Shown piece after piece: positions 1 through 64,000 of a stretch of 64,000 bases of DNA. This DNA comes from Muribaculaceae bacterium (lineage in GTDB: Bacteria > Bacteroidota > Bacteroidia > Bacteroidales > Muribaculaceae). The notes beneath the pieces were generated by a model. The model did no database searches, was not told the DNA's origin, and saw nothing but the letters and a program-made list of their open reading frames with translations. Position numbers and translations under genes: made by a program. Every line of letters begins with the position of its first letter. Position 1 is the first letter of the stretch. Location of the stretch: assembly GCA_017935045.1 (NCBI GenBank), contig JAGBIJ010000020.1:62001-126000 (forward strand), given 5' to 3'.

Positions 1-50
1 ATCAGTATCAGCTTGCCTGATCCGGTCTTTACGGTAAACTCAAGCTTCAT
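1..50 (-). CDS. start of next biotin-operon gene, probably BioG (partial)
   Basis: Only 16 codons lie in the window, read leftward from an ATG at 50, giving [16 protein letters not shown]. The ATG overlaps the bioF stop codon as ATGA, so the gene is translationally coupled to bioF. A short start followed by a hydrophobic beta strand fits the N terminus of BioG (DUF452) pimeloyl-ACP methyl ester esterases, which commonly follow bioF in Bacteroidales, alone or fused to BioC. The name rests mainly on position, because the catalytic part lies outside the window. BioC or BioD would be the alternatives. Confidence 0.5.
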   Translation of the reverse strand, partial: MKLEFTVKTGSGKLIL

Positions 51-1174
51 ATCGCCTCTTTTAAGAGAGTGAGTATCATGTCCACATCCGTTTCAGTCAT
101 CCCGGCGTTCAGGCTGAAGCGCAGCCGCTCTGTTCCGGGAGGCACGGTAGGACGCCGTATAGGCAGCGCGAGGACACCGCGGCGTCTTAATTCCGAGGAA
201 ATAGCTACTGCCCTCGCGTTGCAGCCTGCCATAAGCGGCACAATCTGTGATTGAGACACATTTTTCTGTCCGGTGATCCGCTCTACGCCGCTGCGGAAAA
301 TGGCAGAGATACTGTCGAGATGCGCGCGCTCGGCGGTCATGGACGTGATTTTCTCAAAGATAAATCGGGTAAAAGCTACATTGACAGGAGGCAGGGCGGT
401 AGAAAAAATAAAGCTGCGCGCCGAATTGACCAAAAAATCCCTGATTTCGGCCGACCCGGCCACAAATGCCCCTGCCGAAGCACAGGCTTTGCCGAAGGTG
501 CCTACCAGTATATCCACGTCAGCTTCAAGTCCGAGTTCCTCGGTCACACCAAGGCCGCGACATCCTCTTACACCGATGGCATGAGCCTCGTCCACATACA
601 GCAGCATTTTCGGAAAATCCCTTTTCAGCGCCGCTATCTCCCGCAGAGGTGCGACATCGCCGTCCATACTGTAGATTGACTCGACAACGACTATCATACG
701 GTCGCTGCCGCCATCATGCTTCTCCAGCAGCCGCCGCAGCGAAGCGGCATCATTATGCCGGAACCGGACGTAAGGAGCTTTGCCAAGCGTTATGCCATCT
801 ATTATGCTCGCGTGTACCAGTTTGTCGGCAACGATTACAGTGTGTGGCGCGCTGCCCAATGCCGATACGGCTCCGGTATTGGCATGATATCCGGAATTGA
901 AAAGGAGAACACTCTTGCCATACAGGCTGCCGAGATACTCCTCCAGCTCTCCGTACGGCTGCTGTACGGAAGCGAGCAGACGCGAGGCGCCCGATGTAAA
1001 GCGACGTTCCGGGACAAGTCGCAGAAACTCGTCTGCAATGTCAGCACGCGCTGCAAGACCCAGATAATCGTTGGTCGAACAATCCAGGAGCCCGGCAGCG
1101 GCATCCCCGTCCGGAATATGGCGCAGACGCCCTTCCGACTCATATCTGTCGAGAATATCGGAATATACGCTCAT
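47..1174 (-). CDS. bioF: 8-amino-7-oxononanoate synthase (BioF)
   Basis: This PLP-dependent alpha-oxoamine synthase condenses pimeloyl-ACP with alanine to give 8-amino-7-oxononanoate, the first step of biotin ring assembly, in the cytosol. The 375-residue length is normal for the family. Visible landmarks are the substrate-entry motif NDYLGL near residue 35, the [10 protein letters not shown] motif near residue 197 that contacts PLP, and the Schiff-base lysine in [12 protein letters not shown] near residue 230. The start overlaps the bioA stop by 4 nt and the stop overlaps the next start by 3 nt, so it sits in the middle of a tightly coupled biotin operon. Related enzymes such as glycine C-acetyltransferase look similar, but the bioA neighbour decides the call. 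Confidence 0.95.
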
Positions 1175-2463
1175 GACTCTACCTGCTCGCCTACGAGCTT
1201 TATCAATGTGGCGGCCAGCTTATCCAGCTGCGCGTCGCTCACGGCCATATACGGCGGCATTATATATGCGTTATGACCGAAGGGGCGTATCCATACGCCC
1301 TCCTCTACGCAGCGTTTCTGAAACGATGCGAGATCTACCTCGCGCTCCATCTCTATCACGCCTATTCCGCCCAATACTCTTACATCTCTCACACCCTTCA
1401 GCTCCCGGGCGGGTGCGAGCAACTCCTTAAGGCGCGATTCCACGTGAGCCACTTTCTGCCGCCAGCCACCCTCCAGCAACATCCTTGTGCTTTTGAGCGC
1501 CAGTGCGCAAGCCAGCGGATTGCCCATGAACGTAGGGCCGTGCATCATCACGCCGGCATCGCCTGACGATATCATGTCGGCTACCTTGGCCGACGTTGCA
1601 ACGGCGCTGAACGTCATATAGCCGGCCGTCAGACTCTTGCCTATAGTCATAATGTCTGGCTCCACACCGGCGTGTTCCCAGGCAAACAGCTTGCCCGTAC
1701 GGCCGAAGCCAGTAGCTATCTCATCGAATATCAGAAGAATACCATATTTATCACAGATAGCGCGCAACTCACGGAGATACTGAGGATGATAGAACCTCAT
1801 CCCGCCCGCGCCCTGCACTATCGGCTCCAGTATCACGCCGGCAAGCTCCGCATGATGCTGCTCTATCAGCTCGCGCATAGGCTTGAAATCCTCGGCGCGC
1901 CACTCCTCGTCGAAGCGGACCTGAGGCGACGGAGCAAAATATCTTATAGGCAAAGCGCCTCCGAAGACACCGTGCATACCCGTCACAGGGTCGCAGACAC
2001 TCATAGCGTTCCACGTATCCCCATGATAGCCTGTGCGTATGGTGGCGAAATTGGTCCGCTGTCTGTCGTTATGCGCCTGCACGGCCATCTTCATGGCCAC
2101 CTCGACAGCTACACTGCCGCTGTCTGCATAGAAGATATGCTCCATCGAGGGAGGGAGAATCTCAAGCAGCAGTTTGCCCAAATCGATGGCAGGCTGGTGA
2201 GTAAATCCTCCAAACATGACGTGGCTCATACGCTCTATCTGCTCGTGCATGGCCTGATTCAGTTCCGGATGATTGTAACCGTGTATCACACACCACCACG
2301 ACGACATGCCGTCAATCAGCACTCTGCCGTCGGCAAGCGTAATTTCGCAGCCGCTGGCGCCCGCCACCTTATACGTAGGCAGCGGATCGTGGGTCGACGT
2401 GTACGGATGCCACAGATGCAGGCGGTCAAACTCATCATGTAATATATTGCTCTTCTCTGTCAT
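1171..2463 (-). CDS. bioA: adenosylmethionine-8-amino-7-oxononanoate aminotransferase (BioA)
   Basis: This class III PLP aminotransferase makes 7,8-diaminononanoate from the BioF product, using S-adenosylmethionine as the amino donor. The 430-residue protein opens with the BioA signature [10 protein letters not shown], followed by [16 protein letters not shown], both typical of BioA rather than of other class III aminotransferases. The [18 protein letters not shown] stretch near residue 245 and the PLP lysine in [11 protein letters not shown] near residue 278 are intact. It overlaps lpxH upstream and bioF downstream by 4 nt each. The operon promoter is in front of the DUF59 gene at 3659-3690. 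Confidence 0.95.
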
Positions 2464-3236
2464 GTTGTTATGTATTTATGCAGCGTCAGCCTGCCGTCGG
2501 CGAAACGCGCGTATGAACACAGGTCTATCCATTCCCCCAATATTACCGCATGCTTGCCTGCAGCTATCTCCTCATCCACCAATATGTGGCGATGGCCGAA
2601 AATGAAATAATCTATGTCGGGATGCTCCAGCGCATATTCACGCGCAAATAGCATCAGCGTCTCTGCCTCCGGGCCCTGATACGGAGATGCCACAGGATGC
2701 GTACCTCGGTTCTGGCTGCTCCAGCCCTTGGCAAAAGGTATGGTCCAGCGCGGATGCACCGACGCGTACATCTTTTGACACAGCTTATTGCGGAACAAAC
2801 CTCGCAACAGCCGGAACGTACGCGACATCTTCCCCACCCCGTCGCCGTGAGTAATCAGAAACTTTTTCCCTTCCATCTCCCTGACCAGCACCCCGTCCGC
2901 CACCTCTATGCCGAGTTCGCGGGGAAGGTAATCGAAAATCCAGATGTCGTGGTTGCCTATCATCCAGGTTATCTTCACACCCTGGTCTGCCAGTTCGGCC
3001 AGCTTGCCGAAAAAGCGCACGAATCCGCGCGGCACGACCTGACGGTACTCATACCAATAGTCGAGAACATCTCCGACGAGATAAATGGCGGCTGCGTCAT
3101 GGCGTATCGATTCAAGAAACGCCACTACATGGCGCTCCTTGGCTATGGGATCAGCGAAATACGATGCTCCCAGGTGCATGTCCGACAGGAAATATATGGC
3201 TTTGCGCTCCGCCACTTCAGAGAAATCCCAGTTCAA
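2460..3236 (-). CDS. lpxH: UDP-2,3-diacylglucosamine pyrophosphatase (LpxH-like)
   Basis: This calcineurin-like metallophosphoesterase of 258 residues is expected to cleave UDP-2,3-diacylglucosamine to lipid X in lipid A synthesis, at the inner face of the inner membrane. The metal-binding motifs appear in order: SDMHLG near residue 20, VGDVLDYW near 55, GNHD near 95, THGDG near 130 and FGHRH near 215. The gene overlaps the DUF59 gene upstream by 20 nt and bioA downstream by 4 nt, an odd pairing of lipid A and biotin functions in one transcript. A different UDP-sugar or nucleotide hydrolase of the same family cannot be excluded from motifs alone. Confidence 0.85.
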
Positions 3237-3615
3237 GCTTTGCTTCCTCGCTCATCATGTCCTGATTCCATACAGGCTCAAAGACCAGCCGCAGATCTAC
3301 GGCCTTAGGACCCTCGATGCTTACGAGCTTCTGCCTTACGTCCTCCATGATGAAGTCTGCAGCCGGACAGTTGGGCGCCGTCAGAGTCATGTCTACATGC
3401 AGCGTCTCGTCGGTCGGGTCATAGTCGATTTTGTATATCAGGCCAAGATCATATACATTGACCGGGATTTCCGGATCAAACACGGTCCGGAGCATATCTA
3501 TCGCTTTTCGTGTAATCTCCAGACCCTGTTCCTCACTGTCAAGACTACATTTCGGCTTATTGTCGGCAACACGCGCTTCATCCGCGGAGTTGCCGGTCTG
3601 TGTATTCTCTGTCAT
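3217..3615 (-). CDS. DUF59/MIP18-family Fe-S assembly protein (SufT/PaaD-like)
   Basis: The DUF59 domain covers residues of the core FDPEIPVNVYDLGLIYKI, followed by the conserved LTAPNCPAADF with the family cysteine. Such proteins assist maturation of Fe-S proteins in the cytosol. I chose the ATG at 3615 (132 residues); an in-frame GTG at 3639 would add eight residues. A Bacteroidetes promoter lies about 45 nt upstream, which makes this the first gene of the lpxH-bioA-bioF transcript. Biotin synthase BioB is an Fe-S enzyme, so a factor helping Fe-S assembly in a biotin operon would make sense, but that link is inference. Confidence 0.85.
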   Translation of the reverse strand: MTENTQTGNSADEARVADNKPKCSLDSEEQGLEITRKAIDMLRTVFDPEIPVNVYDLGLIYKIDYDPTDETLHVDMTLTAPNCPAADFIMEDVRQKLVSIEGPKAVDLRLVFEPVWNQDMMSEEAKLELGFL

Positions 3616-3658
3616 ATCGGTTCGCTTTATCTGCGGCACAGGCGCCGCGTTCGTTATG

Positions 3659-3690
3659 CAAAATTAGCAATTATTTCTCTTTCACGCAAA
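3659..3690 (-). promoter_or_regulatory. promoter of the DUF59-lpxH-bio operon
   Basis: On the minus strand TTTG (3690-3687) is followed after 20 nt by TAATTTTG (3666-3659). This matches the Bacteroidetes -33/-7 consensus TTTG-N19-21-TAnnTTTG. Transcription should start close to 3655, about 40 nt before the chosen ATG. Confidence 0.7.
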
Positions 3691-3810
3691 CATACTCCAA
3701 ATACCTTAAACCGCTTTAGTCCTATCTATCAGACACCGTAATAAAGAGCAAAATCTTCCGCTTACGGCAAAAATCACTCCCGGCATGGCTGCATATCCGA
3801 TTTTTTTGAC

Positions 3811-3818
3811 TAACTTTG
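3811..3818 (+). promoter_or_regulatory. -7 box ahead of the beta-barrel genes
   Basis: TAACTTTG matches the Bacteroidetes -7 consensus exactly. No good TTTG lies 19-20 nt upstream, so the -33 element is weak or differs. The leader to the ATG at 3912 would be about 90 nt. The box probably serves both barrel paralogues and perhaps priA. Confidence 0.5.
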
Positions 3819-3911
3819 TCTCTTGATTTACACCCGCCAGACTCTACCGCAGCGTTCTTACGGACTGAATTTGCGGCAGGTCTCTTACTTATTCACTTTA
3901 ACCACCTGTTT

Positions 3912-4538
3912 ATGAAAACCATCTGGAAATCCATCATTGTAGTCTTAGTGGCACTCTTCGCCGCTGGTCAGGCCAACGCTCAGTTCCGCTTCGGTATCAA
4001 GGCCGGCCTCAATCTCAACAGCCTTCATCTTGACAACGTAAAGCATAACTTTGATGAAGACAACGGCTGCGGCTTTACCGGCGGCGTGATGACGGAATTT
4101 ACCGTACCTCTCGTCGGCCTCTGCTTCGACGCATCGCTCATGTACACCCACATGTCAGCCTCTACAGGCATCATAGCAATCGACGGAGCCGCACTCAGCG
4201 ACGCACATGAGATAACCCCTAAGAAAGATTTTCTGGAGATTCCCGTCAATATCAAATACCGCTTCGGCATGGTGCCCGTAGTCAAACCGTATATCTTTAC
4301 CGGCCCTTCGTTCGCTTTCAAGTTCGGCGGCGATGACGATGTTCTCAAGACCAAGACATTTCAGTGTGCCTGGAACATCGGTCTGGGCCTGGAGGTATTC
4401 AACCATGTACAGATTGGCGCGAGCTACGGTTTCGGTATGAATAACATCCTGAAAAAATTCAGCGATGACATTACCGTTTCCAACGAAATCAAACTCAAGA
4501 ACAACTATTGGACCATCACGGCCGCATACCTTTTCTAA
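3912..4538 (+). CDS. outer-membrane beta-barrel protein (porin family, PorT-like)
   Basis: The protein has 208 residues, with a signal peptide at about 1-22 ending ANAQ, followed directly by FRFGIKAGLNLNS, the first strand typical of small Bacteroidetes outer-membrane beta-barrel (OMP_b-brl_2/PorT-like) proteins. Alternating hydrophobic strands follow, and the chain ends in aromatic AAYLF, the usual barrel C-terminal signal. I chose the ATG at 3912 because upstream codons would place residues before the signal peptide. The next gene, 19 nt downstream, is a paralogue. The function is unknown beyond an expected outer-membrane location. Confidence 0.8.
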   Translation: MKTIWKSIIVVLVALFAAGQANAQFRFGIKAGLNLNSLHLDNVKHNFDEDNGCGFTGGVMTEFTVPLVGLCFDASLMYTHMSASTGIIAIDGAALSDAHEITPKKDFLEIPVNIKYRFGMVPVVKPYIFTGPSFAFKFGGDDDVLKTKTFQCAWNIGLGLEVFNHVQIGASYGFGMNNILKKFSDDITVSNEIKLKNNYWTITAAYLF

Positions 4539-4557
4539 CCCCTTTTACAGCCAGACA

Positions 4558-5166
4558 ATGAAGAAACTGTTCTTATGCTTGCTGCTGGCCTGCGCCGCGC
4601 TTACGGCCTCAGCCCAGTTCCGCTGGGCGGCCGTAGCCGGCTTCAATTACGAAAAATATCACTTCAAGCAGGATCTGATTCAAGTCGATCCTTCTCCCGG
4701 CTTCAGCGTCGGAATAATGGGTGAGCTGATGTTTCCCGGCATTGGTTTCGGCATGGATTTCGGCCTCAATTACCAGATGCACGGCTCCAGACTGCACTTG
4801 GGAGACCGCCTGATATGGGCATCAGATGGCTATGGCACAGAGCAGAGTACCATGCACCTCATCCAGATTCCCGTCAATCTCCGCTTCAAATACACGCGTC
4901 TGGACGGAATCGAGCAGAAAATAGCTCCGTTCGCCTTCGTCGGACCGGTATTCAACATCAACGTAGGCCATAACGATCTTCCTGCGCTTGAGTACTCAGG
5001 CGGCTCTGTAGGTCTGCAGTTCGGCATCGGAGCCGAGTTGTTCAGACGCTTCCAGATCTCCGGCGGCTACTACTGGGACTTTACATACGAAGCCCGCACA
5101 GTGAAGCTCGAGAACTTCAGCCAGCGCCCGGAAGGCTGGCAGGTCAAGGTAGCTTACCTTTTCTGA
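4558..5166 (+). CDS. outer-membrane beta-barrel protein, paralogue of the preceding gene
   Basis: The protein has 202 residues with a signal peptide at about 1-18 ending TASAQ, followed by FRWAAVAGFNYEKYHF, which parallels the first strand of the upstream protein. It has the same spacing of barrel strands and the same end, VKVAYLF. The two genes are 19 nt apart and clearly arose by tandem duplication, though they have diverged strongly in the loops. The stop codon is separated from the priA ATG by one base, so priA is probably co-transcribed. Confidence 0.8.
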   Translation: MKKLFLCLLLACAALTASAQFRWAAVAGFNYEKYHFKQDLIQVDPSPGFSVGIMGELMFPGIGFGMDFGLNYQMHGSRLHLGDRLIWASDGYGTEQSTMHLIQIPVNLRFKYTRLDGIEQKIAPFAFVGPVFNINVGHNDLPALEYSGGSVGLQFGIGAELFRRFQISGGYYWDFTYEARTVKLENFSQRPEGWQVKVAYLF

Positions 5167-5167
5167 G

Positions 5168-7636
5168 ATGTGCCGCTTCGCCGAGATCATACTGCCTCTG
5201 CCCATACCCTCCACTTTTACCTACTCCGTGCCTCGGCAAATGCGCGATGCCATAAAGGTAGGGACAAGAGTTCTCGTACAGTTTGGCTCACGAGGCTGCA
5301 ATACGGGTATCGTGGCCCGGCTTCACGACAATCCTCCGGCTGAGTTTCAGCCGAAGGATATTATTATGCCCCTCGACTCCACTCCTATACTGCGCAACCC
5401 GCAGCTGCGCTTCTGGGAGTGGATAGCTGAATATTATCTCTGCAATCCGGGCGATGTGATGAAAGCGGCGTTGCCGGCTGCCCTGAAAGTAGAAAGCGAG
5501 ACATACGTTTCGGCAAATCCGGACACAATTCCCGAAGACTTCAGCGTACTCACTGAAAACCAAGCGACTCTATACGCATTTATCAGTCATGCGGGTAAAA
5601 TAAGAATATCCGACATAGAAAAGAAATGTGAAATTCCCAACGTAAGGGCACATATCAGTCGTCTGCTGGAGGCGGGGCTTCTGTCCGTAGCCGAGCGCAT
5701 AGTGGACAAATACATCTCCCGGAAGCTGAATCTTGTCAGACTCTGTTGCCGCAGAGGCGACACGGCCGCCCTGCACGCATGCTTCGATGCCATAGGCAAA
5801 GCGCGCAGACAGGAGCAACTCCTCGTCGCCTACCTCGACCTCTCGGGCTGGATGCACCCGACCGAGCAGCTCCGCCCGGTAGAGCGCGCCACTCTGCTTG
5901 AAAAGAGCGGCTGCTCGTCAGCTACGCTCAAGACATTGGTTGAAAAAGGAATACTCGCCATAGAGCAGGTGGAAGTCAATCGCTTCAGCGGCGTAGGACA
6001 GACAGCAGTGGTCAGTCTGCCCACGCTGACAGAGCCGCAGCAGACAGCGCTGCGCGAAGTGCGTCGCTCCATGTCGTCAAACCGCGTCACGCTGCTTCGC
6101 GGCGTGACCGGCAGCGGAAAGACTGAAATATATTCGCATCTGATCAGCGATACCCTCGACCACGGAGATCAGGCGCTGTACCTTGTGCCGGAAATAAGCC
6201 TGACCACACAGCTGACCACTCGGTTGCGCCGTATATTCGGCGACCGGCTGCTCGTCTACCATTCCCGCTTCTCCGACAATGAGCGCGTGGACATCTGGCG
6301 ACGGCTGCTCCAGACCCGTGAGCCGCTTCTGATTCTCGGAGTACGATCTTCCGTATTTCTGCCGTTCGCCCGGCTGGGGCTGGTTATAGTAGATGAAGAG
6401 CATGAATCAAGCTACAAGCAGTACGACCCGGCTCCGCGCTACAACGCCCGCGACGCAGCCATCATGCTCGCCTCCATGCACGGAGCCAAAGCGCTGCTCG
6501 GAAGCGCCACTCCTTCTGTCGAGACATATTACAAAGCGCTTAACGGCAAATATGGCCTCGTCGAGCTTTCAGTACGCTATTCGGGAGTAAACTTACCGGA
6601 TGTACAGGTGGTGGACATGCGGCAGCAACGCAAGCAGAAACGGAATCGCGGCATATTCTCCGATACCGTGCTTCAGGCCGTGGAAAGCCGCGTCAAGCAA
6701 GGCAAGCAGTCCATTATATTCCAGAACCGCCGGGGCTATGCCCCCATGCTCGTATGCCACGAGTGCGGCTGGACCCCCAAATGCGTCAACTGCGACGTAT
6801 CGCTTGTCTACCACAAGCACATCAACGAGCTGCGCTGCCACTATTGCGGCCACTCGGTCTCTCGACCTGAGGTGTGCCCCGCATGCGGAAGCAATGCGTT
6901 GAGCGTATTTGGATTCGGGACAGAACGTATAGCCTCGGATATAGCCGAGCTGATCCCGGACGCCAAGGTCACGCGCATGGACCTGGACACGACGCGCAAC
7001 AAAGACAGCTACGAAGAAATCATAAGCAAATTCGCCGGCAAAAAGACCGACATACTTGTCGGCACACAGATGGTAAGCAAGGGCCTTGATTTCCAGAATG
7101 TCACGCTCGTGGCCATCGTCAATGCCGAGACTATACTCAATTTTCCGGATTTCCGCAGCGACGAGCGTGCTTACAACATGCTCGAGCAGGTCGCCGGCCG
7201 GGCAGGCCGCCATGATCCGGGACAAGTGATAATCCAGACTGTCGACCCTGACAATCCCATAATAGCCAAAGTCGTGAATCACGACTACAAGGCATATTAT
7301 GACCATGAGATACAGGAACGCAGCCAATATGCCTACCCACCCTTTACAAAGATAATCAATATCTATCTCCGCGCCAAAAACGAGCAGACGCTCATCGACA
7401 TGGCGGTCAAATACACCAAAGCCCTCCAGGCCACGTTCGGACGCCGTGTGCTGGGTCCTGAGAAGCCCTATATCGGCCGCATCAGCAACTACCACATCCG
7501 CTCACTCATGCTCAAGATAGAGGCCGGAGCCTCAATGTCCAAAGTCAAAGCCATCCTCCGCAACATCTACGTCCGCCTCTGCGCCGACCCCAAAATGAAA
7601 TCCATACTCCTCCATTACGACGTCGACCCCGTCTAA
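5168..7636 (+). CDS. priA: primosomal replication protein N' (PriA helicase)
   Basis: PriA is the 3'-5' DNA helicase that recognises stalled forks and reloads the replicative helicase. The 822-residue protein has the N-terminal 3'-end DNA-binding region, then helicase motif I in LLRGVTGSGKTEIY near residue 317, the DEEH box in VIVDEEHESSYKQYD near 408, and LLGSATPSVET near 440. The eight zinc-binding cysteines appear as CHECG, CVNCD, CHYCG and CPACGS between about 535 and 578. QVAGRAGRHDPGQV near 675 is motif VI. The ATG lies one base after the stop of the barrel gene, giving an unusual shared transcript of replication restart and outer-membrane genes. Confidence 0.97.
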   Translation: MCRFAEIILPLPIPSTFTYSVPRQMRDAIKVGTRVLVQFGSRGCNTGIVARLHDNPPAEFQPKDIIMPLDSTPILRNPQLRFWEWIAEYYLCNPGDVMKAALPAALKVESETYVSANPDTIPEDFSVLTENQATLYAFISHAGKIRISDIEKKCEIPNVRAHISRLLEAGLLSVAERIVDKYISRKLNLVRLCCRRGDTAALHACFDAIGKARRQEQLLVAYLDLSGWMHPTEQLRPVERATLLEKSGCSSATLKTLVEKGILAIEQVEVNRFSGVGQTAVVSLPTLTEPQQTALREVRRSMSSNRVTLLRGVTGSGKTEIYSHLISDTLDHGDQALYLVPEISLTTQLTTRLRRIFGDRLLVYHSRFSDNERVDIWRRLLQTREPLLILGVRSSVFLPFARLGLVIVDEEHESSYKQYDPAPRYNARDAAIMLASMHGAKALLGSATPSVETYYKALNGKYGLVELSVRYSGVNLPDVQVVDMRQQRKQKRNRGIFSDTVLQAVESRVKQGKQSIIFQNRRGYAPMLVCHECGWTPKCVNCDVSLVYHKHINELRCHYCGHSVSRPEVCPACGSNALSVFGFGTERIASDIAELIPDAKVTRMDLDTTRNKDSYEEIISKFAGKKTDILVGTQMVSKGLDFQNVTLVAIVNAETILNFPDFRSDERAYNMLEQVAGRAGRHDPGQVIIQTVDPDNPIIAKVVNHDYKAYYDHEIQERSQYAYPPFTKIINIYLRAKNEQTLIDMAVKYTKALQATFGRRVLGPEKPYIGRISNYHIRSLMLKIEAGASMSKVKAILRNIYVRLCADPKMKSILLHYDVDPV

Positions 7637-7805
7637 CCCCCCGCACCCCCCTTGGCAACGCGCTTCCCAACCGCCAACCCGATGCGTGTTACGCCCACCG
7701 CTGCAGCAACGAGCTCCCACAGTCGACCCGATGCGAAGTACGCCCCCTCCGTTTCCCATGGTTTTTGACAACCCTCACTGCGAGAAACTGTTAAATGTGG
7801 CGAGG

Positions 7806-7911
7806 CAGGCCGGAGGCTTGAAATATTGTTAGCCCCGGGTGCTTGCCACCCGGGGTATCGCCAGCAACCATGAAAACGGCTCCGGAGGAGGCGTACTTAT
7901 TCATGGTTCGC
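7806..7911 (+). repeat. foldback repeat, partial copy R1 (left half only)
   Basis: The copy contains the left arm of the family: a CAGGCCGGAGG block, then a GTTAGCCCCGGGTGC block whose CCCGGGT and ACCCGGG form a small hairpin, then CCATGAAAACGGCTCCGGAG and a TACTTATTCAT block. It is nearly identical to the left half of R2 and R4. The right half is missing. Confidence 0.85.
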
Positions 7912-7958
7912 TCCCCGCTATCGCATATATAACGCTGACAATATGTCGGTTGCGGCGT

Positions 7959-8150
7959 CAGGCCGGAGGCCTGAAATTTTGTTAGCCCCGGGTGCTTGCC
8001 ACCCGGGGTACCGCCAGCATCCATGAAAACGGCTCCGGAGGAGGCGTACTTATTCATCGTTCGCCCTCGCAGGGGCCGTTGGCCTACACCTGACCCTGTA
8101 CCCCGGGTGACAAGCACCCGGGGCTAACAATATTTCAGGCCTCCGGCCTG
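7959..8150. repeat. foldback repeat, complete copy R2
   Basis: This is a 192-bp imperfect palindrome. The left arm (about 7959-8012) and right arm (about 8098-8150) are close reverse complements, both carrying the CAGGCCGGAGGCCTG end and a nested CCCGGGTGC hairpin. The middle carries the GGCTCCGGAGGAGG and GGGGCCGTTGGCC blocks. The same architecture occurs in R4 at 10384-10570, on the other side of the PEGA gene. Transcribed, it would fold into one long stem. It looks like a non-autonomous interspersed repeat (REP/MITE class), but no transposase is in the window. Confidence 0.8.
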
Positions 8151-8361
8151 GCGCGCCGCTTCCGACCGCTCCCTGATACACCGCCAACGTAGTATAATTG
8201 CATATACACATCCGTTGACCAGCCCGTAGATTGCAAGTCGTTCGGCGGGGCGAAGTCATGGCGTTGCTGCTTCAAAGCATACGGCGGTTCGGGGATTCGG
8301 GTATTTGGTGCAAAGGCGGCTCTCGCCGCCGAAGTATATAAGGATTGAAGTAAATAAGGGT

Positions 8362-9912
8362 TTACATCGCCACGGCCTCGGAGACGAGGGCTACCGCGCG
8401 AACCCTGATTGCGCTTGTCTTGCCGCCGTTGAACACGTGGCCGCTGCCCATGTCAACGATCGACGCGTAGGAAGAATCAAATTCAGTTGATGACCAATAC
8501 CAATCATCTATTAGCAATCCTTCCCTGCCGAATACCCTTAACTTCTTATTTAAAGAATCTCTATACTTGTAAATCAATTTCAGCCTTTCTATAGACGGAG
8601 CCCCATTACGGCAAGCATAATCCCAATTACCTTCGCCGGCATCTTCCATCGCCACAAGAAAAGCATCTGTTTCATCTTTGATTACTACTCCTTTGGGTTT
8701 ATAATCAGATTTGTCAGATGAGGACAGATTTTTCCACTGATCATCAGTAAAATAGAAAATATTGCCGTCTTTATCAGATACACAAAGGCTCAGGTGCTGT
8801 GCTTTCCGCAATCCATCGCCTTTTTTGCTTACTGTAGTTTTCTTCGTGAGAGCTTCGGCGACTGTGACGGGTTGAGCGGCGGAGAGGGTCAGGTCGCGGG
8901 TCAGAGTCTGGTAGCCGGGGCTGCTGACGGTCAGCTTGTGCCGGCCTTCAAGCAGCTCAGTAAAGACTTGGGGGGTGGTACCGGCCTGTTTGCCGTCGAT
9001 GGTTATGGTGGCGCCGGCGGGTTTGCAGGTCACATCAAGGCGCGCGTAAATCGGGGTCAGGGCGGGTATCTCTACCGTGCGGGTCTCTCTTTCGGCCACA
9101 TCGAAGGATGTGCGGTACGGCTCGTGACCCTCAAGAGTGGCTTCAAGCTGATAGGTGCCGGCACCGAGGGCGCCGCTCCAGCTACCGGTGCCTTTGCGCT
9201 GGCCGTTGAGGCTGATGACGGTGCCTGGAGTGGCGGCGGTCACGGTCACGTTGGACATTCTTGACTGGAGCGTGACATTTTTTACAACCTTGTCGCCTCC
9301 CTTCATGATAGTGAAAGCGCCTTTTTCGGCCAGATAGCCGGGTGCTTCGACGGAGTAGCTGTGGTCGCCGTAGCGGCAGAAAAGTATCGTCTCGCCGTCG
9401 GCGACCTCGGCGAGCTGACCGTCTACATGCACCACAACATTGCTCTTAGGGGTTACGCTCAGGACAAAGTAATTGCCACCGGGGTCAGCCGGCCCGGAGG
9501 GACGGCCGAGCAGGTAAGGGGGGACATCGAGACGCAGCTCGTAGGCCGTCTTAGGACTGAGCAGAGCTATGTCGCTGAAGTCGGTGAAGCAGACGCGCAG
9601 CGTCTCCGCACCGGGACAATGAATCTTAAACTCGCGTGTGCCGGGACTGATGCCTTCGCGGTAAGCCTCGAGCCATACCCAGTATTCGTTGGTATGAAAC
9701 TCGGCATCGCCTATCATGTTGCCGTCAAACTCCACGCCCTGCACCGGCAGAAGCACCTTGACGAGAGCCGCCTCCACGCCATTGGCATCGGGACGTATCA
9801 TGGAGCCGCGAAGCACGTCGGAGACAGGCTCAAGAGAGAGCGGACGCAGCTGCTGAGCCAGAGCCGGCAGCACGGCGGTCAAAACAAGAATCAAGCTATA
9901 TATCAGTCGCAT
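8362..9912 (-). CDS. secreted PEGA-repeat protein with C-terminal FISUMP/DUF1566-like domain
   Basis: The 516-residue protein has a signal peptide at about 1-19 ending ALAQ. Residues of about 20-145 form a region without a domain I recognise. From about 148 to 365 come at least three PEGA-type beta repeats, recognisable by VTVTAATPGTVISLNGQ, DVTCKPAGATITIDGKQAG and the recurring G..Y/H-x-L-x-V...GY pattern. PEGA repeats occur in envelope proteins and next to Ser/Thr kinases. The C terminus (about 375-516), with DWYWSSTEFDSSYAS and IRVRAV, resembles the FISUMP/DUF1566 domain also present in the gene at 60118. A Bacteroidetes promoter precedes it. Foldback repeats flank it on both sides. Confidence 0.8.
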   Translation of the reverse strand: MRLIYSLILVLTAVLPALAQQLRPLSLEPVSDVLRGSMIRPDANGVEAALVKVLLPVQGVEFDGNMIGDAEFHTNEYWVWLEAYREGISPGTREFKIHCPGAETLRVCFTDFSDIALLSPKTAYELRLDVPPYLLGRPSGPADPGGNYFVLSVTPKSNVVVHVDGQLAEVADGETILFCRYGDHSYSVEAPGYLAEKGAFTIMKGGDKVVKNVTLQSRMSNVTVTAATPGTVISLNGQRKGTGSWSGALGAGTYQLEATLEGHEPYRTSFDVAERETRTVEIPALTPIYARLDVTCKPAGATITIDGKQAGTTPQVFTELLEGRHKLTVSSPGYQTLTRDLTLSAAQPVTVAEALTKKTTVSKKGDGLRKAQHLSLCVSDKDGNIFYFTDDQWKNLSSSDKSDYKPKGVVIKDETDAFLVAMEDAGEGNWDYACRNGAPSIERLKLIYKYRDSLNKKLRVFGREGLLIDDWYWSSTEFDSSYASIVDMGSGHVFNGGKTSAIRVRAVALVSEAVAM

Positions 9913-9935
9913 AGGTCAATCAGTATTAGCAAGCA

Positions 9936-9967
9936 CAAAAATACAAAAAATTTGCTGCCTCGGCAAA
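9936..9967 (-). promoter_or_regulatory. promoter of the PEGA-protein gene
   Basis: On the minus strand TTTG (9967-9964) lies 20 nt before TATTTTTG (9943-9936), fitting the Bacteroidetes consensus. The leader to the ATG at 9912 would be about 20 nt. Confidence 0.65.
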
Positions 9968-10097
9968 TACCATCCAGCAAATTACATGATAAGGCGGTAA
10001 AAAGTGCCTTTCAACCGGGATAGCGCAGGCACAAGTGTGGCCGACGGTTAAAAACCGCCTTTCCACGGGGCGGGCTGGGCGGATAATTTTGGTGTCT

Positions 10098-10245
10098 CCG
10101 GGACGTTGGCAACAACCACGGGAAACGGCATCGGCGGGAGCGTCCCATGCATTAGTACGCCCCCGCAGGGGCCGCTGGCCTACACTGGCCCGGTCCCCCG
10201 GGTAACAAGCACCCGGGGTTAACAAAATTACAGGCCTCCGGCCTG
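10098..10245 (-). repeat. foldback repeat, degenerate copy R3
   Basis: The right half matches R2 and R4 well (GGGGCCGCTGGCCTAC, then AACAAGCACCCGGGG, ending CAGGCCTCCGGCCTG at 10231-10245). The left half survives only as a degraded version, with AACGGCATCGGCGGG in place of AACGGCTCCGGAGG. It appears older than R2 and R4. Confidence 0.7.
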
Positions 10246-10383
10246 CCTCGCCGCTTCCGCCCTCTCCCTGATACATCGTCAACACGGCATTCAGCTTGCT
10301 ATTGCCGAATCCGCTCATTTTCTGATATACCGCCAAAACGGCATTATCGCATTTACATGCTAACAATACGTCAGTTGCGGCGT

Positions 10384-10570
10384 CAGGCCGGTGGCCTGAA
10401 ATATTGTTAGCCCCGGGTGCTTGCCACCCGGGGTATCGCCAGCAACCATGAAGACGGCTCCGGAGGAGGTGTACTTATTCATAGTACGCCTCCGCTGGAG
10501 CCGTTGGCCTACACCTGACCCGGTACCCCGGGTGACAAGCACCAGGGCTAACAAAAAGGCCTCCGGCCTT
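10384..10570. repeat. foldback repeat, complete copy R4
   Basis: R4 has the same palindromic design as R2: left arm starting CAGGCCGGTGGCCTG, nested CCCGGGTGC hairpin, central GGCTCCGGAGGAGG and GGAGCCGTTGGCC blocks, and a right arm with GTACCCCGGGTGACAAGCAC. The right arm end is shortened to AAGGCCTCCGGCCTT. Sequence 5' of it (about 10345-10383) also matches the flank of R2, so the repeated unit is larger than the palindrome. Confidence 0.8.
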
Positions 10571-10656
10571 GGGCGCCGCCTCCGCCAGTTTCCGATATAT
10601 CCGCAAATATGGCATTATCGAATTTATAACACTGCATTGGGGCTGACCCGGTGCTA

Positions 10657-11160
10657 TCAGTATTCGGGATTTACGAGGAAGTAGTCGTTGCCTTCTCTGT
10701 CTCTCAGGGAAACGAGGAAAAGCTCGACGTCCTCGGCGGTCAGCGCGTTTTGAGCGAGTTTCGCTTTCGTTACCGAATCCTCGGTCCACACGTTCTCGCA
10801 CAAGATACCGATTAGTATGACGCTGCAGTCCAGGGATTTACCGTCCTTCTTGAGATTTTCGTTTATTTTCTTCCATCTCAGCTGAAAGGATTTCTCAGCC
10901 TGCGGCGGGACATTGGCGAGGAACCATTTCGCCCCGATGTGCGCCGAATCCTGCGCCAAGCCGCGATACAGGCAGTCGAAGTACTGTCGCGCGAGAGAGT
11001 CAGTGTCTATGGCCGCGCGCAGCTCTCTCTCGATTTCAGCCCTGCTGTTGCTCACTTCAGCGACATTCCGCGCTTTGTTATTCGAGCAATCGCAGAGAGC
11101 GGACGGAAGCATTACGAAAATCAATCCTATAAGCAGGAATATCTGAAAGTTTTTCTTCAT
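10657..11160 (-). CDS. small exported protein of unknown function
   Basis: The 167-residue protein has a Lys-rich start and a hydrophobic segment at about 5-23, ending LPSALCDC. This can be read as a signal peptide, and possibly as a lipoprotein signal with the cysteine near residue 24 or 26, though the lipobox is not classical. The rest is soluble, with charged helices and a C terminus RDREGNDYFLVNPEY. I do not recognise the family. It lies downstream of the complex I terminator hairpin and has no clear TAnnTTTG box of its own. Confidence 0.65.
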   Translation of the reverse strand: MKKNFQIFLLIGLIFVMLPSALCDCSNNKARNVAEVSNSRAEIERELRAAIDTDSLARQYFDCLYRGLAQDSAHIGAKWFLANVPPQAEKSFQLRWKKINENLKKDGKSLDCSVILIGILCENVWTEDSVTKAKLAQNALTAEDVELFLVSLRDREGNDYFLVNPEY

Positions 11161-11222
11161 ATCCGATTGTATTAGAAATTTGTCTGCAATAGCAGGGGAA
11201 AAAGGTTTGTGAAAAGATACAA

Positions 11223-11252
11223 TAACCCCGTAAATCGAAATTTACGGGGTTA
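11223..11252 (-). terminator. hairpin terminator after nuoN
   Basis: TAACCCCGTAAAT (11223-11235) and its exact complement ATTTACGGGGTTA (11240-11252) form a 13-bp stem with a 4-nt CGAA loop. It lies 18 bp beyond the nuoN stop. On the minus strand it is followed by TTGTATCTTTTC, so it fits the end of the nuo-atp transcript. Confidence 0.75.
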
Positions 11253-11270
11253 CTGGATTTATAGAGCTTA

Positions 11271-12755
11271 TTAGAGAAGGCTTGCGAAGAATCCATTGGC
11301 GGCAGCCTGGTCGCTGACACAGTAGATAGTGCCATAGACACAGCTGATTATACCGAGCAATACAATGCCGAGGGTGCATATCCACAGAGCAAAACGCTCA
11401 ATGCAGCTGCTGCGGAACGAGGGAACCACAGGCTCGTCGGGGCTGATCCACATGGCCTTGACTACGAGCAGGTAGTAGTACAGCGATATGATGGTGTTAA
11501 TCAACGCTATAAGCACAAGCACATACAGAGCTGTGCTTTCATGCTCAGTCACGGATGTGAAGATCAGTATCTTGGAGAAGAATCCGGCGAACGGCGGGAT
11601 ACCGGCCAGCGAGAAGACGGCCAGCGTCATGGCGAATGAAAGCCAGGGGTTGGTCTTGTGCAGACCCTTGTAGTCATCCATGCTGACAAGACCTGTCTTG
11701 TTCTCGATAGCCTGAATAACGCCGAAGACGCCGAGGTTGCTGAAGATGTAGACCAGGATATAGAATATCATGGAGGTCATGCCCAACACGTTGGCTGCGA
11801 TTATACCTAACATGATGTAGCCTGCCTGCGATACGGAGGAGAACGCCATGAATCGCTTCATGTTACGCTGACGTATGGCGAAGAGGTTGCCGACTGTGAT
11901 TGTCAGTATAATCAAGGCATACATCATCCACTCCCACACATCGGAGTAAACGGAGCCGAAGACCTGGCAGAGCACTACGAGGAACGCGAACGCGGCCGAG
12001 CCCTTGGAGATGACCGACAGATAGGAAGTGACAGACGTAGGCGCTCCCTGATAAGTATCGGCAGTCCAGAGATGGAAAGGCACGAGCGAGAGCTTGAAGC
12101 CGAAGCCGGCAATCACGAATGAGAGAGCCGTAATCAGCATCACACTGTTGGGCTGAGTAGCGATCATGTCGGCGATGTCGGAAAAGTAGAGCGAACCTCC
12201 GGACAGTGCGTACACGAAGCTGAGCCCCATCATGAATATAGCGGAGGAGAAAACAGCAGTAAAGATATACTTCACGGCAGCCTCATGGCTCTCATATTTG
12301 TTTTTATTGAAAGCGACCATAGCGGCGAGCGGAAGCGACGCGCTCTCCAGACCGATGATGAACAGCAGGAAATGACGGGCTGAAATCATCAGATACATGC
12401 CGAACAGCGTGACGAACAAAAGCTCGAAGAACTCTCCGCGTCTTATCGCGCCATCCTCGGAGTCTACCCAGTTTACTGCCTGGAGCAGCACGATGAAAGC
12501 GCCTATGTTGAGTATGCACTTTACAGTGGAGATGACCGGAGACGTCTCATACATGCCGTTGAACGCCGTGACAGCATCACCGCAGCAGAAAAATCCGGCT
12601 ACCGTAGCCAATCCGAAACATATTATCGCCAACGGTGTGGTGGCCTTGCGGCCCTTGTCCGAGGCAAAGGTATCGAATAAGAATACGATCAGGAAGACTG
12701 CCAGTACGAGCAGCTCCATACGCATTGCGAAAAATTGTGAATAATCCAAATTCAT
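11271..12755 (-). CDS. nuoN: NADH-quinone oxidoreductase subunit N
   Basis: NuoN is one of three antiporter-like proton-pumping subunits of the complex I membrane arm. The 494-residue protein shows about 14 hydrophobic helices, with the family lysine in KYIFTAVFSSAIFMMGLSF and the proton-antiporter core KLSLVPFHLWTADTYQGAP near residue 230. SLAGIPPFAGFFSKILIF near residue 390 is the NuoN-type discontinuous helix. It is the last gene of the array and is followed by a hairpin terminator. Confidence 0.96.
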   Translation of the reverse strand: MNLDYSQFFAMRMELLVLAVFLIVFLFDTFASDKGRKATTPLAIICFGLATVAGFFCCGDAVTAFNGMYETSPVISTVKCILNIGAFIVLLQAVNWVDSEDGAIRRGEFFELLFVTLFGMYLMISARHFLLFIIGLESASLPLAAMVAFNKNKYESHEAAVKYIFTAVFSSAIFMMGLSFVYALSGGSLYFSDIADMIATQPNSVMLITALSFVIAGFGFKLSLVPFHLWTADTYQGAPTSVTSYLSVISKGSAAFAFLVVLCQVFGSVYSDVWEWMMYALIILTITVGNLFAIRQRNMKRFMAFSSVSQAGYIMLGIIAANVLGMTSMIFYILVYIFSNLGVFGVIQAIENKTGLVSMDDYKGLHKTNPWLSFAMTLAVFSLAGIPPFAGFFSKILIFTSVTEHESTALYVLVLIALINTIISLYYYLLVVKAMWISPDEPVVPSFRSSCIERFALWICTLGIVLLGIISCVYGTIYCVSDQAAANGFFASLL

Positions 12756-12785
12756 TGTTGTCTGTTTTTCTTATTCTTAGAGTTA

Positions 12786-14303
12786 TCAGATTGCAGCAGT
12801 CAGATTCTTCATTATAGGAATAAAACTCTGCTGTATTGTCTCGTTAATCCAGTTGGGGAAGCAACCTATGGCTGTGATGCAGACGATCAGTGTCACAGTA
12901 GACAGACGTTCCCACCAGGTGGCATCAGTAAGCTGGCGATGATGTTCGTCCTGTACCTTGCCAAGCAGAAGCTTGCCGACGACACGCAATATGTAGACTG
13001 CGGTTATCACGATGGAGCAGGTGGCTGCAATGACGAAGACGCGGTGGAACATGTCTGCGTGCTCAAACGAACCGAAGAAGATAGTCATCTCGGCTACGAA
13101 GCCCGACAGACCCGGCAGACCCAGAGAAGCGAAACCGGCTATCATGTAGCAGACACCCAGATAAGGCATAATCTGCATCAGACCGCCCATCTTGCGGATG
13201 TCGCGGGTATGCGTGCGTCCGTAAATCATACCGATCAGCGCGAAGAACAGGGCTGTCATCAGACCGTGAGAGAGCATCTGAAGGATGGCGCCGGTCATCG
13301 CCGTGGTGTTGAGCATCAGGATTGCGAACAGCACCATGCCGCAGTGCGACACCGATGAGTAAGCGTTGATATATTTGAGGTCAGTCTGAACGCAGGCCGA
13401 GAAGGCTCCATAGACGATACTTATACCGGTAAGTACGATGAAAATCCATGCCAGATCGTTGGCAGCCTGAGGCAGCAGGTAGATGGCGATGCGGAAGCAG
13501 CCATAGCCGCCGAGTTTCATAAGCACACCGGCATGAAGCATTGATACCGCTGTCGGAGCGCAGGCGTGGCCGTCGGGACTCCATGTGTGGAAGGGGAACA
13601 TGGCGCCGAGTACGCCGAAGCCTACGAATGTCATCGGGAACAGGAAGTACTGCCAACCTGTGCTGATGGAATTGTTGCGGGCTATCTCAAGGATATTCCA
13701 TGTGTGGGCCGCGCCGTCTGCTCCGGGACCGGAGTGCCAATAGATGCCGAGCAAGCCGAGCATAAGGAAAGCCGAACCACCCATGAGCATCAATGTCAGC
13801 TTCATGGCTGAATACTCCTTGCGGCCGGTTCCCCAGACTCCGATCAGCAGATACATGGGAATCAGAGCTACCTCATAGAACATGAACATCGTGAAGATGT
13901 CTATAGTGATAAAGAAGCCGAACACACCCATGGACAACAGTGCGAACCACAGGAAGAAGTTGCGCGGCAGCGGATCGATTTTCCATGAGGCGAACGTTCC
14001 GGCGAAGACAATGATGGCTGAAAGCATCAGCATCAGTACTGAAATACCGTCAACGCCGACAGAAAGCTTGATATTCAGCGGAGCGTACCAGGTCCAGTGA
14101 CCCTGGAAGAGCATTTCATCCTGCACACCGGCGGCACGCAGTTCAAGAAACGATACGCACACATAGCCGGCAAGCACCAGCAGAGCGGTGGACAAGACCA
14201 CCATGACGGCACGAATCTGGTTCATTTTGCGGCAGACTGCCAACCCGGCCAGCATAAGCATCGGGATGATGACAAACCAAATCAGAATATTAGAAAGTAT
14301 CAT
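12786..14303 (-). CDS. nuoM: NADH-quinone oxidoreductase subunit M
   Basis: NuoM is an antiporter-like proton-pumping subunit of complex I. The 505-residue protein has FYEVALIPMYLLIG with the conserved glutamate near residue 143, MFPFHTWSPDGHACAPTAVS near 237 and SSVSHCGMVLF near 318. GLPGLSGFVAEMTIFFGSF near 403 closes the pump domain. It lies 42 bp after nuoL and 30 bp before nuoN, without a promoter between them. Confidence 0.96.
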   Translation of the reverse strand: MILSNILIWFVIIPMLMLAGLAVCRKMNQIRAVMVVLSTALLVLAGYVCVSFLELRAAGVQDEMLFQGHWTWYAPLNIKLSVGVDGISVLMLMLSAIIVFAGTFASWKIDPLPRNFFLWFALLSMGVFGFFITIDIFTMFMFYEVALIPMYLLIGVWGTGRKEYSAMKLTLMLMGGSAFLMLGLLGIYWHSGPGADGAAHTWNILEIARNNSISTGWQYFLFPMTFVGFGVLGAMFPFHTWSPDGHACAPTAVSMLHAGVLMKLGGYGCFRIAIYLLPQAANDLAWIFIVLTGISIVYGAFSACVQTDLKYINAYSSVSHCGMVLFAILMLNTTAMTGAILQMLSHGLMTALFFALIGMIYGRTHTRDIRKMGGLMQIMPYLGVCYMIAGFASLGLPGLSGFVAEMTIFFGSFEHADMFHRVFVIAATCSIVITAVYILRVVGKLLLGKVQDEHHRQLTDATWWERLSTVTLIVCITAIGCFPNWINETIQQSFIPIMKNLTAAI

Positions 14304-14345
14304 AGTCAGTTAGTGTCAATTATAGGTCGTTAGCAAAATGTAGTC

Positions 14346-16322
14346 TTAAAGTATGGCCCAGGCGGTAACTGCAGCAAGAGCGACAGCGCCAAGGAAGTAC
14401 CACCAGACGTATGCCTGAATACTTCCGCTCTGGAAACCACGAATCGCATAAGATGTCTTCTGAGTGACTTTGGCGAACATGTCCATGGTGCCGTCAATGA
14501 TGTGGCGGTCGAACCAGGCGATGGCGCTACAGATACCGTTGAAGATAATCTTGTGAGTGATAAACATATAGATTTCGTCCCAATAGAAGCGGTGGTGGGC
14601 TGCTGTCCAGAGTCCGGGCCAGATTGCGGCCACCTTGTCGGGCAGAGAATTCTTCTTGCGGTACATGATAGTAGCCAGCAGAATTGCGGCCGCGGCTACG
14701 CAGAGACTCGGAATAGCCACGCCTACCCAGTCAATATGTATATGATAGGGTTCTCCGTTCCAAGTCACAAGCTCGCCGAAAGGTATGAAACCGGCTACGC
14801 AGCTGACAGCGGCAAGTATGATGAGCGGCAGGCTCATTTGCCACGGGGCGTCATGGGGAGTATGATGCTTGTAGTGCGGATTCTCGTCCCACCAGAATAT
14901 CAGGTAGTAGAGACGGAACATATAGAACGCAGTCAGACCGGCTACGGCAGTCATCCAGATTCCCCAGAAAGTACTGTAGCCGTACATGGCCGAAAGCATT
15001 TCGTCTTTGGAGAAGAATCCGGAGAAAGGCCAGATACCGGCAATGGCCAGACAGCCGATAAGGAATGTCCAATGGGTAATAGGCATATATTTGCGCAGAC
15101 CGCCCATAGCTGTATAGTCGTTGGAGTGAACGGCGTGGATAAGCGCGCCGGCGCCAAGGAACAAGAGCGCTTTGAACATAGCATGCGTAAACAGATGGAA
15201 CATGGAGGCCATATAACCCAGACCCTCATGTATCTCCGGGCGTGCGACACCGAGTGAAACCATCATAAACGCAATCTGAGAAATAGTAGAGAACGCAAGG
15301 ACGCGCTTGATGTCAATCTGCGTACAGGCGACTACTGCGGCATAGAGAGCTGTAATCGCACCGATGCCGGTAATGAAATCAAGCGAGGCAGGCTCCATCA
15401 GATAGAGCGGGAACATACGGGCCACCAGATAGACGCCGGCCACAACCATGGTGGCAGCGTGAATAAGAGCGGACACCGGTGTCGGGCCCTCCATAGCGTC
15501 AGGAAGCCAGATGTGCAGAGGCATCATGGCCGATTTACCCATACCGCCGGTAAATATCAGCACCAAAGCCCAGGTCAGCACGGAGCAGCCCATGAATACC
15601 GAGCCGCTGCCTATGGTATTGAATACTTCTTCAGGGCCGCCGGCTTGCGTCAGGTCGATGAAGTTGAATGTCTTTGTATAATAAGAGAGAATCAGAATAC
15701 CGATCAGCATGCCGAGGTCTGCAAAACGCGTCACGATAAATGCCTTCTTCGATGCGGCTACAGCCGACTGAAGCTTGTAATAGAAACCGATAAGCAGGTA
15801 TGAACTTACACCTACCAGCTCCCAGAAGATATACATCTGGAATATATTGGTGGCTACGACAAGACCGAGCATAGAGAAGGAGAATAGCGACAGGAACGCA
15901 TAGAAACGCTGGAAGCCTTTCTCTCCTTCCATATATCCCCAGGAATACAGATGCACGAAGAAAGATATTGTAGTAATCACTACAAGCATCATCGCACTGA
16001 TCGGGTCAAGAAGGAAGCCCAGATTGACTGTAAGCGTACCACGCTCAAATGCCCAGGATAGCCAGGTAACGTCAAACATCTGTATCTGCTGACGCACGCC
16101 GTCTACAATAAACGGCATCGACATGCCGTCGGCAGTAATGGCGCTGCCTGAGCTGAAAAAGTATGTGTATGCCACAATGTAGGACAGCACCATAGTGGTA
16201 CCCATACCGCAGATACCAAGCACGCCGGCCATCTTATGGCTCATCTTCATTCCGGTGAGTCCCAAGATAAGGAACATCGCTATCGGAATCGCGAGGATTA
16301 AAATTGGTAATGTGATATCCAT
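14346..16322 (-). CDS. nuoL: NADH-quinone oxidoreductase subunit L
   Basis: NuoL is the distal antiporter-like subunit of complex I, with the long lateral helix in its C terminus. The 658-residue length is normal for NuoL. Visible motifs are FWELVGVSSYLLIGFYY near residue 167, KSAMMPLHIWLPDAMEGPTP near 263, LIHAATMVVAGVYL near 286 and GIWPFSGFFSKDEML near 435. It starts 3 bp after the nuoK stop. Confidence 0.97.
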   Translation of the reverse strand: MDITLPILILAIPIAMFLILGLTGMKMSHKMAGVLGICGMGTTMVLSYIVAYTYFFSSGSAITADGMSMPFIVDGVRQQIQMFDVTWLSWAFERGTLTVNLGFLLDPISAMMLVVITTISFFVHLYSWGYMEGEKGFQRFYAFLSLFSFSMLGLVVATNIFQMYIFWELVGVSSYLLIGFYYKLQSAVAASKKAFIVTRFADLGMLIGILILSYYTKTFNFIDLTQAGGPEEVFNTIGSGSVFMGCSVLTWALVLIFTGGMGKSAMMPLHIWLPDAMEGPTPVSALIHAATMVVAGVYLVARMFPLYLMEPASLDFITGIGAITALYAAVVACTQIDIKRVLAFSTISQIAFMMVSLGVARPEIHEGLGYMASMFHLFTHAMFKALLFLGAGALIHAVHSNDYTAMGGLRKYMPITHWTFLIGCLAIAGIWPFSGFFSKDEMLSAMYGYSTFWGIWMTAVAGLTAFYMFRLYYLIFWWDENPHYKHHTPHDAPWQMSLPLIILAAVSCVAGFIPFGELVTWNGEPYHIHIDWVGVAIPSLCVAAAAILLATIMYRKKNSLPDKVAAIWPGLWTAAHHRFYWDEIYMFITHKIIFNGICSAIAWFDRHIIDGTMDMFAKVTQKTSYAIRGFQSGSIQAYVWWYFLGAVALAAVTAWAIL

Positions 16323-16325
16323 ATC

Positions 16326-16643
16326 TTAGAATTTCAATTTAGTGATTTCCTTTACGTCAACATTCTTCACTGCGCGGAAGATATTGATGATAATCGCGAT
16401 TGCGAGAGCCGTCTCCGCTGCTGCGATACCGATGGAGAACAGTGTGAAGAACATGCCTTCCAACTCGCCGGGGAACAGGAAGCGATTGAAAATCACAAAG
16501 TTCAAATCTACGGCGTTAAGCATAAGCTCGAGCGAGATAAGAATCGCGATAAGATTACGACGGGTAATGAAACCGAATACTCCGCATGCGAACATGATGA
16601 GACTCGGAATAAGGTACATGAGCATATCAAGATTCATAATCAT
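16326..16643 (-). CDS. nuoK: NADH-quinone oxidoreductase subunit K
   Basis: NuoK is a small subunit with three transmembrane helices; its membrane glutamates link proton transfer between the pumps. Chosen from the ATG at 16643 it has 105 residues, close to the family norm, and includes NLIAILISLELMLNAVDLNF with the conserved Glu near residue 37 and the second Glu in AAAETALAIAII. An ATG six bases later (16637) is equally possible. A longer frame starting at 16673 would overlap nuoJ by 29 nt and is not needed. Confidence 0.94.
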   Translation of the reverse strand: MIMNLDMLMYLIPSLIMFACGVFGFITRRNLIAILISLELMLNAVDLNFVIFNRFLFPGELEGMFFTLFSIGIAAAETALAIAIIINIFRAVKNVDVKEITKLKF

Positions 16644-16644
16644 A

Positions 16645-17169
16645 TCAGCGTTTGCGGGCGATAGCGATACCACCGATTATACATGCGAGTAACAACACAC
16701 TGACTGCCTCAAACGGAAGCATGTAGCCGAATTTGTCGGTACTGAGCAGTTTTGAGCCAATCATCTGCATATCCACATCGTTGGCCGTAAGGGCTGTCTG
16801 TAGCGACATGCCTTCTGCGAAAGGCATGGTGTACAGGGCGTAGCCCAGCAGCGCCACACCAAGCAGGGAAGCCAATATGCCGACAAAGCGACGGTGCATC
16901 GTGAGGACTTTGCTGTCATCGGCCGGATGCTGGGTCAGCAGAATAGAGAATACGAAGAGGACAAGAATACCGCCGGCATAGACTGCAATCTGAACAGCGC
17001 CGAGGAATTCGTATCCAAGCTGAAAATAAAAGACGGCCGTACCCAACAGGACAAACAGCAGATAGGTGGCGGCACGCAGTATTTTACGCGTTGTGACCGC
17101 CATCACAGAGAATATGATGATGACGAGACTCACCACGAAATACAATACGATATTTCCTATAGATTCCAT
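16645..17169 (-). CDS. nuoJ: NADH-quinone oxidoreductase subunit J
   Basis: NuoJ is a complex I membrane subunit with about five helices, next to the quinone-linked E-channel. The 174-residue protein has the conserved LGAVQIAVYAGGILVLFVFS near residue 60, including the family tyrosine. The stop lies one base before the nuoK ATG, and nuoI ends 11 bp upstream, so translation is coupled along this part of the array. Confidence 0.95.
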   Translation of the reverse strand: MESIGNIVLYFVVSLVIIIFSVMAVTTRKILRAATYLLFVLLGTAVFYFQLGYEFLGAVQIAVYAGGILVLFVFSILLTQHPADDSKVLTMHRRFVGILASLLGVALLGYALYTMPFAEGMSLQTALTANDVDMQMIGSKLLSTDKFGYMLPFEAVSVLLLACIIGGIAIARKR

Positions 17170-17180
17170 TATATGAATTA

Positions 17181-17756
17181 TTATTTATCAGTAGGAGTTG
17201 AAGTCGCGGCATCGGATTTGGCGGCTGCGGCGTCTGCAGGCTTCGCGGCAGGCGCGGCGGGCTTGGCAGCCGGAGCAGCCTTGGCGGGAGCCGGGGCATC
17301 CGGAACTTCTGGTTTATAGTTGAGTTGCTTGACAAGACTGTCACGTGTGAAGACGGCCTGCTCGAAATCGTTGGAGAACTCGAGAGCGTTCTGCGGACAT
17401 GTGGTCACACAAAGCATACAGAACGTGCAGCTTCCGAGATCATACAAATATTTGTCAAGCTTCCTTTTCTTTTTTCCGTCAGGCAGTTCCACCATCTTTG
17501 TGGTAAGCTTGATGGTGCCATTCGGACAATTCATCTGGCAGATACCGCAACCTATACATTTATGGCGACCTTCCTCGTCATATTTCAGAGTTAACTCGGC
17601 ACGGAAGCGGTCAGAAATCTGGAGTGTATCACGATTTTCGGGATAACACTCAGTAATCTTAGGTGTGACAAGCTCCTTGCCGGTAACCTGCATACCTTTC
17701 ACCAGACTTTTAATGCCTTGTCCTACCGATGAAAAATATTCCTTAATGTTACTCAT
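17181..17756 (-). CDS. nuoI: NADH-quinone oxidoreductase subunit I (2x 4Fe-4S)
   Basis: NuoI carries clusters N6a and N6b in the peripheral arm and passes electrons towards NuoB. The 191-residue protein has two ferredoxin motifs, CIGCGICQMNCP near residue 75 and CTFCMLCVTTCP near 114, with all eight cysteines. The start at 17756 gives the sensible N terminus MSNIKEYFSSVG. The C terminus is a low-complexity Ala/Pro/Lys tail of about 40 residues from PDAPAPAKAA onward, which is not part of the fold. It is the first nuo gene after the atp block, 199 bp downstream of atpG. Confidence 0.95.
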   Translation of the reverse strand: MSNIKEYFSSVGQGIKSLVKGMQVTGKELVTPKITECYPENRDTLQISDRFRAELTLKYDEEGRHKCIGCGICQMNCPNGTIKLTTKMVELPDGKKKRKLDKYLYDLGSCTFCMLCVTTCPQNALEFSNDFEQAVFTRDSLVKQLNYKPEVPDAPAPAKAAPAAKPAAPAAKPADAAAAKSDAATSTPTDK

Positions 17757-17955
17757 AAATATATACTGGAGATAAGTAAGCCAGCATCCGCCACGAGACC
17801 GAACGGCTGAACGGCGCGACAGGGGCAATATGACTTACGTGTTATATAATTATATTTTACTGACTTACTTAGATTTGTTTAGAAATTCGGTCAATCGGGA
17901 GCGCCACGTCAAAAAGCCAGTCAGGCAGGTTGCCATAGCGCGATCCGGACATCAC

Positions 17956-18846
17956 TTATCGTTCTACTTGTCCGCCGAGTATGTCAAGCAACTCGGTGGT
18001 AATACTTTGCTGTCTCAGTTTATTGAATTCCAGACGAAGCTCGTCAAGAAGTTTCTTGGCATTATCGTTGGCGCTCTGCATAGCCATGATACGCGCTGCC
18101 TGCTCCGATGCCCGGTTTTCAATGGTTATCTCCTGCATTGTAGACAACACGAACATGGGCAGCACTTCATTGAAAATACGGTTGGGATCTGGCTCAAAGA
18201 TATAGAGCTTGTTGGCTCCGGCCATGTCAGCCGATTCGTTGAGAGCGGCGGCAGACACCGGGAACAATGTCTCTGATTTTACTCTCTGACGGCTCATAGA
18301 GATGAAATTCATATATACGACATGTATTTCATCAAGCTCTCCGTCGGTAAAGCGCTTCTGCATGCCCAACGTAAAATCGTTGACTGTCTTCCCCTCCATT
18401 TTTGAGTCGACGCCTTCAGGCACGATAACCTCTACATCGTCTGCCGCGATTTTGGCAACGGGACGCGCCATCTTCTTGCCGACCGGGAAAAGCACGAAGT
18501 GAACCTGCTCTCCATACTTATTGCGAAGATCCGCAAGGGTAATTATGAGATGCTTGAATATGTTTATGTTATATGCGCCACACAAGCCATCGTCGCTACC
18601 ATATATAATGACACCGATTTTTTTGACTTCTGCACGCTGTTCAAGCAGTGGGGACGAGTATTCACTGTCTGTGTTAAGAAGATGTCCCATTATCGACTTT
18701 ATCTGAGTCTTGAACGGCAACAGGCGCTTCAGAGCCTGCTCATATTTATGAACCTTCGCCGAAGAAATCATTTTCATGGCGCCTGTAATCTTCTCGCTGG
18801 AGCTTACGGAGCCAATGCGTGTCTTAAGTTCTCGTAATGTGGACAT
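17956..18846 (-). CDS. atpG: ATP synthase gamma subunit
   Basis: The gamma subunit is the central rotor shaft of F1. The 296-residue protein has the N-terminal coiled-coil helix with RIGSVSSSEKITGAMKMISS and the C-terminal helix with ASEQAARIMAMQSANDNAKK, both hallmarks of AtpG. It is the last gene of the atp block. The 199-bp gap to nuoI that follows shows neither a clear terminator nor a TAnnTTTG promoter. Confidence 0.96.
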   Translation of the reverse strand: MSTLRELKTRIGSVSSSEKITGAMKMISSAKVHKYEQALKRLLPFKTQIKSIMGHLLNTDSEYSSPLLEQRAEVKKIGVIIYGSDDGLCGAYNINIFKHLIITLADLRNKYGEQVHFVLFPVGKKMARPVAKIAADDVEVIVPEGVDSKMEGKTVNDFTLGMQKRFTDGELDEIHVVYMNFISMSRQRVKSETLFPVSAAALNESADMAGANKLYIFEPDPNRIFNEVLPMFVLSTMQEITIENRASEQAARIMAMQSANDNAKKLLDELRLEFNKLRQQSITTELLDILGGQVER

Positions 18847-18942
18847 TTCTTACGTCTTCGTTTTCAGAGTGACTGATCTTGTGATTATAAACTGAAATTG
18901 AGTTGCGGGAGGCTTCCGGGGAAGCCGCCCACAACACTTTGA

Positions 18943-20520
18943 TTATGAGTTATATTTGCCTGAAACCTCAGCGGCGCACTTGCGCAGCAGCTCTTCTACC
19001 TCGGCAGTAAGCTTGCCTTCGCGCAGCGGAGTGAGTACCTCTTTCTGATACTTGGCTTTAAGGAGTTCAAGCAACAGAGACTCAAATTCGTGAACCTTAT
19101 CCAAAGGCACATTTTCAAGCAGACCGTTGACACCGCAATAGATTACAGCAATCTCGTCTTCTACGGCCCAGGGCTTATACTGAGGCTGGACAAGCAATTC
19201 CTGATTCTTGCGACCGCGGTCTATGACCTTGGCAGTCACAGGATCAATGTCGCCGCCGAATTTGGTAAATGATTCCAGCTCGCGGAACTGAGCCTGCGCA
19301 ATCTTGAGCGTACCGGCCACTTTTTTCATAGCCTTGATCTGGGCGTTACCGCCGACACGGCTCACAGATATACCCACGTTCACAGCGGGACGGATACCTT
19401 GGTTGAACAGTGCGGATTCCAGATAAATCTGACCGTCGGTAATGGAGATCACATTGGTAGGAATGTAAGCAGATACGTCGCCGGCCTGTGTCTCGATAAT
19501 AGGGAGCGCCGTAAGCGAACCACCACCCTTTACCATCGGTTTAAGAACTTCGGGGAGGTCATTCATCTTCGATGCTATCTCCTGATTGTCAATGATTTTA
19601 GCAGCACGTTCAAGCAAACGTGAATGCAGATAGAAGATATCACCGGGATAAGCCTCACGACCGGAAGGACGCTTCAGGATAAGAGAAATCTCACGGTAGG
19701 CCACAGCCTGCTTAGAGAGGTCGTCGTAGACGATGAGTGCGTCGCGGCCGGTATCGCGGAAATACTCTCCGATTGCAACACCGGCAAAAGGAGCATAATA
19801 ACGCATAGAGGCCGAATCGGATGCGGAAGCGGATACCACTACAGTGTAGTCAAGCGCGCCATATTTTTCAAGCGTATGAAGAATGGAGGCTACGGTAGAG
19901 GCTTTCTGACCGATTGCGACGTATATACAATATACGGGCTTGCCCTCGTCAAAGTTCTTGCGCTGATTGATTATAGTGTCGATAGCAATCGCTGTCTTAC
20001 CGATCTGGCGGTCGCCGATGATGAGCTCGCGCTGGCCACGACCTATAGGAATCATAGAATCGACAGCTTTCAGACCTGTCTGAAGGGGCTGATTTACCGG
20101 CTGGCGGAAGATTACGCCGGGAGCCTTACGCTCAAGTGGAAGCAATATGCGCTCTCCGGAGATAGGCCCTTTGCCATCCACAGGTTCGCCAAGGATATTG
20201 ATGACACGTCCAAGCAGGCCTTCGCCTACAGGAATAGATGCGATTTCGCCCGTGCGGCGCACCGACATGTTTTCAGTTACCTCGTTTACGCTATTGAGAA
20301 GCACAACACCAACATTGCTCTCTTCAAGGTTGAGGGCGACGCCCTTGACGCCGTTCTCAAACTCCACCAGCTCGTTGGCTTTCACGTTCTCCAGACCGTA
20401 GACATGAGCGACGCCGTCTCCCACAGAGAGCACGGTGCCGACTTCCTCAAATTTAGCCTTGGAGCTGACATCGGCCAACTGTTGTTTTAATATATCAGAT
20501 ATTTCACTTGGGTTTAGCAT
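18943..20520 (-). CDS. atpA: ATP synthase alpha subunit
   Basis: The alpha subunit is the non-catalytic nucleotide-binding subunit of F1. The 525-residue protein has the P loop [14 protein letters not shown] near residue 170 and the family signature [14 protein letters not shown] near residue 370, together with an N-terminal segment that binds delta. It starts 5 bp after the atpH stop and is followed by a 96-bp gap to atpG. Confidence 0.97.
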
Positions 20521-20525
20521 CTTTC

Positions 20526-21071
20526 CTATTTACTGCTTAAAAGTGTTAATCTTATTTTTTCCAATTCGTTGCTTAAAGAAGCGTCCATACGGACGTTGTC
20601 GACATCAATCACGAAACCGCCGATCAGTCCGGGGTCTACGGCAGCAGAAAACTCAAGCGTACGACCGGGGAACGATGAGGTCACAAGAGCGCGAATCTTG
20701 TCCATCTGGGCATCAGGCATGGGCGCCGCTGTAGTAATCAACACGCGCGAAATGCCGTTGGCCTGACGATAGATATCTCGAAACGCGAGCGCCATTTCAT
20801 AGGCGTACATTTCGCGGTCCTTGTCGATGATGAGTCTGACGAAAGCACGGTAGTCGTCTTCCACACCGGATCCGGCGGCAGTCAGAAGCAACCGGCTTTT
20901 GTCTTCGCGGCTGATGAACGGATTGTTCATGACTTTATTCAAGTCCGGATTGGACTCAAAGGAGGCCACGACTGCTTTCATTTCTTCATATACCGCCTTC
21001 TGGTTGCCCCGCTCAAGAGCAAGCTTATACAGGGCTTTGGCATATCTGTGTGGGATAAGACCGTCGTTCAT
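20526..21071 (-). CDS. atpH: ATP synthase delta subunit
   Basis: AtpH (OSCP) links the peripheral stalk to the top of F1. The 181-residue protein begins with the typical helical domain ([17 protein letters not shown]) and ends with the strand [20 protein letters not shown] and LSNELEKIR. It lies 6 bp after atpF and 5 bp before atpA, the usual position between stalk and alpha genes. Confidence 0.94.
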
Positions 21072-21077
21072 TGCTTA

Positions 21078-21572
21078 TCAGTTCTTTTCGATTTCGTCCA
21101 ACAATTTGTCTACAAGCTCGGTCTGAGCCTTGTCGGAAGACATCTGCTTGCGCATCATCTTGCCGGCAATCTCCAGAGAGAACTTGCTGACTTCATTTCT
21201 GAATTGCAGTTCGGCCTCTTTGCGTGACTGCTCAATAGAGAGTTTTGCAGCATCCATAACCTTCTGCGCCTCACGGGCGGCGTCATTGCGCGCTTCCTCT
21301 ATGATTTGCGTTTTGATTTTTGCTGCGTCACGCAGTATTTCGGCCTGTTGCTTTTGTGCTTCAGCTATGTATTTACGGGCTTCCTCGCGGGCTCCTTCAA
21401 GCTGCTCCTTTGCATTCTGGGCATATTCAACACCTTTGTCAATCAAATCTGCACGGTCTTCCATGCTTTTGATAATGACAGGCCAAGCCCATTTCCTGAG
21501 TGCCAGAAACAGCAGCAGGAATGCGACGAACATCCAAAATATCAAGCCAAAATCAGGCGTGAATAATTCCAT
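21078..21572 (-). CDS. atpF: ATP synthase b subunit
   Basis: AtpF forms the peripheral stalk. The 164-residue protein has one N-terminal transmembrane helix (about residues 5-26, LIFWMFVAFLLLFLALRKW) and then a long charged Ala/Glu/Lys-rich helix that would form the coiled-coil dimer. It follows atpE by 27 bp. Confidence 0.95.
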   Translation of the reverse strand: MELFTPDFGLIFWMFVAFLLLFLALRKWAWPVIIKSMEDRADLIDKGVEYAQNAKEQLEGAREEARKYIAEAQKQQAEILRDAAKIKTQIIEEARNDAAREAQKVMDAAKLSIEQSRKEAELQFRNEVSKFSLEIAGKMMRKQMSSDKAQTELVDKLLDEIEKN

Positions 21573-21599
21573 CAGCTATGGGAATGAAAGGGGTTAATC

Positions 21600-21842
21600 T
21601 TACTGGATGAAGATGGCAAGAGCCGACACAATAACAGCGAAAAGAGCCACACCCTCGACAAGAGCTGCAATCACAATCATGTTGCTTCGGATGTCATTGG
21701 CTGCTTCGGGCTGACGAGCGATAGCCTCCATGGCGGAAGCACCGATTTTACCGATACCGATACCTGCGGCGATGGCAGAGAGACTTGCACCGATTGCGGC
21801 GCCGAAATTTGCGATAGCGTCTGCTAAAATCATTGATAACAT
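21600..21842 (-). CDS. atpE: ATP synthase c subunit
   Basis: AtpE is the c-ring proteolipid. The 80-residue protein has two transmembrane hairpin helices with a polar loop ARQPEAANDI. The ion-binding carboxylate is the glutamate in AALVEGVALFAV near residue 63. The extra polar ligands that mark sodium-binding rings, such as a Glu followed by Ser or Thr, are not seen, so proton coupling is the better guess. Confidence 0.95.
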   Translation of the reverse strand: MLSMILADAIANFGAAIGASLSAIAAGIGIGKIGASAMEAIARQPEAANDIRSNMIVIAALVEGVALFAVIVSALAIFIQ

Positions 21843-21909
21843 AGTTGTAGATGTTTTATGGTTTAAATTTATATTTCAGTTGTAGTATTTATTCAAAAAG
21901 AAGAAAGAA

Positions 21910-23205
21910 TTATTTGGTCTTTGCCGGCGTGACTGACACTTGCGCCTCGACATGCTCTTCATCATGGCCGTGCCCCTCTTCCTGGGCAAGACCGATAAAG
22001 ATAGTGGAGAGCATTGTGAAGACGTATGCCTGAATGAAGCTGACAAGCACATCAAGAGCGAGCATGAAGATGGTAAATATAATCGATATTACCGTCACAC
22101 CTCCGGCGGCAGCAGCTCCGAAAGCTCCGAATATGAAGATGAGCAGAATCAGCGTGATGACAATCATGTGACCACCCATCATGTTGGCAAACAGACGGAC
22201 ACACAGCGCGGCCGGCTTGGTAAAGATACCAAATATCTCTATGAACTGCATGATGGGCAGCGGACACTTCAGCCAGATAGGCACATCGGGCCAAAGAATT
22301 TCCTTCCAGTAATGCTTAGTGGCCTTGACATTGGTCATAATGAAAGTCAGCAGCGCCAAAACCAATGTAATAGCGATATTGCCTGTAAGGTTAGCGCCAC
22401 CCGGGAAAATCACTATCAGACCAAGCAGATTCATGGTCAAAATAAAGAAGAATGCCGTCAGCAGATATGGCGCGTACTTCGGAGCTTTCTTGCCCAGAGT
22501 ACTCTTGATGACACCGTTGTAGACGAACTCCACTATAAGCTCAAGGAAAGCGGTGCCTTTGCGGGGTGCCTTCATACCGTGACGACGATACCAGCGTACC
22601 ACTGACATCATCATTGCAGTAACAACAATGGCAGCCAACAGGAGAGCGAGGACGTTCTTGCTGATAGAAATATCCCACGGCTTATATTCAGTATAATACT
22701 TTCCGTCGACATACTCATAGCCGTCCAGACGGACAGTGTCCGGCTGCACGTTGTCAGCTACAGCCACAGAGTCAGCCTTAAGTATAAGGCGATCCTCCAT
22801 ATCAGTGGGCACGGGCATAAGCTCGACAACCTTGTTCTTATGAGCCTCCGAACCGGAGAGCATAAACGTATAGGTCTTGTCGCCGCTGTCTACCTTGACC
22901 GGCACAGGCTTCAGCGTATGATGCTTCTTTCCTGTAGCTACATCTTCAGTCTCAATCAGTTCAGTCAGTCTGGCCGAGGAAAAGCAATGCCAACTGCCAT
23001 CCTGAGCGCGGACAATGACAGGAAGCGGTATGCGATATTCATGGAAGAAAGGCACTTCCCAGCCGTAACCGTCACCGAGGTGTTCAAAGATAATTTCCTT
23101 CACGTCAAGCCCCTCCTTATCGTCACTTCCGGAAGCTGACGCAACCGGAGCGCAGAACATGACTGTCAGTAAGAGGAAGAAAATATTTCTTATGCTATTG
23201 TTCAT
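21910..23205 (-). CDS. atpB: ATP synthase a subunit with secreted N-terminal extension
   Basis: AtpB forms the proton half-channels. From the ATG at 23205 it has 431 residues, much longer than the roughly 270 of E. coli. The first 20 or so residues form a signal peptide ending near APVASASG. About 150 residues of polar extension follow, then the membrane domain with GTAFLELIVEFVYNGVIKS and the essential arginine in KPAALCVRLFANMMGGHMIV near residue 348. Extended AtpB proteins of this type are usual in Bacteroidetes. A His/Glu-rich tail (EEGHGHDEEHVEAQ) ends the protein. An upstream in-frame start at 23259 would overlap atpC and is rejected. Confidence 0.95.
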   Translation of the reverse strand: MNNSIRNIFFLLLTVMFCAPVASASGSDDKEGLDVKEIIFEHLGDGYGWEVPFFHEYRIPLPVIVRAQDGSWHCFSSARLTELIETEDVATGKKHHTLKPVPVKVDSGDKTYTFMLSGSEAHKNKVVELMPVPTDMEDRLILKADSVAVADNVQPDTVRLDGYEYVDGKYYTEYKPWDISISKNVLALLLAAIVVTAMMMSVVRWYRRHGMKAPRKGTAFLELIVEFVYNGVIKSTLGKKAPKYAPYLLTAFFFILTMNLLGLIVIFPGGANLTGNIAITLVLALLTFIMTNVKATKHYWKEILWPDVPIWLKCPLPIMQFIEIFGIFTKPAALCVRLFANMMGGHMIVITLILLIFIFGAFGAAAAGGVTVISIIFTIFMLALDVLVSFIQAYVFTMLSTIFIGLAQEEGHGHDEEHVEAQVSVTPAKTK

Positions 23206-23215
23206 TGTCACGCGA

Positions 23216-23452
23216 TTAATAAATGCACACAGAAACAACATTATTATCCACATCGGCAAGACCGCCTTTTACGTCGACAGTATGCTCTGAGTCTTCGGCA
23301 TCAAGGTAGCGGAGTTTACCGGGCACCAGGACAGAAATCAGGGAAGCGTGGTTTTGAAGCACAGTGAACGATCCCATCTCGCCGGGAAGGGTAACAGCGT
23401 TGACCTCTCCCTGAAAAAGTATCTGTTCGGCAGAAATAATCTCAAGTGTCAT
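23216..23452 (-). CDS. atpC: ATP synthase epsilon subunit, short form
   Basis: AtpC is the small rotor subunit. From the ATG at 23452 the protein has only 78 residues and covers the beta sandwich (MTLEIISAEQILFQGEVNAV, TLPGEMGSFTVLQNHASLIS). The C-terminal helical hairpin that inhibits ATP hydrolysis in E. coli is absent. Short epsilon subunits occur elsewhere in Bacteroidetes. The gene sits 101 bp after atpD and 10 bp before atpB. Confidence 0.93.
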   Translation of the reverse strand: MTLEIISAEQILFQGEVNAVTLPGEMGSFTVLQNHASLISVLVPGKLRYLDAEDSEHTVDVKGGLADVDNNVVSVCIY

Positions 23453-23553
23453 GATACGAAAGATTTGCAACACCACCGGAGGAGAGCCGGACGGTCATGA
23501 TAATGCGTTTATTGATAATGCGTTTATAGATAAAGTAAACTCAAATAGCGGGA

Positions 23554-25080
<1,527 letters not shown>

Positions 25081-25111
25081 TTAATATTCTGTTATATAAG
25101 GGAAAGAGGTA

Positions 25112-26188
25112 TCAGAAATGCCAGTTGTTGGTCACACACAGAGCCATAACCACAAGATTGGCAAGAGCTATAGGCATAAGGTACTTCCACTCGAAAGCAA
25201 GCATCTGGTCGATACGGATACGGGGGAAAGTCCACTTGAACCAGATAATCACGAAGGAGATGAAGAATGCTTTGCCCAGGAACCAGACTATACCGGGTAT
25301 GTAGTCCATGATTTCGTTGAAACCAGTCCAGCCGCTGACATGGAAAGGCATCCATCCGCCCAGGAACATAAGTGAGCAAATACCGGAGACGATAAAGAGG
25401 TTAAGGTATTCAGCCAAATAGAAGAAACCGAAATGGATACCTGAATACTCCGTATGATAACCGGCGGTAAGCTCGTGTTCTGCCTCCGGCAGGTCGAAGG
25501 GGCCGCGGTTTGTCTCAGCCGTGGCCGCAATCACATATATGATGCAGGCGATGATAGCAGGGATATGGCCTGTAAATATGAACCAGCCGCGATCCTGAGC
25601 CTCGACTATGTCGGTAATGTTCATTGTGCCGGCAAACAGAACCATAGTAATGATTGCCAATCCAAGTGAAAGCTCGTAGCTGATCATCTGTGCGCCGGAA
25701 CGCATTGCGCCAATAAGAGTGTATTTGTTATTGGACGCCCATCCGGCAAGCAATATGCCGAGTATACCGACTGAGCTGACAGCAAGGACAAAGAAAATGC
25801 CTATGTTATAATTGATAATCTGCATTCCTTTACCCCAGGGCAGACATGCCAGCATGGTAACGGAAGCGGTAATTATGATGTAAGGCGCGAGCTTGAACAG
25901 GAATTTGTCAGTGCCTTTAAGGGGAATCAATTCCTTGATAAGAATCTTGAACATATCGGCGAATACCTGCAGCAGACCCCATTTACCCACACGCATAGGG
26001 CCAAGGCGACACTGGAACCAGGCGCAAAGCTTGCGTTCGTATAGGATATAGAAAAGAGCCAGCACAGTGTATGCGCCAAGCACACATACACCGATGATAA
26101 TACACTCTATGAGTACGGCAGCCCAATCAGGCATGATACTCAGGAGCTGAGTGTTAATCCAGTTTGTTACAACGCTGAAATCAAACAT
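25112..26188 (-). CDS. nuoH: NADH-quinone oxidoreductase subunit H
   Basis: NuoH forms the membrane side of the quinone chamber. The 358-residue protein has about eight helices, the conserved ERKLCAWFQCRLGPMRVGKWG near residue 55 and the acidic loop AETNRGPFDLPEAEHELTAG near residue 215, which lines the quinone and proton path. It is the last gene of the first nuo block. The atp genes follow immediately where nuoI would normally be. Confidence 0.97.
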   Translation of the reverse strand: MFDFSVVTNWINTQLLSIMPDWAAVLIECIIIGVCVLGAYTVLALFYILYERKLCAWFQCRLGPMRVGKWGLLQVFADMFKILIKELIPLKGTDKFLFKLAPYIIITASVTMLACLPWGKGMQIINYNIGIFFVLAVSSVGILGILLAGWASNNKYTLIGAMRSGAQMISYELSLGLAIITMVLFAGTMNITDIVEAQDRGWFIFTGHIPAIIACIIYVIAATAETNRGPFDLPEAEHELTAGYHTEYSGIHFGFFYLAEYLNLFIVSGICSLMFLGGWMPFHVSGWTGFNEIMDYIPGIVWFLGKAFFISFVIIWFKWTFPRIRIDQMLAFEWKYLMPIALANLVVMALCVTNNWHF

Positions 26189-26230
26189 ATTGGAATGTAG
26201 TATTAGTCTATCTTGATAATAGTAATGGCA

Positions 26231-27862
26231 TTATCTGTCAATGTCAGGAATCACGAAGTCGAGAGCAGCGCCTATGACAATAAGGTCGGCTATCATATTG
26301 CCCTTGCAAGTGAGATCCATGACTCCGACAAGGTTGAAGCAGGGACTCTGGAAGTGCATGCGGTAGGGATTCTTCTCTCCTTTACTCTCAATGTAGACGC
26401 CAAAAGCGCCACGGCTGGCCTCAACCTGAGTGTACCAACGGCCTTCAGGAAGCTTGACAATCTTGGGCACCTGGGCGCGGATGGGACCTTCGGGTATGGC
26501 ATCTACAAGCTGCTCAAGAATCTTGACGGACTCTTCGATTTCGCGCATACGCACCATATATCGGGCGTAGCTGTCGCAGCCTTCTTCAAGCACTTCGTCA
26601 AACTGCACCTGCGAATAAGAGGCATAGGGATGCTTCTTACGGGTGTCGCAGCTCCAGCCCGAACCGCGTCCGGAGGGGCCGGTAATATCGTAATTGATGG
26701 CATCCTCCTTTGACAACATGCCGACTCCGACCATACGATTCTTAGCTATAATATTGCCGCTGAACACTTTATGATACTCTTTCAGACGGGACGGCATGAT
26801 GGCACACAGCTCCTTCACATCTTTTACGAAATCCTCGTGAAGATCAGCTATCACGCCACCGATGACATTATAGTTCATACTCATACGCGCGCCGCAGGTC
26901 TTCTCAAAAATGTCAAGCACCTTTTCGCGCTCGCGGAAGCCGTAGAAGAAGCAGGTGGTTGCGCCCATATCCATAGATGTACATCCGAAAGCGAGCAAGT
27001 GGGAGGAGATACGCATCAGCTCGTCCATCATCGTACGGATAACCTGCGCACGGGCCGGCACCTCGATACCCATAGCTTTTTCTATACACATGCAGAGGCA
27101 GTGGCGATTCATGTGCGCACTCATATAGTCCATGCGGTCAGTGAAATGCAGAGTCTGCGGATACGTCATGCCCTCTGTCAGTTTCTCTATACCGCGATGG
27201 ATGTAGCCGGAGACTACATCGACTTTCTTCACAGTCTCGCCATCGAGTGCAGCGCGAAAACGCATCACACCATGTGTGGAAGGATGCTGGGGACCGATGT
27301 TTACGACATAGTCATCTGCATCAAAGACTTTACCCTTGACCTTACGCACAGATCCGTCGGGCTGCACCTTGAGCGAATAGGTGTCATCCTCGTTTTCCTC
27401 ATCCTCCATACGTATAGGGTTCACGGCCGGATCGGCATCGTAGTCCTTGCGGAGAGGATAGCCCACCCAGTCGTTGCGGAGGAAGAAGCGGCGCATGTCG
27501 GGATGCTCGATAAACTCTATGCCATAGAAATCATACACCTCGCGTTCCTGGAAGTTGGCTACTTTCCAGAGGTCGCTGACAGTATGAATCATAGGTTTCT
27601 CCCGGTCAGCCACCTCAACCTTTACGCTAAGCATCTCCCAGTTGCGGGAGGTAGATGTAAAGTAATATATCACACCGAGCGTCTCCTTCCAGTCCATACC
27701 GATAAGCGCGGAGAGGACATCGAAATCGAGGTCGGAATTTTGCTTCAGAGCCACGGCCAGCTTGCGCCAGTCCTGCGCGGGAACATTGACGAGAAGAGTC
27801 TGTCCTTGCTCAAAGGTAGCCGAGGGACAGATCTTGCCGATTATATCTTGAATATTAGCCAT
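26231..27862 (-). CDS. nuoCD: fused NADH-quinone oxidoreductase subunit C/D
   Basis: This is one 543-residue chain. Residues of about 1-170 are NuoC (30-kDa type; ISYLSAL-like core and FQEREVYDFYGIEFIEHPDM near residue 125). Residues of about 185-543 are NuoD (49-kDa type), starting at NIGPQHPSTHGVMRF and including the quinone-site region ITGPSGRGSGWSCDTRK near residue 395. The ATG at 27862 gives MANIQDIIGK; an upstream frame to 27898 adds 12 unlikely residues. NuoC-NuoD fusion is common in Bacteroidetes and enterobacteria. Confidence 0.95.
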   Translation of the reverse strand: MANIQDIIGKICPSATFEQGQTLLVNVPAQDWRKLAVALKQNSDLDFDVLSALIGMDWKETLGVIYYFTSTSRNWEMLSVKVEVADREKPMIHTVSDLWKVANFQEREVYDFYGIEFIEHPDMRRFFLRNDWVGYPLRKDYDADPAVNPIRMEDEENEDDTYSLKVQPDGSVRKVKGKVFDADDYVVNIGPQHPSTHGVMRFRAALDGETVKKVDVVSGYIHRGIEKLTEGMTYPQTLHFTDRMDYMSAHMNRHCLCMCIEKAMGIEVPARAQVIRTMMDELMRISSHLLAFGCTSMDMGATTCFFYGFREREKVLDIFEKTCGARMSMNYNVIGGVIADLHEDFVKDVKELCAIMPSRLKEYHKVFSGNIIAKNRMVGVGMLSKEDAINYDITGPSGRGSGWSCDTRKKHPYASYSQVQFDEVLEEGCDSYARYMVRMREIEESVKILEQLVDAIPEGPIRAQVPKIVKLPEGRWYTQVEASRGAFGVYIESKGEKNPYRMHFQSPCFNLVGVMDLTCKGNMIADLIVIGAALDFVIPDIDR

Positions 27863-27909
27863 TATATTTGTCGGAGCTTTTTTAATGTTGATAAACAAGC
27901 GGGAGGATA

Positions 27910-28527
27910 TCAGTACTTTCCTACCTCGCGGGCGTTTTTAGCGAAGAAATCCTGAATTTTCTCCTTGCGGTTTGCTCCGCCGAAGAATTTCTGAACCTTT
28001 ATCTTGCGCTGAAGCTGCATGAGACCGTAGAACATGGCTTCGGGGCGCGGAGGGCAACCGGGGATGTAGACATCCACTGGAAGAATCTTGTCGACACCGG
28101 GCAGAACGCAATAGGAATTCTTGAACGGGCCGCCCGATACGGCGCATCCGCCGCAGGCTATCACATAGCGGGGTTCGGCCAGCTGCTCGTAGAGGCGGCG
28201 GAGAACCGGAGCCATACGGTGGACAATGGTACCCTGCACCATTATATAGTCAGCCTGACGCGGAGAGTTACGGGCGACTTCGGCACCGTAGCGAGCCATA
28301 TCGTAGCGTGCAGCGCCAAGACACATAAACTCAATAGCGCAGCAGCTCGTACCGAAGCACAGAGGCCACAAAGAGTTGGCGCGGCCCCAGTTGATGAGCT
28401 GATCGAGCTTGCCGACCACTACATTAGCTCCGGTGGCATTAAGTTCTTCAACGAGCGAATCTATATATTGATTGTCCTTGAAGTCCTCATACTTCATACT
28501 GCGGATTTTGGGAGATTTTACTGCCAT
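27910..28527 (-). CDS. nuoB: NADH-quinone oxidoreductase subunit B
   Basis: NuoB holds cluster N2, the last Fe-S centre before quinone. The 205-residue protein has the tandem cysteines in FGTSCCAIEFMC near residue 65 and the later ligands in ACGGCAVSGGPF and YIPGCPPRPEA. The start at 28527 overlaps the end of nuoA by 10 nt. A longer frame to 28596 would lie inside nuoA and is rejected. Confidence 0.96.
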   Translation of the reverse strand: MAVKSPKIRSMKYEDFKDNQYIDSLVEELNATGANVVVGKLDQLINWGRANSLWPLCFGTSCCAIEFMCLGAARYDMARYGAEVARNSPRQADYIMVQGTIVHRMAPVLRRLYEQLAEPRYVIACGGCAVSGGPFKNSYCVLPGVDKILPVDVYIPGCPPRPEAMFYGLMQLQRKIKVQKFFGGANRKEKIQDFFAKNAREVGKY

Positions 28528-28889
28528 TTGAGCGCTCCTTTCTTCCAGGCGTAAGCCAGACCTAAGATTAATATAAACATGAAGACCCCTATGCAAATAA
28601 GACCACCGGAACCGAGAGTCCGGCAGATTACAGCCCAGGGATAGAGAAAGACGGTTTCAACATCGAATACCAAAAAGAGAATGGCAAACAGGTAGTAGCC
28701 CACCTTAAACTGGAGCATGGATTCTCCGCGGGTAGGAATACCGCACTCGTATGGTTCCGATTTCTTTACTGAATATGAACGCGGCGAAATAAGACGCGCT
28801 ATGAGAAGCGCGGCAAAAACCAGGCCGATACCGGTCAATACCGCCGTAATCGCCAGGTCGCCATTGCTAATGCCTAACAGAAGGTTCAT
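28518..28889 (-). CDS. nuoA: NADH-quinone oxidoreductase subunit A
   Basis: NuoA is a membrane subunit with three helices beside the quinone chamber. The 123-residue protein has KSEPYECGIPTRGESMLQFKVGYY with the conserved Glu-Cys-Gly loop, and ILFLVFDVETVFLYPWAV with the family Asp-Glu pair near residue 83. It is the first gene of the array, about 75 nt downstream of a consensus promoter. Confidence 0.96.
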   Translation of the reverse strand: MNLLLGISNGDLAITAVLTGIGLVFAALLIARLISPRSYSVKKSEPYECGIPTRGESMLQFKVGYYLFAILFLVFDVETVFLYPWAVICRTLGSGGLICIGVFMFILILGLAYAWKKGALKWQ

Positions 28890-28962
28890 ATAATTAATTA
28901 TCTATTAGTTATTTATCTCAATTTACGCCCCACAAGGGAGCCAGGTTAGTCCTTTTCCGAGG

Positions 28963-28992
28963 CAAAGTTAGTAAAAAAAACTTAAATGCAAA
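28963..28992 (-). promoter_or_regulatory. promoter of the nuo-atp-nuo array
   Basis: On the minus strand TTTG (28992-28989) is followed after 18 nt, including a run of T, by TAACTTTG (28970-28963). This is a strong Bacteroidetes promoter, with a leader of about 70 nt to nuoA. I find no equally good promoter further down the array. Confidence 0.75.
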
Positions 28993-29190
28993 AGAAATTT
29001 CCACTCTTTTCTGTCTCAATCATTAGGCTTTCGGGGCAATAAGTATTGACAAATTGCCAGTAAGACCAGCTGATATATCAAAAAACTCACGCATCCGGAT
29101 GTCAGATTGACAATTACCCGGATGCGTGTGAAAATTTAGCCACTCGGCACTGTGTGTTAAAAAATATTAAATCACAGCCGGCAAACAAAC
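28971..29190. other. intergenic region between nuoA and the lipoprotein gene
   Basis: The 301-base gap from 28890 to 29190 contains the nuoA promoter and the terminator of the lipoprotein transcript. About 90 AT-rich bases between them (28993-29080) show nothing I can identify. Confidence 0.5.
29080..29128 (-). terminator. terminator of the TonB-receptor/lipoprotein operon
   Basis: CACGCATCCGG (29088-29098) and CCGGATGCGTG (29118-29128) form an exact 11-bp stem around a 19-nt loop. On the minus strand the stem is followed by AGTTTTTTGATA, a T run typical of intrinsic termination. It lies about 60 bp after the lipoprotein stop. Confidence 0.85.
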
Positions 29191-30081
29191 TTACTGGGGG
29201 AGGATGGAACCGCGGAATACCGCGCTGTAGCGATCGCCAACTTTAAACGAGAGCTGGCCCTGAGTCATCTCCGGATTTGTGGGATGGAACTCTATGTCAT
29301 AGAACTTGAACTGAGGATATGCCACAGAATGGTCGCCTTCGCCTACCATGGGGTCAATGGCGTTACCGGTTATACGGTAGCCGTAAAGGCGGTCCGGCTC
29401 AATCTTCAGATTGTTGACTGCCATACGGGAAATAGCCGGCATCTCCTCAGCAAAACGCGCATTATAGATTACCAGCGCTGCGGAACGCAAGTCAGACGAT
29501 ATGACTATATTCATTACCGGAACGGAAGTGGTATAGGTCTTTTTGTCGCCTGCTGCGGTGGTATATGTGCTGACAGTGTTTCCCTTATAGAAGGTATTGG
29601 GGACAAATGCACGGACGTTGTAGCCCTGGCCTGCGCTGTTGACCGCATTGAACCCCACTATATAATATACACCCAGAGGGGGGGTGGTATAGTCAGAGTG
29701 GTAATAATAGCTATCGGAAATTATAGTCCTGATATTTTTCACTACAGTTCCGGCAGACAGAATGTCGGAATAGTAATTTAGCTCCATCCCGCGACGGGAG
29801 GTAGAGGGGCTAAGCTCGGGAGTCGTAAACGATAACGAGGAAAGGCCATCGGCATGTACGTTGGATACCCCTACAGTCCAGGTCCCCGTATTGTAGTAGT
29901 TTGTAAACGTATACAGAATGTCGGTGGCGAACTCAGCCGGCTTCTTGACGTCATCAGGAATGATGACCGTAGGCATGGTGCCGCTTACCCTATTGGTGTT
30001 CTTAGGCTGGTCAGGATCATCAGTACAACCCGACACCAGCAACATAGATACAGCGGCTAATGAATACAGAATTTTCTTCAT
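29191..30081 (-). CDS. surface or periplasmic lipoprotein paired with a TonB-dependent receptor
   Basis: The 296-residue protein has a lipoprotein signal with lipobox LVSGC (cysteine near residue 19), followed by acidic TDDPDQ, the kind of start seen on surface-exposed Bacteroidetes lipoproteins. The body is beta-rich with many Thr, Ser and Tyr residues and no domain I recognise. The ATG is only 2 bp from the TonB-receptor stop, so the two genes share a transcript and probably a substrate. It is not a SusD homologue: it is too short and lacks the TPR-like helices. Confidence 0.75.
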   Translation of the reverse strand: MKKILYSLAAVSMLLVSGCTDDPDQPKNTNRVSGTMPTVIIPDDVKKPAEFATDILYTFTNYYNTGTWTVGVSNVHADGLSSLSFTTPELSPSTSRRGMELNYYSDILSAGTVVKNIRTIISDSYYYHSDYTTPPLGVYYIVGFNAVNSAGQGYNVRAFVPNTFYKGNTVSTYTTAAGDKKTYTTSVPVMNIVISSDLRSAALVIYNARFAEEMPAISRMAVNNLKIEPDRLYGYRITGNAIDPMVGEGDHSVAYPQFKFYDIEFHPTNPEMTQGQLSFKVGDRYSAVFRGSILPQ

Positions 30082-30083
30082 AA

Positions 30084-32330
30084 TTATATAAATTTGAAAT
30101 TTTCAAAATTCAGTCGGAGCGTGACTCCGATAGTCAGGGGTTTGCCACGCTGCACGAACTGATTGCTGATACTCATAAAATAGAAAGTATGGTACCGGGT
30201 ATCGGTCAGGTTGCGTCCCCAGAACTGGAGCGAATAGCGCGGGTGGGAGAATGTCAGCGACGCGCCCATCAGCATATAGAAATTCTGAGAAAGCGAATTG
30301 GCCTCGTCCCAATATATGCGTCCGGCGCCTGAGCCGTCTACCTCCAGAGCCACTGACCGGCAGAAGGAGAATGGCAACGGACGCTCATACCGGGCTGACA
30401 GGAACAAGGTCTGACGCGGAGCGTAGGGCACGAACTTGCCGGCATACGAGTCTTTGCCATTATCGAACTCGCGGAAACGGGCATCGGTAAAGCCATAGCC
30501 GCAACGCAGCTGTACCCCCTCCAGAGGGCGGCCCGACGCCGATACCTCGAAGCCGTATGAACGTGTCTTGCCGGCATTGGTCATGATACGTCCGGTAGTG
30601 GTTCCGTCGGGAAACATAGTCAGCTGCTGATCCGTACAGTCTATATAAAACAGCGATATTTCGCCCTCCCATCGCATGTCGAATGAGCGCAGATGTGTGC
30701 CTAACTCAAAATTCCAGCTCTTTTCAGGCTTATAACTCACTATCTCATCGACATCATAGCTTGTACCTACCCCCATCATAGACATCAGCCGCTGTTGCAA
30801 TACATCGCTGAACATCTGCGTATTGAAGCCACCGGCCTTATATCCCTTTGCGACACTGGCGTACAGATTGCCGCCAATAGGCGCCGAGTCCGGCAGGCGC
30901 CACGTGGCAGCCAGTTTGGGAAGCAGCTGCAGATATGTATGATGCAGATGTCCGCGGTCGGCGATATCCACGTTGACGCGACGCAAAAAGGCATAAGAGC
31001 CGTCGGGCTCCCGCTCATACAGATTATAAGCAGTGTTACAACGGCTGTCGAACGTCAGCGAGGGGCGCTCCATGTCCAGCCGCAATCCGGCCGTAAGCTC
31101 CCAGCTGCCCAGCCGCACCGCGCTCTCGTGATACGCAGCCAACCCGTATGAAGGATAACGGAAACCGCTTTGCAGGGGAAAAGAGCGCTCCGTCCAGCTG
31201 ATCGGATAATAGGGATTGGCTTCGTTCCTATGCTCCTCAATCAGCCTGGAGATGCCCGTATCATGAAAAACCACCGGAGCATCCATACGCATGCTTCTGT
31301 AGAAGCCAAACAGGCCTATAAGCCAGTTGTAGACCTTCTGCTGATTGGATTTAAGTATAAAATCCTGAGTCAGCACATTTTCGTGACGCTTCTGCCGCAA
31401 AGTGAAATAGTCGATTGTCAGAAAATCCTGATCAAGATGCATATCATCGTCTATGTACTGCCAGGACGTGATGGAGGAAAATGTGAATGGCTTCATCCGC
31501 ACCGCCATGGTAAGGCCGTCGCTGACACATACGCGGTAATATGAGCATGTGTCATTGTAAGCGATCGTAGCGGTAGGTATATATTCATAAGGATAGCCTC
31601 CCTGCTTTAATCGGGAAGCGGAAAAGACATTCATAACGCTCACGTTGTCGCGTGGCTTCCATTCAGCCTTGACGCGCCCCGACAGACTGTGTTCCCAATC
31701 GCACTTGCGGCCGGTATATTGATTTGTAAAGAAGCCGTCGGATCCGCCGCCCCCCAGACTTAGAGAGAGCGCGAGGCGCTCCGACACCTTAGTATATGCA
31801 GAGCCGTTCAGACGCCAGGTATTGCCGGAGCCATATTCAGCCAACAAACGCATGCCCTGCCATTGCGCCGGCGACAAAGTAGAGATATTGATAACCCCGC
31901 TCATACTGTTGCGGCCGTAGAGCGTGGATTGCGGTCCGCGCAACATCTCCATACGGTCTATGTCTGCCAAGTCAAAATCGTATGCATCCTTATTCATGAC
32001 CGGGACATTGTCTATATTCAGAGCCACAGCCGGCTGATCAATGCGTGCCCCTATGCCTCTCACATAAATTGATGAAGTGATACGCGAGCCGTAGTCAGGG
32101 ACATAAAAATTGGGAACCACGTCACTCATGCCCTTCACGGTAAGAATATTCAGATTCTCGACCTGCTTCTCCCCTATCACAGTTGCAGCGACAGGCTCAC
32201 GAAACAATGCCGGCTGCTTGATAGCCGATACTGTAATCTCATCGAGACTCAGCGTATCGGCCGTCTCCGCCCCATGCAAAGCAAAAGCGGCGGCGGCACA
32301 CACAATCAATATAGAGAGCCAGCGTTTCAC
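30084..32330 (-). CDS. TonB-dependent outer-membrane receptor
   Basis: The 748-residue protein has a signal peptide at about 1-20, a TonB-box-like stretch SLDEITVSAIK near residue 27, a plug domain (about 40-150) with GIGARIDQPAVALNIDNVP and RMEMLRGPQSTLYGRNSMSG, and a 22-strand barrel ending LRLNF. There is no N-terminal carboxypeptidase-like domain, and the partner is not SusD-like. The gene therefore resembles siderophore, cofactor or metal-chelate receptors more than SusC glycan importers; the ligand is unknown. The start is GTG at 32330, only 4 nt after a TAATTTTG -7 box, so the mRNA would be leaderless or nearly so. Confidence 0.9.
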   Translation of the reverse strand: MKRWLSILIVCAAAAFALHGAETADTLSLDEITVSAIKQPALFREPVAATVIGEKQVENLNILTVKGMSDVVPNFYVPDYGSRITSSIYVRGIGARIDQPAVALNIDNVPVMNKDAYDFDLADIDRMEMLRGPQSTLYGRNSMSGVINISTLSPAQWQGMRLLAEYGSGNTWRLNGSAYTKVSERLALSLSLGGGGSDGFFTNQYTGRKCDWEHSLSGRVKAEWKPRDNVSVMNVFSASRLKQGGYPYEYIPTATIAYNDTCSYYRVCVSDGLTMAVRMKPFTFSSITSWQYIDDDMHLDQDFLTIDYFTLRQKRHENVLTQDFILKSNQQKVYNWLIGLFGFYRSMRMDAPVVFHDTGISRLIEEHRNEANPYYPISWTERSFPLQSGFRYPSYGLAAYHESAVRLGSWELTAGLRLDMERPSLTFDSRCNTAYNLYEREPDGSYAFLRRVNVDIADRGHLHHTYLQLLPKLAATWRLPDSAPIGGNLYASVAKGYKAGGFNTQMFSDVLQQRLMSMMGVGTSYDVDEIVSYKPEKSWNFELGTHLRSFDMRWEGEISLFYIDCTDQQLTMFPDGTTTGRIMTNAGKTRSYGFEVSASGRPLEGVQLRCGYGFTDARFREFDNGKDSYAGKFVPYAPRQTLFLSARYERPLPFSFCRSVALEVDGSGAGRIYWDEANSLSQNFYMLMGASLTFSHPRYSLQFWGRNLTDTRYHTFYFMSISNQFVQRGKPLTIGVTLRLNFENFKFI

Positions 32331-32334
32331 ACTG

Positions 32335-32366
32335 CAAAATTAGCAAAAAACGCCGACTCGCCCAAT
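32335..32366 (-). promoter_or_regulatory. promoter of the TonB receptor, adjoining the GTG start
   Basis: On the minus strand ATTG (32366-32363) lies 20 nt before TAATTTTG (32342-32335). Only CAGT separates the -7 box from the GTG start codon, so transcription should begin at or within a few bases of the start codon. Confidence 0.6.
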
Positions 32367-32452
32367 CCCCAATTTCTGTGATATTTCCCCATCTGAGCAA
32401 AGAGGAGCCGCTAAATATTCTAACGGCTTCAACTCGTTTTGCGGCACAAACG

Positions 32453-32483
32453 ATTGCCAGCTTAAAAAATCTTTGTAACTTTG
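32453..32483 (+). promoter_or_regulatory. promoter of the restriction-modification pair
   Basis: ATTG (32453-32456) is followed after 19 nt by TAACTTTG (32476-32483). The leader to the ATG at 32509 is about 20 nt. Confidence 0.65.
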
Positions 32484-32508
32484 CATAAACAGCCTCTAAC
32501 TTATCACA

Positions 32509-33510
32509 ATGGCAGACCCGCGAGTTGACATAAAAGAAGATGAGATTTTCGAGCTTTCGCCCGAATTGCTCAACACTCTGCTTAAAGACCATACTTTAAG
32601 CACTGATACTGAGCAGGTCAACATTTTCTGGGCCACCGACAATTATGCCGACCGTGGGGAGGGTTATCAGTACGGCGACCAAATCAAGATTGAAGCTATC
32701 ACAGGGACAAACGGCAACATCATTGTGCCGCGAGCCGTCAAATCCCGCGCTCAACAGCAGCAACGCAGCCGAGAGATGGCCGAAGTGTTCACTCCGTCGT
32801 GGATATGCAACAAACAGAATAATCTTGTAGACAACGCATGGTTCGGTCGCGAAGGCGTATTCAATACGGAGATTGACAATCCCGACGGCACACATTCCTG
32901 GATTGTCAATTCAGAGCCGGTCGTTTTCCCGGATGGCAAAACCTGGTGCGATTATGTGAATGAAAACCGCCTTGAAATCACTTGCGGCGAAGCGCCCTAC
33001 CTTGTGAGCCGATACGACACCGTGACAGGCGAACCAATACCGGTGAAACGCCGTATCGGTATGCTCGACCGCAAGCTCCGAATTGTAAGCGAAAACACCA
33101 CAACAAGCGGCGAATGGCTCAAAGCGGCGCAGGCCGCCTATATGAGCATCTACGGGTTTGAGTGGCAAGGCGACAACATAGTACTCGCCCGCGAAGCGTT
33201 GCTGTACACGTTTTTAGACTATTACCGGGCCAAGTTCGACAAAGACCCGCAACTCAAATCCCTCCAATATATCGCCTACATTATATCATGGAACATCTGG
33301 CAGATGGACGGACTAATAGGTGTCATTCCAAATAGTTGCCACAGTGTCCGCACAACAGTTCAGAGCCTTTTCGATACAGAGGAAACAATACAAGAATGTG
33401 AGGGCTGCCGCCTCAACAATATCCGGAAACATAACGGTATTTATTGCCAAATCAAAGATTGGAAAGAGGATAAGATATTGGAATTTGTCTCTTTGATAAA
33501 AAAACAGTGA
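32509..33510 (+). CDS. accessory subunit of a GIY-YIG/helicase/methylase restriction system
   Basis: The 333-residue soluble protein contains AEVFTPSWICNKQNN near residue 90, which resembles the VFTP-type motif found at the start of N6-adenine methylase domains. I can find neither a glycine-rich SAM motif nor an NPPY motif, so it is probably not an active methylase by itself. Proteins of this kind are often labelled 'restriction endonuclease subunit M' in Bacteroidetes and precede a large Eco57I-like gene, as here with a 1-base gap. The C terminus has cysteines in IQECEGCRLNNIRKHNGIYC. It may be a partner in DNA recognition or self-protection; its real role is not known to me. Confidence 0.7.
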   Translation: MADPRVDIKEDEIFELSPELLNTLLKDHTLSTDTEQVNIFWATDNYADRGEGYQYGDQIKIEAITGTNGNIIVPRAVKSRAQQQQRSREMAEVFTPSWICNKQNNLVDNAWFGREGVFNTEIDNPDGTHSWIVNSEPVVFPDGKTWCDYVNENRLEITCGEAPYLVSRYDTVTGEPIPVKRRIGMLDRKLRIVSENTTTSGEWLKAAQAAYMSIYGFEWQGDNIVLAREALLYTFLDYYRAKFDKDPQLKSLQYIAYIISWNIWQMDGLIGVIPNSCHSVRTTVQSLFDTEETIQECEGCRLNNIRKHNGIYCQIKDWKEDKILEFVSLIKKQ

Positions 33511-33511
33511 A

Positions 33512-36500
33512 ATGGAAAACACTTTATCGAAAATAGACACGACAATCCTCGACAATATCATTGTCGGACGGGTAGAGCCATACATATACGCTTTTTCAAC
33601 AGAGACTGTTCCAAACTACCTGAAAGTCGGAGACACTTCGCGCGGAGTAAACGTGCGCCTGAATGAATGGAGAAAGCTCTTTCCGAATCTGACGCCGCAG
33701 TACGCGCACACCGCCCGAATAGATGACAATACCATCTTTCGTGATTTTGCGGTACATCGGTTTTTAGAGGAAGAGAAAGGACGGACTCGTCTGCAGCCGA
33801 ATACGATAGAGGGTTTGCCCTACTACTCACGCGAATTTTTCAAAGACGCGACAGCTGAAGATGTGGAGACAGCCATCTCAGACATCATTAAAAACGCTCG
33901 TGAGAACAGTGGTAAATATCCGCTTTATTCTCCAGACCATCTGCCGCAGACCTACACTTACGCGCGAACAGAAAATTTCGCTCCACGCGATAATCAGCAA
34001 CAGGTTATTGACAATTTCAAAGCCGCCGTCGAATCAGGGCGTACCAACCTGCTGCTGTATGCGGTAATGCGTTTTGGTAAGTCGTTTACTTCTTTATGCT
34101 GTGCTAAGAAGATTGACGCAAGATTTGTCGTCATAGTATCTGCCAAAGCCGATGTAAGCGCTGAATGGAAGAAAACTGTAGAGAGCCATGAGTATTTTGA
34201 AGAATACTTGTATCTTGAAAGCGCGGACTTAAAACAAAAAGAGGGAATAATCGCAGAAACGCTTTCTGATACCAATAAAAAGGTAGCTTTGTTTTTGACT
34301 TTGCAGGATTTGCAAGGTAGCGACATTAAGGAAAAGCATCAAGATGTATTCAATCGTCAAATTGATTTGCTGATCATAGACGAGACTCATTTCGGGGCTC
34401 GCGGAGAATCATACGGCAAAGTATTGCAGGAACAACGCCTCAGCAAATGGGAAATTAACTCGGAACTTAAATGCTCTGATGGATTTGAGACACTTGACTG
34501 TGTGGAAAATGCCGTCAAATCGTTGAATACGAAAATACGGCTTCATCTATCTGGCACACCTTACCGCATCTTAATGAGCGATGAGTTTCAACAAGAGGAT
34601 ATAATAGCTTTCGTCCAGTTTACCGATATAATCGATGCTCAAAAACGTTGGAACGACAAATATTTGAAAGAGGATGATTGCGATGAATGGGAAAATCCTT
34701 ACTACGGATTTCCGCAGATGATTAGATTCGCCTTCAATCCTAATGAATCCTCTCGCAAAAAGATGGAGCTAATGCGCAAGGATGGAATTTCTCATGCTTT
34801 CTCAGAATTATTACGTCCATTCTCAATGACATCCAATGCGGAGGGTACACACCGTCAGTTTCATCATGAAGCTGAAATACTTGATTTGCTTGAGGTTATC
34901 GACGGGACAAAAGAGGATGAAAATCTACTTGGATTCCTTGACTATGATAAAATCAAACAAGGCAAGATGTGCCGGCATATAGTATGCGTGTTGCCGTTTC
35001 GAGCCTCATGTGACGCTCTATCTGCATTGATAAAAAAGAATAGCAGCAGATTCAAAAATCTTGGTAATTATGAGATTATCAACATTGCCGGTTTTGACGA
35101 GGAGCGAAAATATAAATCGACGGACGACGTAAAGCGAACTATCAAAGAATGTGAGTCCCGAAATAAAAAGACGCTGACATTGACCGTCAACCGGATGCTG
35201 ACCGGCGCCACTGTACCACAGTGGGATACCATGCTGTATCTCAAGGGTACAGCTTCGCCTCAGGAGTATGACCAGGCCATCTTCCGCTTGCAAAACCAAT
35301 ACATTACGACTTTCAAAGATGAAAGCGGCAAGATTATCAAGTATAATATGAAGCCGCAAACGCTGCTTGTAGACTTCGACCCTAACAGGATGTTTATTCT
35401 GCAGGAGATGAAATCTCAATTCTACAATGTAAATGTCGAAGCTCAGGGTAACACATCTTTGAGAGAACGAATAGCTAAAGAACTGGCTATTTCTCCCATC
35501 ATAATAAGAAATAAGGATAAGTTGCAGATGGCTACTCCCATCAACATAACAGATGCGGTGCGTGAGTATTCACGCAACCGCAGCATTATGGACGATGCTT
35601 CTGACATTCCTTTTGACAACGGCTTGCTGAATGATGAAACAATGCTCGCTGTACTCAGCACTATTGAACCTATAGATTCAAAAAACGGCCTGCGGATCAA
35701 ACCGGTTGAGGGAGAAGGCGATAATATGGATACATCAGGTAATGAAAACTCTGCTGCCGGCGAAGAAATAGAGCAAGAAGAGAATGATACTTCCGCATCC
35801 CAGCCACAAATGCCCCTTGACGAGGATGATAAAATCAGAAAACGTTTAGCCGCATATTACGCTCGCATACTGTTTTTCGCTTTTCTGACTGACTCGACAG
35901 TCAAATCATTAGAAGAGGTAATAGCAGCCATTGCCGAAACAGAGGAAAACAGGCGAATCTCTTATAATCTTGGTCTGAATGTAGATGTCGTCAGTCTGGT
36001 GCAGCAGAAAAGCAATGCTTTTGTTTTACGCAGCCTTGATTACAAAATCGAGAGTGTCAACGATCTGATGCAAGATCACGGGCTTTCGCCAATCAAGCGT
36101 GTTGAAATAGCTATGCGCAAATTCGGCCGTATGTCAGACTCCGAAATCGTAACTCCGCTGAATGTCGCGAATGATATGGTCAAAATGCTGCCCAAAAATG
36201 TATTCTCGTATGGCCCGGTATTGGACATCGCATCCAAGCAAGGAGAATTTACCATAGCACTTCTATATAGGTTTGGAAACGCCGTAAATGACAGGATTTA
36301 CTCTATCTGCACATCAAAACTGGCATACGAGTTCACAAGGAAAGTATATAAGCTGCTTTCCCTTCCCGTAGACCATATTTTTGAATCATTTACCAGCTAC
36401 GACATAATAAGAAAAGACAGAGATAAGAATTACATAACTCCCCATATTCTGAAAACAATGAATTTCTCAGCCATTATTGGCAATCCTCCTTATCAAGTCA

Positions 36501-37504
36501 ACGATGGAAGCGGCGCTTCTTACGATGCTTCCAATCCAATATATCAAGAATTTGTCGGCATATCAAAGACACTGAGGCATCAGTTCATTTCCATAATAAT
36601 GCCTTCAAAATGGATGGTTGGAGGGAAAGTCGTGCTCAAGCCTTTCAGGTCTGCTATGATGAATGACTCTCATATCTCCCTTATGGTGGATTATGAAAAT
36701 GACAGGGAAATATTTCCTAATGCCCATAACGATGGAGGCATTTGTTACTTCCTCTATGACAAATCATACGACAATGATGGGAAGCTCAACTATATTTACC
36801 ATCCGAAAAACGGAAAGGCGCTCAATAGTGTCAGAACCTTAAAAGATGGAGACGCTGATATTATCATTCGCGATAGCCGCAGATTGAGCTTAATAGAGAA
36901 AGTCTCCAGCGGCACAAAGCTTTTTAAAGAAATAGTTTCGCTGACTCAGCCTTACGGAATCAGGAAAGACCTGTTCAATTCGCCGGAAAGGTATCCTGAC
37001 GCGCGTCTTTCTGAAACTCCGTTTGCCGGGTGCGTCAAGATATATGGGGTAAAGGGTATCAAGGGAGGCGCCAAACGGACTGAGGGGTATATCACATCTG
37101 CCACAATTACAAAGAATGAGAGCACGGTGGATAAATACAAGCTCTTCTTTACCACAAGCTACTCGACAAACGCCATCAATCCGCCGCAAGCGATACTTGG
37201 CGATAAAAACGAGATATGCACTGAAACTTTCCTGTTAGTAGGGCCCTTTGAATCTAAACTTGAGCAGTTGAATTGCAAGAAGTTCTTTAAGACAAACTTT
37301 TTCAAGATACTTCTATTTTTCGGAAGGGGCACGATGCAGGTGTCACGTGACGTTTTCCGTTTCATACCGATGCAGAATTTTGCTGCCGGCGGCGACATTG
37401 ACTGGAGCCAAAGCATTGAGGAAATAGATGCCAGGCTATATGCCAAGTACCGCTTGACAGATGAAGAAATCCTCTTCATCGAGTCAACGGTTAAATCAAT
37501 GTGA
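33512..37504 (+). CDS. single-chain restriction-modification enzyme: GIY-YIG-like nuclease, helicase, N6-adenine methylase
   Basis: The 1330-residue protein joins several activities. Residues of about 22-60 (YIYAFSTETVPNYLKVGDTS) resemble a T5orf172/GIY-YIG nuclease. From about 150 to 600 comes a superfamily 2 helicase/translocase with an unusual Walker A, YAVMRFGKSFTS (Lys near 190), a DETH box near 290, LSGTPYRIL near 346 and QAIFRLQNQ near 587. An acidic linker lies near 740-775. A methylase follows, with VLDIASKQGEF near 904 (SAM site) and IIGNPPYQVND near 990 (NPPY, N6-adenine type), and then a C-terminal target-recognition region. The order resembles type ISP enzymes such as LlaGI, but with a GIY-YIG-like fold in place of the Mrr-type nuclease. 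The gene is AT-richer than its neighbours, suggesting transfer. Confidence 0.85.
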   Translation: MENTLSKIDTTILDNIIVGRVEPYIYAFSTETVPNYLKVGDTSRGVNVRLNEWRKLFPNLTPQYAHTARIDDNTIFRDFAVHRFLEEEKGRTRLQPNTIEGLPYYSREFFKDATAEDVETAISDIIKNARENSGKYPLYSPDHLPQTYTYARTENFAPRDNQQQVIDNFKAAVESGRTNLLLYAVMRFGKSFTSLCCAKKIDARFVVIVSAKADVSAEWKKTVESHEYFEEYLYLESADLKQKEGIIAETLSDTNKKVALFLTLQDLQGSDIKEKHQDVFNRQIDLLIIDETHFGARGESYGKVLQEQRLSKWEINSELKCSDGFETLDCVENAVKSLNTKIRLHLSGTPYRILMSDEFQQEDIIAFVQFTDIIDAQKRWNDKYLKEDDCDEWENPYYGFPQMIRFAFNPNESSRKKMELMRKDGISHAFSELLRPFSMTSNAEGTHRQFHHEAEILDLLEVIDGTKEDENLLGFLDYDKIKQGKMCRHIVCVLPFRASCDALSALIKKNSSRFKNLGNYEIINIAGFDEERKYKSTDDVKRTIKECESRNKKTLTLTVNRMLTGATVPQWDTMLYLKGTASPQEYDQAIFRLQNQYITTFKDESGKIIKYNMKPQTLLVDFDPNRMFILQEMKSQFYNVNVEAQGNTSLRERIAKELAISPIIIRNKDKLQMATPINITDAVREYSRNRSIMDDASDIPFDNGLLNDETMLAVLSTIEPIDSKNGLRIKPVEGEGDNMDTSGNENSAAGEEIEQEENDTSASQPQMPLDEDDKIRKRLAAYYARILFFAFLTDSTVKSLEEVIAAIAETEENRRISYNLGLNVDVVSLVQQKSNAFVLRSLDYKIESVNDLMQDHGLSPIKRVEIAMRKFGRMSDSEIVTPLNVANDMVKMLPKNVFSYGPVLDIASKQGEFTIALLYRFGNAVNDRIYSICTSKLAYEFTRKVYKLLSLPVDHIFESFTSYDIIRKDRDKNYITPHILKTMNFSAIIGNPPYQVNDGSGASYDASNPIYQEFVGISKTLRHQFISIIMPSKWMVGGKVVLKPFRSAMMNDSHISLMVDYENDREIFPNAHNDGGICYFLYDKSYDNDGKLNYIYHPKNGKALNSVRTLKDGDADIIIRDSRRLSLIEKVSSGTKLFKEIVSLTQPYGIRKDLFNSPERYPDARLSETPFAGCVKIYGVKGIKGGAKRTEGYITSATITKNESTVDKYKLFFTTSYSTNAINPPQAILGDKNEICTETFLLVGPFESKLEQLNCKKFFKTNFFKILLFFGRGTMQVSRDVFRFIPMQNFAAGGDIDWSQSIEEIDARLYAKYRLTDEEILFIESTVKSM

Positions 37505-37517
37505 ATTTGGAAAAAAT

Positions 37518-37543
37518 GGGGAGGGGGATGGGAGGGTGTCGGG
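37518..37543 (+). promoter_or_regulatory. G-quadruplex motif in the sdaA promoter region
   Basis: Five G runs (4, 5, 3, 3 and 3 bases) are separated by loops of 1, 2, 1 and 4 bases on the coding strand. The motif covers the place where a -33 box should be for the -7 box TATTTTTG at 37553-37560, which is itself 5 nt before the sdaA ATG. No TTTG is present at the expected distance. Confidence 0.55.
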
Positions 37544-37565
37544 ATTTTTTTGTATTTTTGCAAGC

Positions 37566-38801
37566 ATGAAATCTATACGCGAAATTTTCCGAATCGGTAC
37601 GGGACCGTCGTCGAGCCATACGATGGGGCCGCGTGCCGCAGCCGAACAATTCCTGCATACGCACAGCGCTGCCAAGGGTTTCGAGGTAACTCTCTATGGC
37701 TCACTGGCCGCCACGGGCAAGGGACACATGACTGACGTGGCCATCATCGAGACTCTGGAAAAGAGCGAGATGCCGGTCAAGATTATTTGGAAACCGGACG
37801 TGTTTCTGCCTTACCACCCCAACGGCATGACATTCCGCTCGCTTGACGACGCAGGCTTCCCTACGGACGAATGGACTGTCTACAGCGTGGGCGGCGGCGC
37901 CATCGAGGAAGAGGGCAAAGCGCGCCAGGGACTCGCGGAAATCTATGACAAGGAAAACATGACACAGATTCTCGAGTATTGCGAGCGTACAGGCTATTGC
38001 TACTGGGAATATGTGGAGCAACGCGAGGGTAAAAAAATCTGGGAATATCTCTCGGAGGTATGGAAGACTATGCGAGAGGCCGTAGAACGCGGGCTGAATA
38101 CTGAAGGACGTCTGCCGGGTCCGCTGAACCTGCGCCGCAAGGCGGTAACGTATAAGGTAAAGGCTGACGGATATAAGGATAATCTGCGTACACGCGGTCT
38201 GGTCTTCGCCTACGCATTGGCCGTGAGCGAGGAAAATGCGTCGGGTGGCGTGATAGTCACGGCTCCGACATGCGGATCATGCGGCGTGCTGCCGGCTGTG
38301 CTTTACCATATATGGAAAAGCCGCAATCTGAGCGAGCAGCAGATACTCAGAGCTATAGCTACGGCCGGACTGTTCGGCAACGTGGTAAAGCACAATGCCT
38401 CTATCTCAGGCGCCGAAGTAGGCTGTCAGGGAGAGGTGGGAGTAGCGTGCGCCATGGCTGCGGCAGCTGCATGCCAGCTGTTCGGAGGCAGTCCGGCTCA
38501 GATAGAATATGCGGCGGAAATGGGTCTTGAGCATCATCTGGGCATGACATGCGACCCGGTATGCGGTCTGGTACAGATACCGTGTATAGAACGCAATGCC
38601 TATGCTGCGGCCCGCGCTCTGGACGCAAACATATATGCTTCGTTTACCGATGGCACGCATCGCGTAAGTTTCGACAAACTGATACGTGTGATGAAGGAGA
38701 CGGGCCATGACCTGCCGTCGCTGTACAAGGAAACGAGTACGGGCGGACTGGCCAAGGATTATCATCAGATGTGGGATAATACTGCCGAAAGAGATGAGTG
38801 A
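37566..38801 (+). CDS. sdaA: L-serine ammonia-lyase (single-chain, Fe-S)
   Basis: SdaA deaminates L-serine to pyruvate and ammonia using a [4Fe-4S] cluster. From the ATG at 37566 the protein has 411 residues, with the beta domain first (FRIGTGPSSSHTMGPRAAAEQF) and the alpha domain second, as in E. coli SdaA. The cluster cysteines are visible in TAPTCGSCGVLPAV near residue 240 and CDPVCGLVQIPCIERN near 337. An upstream frame to 37461 lies across the end of the restriction gene and the G-rich stretch and is rejected. The stop overlaps the rnz start by 8 nt. Confidence 0.95.
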   Translation: MKSIREIFRIGTGPSSSHTMGPRAAAEQFLHTHSAAKGFEVTLYGSLAATGKGHMTDVAIIETLEKSEMPVKIIWKPDVFLPYHPNGMTFRSLDDAGFPTDEWTVYSVGGGAIEEEGKARQGLAEIYDKENMTQILEYCERTGYCYWEYVEQREGKKIWEYLSEVWKTMREAVERGLNTEGRLPGPLNLRRKAVTYKVKADGYKDNLRTRGLVFAYALAVSEENASGGVIVTAPTCGSCGVLPAVLYHIWKSRNLSEQQILRAIATAGLFGNVVKHNASISGAEVGCQGEVGVACAMAAAAACQLFGGSPAQIEYAAEMGLEHHLGMTCDPVCGLVQIPCIERNAYAAARALDANIYASFTDGTHRVSFDKLIRVMKETGHDLPSLYKETSTGGLAKDYHQMWDNTAERDE

Positions 38802-39705
38802 TTTCAAGATACATATATTGGGATGCGGATCAGCCAAACCCAATTTGTATCATCATCCGTCGTGTACAGTGCTTAATATCCGCGAATCGCTGTATATGAT
38901 AGACTGCGGGGAGGGCGCCCAGCTTGAGATGCAGCGCCAGCGGCTGAAATTCAACCGGCTCAACCATATCTTTCTTACCCACCTCCATGGCGACCATGTG
39001 TTCGGGCTGCCGGGGCTGCTCGGTTCGCTTAGCCTCATGAAGCGACAAGGCACGGTCACGGTACACACTTTCCGGGAAGGAATCGCCATTCTCCGGCAGA
39101 TGATGGACTTCTTCAATCAGGAGATGTCTTACAATCTGGTATTCCACGAAATTAAGCCGGAGTCTGCGGTAATCTACGAAGACAAGCACATAAAGGTGCG
39201 CACCATAGCTCTCAACCATCGTGTGCCGTGTGTGGGTTATGTCTTTGAGGAGCAGCCCAGACGCCGGCACCTGGACAGAGCAGCGGCAGACTTCCACGGG
39301 GTGCCCGTAGCTATGTACCGCCGCATAATCGCCGGAGAAGACTTTGTGAAAACCGACGGCATAAGAGTGCCTAACGCGGCTCTTACGCGCGACCCGTCGC
39401 CGCAGGCTTCATACGCCCATATAGGCGACACGGCTTACGTCCCGGCTATCGCACAGGAAATAGGGCCGGTAAACGTGCTGTATCACGAGAGTACATATCT
39501 GAAAGAAAATATCCATGACGCGGCCAAACGGGGTCATTCGACGGCTGCGCAGGCGGCAATGATGGCACGTGGCTGCGGCGCCGGACGGTTGCTCTTAGGG
39601 CACTATTCTTCCCGCTATAAGGATGACAGTCTGTTTCTGAAAGAGGCGCAAGAGATATTCCCAGACACTGTCGCAGGCAACGAAGGCTTATGCATATCCC
39701 TCTAA
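38794..39705 (+). CDS. rnz: ribonuclease Z
   Basis: RNase Z is a zinc metallo-beta-lactamase-fold endonuclease that trims tRNA 3' ends. The 303-residue protein begins MSDFKIHILGCGSAKPN and carries the signature FLTHLHGDHVFGLPG near residue 65, a later histidine in ALNHRVPCVGYVF near 140, and the HEST and GHST motifs of the short RNase Z form near 230-250. It is translationally coupled to sdaA by an 8-nt overlap. Its last 4 nt overlap the end of the convergent crcB gene. Confidence 0.92.
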   Translation: MSDFKIHILGCGSAKPNLYHHPSCTVLNIRESLYMIDCGEGAQLEMQRQRLKFNRLNHIFLTHLHGDHVFGLPGLLGSLSLMKRQGTVTVHTFREGIAILRQMMDFFNQEMSYNLVFHEIKPESAVIYEDKHIKVRTIALNHRVPCVGYVFEEQPRRRHLDRAAADFHGVPVAMYRRIIAGEDFVKTDGIRVPNAALTRDPSPQASYAHIGDTAYVPAIAQEIGPVNVLYHESTYLKENIHDAAKRGHSTAAQAAMMARGCGAGRLLLGHYSSRYKDDSLFLKEAQEIFPDTVAGNEGLCISL

Positions 39706-40088
39706 CGCACAATGGAGTGGCCTGCCCATGCCGCTGCAAAGCCCAGCAGAAGAGAGACTGCGGCATAAAGCGCCAGCAGAGGGAATCGCTCTGACTGAAA
39801 CAGCAGATAATTCTCATGTGTGAAGGTAGAAAACGTAGTCAGACCGCCGCAGAATCCCGCGCCTATCAGCAACTTGGTTTTCTCATCCAGCTGCATGGCG
39901 GCGTTGTCGGGAATTCCATACAGCGCTCCTATGATGAAGCAGCCAGTCACATTGACAACCAGCGTGCCCCAAGGAAACACACTGCTGCCCCACCCTGCTG
40001 TCAGGCGGCTTATCCACATCGAGACAATCCAGCGGCATAGGCCTCCGAGGCCGCTGCCAAGAAAGACAACCAATCCGTATCGAATCAT
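39702..40088 (-). CDS. crcB: fluoride channel CrcB/Fluc
   Basis: This is a small dimeric fluoride exporter of the inner membrane. The 128-residue form from the ATG at 40088 has four hydrophobic helices and the family motifs GGLCRWIVSMW near residue 15, GTLVVNVTGCFIIG near 45 and GFCGGLTTFSTFTHEN near 77. A longer frame to 40139 would read through the dnaJ terminator hairpin, so the shorter start is preferred. I see no fluoride riboswitch in the short upstream region, though I could not fold it. Confidence 0.93.
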   Translation of the reverse strand: MIRYGLVVFLGSGLGGLCRWIVSMWISRLTAGWGSSVFPWGTLVVNVTGCFIIGALYGIPDNAAMQLDEKTKLLIGAGFCGGLTTFSTFTHENYLLFQSERFPLLALYAAVSLLLGFAAAWAGHSIVR

Positions 40089-40102
40089 AAGCTGTATAAA
40101 AT

Positions 40103-40138
40103 TGAACACGCCATAACCATCACGGCCAGGCGTGTTCA
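40103..40138 (-). terminator. terminator of grpE-dnaJ
   Basis: TGAACACGCC (40103-40112) pairs exactly with GGCGTGTTCA (40129-40138), giving a 10-bp stem with a 16-nt loop. On the minus strand it is followed by ATTTTATAC. It sits between the dnaJ stop (40172) and the crcB ATG (40088). Confidence 0.7.
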
Positions 40139-40171
40139 CAGGATTTATATATTAAAAATTCAAGCCATAAA

Positions 40172-41365
40172 TTATTCGCCCTGACTCTCACGATGGAAAA
40201 TGTGACGCAGACGCGAGAAAATACGATGTACCGTACTCTGATCAGGCACTACGTTCGGTTTCTCTTTCAGGCTCTCGATAGCCTTGCGCTCATCGTCGTC
40301 CAATTTCTCCGGGACGTAAACCATCACGTTTACCAGTTCGTCGCCACGACTGCTTGACCCATACTGGGGCAGACCCTTGCCGCGAAGGCGAAGTACCTTG
40401 CCCGGCTGCGTGCCGGCCGGTATCTTCAGCCGGGCTTTGCCCTCTACCAGCGGCACCTCGACCGAACCGCCCAAGGCGGCAGTCGGGAAGTCAAGCATAA
40501 GATTGTATATCAGGTCGTTTTCATCTCGTATAAGGTTAGGATCCTTCTCCTCCTCAATGACTATGAGCAGATCGCCATTCACACCGCCGTGTCGGGCTGC
40601 GTTGCCCTGGCCGCGCATGGTCAGTGTCATGCCGTCCACCACTCCGGCAGGAATGTGGAATTCGACAATTTCCTCTTTCTTGACAATGCCTTCGCCGTGG
40701 CAGTCGGGGCATGCGTGATCTATCACTTTACCCTCGCCGTTACACTGCGGGCAGACGCTCTGGCTCTGCATGGCGCCCATAAATGTCTGCTGAACGCGAG
40801 TCACATAGCCGGTGCCGTGGCATGTCTCGCAAGTGTGAAATGAAGTTCCGTCCTTGGCGCCGGTGCCTCGGCATGACGCACATGCCACCCAGCGTGGAAT
40901 CTTCAGTTTCTTGTCAACGCCGTTCATCACGTCCTTGAGCGTGACCTTGACCTTGATACGCAGATCCGCGCCCTTGTTGACAGCCTTGCGCTGACGGCCT
41001 CCGGCGTGTCCGCCAAACGAACCGGCTCCGGCAAAAGCATCGCCGAAGATATCGCCGAAGTGGCTAAAGATATCTTCCATGGAGAAACCGCCGCCACCGA
41101 AACCGCCGAAGCCTCCTGCTCCGCCGCCGAATCCTTGAGGTCCCATATTGTGGCCATACTGATCATACAACTGGCGCTTCTTGGGATCACTCAATACGTC
41201 GTATGCCTCAGCGGCTTCTTTGAATTTTTCCTCAGCTTCTTTATCACCGGGATTCTTGTCCGGATGATACTTGATGGCCATCTTGCGATATGCCTTCTTC
41301 AGTTCATCGGCAGAAGCAGACTTGCTCACTCCCAGCACTTCATAATAATCTCTTTTCTCAGCCAT
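40172..41365 (-). CDS. dnaJ: chaperone DnaJ
   Basis: DnaJ is the Hsp40 co-chaperone that stimulates DnaK ATPase activity. The 397-residue protein has the J domain with YHPDKNPGD near residue 32, a Gly/Phe-rich linker (about 75-120), four zinc-finger repeats of CxxCxGxG type ([32 protein letters not shown]) between about 160 and 230, and the C-terminal substrate-binding domain. It lies 24 bp after grpE in a standard heat-shock pair. Confidence 0.97.
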
Positions 41366-41389
41366 TGGTATAAATGTTTAAGAAGCTGT

Positions 41390-41977
41390 TTACTGGGCTA
41401 CCACCACTTTGGCGTGGCGCAGCACTTTTCCGTTGATGGTATAACCTTTGGTTACCGTGTCTATAATGTGTCCCTTCTGGTCATCATTCTGAGCCGGCAC
41501 CTGGGCTATGGCCTCGTGGAGTTCGGCGTCAAAAGGCTGTCCGTCGGTATTCATGGGTTGCACGCCGTTGGTCGCCATATACTTGACCAGCTTGTTGTAT
41601 ATCAACTCCATACCTTCACGCACAGAAGCGGCGTCATCAGTGTCTTTAGCCGCCTGCAGACCACGCTCGAAATCGTCGACTATGGGCAGCAGCCCTTCCA
41701 TCGCTTTCTGCGACGCATTCTTTATGATATCGGCTTTTTCGCGTATGGTGCGCTTGCGGAAATTATCGAACTCTGCCATAAGGAAAAGATACTCTTTCTT
41801 CTCCTTGGCTACCTCTTCCTCAAGCGCGGCGACCTTTGATTCTATAGTCTCCTCTTCTGCTTCGGATTCGGCGGCTTCCGCCTCTACGGCATCATCCATC
41901 TCGTCTTCCACTATCTGCTCAGGATTCTGTATCTCCTCCTGTTCGGAGTCTTTGTTATATTTGTCAGCTTTGTTCAT
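41390..41977 (-). CDS. grpE: nucleotide exchange factor GrpE
   Basis: GrpE releases ADP from DnaK. The 195-residue protein has a very acidic, disordered N terminus (about 1-50, many Glu), a coiled-coil helix, and the core EFDNFRKRTIREKADI near residue 70 and the C-terminal beta wing with TVTKGYTINGKVLRHAKVVVAQ (21 residues before the end). It is first in the pair with dnaJ. I find no exact TAnnTTTG box in the 129-bp region upstream, so it may use another promoter type, as heat-shock genes can. Confidence 0.95.
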   Translation of the reverse strand: MNKADKYNKDSEQEEIQNPEQIVEDEMDDAVEAEAAESEAEEETIESKVAALEEEVAKEKKEYLFLMAEFDNFRKRTIREKADIIKNASQKAMEGLLPIVDDFERGLQAAKDTDDAASVREGMELIYNKLVKYMATNGVQPMNTDGQPFDAELHEAIAQVPAQNDDQKGHIIDTVTKGYTINGKVLRHAKVVVAQ

Positions 41978-42106
41978 ATCACAGTTGTTTTAATGACTCT
42001 CTACAAAAACCGCACCAAAAACTGTTAAACGAGGAATAAAAATCTGCCCGTCTTCACGTTTCATACAGTATTTCAATAATGTCAACAAAGCAAATGGCCA
42101 TAACGT

Positions 42107-42964
42107 TCATAACGATGCAAGTGTGGCAAACGGGACATCGGCTTTCTCCACGCAACTGGCTGCCTCAATCGGGTCGGCAAAGAGCCCGAAGAAAGCGGAA
42201 CCGGAGCCCGTCATAGAGGCGTAGGCGGCTCCGCATCCGTACAGATATTCATTCAGCCGTCGCAGCGAAGGATGAATAGCGAACATGGATTCCTCAAAGT
42301 CATTGACAAGATGTCCGCGCCATTGTTCGGGCCGCAGACTCATAAGGGCCGCCGGAGCCAAAGCCGGCTCCGACGGGACGACATGGGAGAAAGCCTCGGC
42401 CGTGCTTATGCCCTGCTCAGGCTTGAGTATTACAAGCGTGTAGTCAGACAAGTCGACATCCACCGGAGTAAGAATGTCGCCCACTCCCCGGGCCGCCATC
42501 GGTCTGTTATATATAAAAAACGGACAGTCAGCGCCTAAGCGCAGAGCCATACGGGCGAGTAAGTCGTCATCAAAGGGGCTGCCGGCCATCTCATTCAGAC
42601 CGCGCAGCGTAAATGAAGCGTCGGCCGAGCCTCCGCCCATCCCGGCGCCGTCCGGCACATGCTTTTCCAGCGTGATGCTGACAGGCGGGAGCGACGGATA
42701 ATTTTCACGAAAGATACGCAACGCGCGCCATACAAGATTCTTCTCCGGCGGACAATCCACCCGGTTGCCTGCAGTCTCAAAACTGTCAGTGCCTGTTGCA
42801 GCAGGAACTATCTCTACAATGTCTGACAGACAACCCGGCACTCCGGGGCAACCGCTGCCGCGCCCTACGGGATAAAAGACCGTAAGCAGGTCGTGATACC
42901 CGTCGGGGCGGCGGCTGACTACATTGAGGCCAAGATTTATCTTGGCGTTGGTAAATAGTATCAT
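42107..42964 (-). CDS. ispE: 4-diphosphocytidyl-2-C-methyl-D-erythritol kinase
   Basis: IspE is the GHMP-family kinase of the MEP isoprenoid pathway. The 285-residue protein starts ILFTNAKINLGLNVVSRRPDGYHDL, with the substrate-binding lysine and the DGYH motif, and has the ATP-binding loop VPDGAGMGGGSADAS near residue 105. The C-terminal MTGSGSAFFGLF near 255 is also present. It overlaps the alpha-2-macroglobulin stop by 4 nt and so is probably co-transcribed with that gene, an unrelated function. Confidence 0.95.
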   Translation of the reverse strand: MILFTNAKINLGLNVVSRRPDGYHDLLTVFYPVGRGSGCPGVPGCLSDIVEIVPAATGTDSFETAGNRVDCPPEKNLVWRALRIFRENYPSLPPVSITLEKHVPDGAGMGGGSADASFTLRGLNEMAGSPFDDDLLARMALRLGADCPFFIYNRPMAARGVGDILTPVDVDLSDYTLVILKPEQGISTAEAFSHVVPSEPALAPAALMSLRPEQWRGHLVNDFEESMFAIHPSLRRLNEYLYGCGAAYASMTGSGSAFFGLFADPIEAASCVEKADVPFATLASL

Positions 42965-45900
42965 TTTCTGACTTGTATTTCTTCTCCGGCGGAGTGAGCC
43001 GAAAGCATGGGCGCATACAGACTCTGGAGGGTGGCTATGCCGTTGGCGTAGTCGCCTTCGCGTGACACGAAGCAGTCGTAGGTCAGCAGGAATGTGCCCC
43101 GCGGTAGACGGTACATGTAGAAGTTAGTGTCGTCAGTCTTGACTTCGCGGTAGTAGCCCACTCCGTCTCGCCAGACGTAATGGCTGAGCTGGTCGGCGGG
43201 CGCCAGGCACCCGGCCGAACCGTCGACAATCACGGCGTAGTCTATGTCACGCGCGGAGGTCACGGTAAGCTCGACGCGCACTTTCTGTCCCACCTTCAGG
43301 CGGCCCGAGGCGGGAGCCACGGTCTCGCCGGCAGCGTCCTCGGTAACGACAAGCACTCTCTTGCGGACAGACACGTCGCTCTCGGAGAATTGCTTTACAG
43401 TATTGATGGGAGCGATATACTGAGCCATGACGCCTCCCCAGCTCTGGTGTGAGCCACTCTTTACCACGCGCAACTCCGCGCCGGAAGCCTCGGCAGCGGG
43501 CAGCTGGACCGTGAACGCGCCGGTAAGCAGGTCGCGCCGGGACGGCTCCACAGCCTTGCCGTTAAGAGTCACTACAGCGGGAGCAAAGCTTTCCGTCCAC
43601 TTCGACCCGCTCGTAAGCACGGCGTAGACGACCTCGGCTAACTGAGCCGTGTTGCCCCAGTCCTGAGCCTGACGCTCTATGATTAGCCATTGGCGCAGAG
43701 CGTCGACCATCGGCGAACCGGGTTCAATCTCATTGAAGGCTTCAAGAGCCTGCGTAGTTGTAATCAGCGTATTGTGAGGAGTGAATACCCCGGCACGCAG
43801 ATTGTCGAACCAGGCTCCGCGCTCCGCGCTCTTGGAGGCGGACTGACGCAGCGACTCGAGTATCGACCGGCTCTCCATCGGGTATTTCTCGCGCCACAGC
43901 AGCGTGGCTGCCGTAGCCTTGTCATATATATCATATTTCTTCCAGTTCTTCTTGATGCCGGCGAGCGCTGTCTTCTGCAGTTTCAGGAAAGTGGCGTCAG
44001 TGGACGGGGAATCGAAGAAGGAGCGTATATACAGCCAGTTGAGCATTGTGGACTCGCTGATGTCGCCATATTTCTTATAATCCTTCACTATATCGCTGTC
44101 CACGTATTTCAAGCCCTTAGCCACCATCCGGCCGATCTTGCTGTCGTCGGGCAGATAGCCCATAGACTTCAACATGCCGAGACGCCAGAGTATCTGGCCG
44201 GTAATGTAGGCGGATGCATCCATGCCGGGGCACCAGGACCAGCCGCCGTTGCCGTTCTGAGCGGCTGCTATATCCTCGATGGCAGCACGGACAGCCTGCA
44301 CGTTGGCGGCGGTGTCAAGCAGATTGACGAGGCGCGACATACGCAGCGTCTCGGCTGCGGCATCGTTGACCCAGGGGGTATTCTCGAGGGCTACGATTTT
44401 CAGCTTGGCATCCTTCTGCAGATTCGATACCATAGTGCTGTCGCCGGCTTCGCTCCAAGCTTTCAGAGCCTGACGCAGAGCTGGATATTCGCCGGCCAAC
44501 CCGGCGGCGATAGCGTTGCCGTACAGGGCGTCGGCCCGGCTCAGTATGCTTGCGGACTTGTCGAAACTCATGTCGGGCAGAGCGGTCACGCAATACCAGA
44601 CGGGGTTGTCGCAATACTGGAAAGTGACAGAGGCATTCTTATCGACCTGCGGCAGCTTCATGCTGTACTCGTTGGCCGAAGGAGACATATAGAAAGGATA
44701 GGACTCGGTCACAGGCGTGGAAGAGGGCCGGATGGCAATAAGCGACTGCTCGCCATCGCTGTAGGAGCCGTTGCGGCCCATTACCCGGTAACCTACGAAC
44801 TGGAGGTCGGAGGGAACAGCGAAATCCACCTCTATCACGCGATTGGCTTCGGGCGCCATAGTCTCGTCAGCGTAATCACGGCGTACAAGCACCTTGTATG
44901 TCAGCGGATCGAAAATCTCAATATAGCCGCCGGCGCGGGTCTGCGAGCCGGTATTGTTGAAGATAGTAGCCTGAAGCACGGCCTTGTCGCCGGTGCGCAG
45001 GAAGCGGGGCGCGTTGGCGCTGACCATAATCGGTTTGGAAGCCACGACATCTATAATATCGAGAGCATTGCGTAGGTCAGGCAGATAGCCGAGAAGCTGC
45101 AGCTGCCAGGTGGTATTGAAGTTAGGAGCATCGAAAGAGAGCTCCAGCACGCCATCCTTGTCAGTGGAAAGATTCGGCATAAAGAACGCCGACGGGCACT
45201 CCGCTCCGCGGAACACCTCCTTAGCCGCCCCGCCATCCACGCCGCCGGCCTCAGCCGACTCCGGAGCGGCGTCTTCCATGGACTCCATCTTTGCCATGGC
45301 CTTCGGCACAGCAGCGTATGCCATGTCAATATCCGCCTCCTTATCTTCTGCCATAAGCACCTGATTAGCGCCTAAAGCAGTGGTCGAACAGCCTCTAATT
45401 CTTACAGTGCCACCTCTTCGGAAATAGCTTGAGGAGCCGGCCAACATCTGGCCGTATGTATCTATCCAGGGGGCAGAAGCATACAAAGTACGGAGTCTGG
45501 TCCACGGCTGGACATAGCGGAGATATGCTTTTCCCTCATACATATAGTTGAAATCAACCATGTCGCCGCTGAAATAATTGCTGTTGCCGAGTTTGCTCCA
45601 TTCAAACGGATAAAGTGCGTTCAAAGCTTTGTCACTCATGGTGGCGAGGACGGGCATGACACCTACCGGTGTATTGGCGAATGAATAGCTGAAAGTCCAC
45701 CTTTCCTTTCCGCCGGCATTGATATGGTCTCTGAAACTCAACGTTTTCATCTTTAAGGCATGAGCGGCGGAATCAGGCAAAACTGTGACGTTGCTTACGG
45801 CATTGACAGAATTATGAACCGTAAAGAAACGGACTGTCGCTCTGTCATAGTAGCGGACAGGAGCGTCAACGTCCAACGTGGCTATGCCGTCGGAGACTTT

Positions 45901-48648
45901 CAGGAAACCATATTTAAGAACCTTATCAGTCGTATTGACTGAATACAGTATGTATTGGCCATCGTATGAGCTTCCCGCACGTACCTGCACGGTCTTTTTA
46001 CCAGGTGCAGCATATATTTGTGTCTCAGGCACCCACAGTATGGACTCAACCGGAGGGCGGCTATCTGACAGGCGATAGAATACAAACGAGTCTGTCACGC
46101 TGCAGTCGCCGAGCGACACTGTCAGACTGTATTTCCCTGAAGGGATGGAAGCTGCCGGCAGCGCGAGATTGTTGCCGGTAGCCGTACCTTGAAGCACGGT
46201 ATTCTTGTCGCTGTCCTTGAGGAGATAACTGAACGGAGCCGACAGATCTACAGCGCCGGAACGGCTTAAGCGTATATTGACAGTATCTGACTTTATCAAA
46301 ACCGGATTGTCGTCAATAAAAGAAATCTGAGAAATTTTTCCAAGGAAGAATCTTTGTTCTTCACTTATCTGAGACTCTCCCGCATCGGAAGTAGCTGTGG
46401 CCGAATATGTAAACACACCATCGGCGAAAGACGTATTCCGGAGATTGCCGGTAGGCAGACGCAGCTCAAACGAGCCGTCAGCGGCAGACTTTACATCGGC
46501 AGCGTAAGAGGCTTCGGAAGCTGAATACCAACGCCATATAAAAGAAGGAGAATAGTTTACCTTGATTTTGACCGGTATGCCGGCAAGCGGCATCCCGCTA
46601 TAAGTAGCGACTATCCCTTTGAGAGTCACTTCGTCGCCAGCAGCATAAGCTTTGCCGTCCTTGTCAAGCTGCACGTAGAAAGTAGGTTGTTTGTAGTCCT
46701 CGACACGTATGCCCGCGCTGCTCCATAACTTCTTTCCATTCTGATCAGACTGACTTTCAACAGTAATTCTGTAATAGCCGTTCAGACCGCTCTTCGGCAA
46801 CGCAAATTCGCCGGACGCCCGGCCGAAATCATCTGTGACAAGATTCAATGTGTCGCAATCTACCCCGGCATTGTTAGTAAGCGTTGCCTTTAGGCGGCAT
46901 CCGGGGAGAATTCCGAAGCCTGACTTGCCGAAGTTATTAGCCACGACAGCAAAGCGGCATGTATCTCCGGGATGGTAAATGGAAAGATCAGTAAAGATGT
47001 TTGCTCTCCGGCCATTGAAATCAGACTGTCCATATAAATATGAATAGAGTTCTGCTTTGTCTGACTTGTTGGAAGCCGAAATCTTCAGATTCGAATATTT
47101 CTCCAAAGGAGTCTGTATTTCTATATACCCATCCTTGTTGGTACGTGAGGACGCTATGAGTCTATCGGAGTAGCGCACGGAATAAACACGTACATCTATA
47201 CCCGGAAGGGGCGCGCCAGTAAGGGCGCTGAGTACGTACACGCGGGGAGAGAGAGCGGAAGACTTGTCTATAATGGTGGTAATCGCCATGTCCGATACAC
47301 GGAAAGACGCCGAGCTTTCGGGAGCAAGAAGCTTGCTGCGGTCATCGACAGGAGACGACGAACCGCATACAGCATATTTCCCTACGGGAAGCATGCCGAA
47401 ATCGACACGTATGGAATCGTATTCCAGAAATCCTGATTTTATGGGAATGGACTTAATGAATCGGGTCAGCTTTTTGCTTTTTAACTGCTTCCCTAAAGAG
47501 ATATTATTAGGGCTTCCAATACATTCAAACAGATGAAGATAAGCAGTGTCACCCATATTCATTGCCTGCGCATCTATGACGACATGCTCGGTCGTCACAA
47601 AAGAGTTCTTGCATAAGGCATTGACGCTGCCTTCCTGCAACTTGCCAAGCAGATTGCGGATAGCGTTAATATTCTTGTAATCAGGATATTTTTTCAATCC
47701 TTCGGAACAGAGGGAATAAAGCTCCTTTTTATACTTCTGAAAGTCGGGAGCAGAGGTATCCATCTGTTGCAGTAAAGTGTATGCTTTGGTTAAGAAGCCG
47801 AGGGAATAAGGATTGGCGGAGTAGCGCTTATAGGCGTTGAGCAGACTGTCTATCCGCTCGGGTGTCGGCAGCGAAGTTAGGGAAGGAGGATACGCTACAG
47901 TCAGCGCAGCCACATCGCCCGATGCCTTGGCATAGTCAAGCCGCGAAGCGATTATCTCGCGGCTGGTGGCGGCGCAATCTTCGGCCGGAGAAGGCGTGGA
48001 GGCAACCGTTTCAAACGGAATCCGGTTGCCGTCTACAAACTTTTCCAGCTGTTTAATGCTCTTCTCGGCAATCATATCGTAGACCGTGGGATAGAAGGTC
48101 AGATCCCAGTCGTCGGCCTTTAGTATGCCGCGCCAGGCCGAAAGGGGCTCCTTGCGCAGCAAGTCAGGATGAGCCATAGCCTGCTTTACCAGCGAATTAA
48201 CCTTTTTAGCGTAAAGCTGTTTGCTCCATTCATCTACATTTTCCGGATATGAATCGAGCGGCAGATTGCGCGAATCGGCCTGAAAGCTGTCAGAGTCGTA
48301 CTTCTGAGCGTACATCTCCGCTTCCAGGGAATACAGGATGGCTCTCTCGGCCGCGCCCGAGACCGAAGCGAGCGAGTCGAGCATACGGACAGAGCTGTTG
48401 AAGCTCTCGCCGGAAATTATACTCTTGGCTATGATAAGGTCTACCGTCTGGCGGATGACCTGCCGGGCGTCTCCGGACTTCACGGCCTTGTCAAGCTTTA
48501 CCGTTGCATTGTTTATTACCGTCTCGGGATATGCGAAATCGGGCACGGAGTCAGCCTTCTGCGCAGTCTTGCGGGCTAACGCCGGGAGAGGCGCTGACGC
48601 CAACAGCGTCATAACCGCGCATAATAAAGTAAGATGTATAAGCTTCAT
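42961..48648 (-). CDS. large alpha-2-macroglobulin family protein without a thioester motif
   Basis: The 1895-residue protein has a signal peptide at about 1-25. After a helical N-terminal part come macroglobulin-like beta domains, including LTGAPLPGIDVRVYS near residue 475, DLSIYHPGDTCRFAVVANNFG near 560 split by loops, and GGAAKEVFRGAECPSAFFMP near 1140. A helical thioester-like domain (about 1340-1600, with NGNGGWSWCPGMDASAYI near 1468) precedes the C-terminal domain. The CxEQ thioester is not seen: the place where it usually lies reads VTALPDMSFDKSASILS near 1355. Bacterial relatives are periplasmic or surface protease traps or envelope proteins; this one cannot trap covalently. There is no YfaS or PBP1C neighbour; ispE follows. 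Confidence 0.85.
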   Translation of the reverse strand: MKLIHLTLLCAVMTLLASAPLPALARKTAQKADSVPDFAYPETVINNATVKLDKAVKSGDARQVIRQTVDLIIAKSIISGESFNSSVRMLDSLASVSGAAERAILYSLEAEMYAQKYDSDSFQADSRNLPLDSYPENVDEWSKQLYAKKVNSLVKQAMAHPDLLRKEPLSAWRGILKADDWDLTFYPTVYDMIAEKSIKQLEKFVDGNRIPFETVASTPSPAEDCAATSREIIASRLDYAKASGDVAALTVAYPPSLTSLPTPERIDSLLNAYKRYSANPYSLGFLTKAYTLLQQMDTSAPDFQKYKKELYSLCSEGLKKYPDYKNINAIRNLLGKLQEGSVNALCKNSFVTTEHVVIDAQAMNMGDTAYLHLFECIGSPNNISLGKQLKSKKLTRFIKSIPIKSGFLEYDSIRVDFGMLPVGKYAVCGSSSPVDDRSKLLAPESSASFRVSDMAITTIIDKSSALSPRVYVLSALTGAPLPGIDVRVYSVRYSDRLIASSRTNKDGYIEIQTPLEKYSNLKISASNKSDKAELYSYLYGQSDFNGRRANIFTDLSIYHPGDTCRFAVVANNFGKSGFGILPGCRLKATLTNNAGVDCDTLNLVTDDFGRASGEFALPKSGLNGYYRITVESQSDQNGKKLWSSAGIRVEDYKQPTFYVQLDKDGKAYAAGDEVTLKGIVATYSGMPLAGIPVKIKVNYSPSFIWRWYSASEASYAADVKSAADGSFELRLPTGNLRNTSFADGVFTYSATATSDAGESQISEEQRFFLGKISQISFIDDNPVLIKSDTVNIRLSRSGAVDLSAPFSYLLKDSDKNTVLQGTATGNNLALPAASIPSGKYSLTVSLGDCSVTDSFVFYRLSDSRPPVESILWVPETQIYAAPGKKTVQVRAGSSYDGQYILYSVNTTDKVLKYGFLKVSDGIATLDVDAPVRYYDRATVRFFTVHNSVNAVSNVTVLPDSAAHALKMKTLSFRDHINAGGKERWTFSYSFANTPVGVMPVLATMSDKALNALYPFEWSKLGNSNYFSGDMVDFNYMYEGKAYLRYVQPWTRLRTLYASAPWIDTYGQMLAGSSSYFRRGGTVRIRGCSTTALGANQVLMAEDKEADIDMAYAAVPKAMAKMESMEDAAPESAEAGGVDGGAAKEVFRGAECPSAFFMPNLSTDKDGVLELSFDAPNFNTTWQLQLLGYLPDLRNALDIIDVVASKPIMVSANAPRFLRTGDKAVLQATIFNNTGSQTRAGGYIEIFDPLTYKVLVRRDYADETMAPEANRVIEVDFAVPSDLQFVGYRVMGRNGSYSDGEQSLIAIRPSSTPVTESYPFYMSPSANEYSMKLPQVDKNASVTFQYCDNPVWYCVTALPDMSFDKSASILSRADALYGNAIAAGLAGEYPALRQALKAWSEAGDSTMVSNLQKDAKLKIVALENTPWVNDAAAETLRMSRLVNLLDTAANVQAVRAAIEDIAAAQNGNGGWSWCPGMDASAYITGQILWRLGMLKSMGYLPDDSKIGRMVAKGLKYVDSDIVKDYKKYGDISESTMLNWLYIRSFFDSPSTDATFLKLQKTALAGIKKNWKKYDIYDKATAATLLWREKYPMESRSILESLRQSASKSAERGAWFDNLRAGVFTPHNTLITTTQALEAFNEIEPGSPMVDALRQWLIIERQAQDWGNTAQLAEVVYAVLTSGSKWTESFAPAVVTLNGKAVEPSRRDLLTGAFTVQLPAAEASGAELRVVKSGSHQSWGGVMAQYIAPINTVKQFSESDVSVRKRVLVVTEDAAGETVAPASGRLKVGQKVRVELTVTSARDIDYAVIVDGSAGCLAPADQLSHYVWRDGVGYYREVKTDDTNFYMYRLPRGTFLLTYDCFVSREGDYANGIATLQSLYAPMLSAHSAGEEIQVRK

Positions 48649-48670
48649 AGTAGAGTGAAAATTATCGTTT

Positions 48671-48721
48671 AAAAAATATGACTGAACTTATAACGCTATG
48701 CCTACAGCTAAGTTCAGTCAT
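48671..48721 (-). terminator. terminator of the sigma/membrane-regulator/Spy-like operon
   Basis: ATGACTGAACTTA (48678-48690) pairs exactly with TAAGTTCAGTCAT (48709-48721), a 13-bp stem with an 18-nt loop. On the minus strand it is followed by ATTTTTTAAACG, a clean T run. It ends the transcript from 50581 and isolates the alpha-2-macroglobulin gene. Confidence 0.88.
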
Positions 48722-48767
48722 TAAGGAAACGGAGAAATCTATCTATTTTTTCAATCGGCGGAGTGGG

Positions 48768-49223
48768 TTATTTCTTTTTCTTATGCCTGGGCTTCTGCAT
48801 CTCCATGACCTTGCGCTGGAACTTGTGCTCCGCCTTTTTCAACTGAAAGAGCTGCTTTGGGGTCAGCAGGGTCTTGAGCTGCTGGAAGAAATTCTTTTCC
48901 AGCTCGCCTTCGCGTGACTTGAATCCCGCCATGGCTTCGGCAGTGACCAGATAGTCTGCATCCGTAGGCTCGTCCTTGGCTCTCATAGCCTTGAAACGCG
49001 AGCCCATTTCGGCGAAAAGAGCCTCGCGGCTCTGGTCATACTGGTTGTACAGGCGCGTGAACTCAGGCTGCTTGTCAGCCGGCAAATCTATCTCCTGAAT
49101 AAAATATTTGACCTTGAACTCCTGCAGCTCCTTGCGTTTCTCGGCAGTGTCGGGCTGAGGCTGAGCAAAGGCGCCGGCCACAGCCGTGAGGCAGAAAAAG
49201 AGTATGAGTAAAATTCTGTTCAT
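48768..49223 (-). CDS. exported Spy/LTXXQ-like helical protein
   Basis: From the ATG at 49223 the protein has 151 residues, with a signal peptide at about 1-20 ending GAFAQ. The mature part is almost entirely charged helix. It contains LTPKQLFQLKKAEHKFQRK near residue 115, the LTxxQ-type pattern of Spy/CpxP periplasmic proteins, and a Lys/His/Arg-rich tail. Spy-like proteins act as periplasmic chaperones or stress sensors. It is third after an ECF sigma gene and a membrane protein, a common Bacteroidetes arrangement, so a role in an envelope stress response is likely but inferred. Confidence 0.75.
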   Translation of the reverse strand: MNRILLILFFCLTAVAGAFAQPQPDTAEKRKELQEFKVKYFIQEIDLPADKQPEFTRLYNQYDQSREALFAEMGSRFKAMRAKDEPTDADYLVTAEAMAGFKSREGELEKNFFQQLKTLLTPKQLFQLKKAEHKFQRKVMEMQKPRHKKKK

Positions 49224-49236
49224 TCCGTTTATCGCT

Positions 49237-49791
49237 TTAAAGCATATAATACAATTCGTCGCCGGTGTCGGCGTCCAAGGCTTTCTCAAGTTGCGCCAGA
49301 TCGATATCGGAGGCGTTGACAGCAGCATTGAAGTCCTGCATTATCTCGTTGTCTATCTCGGCGCCGGCGGCCGTCTCGGCTGTCGGGGCGGCCTCAGAAG
49401 CGTCAGAGCCGGATTCGTAGGCGGAAAGGTCTTCGGAAGCGTCATCCACTATAATCATAGAGGATGTGCCCACCACCGGCTTTGCCACCTCGGGCGAACT
49501 CATAGCCTGAGCTATCATGGCTGGCGGATTGTCAAGCGACACCTGCCCTGCGCCGGCACGCTCCTGAACCATGGTCACCATCTTCATGGTACACCATATT
49601 CCGGCGAACATGGCAGCCATATATACATACGGCTTGATACGCTGCCAGCGGGTCAGGGGAGCTGCCTTGCGCGGCTCGCGCTCGGGCAACTCGCGCTGTA
49701 TCTTGGCGAAGACTTCATCGAAATAGCCGTCAGGCACCCGGAAACCGGGGTCTGTGCCGAATTTTTCTCTTATTTTGTCTTCTGTTTTCAT
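49237..49791 (-). CDS. single-pass membrane protein, candidate anti-sigma factor
   Basis: The 184-residue protein has a cytoplasmic N terminus of about 50 residues containing FRVPDGYFDEVFAKIQREL, a short motif common in Bacteroidetes proteins encoded next to ECF sigma factors. One transmembrane helix follows near 51-70 (YVYMAAMFAGIWCTMKMV), then an acidic, Ala/Glu/Ser-rich periplasmic tail. It has no zinc-binding anti-sigma motif. Position between sigma factor and Spy-like protein suggests it controls the sigma factor from the membrane; this is inference. It lies 13 bp before the Spy-like gene. Confidence 0.7.
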   Translation of the reverse strand: MKTEDKIREKFGTDPGFRVPDGYFDEVFAKIQRELPEREPRKAAPLTRWQRIKPYVYMAAMFAGIWCTMKMVTMVQERAGAGQVSLDNPPAMIAQAMSSPEVAKPVVGTSSMIIVDDASEDLSAYESGSDASEAAPTAETAAGAEIDNEIMQDFNAAVNASDIDLAQLEKALDADTGDELYYML

Positions 49792-49968
49792 CTCAATAAT
49801 ATTTCTTTATATCTTTTGACAGCCGACAATCGCAATGGTTTAATGCCTAATAATAATTTTTTTAGCGTATGGGGCGAACTTTTACAGACTGCCTTGTGTT
49901 ATAATATCAGAAATAAGAAATCGTTTCATGATGTTAGGTTAGTTCGAAATGTATTATGGAAAACACGT

Positions 49969-50000
49969 AAAAGCGGCAGACTGAGAAGGCTGCCGCTTTT
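49969..50000 (-). terminator. hairpin after the sigma factor gene
   Basis: AAAAGCGGCAG (49969-49979) pairs exactly with CTGCCGCTTTT (49990-50000) in an 11-bp stem with a 10-nt loop, just 8 bp past the sigma stop. On the minus strand it continues TTTTACGTGTTTTCC. It would stop or attenuate transcription before the membrane regulator gene, so sigma would be made in excess of its partner unless another promoter exists in the gap. Confidence 0.75.
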
Positions 50001-50008
50001 GTCTGCGG

Positions 50009-50581
50009 TCAGACGTCGTCCCATTTACTGAAATAGTCTTCTATTTTCTTGACGGCATGATGATAGCTCGACTTAAGCGCGCCTACCGACGTACCGAGAA
50101 TTTCGGATATCTGCTCGTACTTCATTTCATCGAAGTAGCGCATGTTGAATACCAGTCTTTGTTTCTCCGGCAGCATGGCGATAGCTTTCTGCAGCTCGAG
50201 CTTCAGTGCGTCTCCATCGAAATAGCGGTCAGCCTGCAGATTGTCAATCAAGAAGCTGTCGCCATCTTCCGGCGAACCGTTTACGGCCTGGCGGCTGCGC
50301 TCCTTGTTCAGATGATTCAGGCTTTCGTTGACTGCTATCTTGAACAGCCAGGTCGACAGCTTGGCGTCTCCTCTGAAATGATCGAGATTGGCCCAGGCTT
50401 TCATAAATGTGTTCTGCAACAGATCCGAGGCATCCTCGTGGCTGACCACCATCTTGCGTATCTGCCAATATATCTGCTCCCCGTAGGTGCGTGTCAGGAC
50501 GTCGAACGCTGCTCTTGACTTCGCAGGGTCAAGCAGGTCGGCCACCAACTGCTTCTCATCTATTTTGGGAGTATATGCCAT
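50009..50581 (-). CDS. ECF-type RNA polymerase sigma factor
   Basis: The 190-residue protein has sigma region 2 (about 25-95, with SHEDASDLLQNTFMKAWAN and KLSTWLFKIAVNESLNHL) and region 4 (about 130-185, with LPEKQRLVFNMRYFDEMKYE and LGTSVGALKSSYHHAVKKI). There is no region 1 or 3, which makes it extracytoplasmic-function type. It heads the membrane-regulator and Spy-like genes. A TAACTTTA sequence about 25 bp upstream is one base off the -7 consensus. The genes it controls are unknown. Confidence 0.92.
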   Translation of the reverse strand: MAYTPKIDEKQLVADLLDPAKSRAAFDVLTRTYGEQIYWQIRKMVVSHEDASDLLQNTFMKAWANLDHFRGDAKLSTWLFKIAVNESLNHLNKERSRQAVNGSPEDGDSFLIDNLQADRYFDGDALKLELQKAIAMLPEKQRLVFNMRYFDEMKYEQISEILGTSVGALKSSYHHAVKKIEDYFSKWDDV

Positions 50582-50655
50582 TGTCGTCTATCTTTCGAGC
50601 GTGTAAAGTTAATAAAAAAATTTATATTGCCTGACGTCTCAACACTATTTAACTA

Positions 50656-51987
50656 TCATGCGGCTACCAACGCATGTCTGCTCTCGCGCCTGAAGAGCAT
50701 AGCCAGACCGGCGCCGCGCACCAGAAGATATGAGAGAAAGGCTGACCAGAGCCTATCGTTGTCAGGCAATGACAGAGTCAGGCCGCCGGCGTCCCAGCCG
50801 ATGAAGTCGATGGCGAAGAACAGCGCCGCTCCGGCCAAAGTGACCCAAAGCATGGCGGCGGTGGCGGTCATACCTATATATATGCCGTCGAAAAGAAACG
50901 CGCCCACTGTGAGCGACGGTATCAGGAAAAGATAGAGCCTATAGTCATCGAGCAATGACAGAACCGCCCCGCTGTCTGTAATAAAGCTGCTGATAGGGCC
51001 GTAAAACAGCAGATATATGGCCGTAAAGATTACTGCCATTATAGCGCCCCACCCCATGAGTGCCCTGACAGTGCGTCCTAACTGGCCTTTGTCCCGACGC
51101 CCCACGCATTTGCCGGCAAGAGCCTCCCCGGCAAATGCGAAGCCGTCCATGAAATAAGAGAAAAACATAAAGAACTGCATCATCACGGCGTTCAGGGCCA
51201 ATATGTCGTTGCCAAGCCGAGCTCCTATAGAAGTCACACCCATACTGACGCCCATGATGCAGAACGATCGGAAAAATATATCGGTGTTTACTCTGAAAAA
51301 TCGTCCGAGACCGGAAAGAGCCACTGTCTTACGCCAGCTGCTGAACGGCATGCGGCCGCCGTTGAAGCGACGCGCCAGCCACAGGGCAAGCAACAGGCCG
51401 CACCAGTTGGCGCCGAGCGTGCCTATGGCGGTGCCTGGAAAACCGAGGGAGAAGCCATATACGCACAGCAGGCTTAACCCTATGTTGATTACGTTGGTTA
51501 CCACCGCAATTATCATCGGATAAAAGCTCGACTGCATGCCTAAGAACCAGCCGCTTACCGACATAGTGGCGAGCATGGCCGGCGCGCCCCATATCACTAT
51601 GGAGAAATACATGGAGGCCAATGCACGCACGTCGGCAGCGGGATGTATCACTGCCAGTACAAGCGCTTTAAGCGGCCACTGCAATGCCACGATGAGCAAC
51701 CCCGTAAGCATGGCTACGAGGAAAGCGCGGGAGAAAACCACGGCGCTGGCCTCGCGGTCGCCGGACCCGTAGGCCTGCGCCGTCATGCCCGAGGTGCCGG
51801 AGCGCAGGAATCCGAAACACCAGAAGACTACGTTGACCATCATCGTGCCTACGGCTATGGCGCCTATGAAACCGGCGTCGCCGAGATGACCGGCGATGGT
51901 AGTGTCACACAGACCCAGCAGAGGCACAGTGATGTTGCTCACTATGGCCGGCAGGGCGATACGCAGTATGTCACGATTGATACTCAT
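50656..51987 (-). CDS. MATE family multidrug efflux transporter (DinF-like)
   Basis: The 443-residue inner-membrane antiporter has twelve predicted helices in two related halves. MATE motifs include PAIVSNITVPLLGLCDTTIAG at the start (21 residues, split here by the N-terminal helix) and SGTSGMTAQAYGSGDREA near residue 65 with its counterpart GFAFAGEALAGKCVGRRD near 290. The pattern is DinF-like rather than NorM-like. The start at 51987 is preferred because a promoter -7 box lies at 52000-52007; a longer frame to 52056 would include the promoter. The substrate is unknown. Confidence 0.92.
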   Translation of the reverse strand: MSINRDILRIALPAIVSNITVPLLGLCDTTIAGHLGDAGFIGAIAVGTMMVNVVFWCFGFLRSGTSGMTAQAYGSGDREASAVVFSRAFLVAMLTGLLIVALQWPLKALVLAVIHPAADVRALASMYFSIVIWGAPAMLATMSVSGWFLGMQSSFYPMIIAVVTNVINIGLSLLCVYGFSLGFPGTAIGTLGANWCGLLLALWLARRFNGGRMPFSSWRKTVALSGLGRFFRVNTDIFFRSFCIMGVSMGVTSIGARLGNDILALNAVMMQFFMFFSYFMDGFAFAGEALAGKCVGRRDKGQLGRTVRALMGWGAIMAVIFTAIYLLFYGPISSFITDSGAVLSLLDDYRLYLFLIPSLTVGAFLFDGIYIGMTATAAMLWVTLAGAALFFAIDFIGWDAGGLTLSLPDNDRLWSAFLSYLLVRGAGLAMLFRRESRHALVAA

Positions 51988-51999
51988 AAATTGCAGTTG

Positions 52000-52031
52000 C
52001 AAAATTACTGAAAAATCCGCAGGGGGACAAA
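52000..52031 (-). promoter_or_regulatory. promoter of the MATE gene
   Basis: On the minus strand TTTG lies 20 nt before TAATTTTG (52007-52000). Its -33 end approaches the divergent promoter of the zinc-ribbon gene, so the two promoters share a 40-bp centre. Confidence 0.65.
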
Positions 52032-52047
52032 AAACGGCCGTGTTCGT

Positions 52048-52079
52048 TTTGCTCATTCCGCCAATAATGGTTACCTTTG
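52048..52079 (+). promoter_or_regulatory. promoter of the zinc-ribbon gene
   Basis: TTTG (52048-52051) is followed after 20 nt by TACCTTTG (52072-52079). The leader to the ATG at 52104 is about 20 nt. Confidence 0.65.
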
Positions 52080-52103
52080 CATAAAATTTACCGTAATTGC
52101 GCT

Positions 52104-52871
52104 ATGCCAATGAAAAAATGTCCGAAATGCGGACATCAAAATACTGAAGATGCCAAATTCTGCTCGCAGTGCGGAACGCCGCTTCCCCTGCCTCTGCCGC
52201 GTAAGACGAAGGCCACTCCTCCGCCGCTGCCCCATCTCGCGGCGAAAGCAGACAATCCGCCTGTCGCCGCCCCGCCCGAAGTGACGGGAGGCTTCGATGA
52301 ACCGGACTTCGACATGCCCGAGACTCCTGAACGAAACAATACCGCGAGGTTAGGCGTCATAGTCACAATCGCAGGTATCGCAGCACTGATTGTCCTGCTT
52401 GCATCTCTCTACAAATGCAGTCACAAAATCCCGGACACCATTGCCGACTCAGTCTGCATCGATTCCGCAGTCACAGAGGAAATAATCATTCCTGAGGAAA
52501 CGCATATCGATAATACGGATTTCGCAGATGACTCCGCAGCTGCTCCTGCAATCGAGATACCTGCTTACGATAATACCTATACATACGCTGATTCTGTCAG
52601 CCGCCCTGACGTAATAAAGCCATCGCCTGCAGTGAAGAATACGGGGCCTGACGGACCGGCGTGGATTGGCGGCTCCTGGGAAGCGGGCTCCATGCGTTTC
52701 GTCATAAACCGCGCCTCCCGCACTGTCTCCACCTACATGAACGGAGAACTGCTGAACACATCCAAATACACCTATTCCGACAATACTATCAGTATAGCCG
52801 CGGGCGGATATCTGCGCGTTGACGAGTCTGACAAGGCCATGTACACCGCCTCTGGCGACAGGCTGCACTAA
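52104..52871 (+). CDS. zinc-ribbon membrane protein with small C-terminal beta domain
   Basis: The 255-residue protein starts with a double-cysteine zinc ribbon, CPKCGHQN and FCSQCGTPLP (residues of about 5-30), then a Pro-rich linker, one transmembrane helix near 90-110 (GVIVTIAGIAALIVLLASLY), an acidic Asp/Glu/Thr-rich stretch, and a C-terminal domain of about 65 residues starting GGSWEAGSMRFVINRASR. The same plan recurs in the gene at 61751. The orientation would place the ribbon in the cytosol and the beta domain outside. The function is unknown. The next gene starts 12 bp downstream. Confidence 0.75.
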   Translation: MPMKKCPKCGHQNTEDAKFCSQCGTPLPLPLPRKTKATPPPLPHLAAKADNPPVAAPPEVTGGFDEPDFDMPETPERNNTARLGVIVTIAGIAALIVLLASLYKCSHKIPDTIADSVCIDSAVTEEIIIPEETHIDNTDFADDSAAAPAIEIPAYDNTYTYADSVSRPDVIKPSPAVKNTGPDGPAWIGGSWEAGSMRFVINRASRTVSTYMNGELLNTSKYTYSDNTISIAAGGYLRVDESDKAMYTASGDRLH

Positions 52872-52883
52872 TCCGATACCAAT

Positions 52884-54737
52884 ATGTTTAGATATTTCCG
52901 TTTCATCGGCGCCGTGCTGTGCGCAGCTGCGACCTTCTGCGTGGCAGCGGCAGGCGAATTTACCGGCCTTTCCGGCTATCGGTTCAAATACGCGAATCTC
53001 AGACAGACAGGCGACGATGACAGCGCCATTGTGACATTCGACGTCGAAGACTACGAGATGCCCGTAGATATATATGACAGTGAGGACGACTTGATTTTCA
53101 GTGTCACGGATTGCCGCAAGATTTCCCTCATCCATAGCGACGCAGAGGCCAAGCCTCTGTTCATGGCCACCATCGACGACGGCACTCAATGCGTCTATGA
53201 CATATATGGCAATCTTATCTTCGACCACGCCTCGATCAGCAGCATACTGAAAACCAGCAACGAAGTCATCGGCGACTGCTATAGCGTACTGACCCGGGAC
53301 GGCGTGCTGATCATATCCGCTTCCGGCGACCAGCTGTTTCTGCTGCCCGCGTCTGCTACAGGATTCGGCATGCACGATGCCGGAGACGACCAGATAGCCA
53401 TCTTTTATATGATTGACGGCAAATACAGATATATCGACTGCTACGGCGATAAGCTGTATGAATCAAGCAGCATGATAGACAATCCCGAGGCGCTGGAGCA
53501 GGCCATAGGAGTAGACGTGACCGTCTACAATACATATACACCGACCCGCTTCCCCGCTTCAGGCCCGCTGACTGCGCGAAAGGAGGAACGCCAGCGCAAG
53601 GAGCGGCAGCGGCTCGAGGAATTCAGTTCCAAGGTCTGGAACAGCCTCAATTCGGCATGGGCCGACGGCACATGGTCGCGCACCGTCAATATAAACAACG
53701 ACGAGCGTCGCCAGGAGCTGATAAGCTTAGATATACCCGATGCAAAGTTCTCACGAATAGTCTCGGAGACATGGCACAAACAGGGCAATACCGGCGATGC
53801 GACCTTCATACTCAACAGTTACGACGGCTCTATGAGCGAGACCGTGATTCCCCTTGCCTTCCTGACACAAGGTGACCGCGTGCAGGCATATCTGTGCAAA
53901 AAGGATGTGCCGGCCACCCGCTGGATAGGGGATGTTGCCTTTATCCGGCAGTGGGAGAAGCCGGGACTTGTGGATTTTGAATATGTAGGCCCGAAGATAG
54001 TAAACCAGAGCATCCCGCCTACACTTGAAGACTTGCGCAACAGAGCGATAAATTTCGCCAACGACCGTGAGCAGACCGCAGTCAACCTGCAGCGTGCAGT
54101 CTGGACCGGCGTACGCGATGCCCTGAATGAAATGCGGGCCTCCCTAATCCGGACCGACAATGGCAAAGAGAAGCCTGCTATGCCCAAGTGGCTGCAGAAG
54201 ACATGGGTGTCATGCACGCCCGAAGTGGACAAGAACGGCAAGCTCAAAGGTTTGAACAAAGACCAGAATGACACGAAAATACTGACCGTCTTCCCCGACT
54301 GCATCACGCTGCCCGACGGCTCGACACCCTATTACTCACTCAGCGGCAATACTCTGACATTATATGCCATAACATACTCCGACGCAATGCTCGACGTAAG
54401 CGATCTCACAGAGCAGTACGACATATTGCGCTCCTCGCAACTCACAGTGAAGCTCCCTGCCGTTGTCAAGACCCATCAGCTTGTCTTCGACCCTGAGCGG
54501 AAAGACCTGCTGGTCCTTACCGACTATACCGGCAGCGAACCGCGCGTCTCCTATTTCGCCAAAGACAAAGGCTATGACAAGAAGAATTGTCCCGTCTCCC
54601 CTTTCCTGACGACCCCGCATGAGGTGGTGTATCTGCAAAAGCTGCCTCCCATCACGCCTGTGGCACCCTGGCTGCCCGAAGGCGGCGCACCCCGTCACTA
54701 CAAAGCTTTAGGCCGGGAGCATTTCGTCAGCAAATAA
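52884..54737 (+). CDS. large exported protein of unknown function
   Basis: The 617-residue protein has a signal peptide at about 1-22 ending VAAAGEF. The N-terminal half (about 25-190) is beta-rich and resembles a propeller or WG-repeat-like fold by its regular short Asp/Gly strands (CVYDIYGNLIFDH, LTRDGVLIISASGDQLFLLP, YIDCYGDKLYESS), but I cannot name a domain with confidence. A charged helix with ARKEERQRKERQRLEEF follows near 233. The C-terminal half mixes helices and strands. It is probably co-transcribed with the zinc-ribbon gene 12 bp upstream. Confidence 0.65.
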   Translation: MFRYFRFIGAVLCAAATFCVAAAGEFTGLSGYRFKYANLRQTGDDDSAIVTFDVEDYEMPVDIYDSEDDLIFSVTDCRKISLIHSDAEAKPLFMATIDDGTQCVYDIYGNLIFDHASISSILKTSNEVIGDCYSVLTRDGVLIISASGDQLFLLPASATGFGMHDAGDDQIAIFYMIDGKYRYIDCYGDKLYESSSMIDNPEALEQAIGVDVTVYNTYTPTRFPASGPLTARKEERQRKERQRLEEFSSKVWNSLNSAWADGTWSRTVNINNDERRQELISLDIPDAKFSRIVSETWHKQGNTGDATFILNSYDGSMSETVIPLAFLTQGDRVQAYLCKKDVPATRWIGDVAFIRQWEKPGLVDFEYVGPKIVNQSIPPTLEDLRNRAINFANDREQTAVNLQRAVWTGVRDALNEMRASLIRTDNGKEKPAMPKWLQKTWVSCTPEVDKNGKLKGLNKDQNDTKILTVFPDCITLPDGSTPYYSLSGNTLTLYAITYSDAMLDVSDLTEQYDILRSSQLTVKLPAVVKTHQLVFDPERKDLLVLTDYTGSEPRVSYFAKDKGYDKKNCPVSPFLTTPHEVVYLQKLPPITPVAPWLPEGGAPRHYKALGREHFVSK

Positions 54738-54750
54738 AAGGCCCAAGCGC

Positions 54751-54966
54751 CTACTTCATCGGGCCATATTTCTTGTCTTCCTTTACGGCCAGGCTGAAAT
54801 TGCGATACAGCACGCCGAAGAAGCAAATCCAAAGTGGAGCCGCGATATATTGCCACATATCGTGCTGAATACCAAAGAACTTACGGCTGAGAGCAAGCCC
54901 GATCAAGGTTGTCAGGCCGATAATCATCATCAAAAGCGAAAGATTTCTTTTTGCCTTATTAGACAT
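54751..54966 (-). CDS. small two-helix membrane protein
   Basis: The 71-residue protein has a basic start (MSNKAKRN), a helix at about 8-26 (LSLLMMIIGLTTLIGLAL) and a second at about 37-55 (YIAAPLWICFFGVLYRNF), then a charged tail KEDKKYGPMK. The composition and length look like a real small membrane protein, not a shadow. It converges on the large exported gene, with a 5-bp GGCCC/GGGCC hairpin between them. The function is unknown. Confidence 0.6.
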   Translation of the reverse strand: MSNKAKRNLSLLMMIIGLTTLIGLALSRKFFGIQHDMWQYIAAPLWICFFGVLYRNFSLAVKEDKKYGPMK

Positions 54967-55006
54967 AGCTGTTAAAATTTACATATATAACGCAAAAGCA
55001 CGATAA

Positions 55007-56494
<1,488 letters not shown>

Positions 56495-56518
56495 TCAATT
56501 TAAATCCATATTCCTGCC

Positions 56519-56556
56519 GGGGCGGATGTCTATACAGACATTCGCCCCTCTTTCTT
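56519..56556 (+). terminator. enolase terminator
   Basis: GGGGCGGATGTCT (56519-56531) pairs with AGACATTCGCCCC (56536-56548) apart from one G-T pair, with a 4-nt loop, followed by TCTTTCTTTA. It lies 24 bp after the eno stop. Confidence 0.88.
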
Positions 56557-56636
56557 TACCCGCTGTATCTCCGGGCGTTCTCCCAGCCATAACTGATATG
56601 ACGACATATCGACACTGCAATTCTATGAAAAATTGC

Positions 56637-56644
56637 TAATTTTG
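56637..56644 (+). promoter_or_regulatory. -7 box of the acetyltransferase gene
   Basis: TAATTTTG matches the -7 consensus and ends only 4 nt before the ATG at 56649, so the transcript would be leaderless. The -33 position holds ACTG, a weak match. Confidence 0.55.
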
Positions 56645-56648
56645 TATT

Positions 56649-57179
56649 ATGGAAATATTTATAGAGACTGGCCGATTGATATTGCGTTCCTGGAAAGATG
56701 CTGACAGACAAGCTTTTGCTGAAATGAACGGTAATGAAAATGTCATGAAATTTTTTCCGTCGACCTTGACCGCGGAAGAATCAGATGCGTTCGTGGACCG
56801 CATCAATGCGGAATTTGAAGAAACAGGCTTCGGATTGTATGCCGTTGAGCTTAAGGCAACCGGAGACTTTACAGGCTATGTCGGCTTCCATCGCTTTAAT
56901 TTCGATGCACCGTACTCTCCAAACTGGGAAATAGGCTGGCGTATCTCAGATAAATTCTGGCATAACGGATATGCGACAGAGGCGGCTATGGCTTGCATAA
57001 ATTATGCTCGTGCAAAACAGCTATGTAACACGCTTTATTCCTTCACAGCAGTTCAAAATATTCCATCGGAGAATGTTATGAAACGCATCGGTATGACCCG
57101 CCTTGGCACATTCATGCATCCGGCGTTGCCCGACGGCCATCGGCTTAAGGAGCATAAGCTATATGTGATTGATTTATAG
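56649..57179 (+). CDS. GNAT family N-acetyltransferase (RimJ/RimL type)
   Basis: The 176-residue cytosolic protein follows the RimJ/RimL plan: TGRLILRSWKDAD near residue 7, DFTGYVGFHRF near 75, WEIGWRISDKFWHNGYATEA near 95 with the acetyl-CoA loop, and NIPSENVMKRIGM near 140. Members acetylate ribosomal protein N termini, small amines or antibiotics; the substrate here cannot be told. It is a single gene between two hairpins, with a -7 box directly at its start. Confidence 0.88.
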   Translation: MEIFIETGRLILRSWKDADRQAFAEMNGNENVMKFFPSTLTAEESDAFVDRINAEFEETGFGLYAVELKATGDFTGYVGFHRFNFDAPYSPNWEIGWRISDKFWHNGYATEAAMACINYARAKQLCNTLYSFTAVQNIPSENVMKRIGMTRLGTFMHPALPDGHRLKEHKLYVIDL

Positions 57180-57198
57180 ACGGTAAATATGCCGAAAC

Positions 57199-57270
57199 AA
57201 GGGGGAAAGAGGCCGGGCGGCAGCAGCAGTTTCGGTAAAAATATGAAATCGCTCTGCCTCTTTCCCCTTT
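57199..57270. terminator. bidirectional hairpin between convergent genes
   Basis: AAGGGGGAAAGAGGC pairs with GCCTCTTTCCCCTTT over 15 bp with one wobble pair, around a loop of about 42 nt. It lies between the acetyltransferase stop and the end of the leftward exported gene. The T-rich side arms suit termination in either direction, though the long loop makes this less sure. Confidence 0.55.
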
Positions 57271-57346
57271 AGAGTCGTATTCGTCCTGACATCATTGTGT
57301 ATAATGTATCAACTGACGATCCGGTTCCGGACATCCTTACATCCGA

Positions 57347-57868
57347 TCATCTCTTTATCCATTTTACAGTGCCGGCCACTGGGAGATTGTCTATCTCTAT
57401 CGTTTTTTTATCATTGGGTTCATCATCGGTGACGATTGTGACATTGTGGTATATCGGATCAACATCTATGCTCACGCCGACACTGCCGCCGCCCAGGTCC
57501 CTGATTCTGTCATCTCCATTCCATATCAAGTAGATATATTCGCCGTCGCCCCGTATATACCACAGGTGGACGATATACCATTCCGCTTTCGGCGAATGAA
57601 CCGAATAGCCTTCATATCCGCTTTTCTTCTCGTATGAACCGCGCCAGTTGGCATCAGTCGTACACTTTATTTTGCCTCCGGGAAGGAGTTGAAAAGCGTT
57701 GCCCTCCACTTTAAATGTGGCAAGAAGCCCGGATGCTTTCTTGCGGGCGACACCCTTTTTCTTAGCAGTCCTTGAAGTCTTGGGCAGCTCTACATTCCCT
57801 GCATCAGAGGGTATCGGGCAGCATACTGACAGAACCGCCATGCACATAATGACAATAATCTTCTTCAT
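57347..57868 (-). CDS. small exported protein, outward gene of the left inverted repeat
   Basis: From the ATG at 57868 the protein has 173 residues, with a signal peptide at about 1-24 ending PSDAG. A basic stretch follows (SRTAKKKGVARKKASG), then a compact beta-rich domain containing FKVEGNAFQLLPGGKIKCTT and EWYIVHLWYIRGDGEYIYLIW (split by short turns), ending KTIEIDNLPVAGTVKWIKR. The family is unknown to me. Its promoter (CTTG-N20-TAAATTTG) takes the -33 box from the outer edge of the left inverted repeat, so it is placed under the same control element as the regulator gene. Confidence 0.65.
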   Translation of the reverse strand: MKKIIVIMCMAVLSVCCPIPSDAGNVELPKTSRTAKKKGVARKKASGLLATFKVEGNAFQLLPGGKIKCTTDANWRGSYEKKSGYEGYSVHSPKAEWYIVHLWYIRGDGEYIYLIWNGDDRIRDLGGGSVGVSIDVDPIYHNVTIVTDDEPNDKKTIEIDNLPVAGTVKWIKR

Positions 57869-57912
57869 CGCGTTTATAGGTTTAATAAATACATACCGAT
57901 TGATATTTTCAG

Positions 57913-57944
57913 CAAATTTAAAGTAAATTGACGAACCGTACAAG
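57913..57944 (-). promoter_or_regulatory. outward promoter at the left inverted repeat
   Basis: On the minus strand CTTG (57944-57941, the outermost 4 bases of the repeat) is followed after 20 nt by TAAATTTG (57920-57913). The right repeat has exactly the same outward geometry. Confidence 0.6.
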
Positions 57945-58005
57945 TCCAATACTGTCCTTTTCTCAATGGATATTTGGAGAGCCGGAAGAATTGTGTAAAT
58001 TTGCA
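57941..58005 (+). repeat. 65-bp inverted repeat, left copy, with inward promoter
   Basis: This copy is the reverse complement of 59993-60057 with only two mismatches (CCGG here, TCGA in the other). It contains an inward promoter, TTTG (57973-57976), 19 nt, TAAATTTG (57996-58003), which drives the regulator gene starting at 58016. The 30 bases between the outward and inward -33 boxes (beginning TCCAATACTGTCC) are fully conserved and are the likely binding site for a shared regulator. Confidence 0.9.
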
Positions 58006-58015
58006 GAGAATTATT

Positions 58016-58615
58016 ATGAAACGAAACTGCGTACCTATGAGTATAAGCAAGAAAGCGGCTATGTGCAGCCTGATAGAGAAGAAGGCCGGATTTACAATAA
58101 AATCATCAGCTGATTTTTCGCGTCTGGCCGAGTTAATAGCAATGCAAACCAAGGAGTATGTCAGTGAGACAACGCTCAAGCGTTTGTTCGGCTACATCGA
58201 GGGCTGGCAGAATCCGCGCCCCGGTGTATGGAACATATTGTCCCGTTTCGTAGGATTTACCAATGAGGATGCGTTCTGCAAAGCTTACGGCCTGGATCCG
58301 GAAGCCATATCCGGTGTCGTGACCGTTGACTCGCTGCCCGCATCGGAACTGCATGACGGAGCGGAAGTCGAACTGCGCTGGTATCCAGACCGATACCTCC
58401 GCACAAGATACGCGAAAGATGGGATATTCGAAATCCTGGAAGCGCAAAACACCCGGCTGCAGGCGGGGGGACGCTTTCACACCGACTGCTTCATCGCCGG
58501 CGACGCCCTGTTGCTCAACCCATATTATCCTCCTAACACAGATGAAACTGAATCTACACCGATACTGTATGAGATTGGCCGGACAGGAGGGATAGAATTC
58601 ACTGTGGAAGCATAG
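58016..58615 (+). CDS. probable DNA-binding regulator of a Bacteroidales family
   Basis: From the ATG at 58016 the protein has 199 residues. The N-terminal 95 residues match a pattern I recognise from many Bacteroidales proteins: SSADFSRLAELIAMQT, then YVSETTLKRLFGYIEGW, PRPGVWNILSRFVGF and a final helix AFCKAYG. This has the look of a helix-turn-helix fold. The C-terminal part (about 110-199) is beta-rich (EVELRWYPDRYLRTRY, HTDCFIAGDALLLNPYYP) and could sense a ligand or phosphorylation state. It converges on the kinase gene with a 17-nt overlap. The two genes have copies of the same promoter, so this protein is the natural candidate to bind the repeat. Confidence 0.65.
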   Translation: MKRNCVPMSISKKAAMCSLIEKKAGFTIKSSADFSRLAELIAMQTKEYVSETTLKRLFGYIEGWQNPRPGVWNILSRFVGFTNEDAFCKAYGLDPEAISGVVTVDSLPASELHDGAEVELRWYPDRYLRTRYAKDGIFEILEAQNTRLQAGGRFHTDCFIAGDALLLNPYYPPNTDETESTPILYEIGRTGGIEFTVEA

Positions 58616-59990
58616 AGTCCGAAAAATCCTTTATTTCTTTGTTAATAGGATCAATTAATGAACGATATTCAGGAAATCTTTTACCATAAAGAGTATTCTG
58701 ATAGGCAAAACCATAAAAGTACATCAAGAGCATGAGCTCATCGTCATAGACCGGATTACCTCCTGTTCTCTTTAATCTCGCCTTACACTTTTCAAAGTCG
58801 CGGCGATATGCGGCGGCTACCTCCTGAGGCGTATACTTATCAATTCCCGGCTGTTGTACTAAGGCCATAACATAAGAATAGGGATCCCTCCCATCATAGC
58901 GCAGATCGTCCGGAAGTTTAAATCCGCTCAACGAGGGTTGAAATGGGGTTGGATTTATTGTCGAGGCATCACTATGAGTTTGTTCAAGATGCTTGGCATC
59001 CTCATGTTTCTCCTCTGATACTGCGTCAGGCAATCCAGCCGGGACATTGACAGCGAGCTGCTCAGAGGATTCAGGTGCAAGATCCGGAATAGGTATTGTA
59101 TCTATGTCGGCGCTATCGGGCTGCAGCGCGGTCTTCGGACGGATCTCCGCAATACTTTGCGATGTAGGCGCAGTAGAAGACAACAGTAGATAGGGCGGCA
59201 AAGTTACACATACGGCTGCGGCCATAGCGGCCGCGATTCTGAACAGACGGTGTATACGGCGCGCACTTTCAATCATTTTCCCGGCATCGGCATAGCGCCT
59301 ATCGGGATGTCGGGAGCGCCCCTTGCGTGCTATAGCGAGCCAGATGAGACCCGGGCGTAGATCTCGGATGAGTAGACTCAGCGCATAAATATCGGCCGAC
59401 GGCCTGGCATCGCTACCCGCCAACTGCTCGGCCGGCGCGTAGGCCGCATTGCCGCCCGCGCGCTTCATGACAGCGGAATCCGGTGTGTCAGCTAATCCGA
59501 AATCTATGATTTTCAAGACATTGCCTTCTGTCGTTATCAGAATATTCTCAGGTTTGATGTCGCGGTGGACGATACCGCGCCGGTGCAAGTAAGCAACAGC
59601 CTCAAGCAGCTGTCGCGCTACATCGCGCCGCAAGCGTAAAGAAGGTTTGCCCTCAAGCCATTGCGCCAAGGTCTGTCCTACCACATATTCCATCAGAATG
59701 GCATCTCCGAGCATCGGGGAGCTGAAGAAATCTACGGCACGCACTATACCCTGATGCTCGGCTTTCATCATAATGTCAAACTCTTTGCGTATCTGACGGC
59801 GCCGCGCCGGGTCGGCCATCTGCGCCGGCAGCAGCGATTTGACAAAATAGAATCTGTCAAAGCGGCGCACACGACCGAGCCGCGATGAGCCATGAGTACA
59901 CAATTCACTGTAGCTTTCCATGAAAGCAGTATCATTGCTGTCCTCAAGATTTACAATTCCTGAAATATTCGCATCATTCGCCGTAATCAT
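58599..59990 (-). CDS. transmembrane Ser/Thr protein kinase (eukaryotic-like)
   Basis: The 463-residue protein has a cytosolic kinase domain (about 30-245). Visible are the ATP lysine in FYFVKSLLP (Lys51), its partner Glu near 70, the catalytic loop HRDIKPEN (142-149), DFGLAD (163-168) and an APE-like AYAPAEQL near 184. The glycine-rich loop is degenerate (SSRLGRVRRF). A transmembrane helix lies at about 249-271, followed by an acidic/Pro-rich linker and a C-terminal helical domain (about 350-463, with YTPQEVAAAYRRDFEKCKARL split by a turn) probably outside the membrane. There are no PASTA repeats. The ATG is 4 nt after the -7 box of the right inverted repeat. Confidence 0.9.
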   Translation of the reverse strand: MITANDANISGIVNLEDSNDTAFMESYSELCTHGSSRLGRVRRFDRFYFVKSLLPAQMADPARRRQIRKEFDIMMKAEHQGIVRAVDFFSSPMLGDAILMEYVVGQTLAQWLEGKPSLRLRRDVARQLLEAVAYLHRRGIVHRDIKPENILITTEGNVLKIIDFGLADTPDSAVMKRAGGNAAYAPAEQLAGSDARPSADIYALSLLIRDLRPGLIWLAIARKGRSRHPDRRYADAGKMIESARRIHRLFRIAAAMAAAVCVTLPPYLLLSSTAPTSQSIAEIRPKTALQPDSADIDTIPIPDLAPESSEQLAVNVPAGLPDAVSEEKHEDAKHLEQTHSDASTINPTPFQPSLSGFKLPDDLRYDGRDPYSYVMALVQQPGIDKYTPQEVAAAYRRDFEKCKARLKRTGGNPVYDDELMLLMYFYGFAYQNTLYGKRFPEYRSLIDPINKEIKDFSDSMLPQ

Positions 59991-59992
59991 AA

Positions 59993-60057
59993 TGCAAATT
60001 TACACAATTCTTTCGACTCTCCAAATATCCATTGAGAAAAGGACAGTATTGGACTTG
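59993..60057 (-). repeat. 65-bp inverted repeat, right copy, with inward promoter
   Basis: This is the mirror copy of 57941-58005 (63 of 65 bases identical). On the minus strand it carries TTTG (60025-60022), 19 nt, TAAATTTG (60002-59995), then CATT and the kinase ATG. Identity stops sharply at CTTG on the outside and at TGCA on the inside. Confidence 0.9.
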
Positions 60058-60085
60058 TCTTCCATACAGCCGACAATTAACTTTG
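60054..60085 (+). promoter_or_regulatory. outward promoter at the right inverted repeat
   Basis: CTTG (60054-60057, outer edge of the repeat) is followed after 20 nt by TAACTTTG (60078-60085). The leader to the ATG at 60118 is about 28 nt. It mirrors the outward promoter of the left repeat. Confidence 0.6.
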
Positions 60086-60117
60086 CACCGAAAAATTCAT
60101 CACTAATTATTCAATCA

Positions 60118-60792
60118 ATGAGAACAATATCTGTACACACAATCCTATTGCTCGCGCTGGCTTTTTGCGGTATCTCAGCAACCAAAGCGCAAACACCTCT
60201 CAGCGCATCGAAGCTGACAGTCTCCGGTAAAATCGGCTATAACAATTATGTCGATATGGGATTGCCAAGCGGCTTGAAATGGGCCACTTGCAATGTCGGC
60301 GCTATAAGTCCGACAGGCCCGGGAAATTATTACGCCTGGGGAGAGACCGTGACGAAACATAATTATAGTACGGACACCAGCAAGACCCATAGAGTAAAGG
60401 GACTGCACAATATCGGCGGCACAGACCTCGATGTGGCGGCTGTATATATGGGGGATTCATGGAGAATGCCATCATTGGAGAATGTACAGGAACTGATAGA
60501 CAACTGCAAGCATACTTTCGTAACGATTGACGGAGTAACGGGGATGCTGTTTGAAAGCAAGAAGAACGGCAATACGCTGTTTCTTCCCGCATCAGGATTT
60601 GCCTCTCCGAGCCAGGGCGTAAGATTTGCCGGCGAATCAGGATGGTACTGGACCGACACCGACTGGCCCAGCCCATACTCATCGACAGCCGATACTGCTG
60701 CCAACACACTGTTTTTCAACAATTCCGGCAAAGCGGAAGCAGGCAATACCTTCAGATGCTACGGACTGACTGTCAGAGCCGTATCATATTGA
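60118..60792 (+). CDS. exported FISUMP/DUF1566-domain protein, outward gene of the right inverted repeat
   Basis: From the ATG at 60118 the protein has 224 residues, with a signal peptide at about 1-23 ending SATKAQ. The rest is a FISUMP/DUF1566-type domain, recognisable by YVDMGLPSGLKWATCNVG near residue 42, NYYAWGETVTKHNYS near 70, DSWRMPSLENVQELI near 110 and a C-terminal YGLTVRAV. Such domains are common on Bacteroidetes surface proteins; their ligand is unknown. The C terminus parallels that of the PEGA protein at 8362. It is not in an operon: a long leader or small RNA follows. Confidence 0.8.
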   Translation: MRTISVHTILLLALAFCGISATKAQTPLSASKLTVSGKIGYNNYVDMGLPSGLKWATCNVGAISPTGPGNYYAWGETVTKHNYSTDTSKTHRVKGLHNIGGTDLDVAAVYMGDSWRMPSLENVQELIDNCKHTFVTIDGVTGMLFESKKNGNTLFLPASGFASPSQGVRFAGESGWYWTDTDWPSPYSSTADTAANTLFFNNSGKAEAGNTFRCYGLTVRAVSY

Positions 60793-60847
60793 TTTCAGAA
60801 AATACAAGATTATTCCATATTCGTTAGGAATTGTCGGATTTTTGATG

Positions 60848-60855
60848 TAACTTTG
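60848..60855 (+). promoter_or_regulatory. -7 box of the leader/sRNA candidate
   Basis: TAACTTTG matches the consensus; TTAG lies 20 nt upstream as a weak -33. Transcription would start near 60859, about 255 nt before the next ATG. Confidence 0.5.
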
Positions 60856-60858
60856 CAA

Positions 60859-61086
60859 ACGGGTGTAAGAGAGCGCCCGCATACAGTACTTCTTACCTAA
60901 AGGAAATCGCCAATTTTTCAACAAGGGACAAAGAAGACCGATCCATCTGATCCGCAATGCGTATGCAGGCAGAAGACGTAAGTATTCTGCCCGCTTACCG
61001 ATACGGGTATGGAATTTCTGTCTGAATGTCCCGGGCGTTTGGCGATGCCTCTTTAGGTTCAGATATGAAATTTTCATACCTTTTTA
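60859..61086 (+). ncRNA. structured RNA candidate (sRNA or leader attenuator)
   Basis: The 321-base gap between the FISUMP gene and the zinc-ribbon gene holds a promoter, about 200 structured bases and an intrinsic terminator (61056-61086: TATGAAA and TTTCATA arms with flanking GG/CC, then TTTTTATA). The two ends pair: AAGAG with CTCTT, AGCGCCCG with CGGGCGTT, CAT with ATG, and ACAG with CTGT, forming a long interrupted closing stem. Inside are the hairpins GGCAGAA/TTCTGCC and TGCCCG/CGGGTA. The shape is compatible with 6S RNA or another housekeeping RNA, but I cannot identify it. A frame on the other strand (60784-61077) is entirely antisense to it and very Lys/Arg-rich. Confidence 0.4.
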
Positions 61087-61113
61087 TATATCCTAATCAA
61101 TCATCGACAGTCT

Positions 61114-61743
61114 ATGAACGAAGAAACCAAATTCTGTTCTCATTGCGGGAAAAAGATCAAAAAAGCAGCCATTAAATGCCGCTATTGCGGAACCTGGCTG
61201 ACTCCGGACGGACGCCCGGCCAATCCCTACGCGGGGCAATCGACTACGCCGGACGCTCCTTTTCAGACAGATATGCGCCAGCTCAGGCAGAATGTAGCCG
61301 GCGCCGCTTCCGATATTATGAATAATGAGCGAGTCCAGGCCATCTCGGGCAGAATATCGGCTCTATCGCCACGCACAGCCTGCATGCTTATCTGCGGAGC
61401 CGGGCTGGCCTTAATACTGATGTTTCTGTTTCTGCCTATGTGGGATTTCGGCGGATTTGGCTCGTTTCCAGGCTATAAGAGCTTTATGGAGAAGAACTGC
61501 GGCTCCATGTATCCGTTGCTGCCTATACTTTTTATCGGCGGAGTGGGATTCACTATCGTATGGGCCGTCTTAAAGAAGCACGCCAACTGGATTTCTGCCC
61601 TTGCAAGCGCCGGACTCGGCATATTCACGCTGTTCGCAATTCCTATGCTGGCAGTACATTTCTGCGGTTACATACTTATACTGCTGTGCCTGGCATGGGC
61701 GGCTGCAGCATATTTATTGAAAGACAAAGAGCTGACAATCTGA
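61114..61743 (+). CDS. zinc-ribbon multi-pass membrane protein
   Basis: The 209-residue protein begins with a zinc ribbon, KFCSHCGKKI and KCRYCGTWLTP (four cysteines, residues of about 7-30). It then has a soluble linker and three to four transmembrane helices between about 88 and 205 (for example LICGAGLALILMFLFLPMW, ILFIGGVGFTIVWAVL and GYILILLCLAWAAAAYLL). The family is unknown. The next gene begins 7 bp downstream and also has zinc ribbons, so the two are probably one transcript. No promoter is visible between the terminator of the RNA candidate and the ATG. Confidence 0.75.
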   Translation: MNEETKFCSHCGKKIKKAAIKCRYCGTWLTPDGRPANPYAGQSTTPDAPFQTDMRQLRQNVAGAASDIMNNERVQAISGRISALSPRTACMLICGAGLALILMFLFLPMWDFGGFGSFPGYKSFMEKNCGSMYPLLPILFIGGVGFTIVWAVLKKHANWISALASAGLGIFTLFAIPMLAVHFCGYILILLCLAWAAAAYLLKDKELTI

Positions 61744-61750
61744 CAATATT

Positions 61751-62713
61751 ATGAAATGCAAGCATTGCGGCAATGATATAACACATGGGGCACATTTCTG
61801 CTCCGTGTGCGGCAATAAAGTCGAATTGGAATTAAGGCAGTGTCCGTATTGCGGCGAGCCGATACCGGCCGACGCCTCGGTCTGCCCTATCTGCGCAGAA
61901 GACCTGACGACGCAGCCTACGGCAGATTCCGGCGCTATCGTTCAGGACAGCCCAAAGTTCCGGAGCTGTCCGTATTGCGGTGAGACAATACCGGCAGGCA
62001 CTCCGGTCTGCCCTATCTGCGCGGAAGAGCTGGCTCAGTATGACGCCACTCCCCGACCGGCATCATACGGCACATCCCTGACACCGCAGCCTCCGGAGCT
62101 TGTGGCTCCGAATCAGGATGCATGCGGCGAACTTTCGCCAGAAGACCATTATGGAAATCAGTCAAAGGACTCACGGATGACTTCAACGCTCATAGTCGTG
62201 GTCATAGTCCTGGGACTTGTCGTTTCATGCCTGATTTACATACTTTTCATAAGCAGGCAAAAGACTAAAGTACATGAAGCCGATACCGATACTGTAGCAG
62301 AGCTGGCAGCAGTGCCGGCAGTAGATACGGCAAATACCTCCGACCCTGAAATAAGCGACGAATATGAGGACGACAACGCCGAATATATGGAATATGAAGA
62401 CCGGCGCGAGTATGAGGATGATGTATATGCCGGTCCCAATGACGCGTATCAGATGAATGTGGCAAACGGCACAATCGACGGATATCCCTTCAGACTGGAG
62501 GGACAATGGGCCGATGGCTCATGCTCAGGCATGTACATCAACGAATACAATGGCATCAGACTGCCTTTTTATGGATATCTTACCGGCAACAAGCTGGAAA
62601 TACACCTTGAATCCGGTGCCGGTACTTTCACTCTCTATGGGGACGACTACGTTCACTTTGAAGGCAGCTTTACCAAGGGTTCCCGTTCGCTTCACGCCAC
62701 TCTTACATTCTGA
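61751..62713 (+). CDS. triple zinc-ribbon membrane protein with C-terminal beta domain
   Basis: The 320-residue protein has three cytosolic zinc ribbons: KCKHCGND with FCSVCGNK (about 2-22), and two nearly identical units CPYCGEPIPADASVCPICAE and CPYCGETIPAGTPVCPICAE (near 31-50 and 73-92), which are an internal duplication also visible in the DNA. One transmembrane helix follows near 147-170, then a very acidic Asp/Glu/Tyr linker and a C-terminal domain (about 235-320) starting GTIDGYPFRLEGQWADGS. That domain resembles the small secreted protein encoded next. The layout matches the gene at 52104. The function is unknown. Confidence 0.78.
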   Translation: MKCKHCGNDITHGAHFCSVCGNKVELELRQCPYCGEPIPADASVCPICAEDLTTQPTADSGAIVQDSPKFRSCPYCGETIPAGTPVCPICAEELAQYDATPRPASYGTSLTPQPPELVAPNQDACGELSPEDHYGNQSKDSRMTSTLIVVVIVLGLVVSCLIYILFISRQKTKVHEADTDTVAELAAVPAVDTANTSDPEISDEYEDDNAEYMEYEDRREYEDDVYAGPNDAYQMNVANGTIDGYPFRLEGQWADGSCSGMYINEYNGIRLPFYGYLTGNKLEIHLESGAGTFTLYGDDYVHFEGSFTKGSRSLHATLTF

Positions 62714-62743
62714 TTCTCCCATAAAACTTCAAATACTGTGGAT

Positions 62744-63142
62744 ATGAAACATTTAATGCAACTTGTTCTGTTTGCACTGTTGCTGGGGACCGGCACGGCT
62801 GCCGCGCAGATGCGCGGCAGCGAAGTCTGCAGATACCGAGGGAATGTCGGTCCATACGCCGTGACAATGATACTTGACACCACTTATAGCCATTCATGCG
62901 GACAGGAATTTGTAGACTACGAAGGTTCCTATTCTTATAGCAAAGCTGGCAACTCACTCCGCCTGGAAGGGTATTCCATAGATTCCGGAAAAATAATATT
63001 GCAGGAATATACAGCTAAAGGGCGCAACAGCGCTACCTGGCAGTTAACCGAAGACCGGAGCGGCAACCTATCGGGCATTTTCATCAACAACTCCAGCAAG
63101 AAGACGTTCAAGGTCAGTCTGCGGCGTATCAGCCGGAAATAG
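62744..63142 (+). CDS. small exported beta-rich protein
   Basis: From the ATG at 62744 the protein has 132 residues, with a signal peptide at about 1-21 ending TAAAQ. A GTG six bases upstream is also in frame. The mature part is one beta-rich domain with a cysteine pair (VCRYRGNVGPYAV and HSCGQEFVDYEGSYSYS) and ends NLSGIFINNSSKKTFKVSL. Its strand order (opening GNVGPY, a GSYSY strand, a LRLEGY strand, a final F-x-V-x-L strand) parallels the C-terminal domain of the zinc-ribbon protein 30 bp upstream. It converges on the following leftward gene. Confidence 0.68.
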   Translation: MKHLMQLVLFALLLGTGTAAAQMRGSEVCRYRGNVGPYAVTMILDTTYSHSCGQEFVDYEGSYSYSKAGNSLRLEGYSIDSGKIILQEYTAKGRNSATWQLTEDRSGNLSGIFINNSSKKTFKVSLRRISRK

Positions 63143-63155
63143 ACGGAGATATGCG

Positions 63156-63908
63156 TCAGTTGAGCGAAAAGCCCCGGTAAGCGGTCTCGCACTCCGGATT
63201 CGCCCCTTCGGAATCTATAGCGGAGTTAAGCGAAGCCGAGAGTACGAGCGACCTCTGCGCATCGAAAAAGATTGACAGCATGGTAGCCAAAAGCATCATC
63301 CTGTTGCTCACTGCATCGGTATAATATATATCGGCGAACGCGTACACCTCAATGTCATCTTTCTCTGGCACAGCTGTAGCTATCAGCCGGACAAGCGCGT
63401 AGTCGCTGTTTATACGATTGAGCAGCCTGCAGAGCAAATCTTGCGATGCGGCATTGACTGAGTATATACGCGGATAGACTATGCGTATCACTTCGTTATC
63501 GAGGTTCACAGCGCGGAAATAGCCGCCCTGAAAGCGGAAGATAAGCGTATCGTCATCCCATTCGGGCTGCATCCCCGCTTCCTTCAGGTCGCGCGGAAGC
63601 AGCTCGCGGGCGGATAGCCGGGGAGACTCCGTATCAGCAATGGTATCTGACTCCGGTTGTCTGTCGGTTTCGGTATAGCCCGCAGAACGGGGCGCTGTGC
63701 GCAGAAACCGGACAGCGGTCTCCGGAAAATAGACAGCCACAAGGCAGCACACCAGTACCAGTCCGGCCAAAACGGCCGACATCACAGGAGTTACGCCGCC
63801 TGCGTACATAAGTATGAAAAAGAGGGTGGAGAGAGCCAGCGACGCGAAAGCCTTCAATATGGCTGGCGAGCCGAATACGCTGTCTGATATGTGGGCTGCT
63901 TTAATCAT
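63156..63908 (-). CDS. membrane protein with a YbjN-like C-terminal domain
   Basis: The 250-residue protein has two transmembrane helices near residues 18-65 (SLALSTLFFILMYAGGV and VLAGLVLVCCLVAVYF). A linker follows, then a soluble domain of about 130 residues (PEWDDDTLIFRFQGGYFRAV, LLCRLLNRINSDYALVRLI, IEVYAFADIYYTDAVSNR) that resembles the YbjN/type III chaperone-like fold. That resemblance is by eye only. The ATG overlaps a possible stop of an upstream leftward gene as ATGA. Confidence 0.65.
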   Translation of the reverse strand: MIKAAHISDSVFGSPAILKAFASLALSTLFFILMYAGGVTPVMSAVLAGLVLVCCLVAVYFPETAVRFLRTAPRSAGYTETDRQPESDTIADTESPRLSARELLPRDLKEAGMQPEWDDDTLIFRFQGGYFRAVNLDNEVIRIVYPRIYSVNAASQDLLCRLLNRINSDYALVRLIATAVPEKDDIEVYAFADIYYTDAVSNRMMLLATMLSIFFDAQRSLVLSASLNSAIDSEGANPECETAYRGFSLN

Positions 63909-64000
63909 AACCTTCCGGATGTTTGGGGGTTGTCAATGCTTACCGGATTCACTCTGTGTCTCCGTCGGAACTTCTGTCCCTTTGTAAATATAACAACCGC
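63905..64000 (-). CDS. possible end of an upstream gene (partial, frame uncertain)
   Basis: The last 95 bases are open on the minus strand in more than one frame. One frame ends in TGA at 63905-63907, overlapping the next ATG as ATGA, which is the spacing of coupled genes, but its peptide (FRRRHRVNPVSIDNPQ) is unusually basic. Another frame ends at 63933 with IYKGTEVPTETQSESGKH, which looks more like the neighbours. I cannot choose without upstream sequence. Confidence 0.3.
   Translation of the reverse strand, partial: AVVIFTKGQKFRRRHRVNPVSIDNPQTSGRL

Follow-up and report, generated by a model that had tools for sequence, protein, structure and literature searches.

Mirrored putative operator-promoters around a regulator and a Ser/Thr kinase gene in a Muribaculaceae bacterium: a probable outpost of a kinase-linked regulator family

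Why should two convergent genes, one for a putative regulator (REG) and the other for a Ser/Thr kinase (KIN), be enclosed by two almost identical promoter regions that mirror each other? The arrangement is found in the window, the whole 64,000-nucleotide stretch of Muribaculaceae DNA that was analyzed, which lies on contig C32 of an assembly of 62 contigs with a completeness of about 90%. The regulator-side arm (57940..58005, + strand) is 66 nt long and 97% complementary to the kinase-side arm (59993..60058, - strand), its 66-nt mirror. The arms are 1987 nt apart and disagree at two of the 66 positions (57982, C/T, and 57985, G/A), both within the spacer of the inward promoter. The near-perfect inverted repeat of 65 bp reported in a first-pass annotation of this DNA is thus confirmed, and is one base longer than claimed. 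A search of the 2.22-Mb genome with the first arm finds the second with an E-value of 7.4e-26 and no third full copy; the only other hits are partial and short, one of 16 nt and one of 22 nt. The kinase-side arm as a query gives an additional 39-nt stretch on contig C17 (85%, E 9.9e-4). Outside this genome, the search of 111 genomes of the genus with the arm yielded weak matches only (best E 5.1e-5). Rfam has no match across 57000-61500, and viral contigs contain neither a relative nor a match to the core. The repeat may have its source in an assembly fault, but the gene contexts around both arms are coherent.

Other repeats are present in the window. A zinc-ribbon gene at 61841-62032, adjoining another zinc-ribbon gene, contains two 66-nt copies that are 85% identical and spaced by 126 nt. 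A 189-nt repeat occurs three times at 7781-10547 (66-91% identical to the reference copy), with inverted partners around a CCCGGGTGCTTG...CACCCGGGG core.

REG and KIN are the sole two genes between the arms. The REG reading frame (58016..58615, + strand) encodes 199 residues, or 192 from the ATG at 58037; homologues suggest that this second ATG, giving an N-terminus MSISKK..., is the true start. The protein is predicted to consist of an N-terminal helical, HTH-like domain, whose HTH is only weakly predicted, and a small C-terminal β-barrel. REG matches no Pfam, NCBIfam or PADLOC family, and there are no HTH families among the 17 families listed for 30 REG members at an E-value of 1. A Foldseek search with the REG model found nothing under E 0.001, the β-barrel included. 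KIN (58599..59990, - strand) matches PF00069 with 112.3 bits against a cut-off of 31.7 (E 3.4e-32) and is a Hanks-type Ser/Thr protein kinase by its motifs, HRDIKPEN at residue 142 and DFG at residue 163. Its PADLOC matches were set aside because they are explained by the kinase domain itself. Hydropathy reveals a single transmembrane-like stretch from about residue 252, which is followed by a C-terminal part of about 190 residues. A strongly hydrophobic stretch past residue 200 is present in 106 of 111 related kinases longer than 300 residues, and the HxDxKxxN motif in 97 of them. The 3' ends of the two genes overlap by 17 bp (58599-58615), so that antisense transcripts are expected.

The outward gene on the regulator side, EXP (57347..57868, - strand), encodes 173 residues with an N-terminus that by eye resembles a signal peptide, and has no family in Pfam or NCBIfam. 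Its counterpart on the kinase side (60118..60792, + strand) encodes an exported protein, labeled FISUMP-type in the first-pass annotation, which has a weak match to Lcl_C (PF07603) that falls below the cut-off.

The inward promoter of REG, TTTG-N19-TAAATTTG, occupies 57973..58003 on the + strand (TTTG at 57973-57976, -7 box at 57996-58003), and that of KIN occupies 59995..60025 on the - strand (TTTG at 60022-60025, -7 box at 59995-60002). The outward promoter of EXP is formed on the - strand by a -33 box CTTG (57941..57944) and, N20 away, a -7 box TAAATTTG (57913..57920), with the EXP start 44 nt past the latter. The outward promoter of the FISUMP-type gene, CTTG-N20-TAACTTTG, is at 60054..60085 on the + strand (CTTG at 60054-60057, -7 box at 60078-60085), 32 nt ahead of the start. 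The inward and outward promoters described previously are present on both sides, at mirrored coordinates read from the sequence. All four have a -7 box of the TAnnTTTG form and a -33-like box at the usual spacing, as in Bacteroidota housekeeping promoters, whose consensus is given in PMC7366714 as -33 TTTG and -7 TAnnTTTG. They differ in that the outward -33 box is CTTG and overlaps the operator described below.

The core of each arm, absent from the earlier description, is a direct repeat GGAC-N6-GGAC situated 23 nt from the TAnnTTTG box on the outward side. In the regulator-side arm this putative operator is at 57944..57957 (+ strand), where it reads GTCC-AATACT-GTCC (GGAC-N6-GGAC in the outward direction) and shares one base with the outward -33 box; the mirrored copy is at 60041..60054 on the - strand of the kinase-side arm. 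The pattern GGACN6GGAC-N(20-27)-TANNTTTG has exactly two matches in the genome, which are the two arms, and a backwards-read control has 0. The operator is 38 nt from the inward -7 box on the REG side, compared to 35-39 nt in other loci possessing such a box. The layout supports the view that each arm is a control element between one outward gene and one inward regulatory gene. The ATG of KIN is just 4 nt past its inward -7 box, and the same distance is found for KIN in L079 and L248 and for REG in L090 (L numbers denote loci of relatives), so that near-leaderless transcripts are predicted for these four genes. About 3.7% of the 5' UTRs of B. thetaiotaomicron have fewer than 10 nt (PMC7366714).

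REG relatives occur in 81 of 198 genomes of the family and 60 of 111 genomes of the genus, the genome studied here being within both counts. Sixty loci were picked solely for the presence of REG, almost all of them high in the family match list. KIN is found within 1.2 kb of REG in 46 of them, in various orders (17 KIN-REG tandem, 14 REG-KIN tandem, 9 divergent and 6 convergent), and not within this distance in the other 14, some of which are at contig ends. A scan of named MAGs found both genes in 28 of 32 loci, three of the 28 being loci already in the set. Judged by gene neighborhood, REG and KIN form a module. Both features by which the kinase-linked REG family is defined here, REG beside KIN and an operator 23-24 nt from a TAnnTTTG box, are present in the window. 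In a sample of the phylum REG has a match in 8 of 296 genomes, this one included; in the other seven the match is confined to about the N-terminal half of REG and lies inside longer reading frames, which span about 420-880 codons (e.g. in genomes G541 and G372). A stop codon splits the regulator frame in two, beside a kinase frame, in L092 (3098-3712).

The repeat GTCC-N6-GTCC was first noticed by eye in the promoters of relatives and then screened. The first screen counted every 4-mer direct repeat with a spacing of 4-8 in the 250 bp ahead of REG and KIN, against a background formed by the remainder of these loci. GTCC-N6-GTCC headed the list, with 34 occurrences against 2.33 expected, in 31 of 110 loci; GTCC at other spacings from 3 to 9 occurred 0-4 times and permuted words 0-2 times. 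After removal of near-identical loci (102 loci, spacings 3-9), it ranked first of 952 word/spacing tests (27 against 1.89 expected) and it is still first when the window is left out (25 against 1.9). It likewise ranks first when the test is limited to the 60 REG-chosen loci, with 11 against 0.47 expected.

The position of the repeat relative to the promoter is fixed. CAAAnnTA, the reverse complement of the -7 box, is found 31 or 32 nt from 30 of 65 sites, where 0.04 per offset are expected. In the 102 loci that were not chosen by pattern, near-identical ones dropped, 25 of 52 sites have CAAAnnTA at 31 or 32 nt and 0 have it at other offsets from 25 to 39. An outward box accompanies 25 of these 52 sites, an inward box on the opposite side 8, and both accompany 6. 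This recount leaves out 36 loci (L216-L251) that were picked by the site pattern itself and whose inclusion biases the raw figure of 68 of 107 sites with an outward box. A scan of the genus for operator plus box gave 47 matches in 28 of 111 genomes and a scan of the family gave 32 matches in 27 of 198, with 14 matches in the backwards control of each, as counted from the listed columns. Of the eight spacings allowed, 23 and 24 account for 46 of the 47 genus matches. GGACTTG is present in 29 of the 47, with N20 to the box in 23 and N21 in 6, a layout as in both arms.

The sites also follow the regulator. Matches occur in 23 of 60 genus genomes with REG and in 5 of 51 without (p 4.4e-4; 6.8e-4 when the genome studied here is left out), in 22 of 81 against 5 of 117 in the family sample (p 4.8e-6), and in 20 of 75 against 5 of 107 if only other genera are counted (p 2.7e-5). 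The operator is immediately ahead of REG in L161, L165, L175, L180 and near-identical loci, in keeping with autoregulation. Operators also precede neighbor genes, several of which appear by eye to be exported, lipoprotein-like or WG-repeat-like. Furthermore, a nearby boxed site goes with two residues, T45 and K48, of the predicted third helix. Such a site is found for 26 of 49 REGs with both residues and for 0 of 50 others (p 1e-10), counted over 99 REGs from loci not chosen by pattern, near-identical ones dropped, with the residues taken from the alignment. In the REG-chosen loci only, the numbers are 11 of 20 and 0 of 40. For REG subgroups lacking GGAC, half-site screens gave candidate suggestions only, such as TTGG/GGTT-N6 with S45. 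Palindromes upstream of 109 REGs are hardly above those in random pieces (mean 6.37 vs 5.77). A motif-free periodicity of 10 bp is pronounced near REG and KIN (316 vs 88). Since the same loci show elevated values at other promoters too (period 10, 259 vs 129; period 9, 279 vs 128), the periodicity is taken as support only; it is absent from the small E48 group.

The first-pass annotation had proposed that a regulator-bound element controls all four genes. The enrichment, the spacing and the co-occurrence with REG lend the core of this proposal independent comparative support; we infer the binding itself from them, and shared control is well supported by these comparisons.

Two peculiar arrangements were seen among the relatives. 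In L158 (about 5165-5199) the GTCC half-site occurs four times in a row at 10-bp spacing, making three overlapping sites. In L229 (1751), L232 (6087), L233 (1891) and L239 (3434) the operator-promoter is followed by short reading frames, some of them alike (SLLSETWK, MPGRDFFIYKIW), which are perhaps non-coding RNA.

The long repeat is not a property of the family. In 16 convergent pairs, whose two sides were compared within each locus over a stretch from 220 bp ahead of the gene to 30 bp inside it, the repeat score is 60 for the window and 8-11 for the other 15, none of which has a long repeat; the between-locus control (240 comparisons) gives 7-13. When 18 convergent pairs were scanned for the operator under relaxed criteria, both sides were occupied in the window and in none of the other 17. 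The operator is on the kinase side alone in L065, L067, L072, L074 and L124, on the regulator side alone in L127, L156 and L157, and on neither side in the other nine. Among these sites, only that of L127 is exact and has an outward box; those of L067, L156 and L157 are exact without a box, and the rest are inexact.

The nearest relative found is L072 (REG 66%). Its kinase-side promoter retains CAAGTCC..T.C..TCCTTTTCTC, with the operator in a form with one mismatch, an outward box at N20 and the ATG close behind a TAnnTTTG box. Its regulator begins 38 nt after another gene, and the regulator side has only 7-8-nt matches in common with the regulator-side arm of the window. Thus the expectation that relatives keep the repeat along with the genes fails for the long repeat (15 of 15 pairs) but not for the operator, which L072 keeps on the kinase side. 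Given the absence of a long repeat from the 15 pairs, the one-sided operators of relatives and the state of L072, the regulator-side arm is most likely a recent inverted copy, or else an older element that was converted; the comparison makes one of these events probable. The two arms agree at 1 of 19 positions in the outer spacer and at 17 of 19 in the inner one, which indicates that copying reached no further than the outward -33 box. Of the causes proposed earlier for the near-identity, selection on a binding site accounts for the core only, and the rest of the 66 bp needs recent copying or gene conversion. The long near-identity looks like a recent, local event.

Similar events have left traces elsewhere. 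Direct copies of operator-promoters are found locally in L220, L226, L229, L232, L233 and L242; L229, L232 and L233 each have two copies of the promoter stretch, separated by 0.6-6.4 kb. In a parallel case, L174/L184, the kinase gene has at each end one arm of a 19-nt inverted repeat that holds the operator. A 27-nt inverted repeat at L066, a third REG/KIN locus of the genome, was considered as a second mirrored case and dropped, because its element has 33 genome-wide matches. This short element, GTTGTTAAACAGCCTCT and variants (e.g. G000 C34:53435-53451 and 56440-56456), has 33 matches at no more than 2 mismatches and 0 in the backwards control, and looks like an interspersed repeat.

The explanation that we favor starts from what was observed, namely the repeat, the operator enrichment, the fixed spacing, the gene pairing and the fact that the long repeat is missing from the other convergent pairs examined. 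Each arm would act in both directions, as an operator-promoter belonging to a family of kinase-linked regulators, and REG would bind GGAC-N6-GGAC, two half-sites one helical turn apart. With the -7 box centered at -7, the center of the operator is at about -41/-42 of the outward promoters and about -57 of the inward ones. A position near -41/-42 is the classic place of a class-II-type activator, in contact with the polymerase at the -35 region. Activation of EXP and the FISUMP-type gene by REG is favored for this reason, and is the most likely mode of control; repression instead is possible. Through the same operator REG would also act back on its own inward promoter and on that of KIN, each divergent from the outward one. 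The C-terminal part of KIN most likely senses an envelope signal, upon which KIN would alter the activity of REG by phosphorylation. We infer the kinase step from the tight gene pairing and the kinase motifs. In those other convergent pairs that show an operator it is one-sided, mostly between the kinase and its neighbor. In the window, recent inverted copying (or conversion) of some 66 bp would have given the regulator side an operator of its own and placed a further gene under the same control. Taken as a whole, from REG-bound arms and activation to phosphorylation and inverted copying, this explanation is likely.

Long, near-identical inverted repeats around a gene block could also indicate an invertible segment, in which recombination between the arms flips the REG-KIN block as a phase switch. 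Invertible promoters have reportedly been described in Bacteroidales (PMC8748976), and they too have inverted repeats near promoters. Here, however, the promoters are inside the arms. Since an arm comprises the operator, the outward -33 box and a complete inward promoter, after inversion the four genes would regain nearly the same promoter sequences, only the leaders traveling with their genes; which gene has a promoter would not change, and a phase switch is accordingly very unlikely. Still less probable, to the point of being very remote, is a mobile cassette with REG and KIN as cargo. The 66-bp arms do resemble terminal inverted repeats enclosing two genes, but neither gene is a transposase, there is no third full copy in the genome and the arm has weak matches only elsewhere in the 111 genus genomes. 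In addition, no direct repeat is seen by eye in the outer flanks beside the arms, and elsewhere REG and KIN are paired in many different orders. The locus fits neither a mobile element nor an invertible switch.

The arms could instead be a recent promoter duplication of no regulatory meaning, similar because young. Their identity does extend over spacer DNA that is not conserved in L072, and the direct operator-promoter copies of the six loci listed above show that such duplications happen locally. However, on both sides the copied piece contains the operator typical of the family, spaced as in the family, and the exact N20 spacing holds for the outer -7 boxes even though these are not part of that piece; mere duplication is unlikely. 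A comparably low probability is given to the idea that GGAC-N6-GGAC is read by another transcription factor, of which REG is only a neighbor. The case for binding by REG is comparative, and matches do occur in the 5 of 51 genus genomes and 5 of 117 family genomes that appear to be free of REG. Four of those five genus genomes, however, are 67-76% complete (the fifth, 99%), and the sites cluster at the 5' ends of REG and KIN, track the presence of REG and go with the residues of its predicted third helix.

The closest known parallels are pairs of a Ser/Thr kinase and its cognate regulator, such as PknH-EmbR of mycobacteria. Both comprise a membrane Ser/Thr kinase encoded with a DNA-binding protein open to phosphorylation. 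They differ in that REG has no domain recognized by sequence, an HTH-like domain and a small β-barrel being predicted instead, and in that a direct-repeat operator is placed next to a Bacteroidota promoter. REG also differs from the HTH regulators of the XRE or lambda-repressor type (Stl, phage repressors, HTH_3) in failing to match any curated HTH family by sequence. No description of such a kinase-regulator-operator module was found in the literature covered, most subscription journals being outside this coverage, and it is the family-wide system that looks new.

More broadly, there is an even chance, in our judgment, that many members of one Bacteroidales family possess a signaling system, in several copies per genome, composed of a transmembrane Ser/Thr kinase and a dedicated HTH/β-barrel regulator. 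The pairs would read direct repeats with a 10-bp period, the half-site varying with the recognition helix (GGAC for the TTLKR type), and the local regulon would spread by the copying of short two-way operator-promoters to neighbors. Ser/Thr kinases are common in these bacteria, and few of their targets are known. The finding supplies a concrete partner protein and DNA site, predicts where that site sits with respect to the promoter, and names target genes; the window also illustrates clearly how a gene seems to have been wired into a circuit via a copied short two-way promoter.
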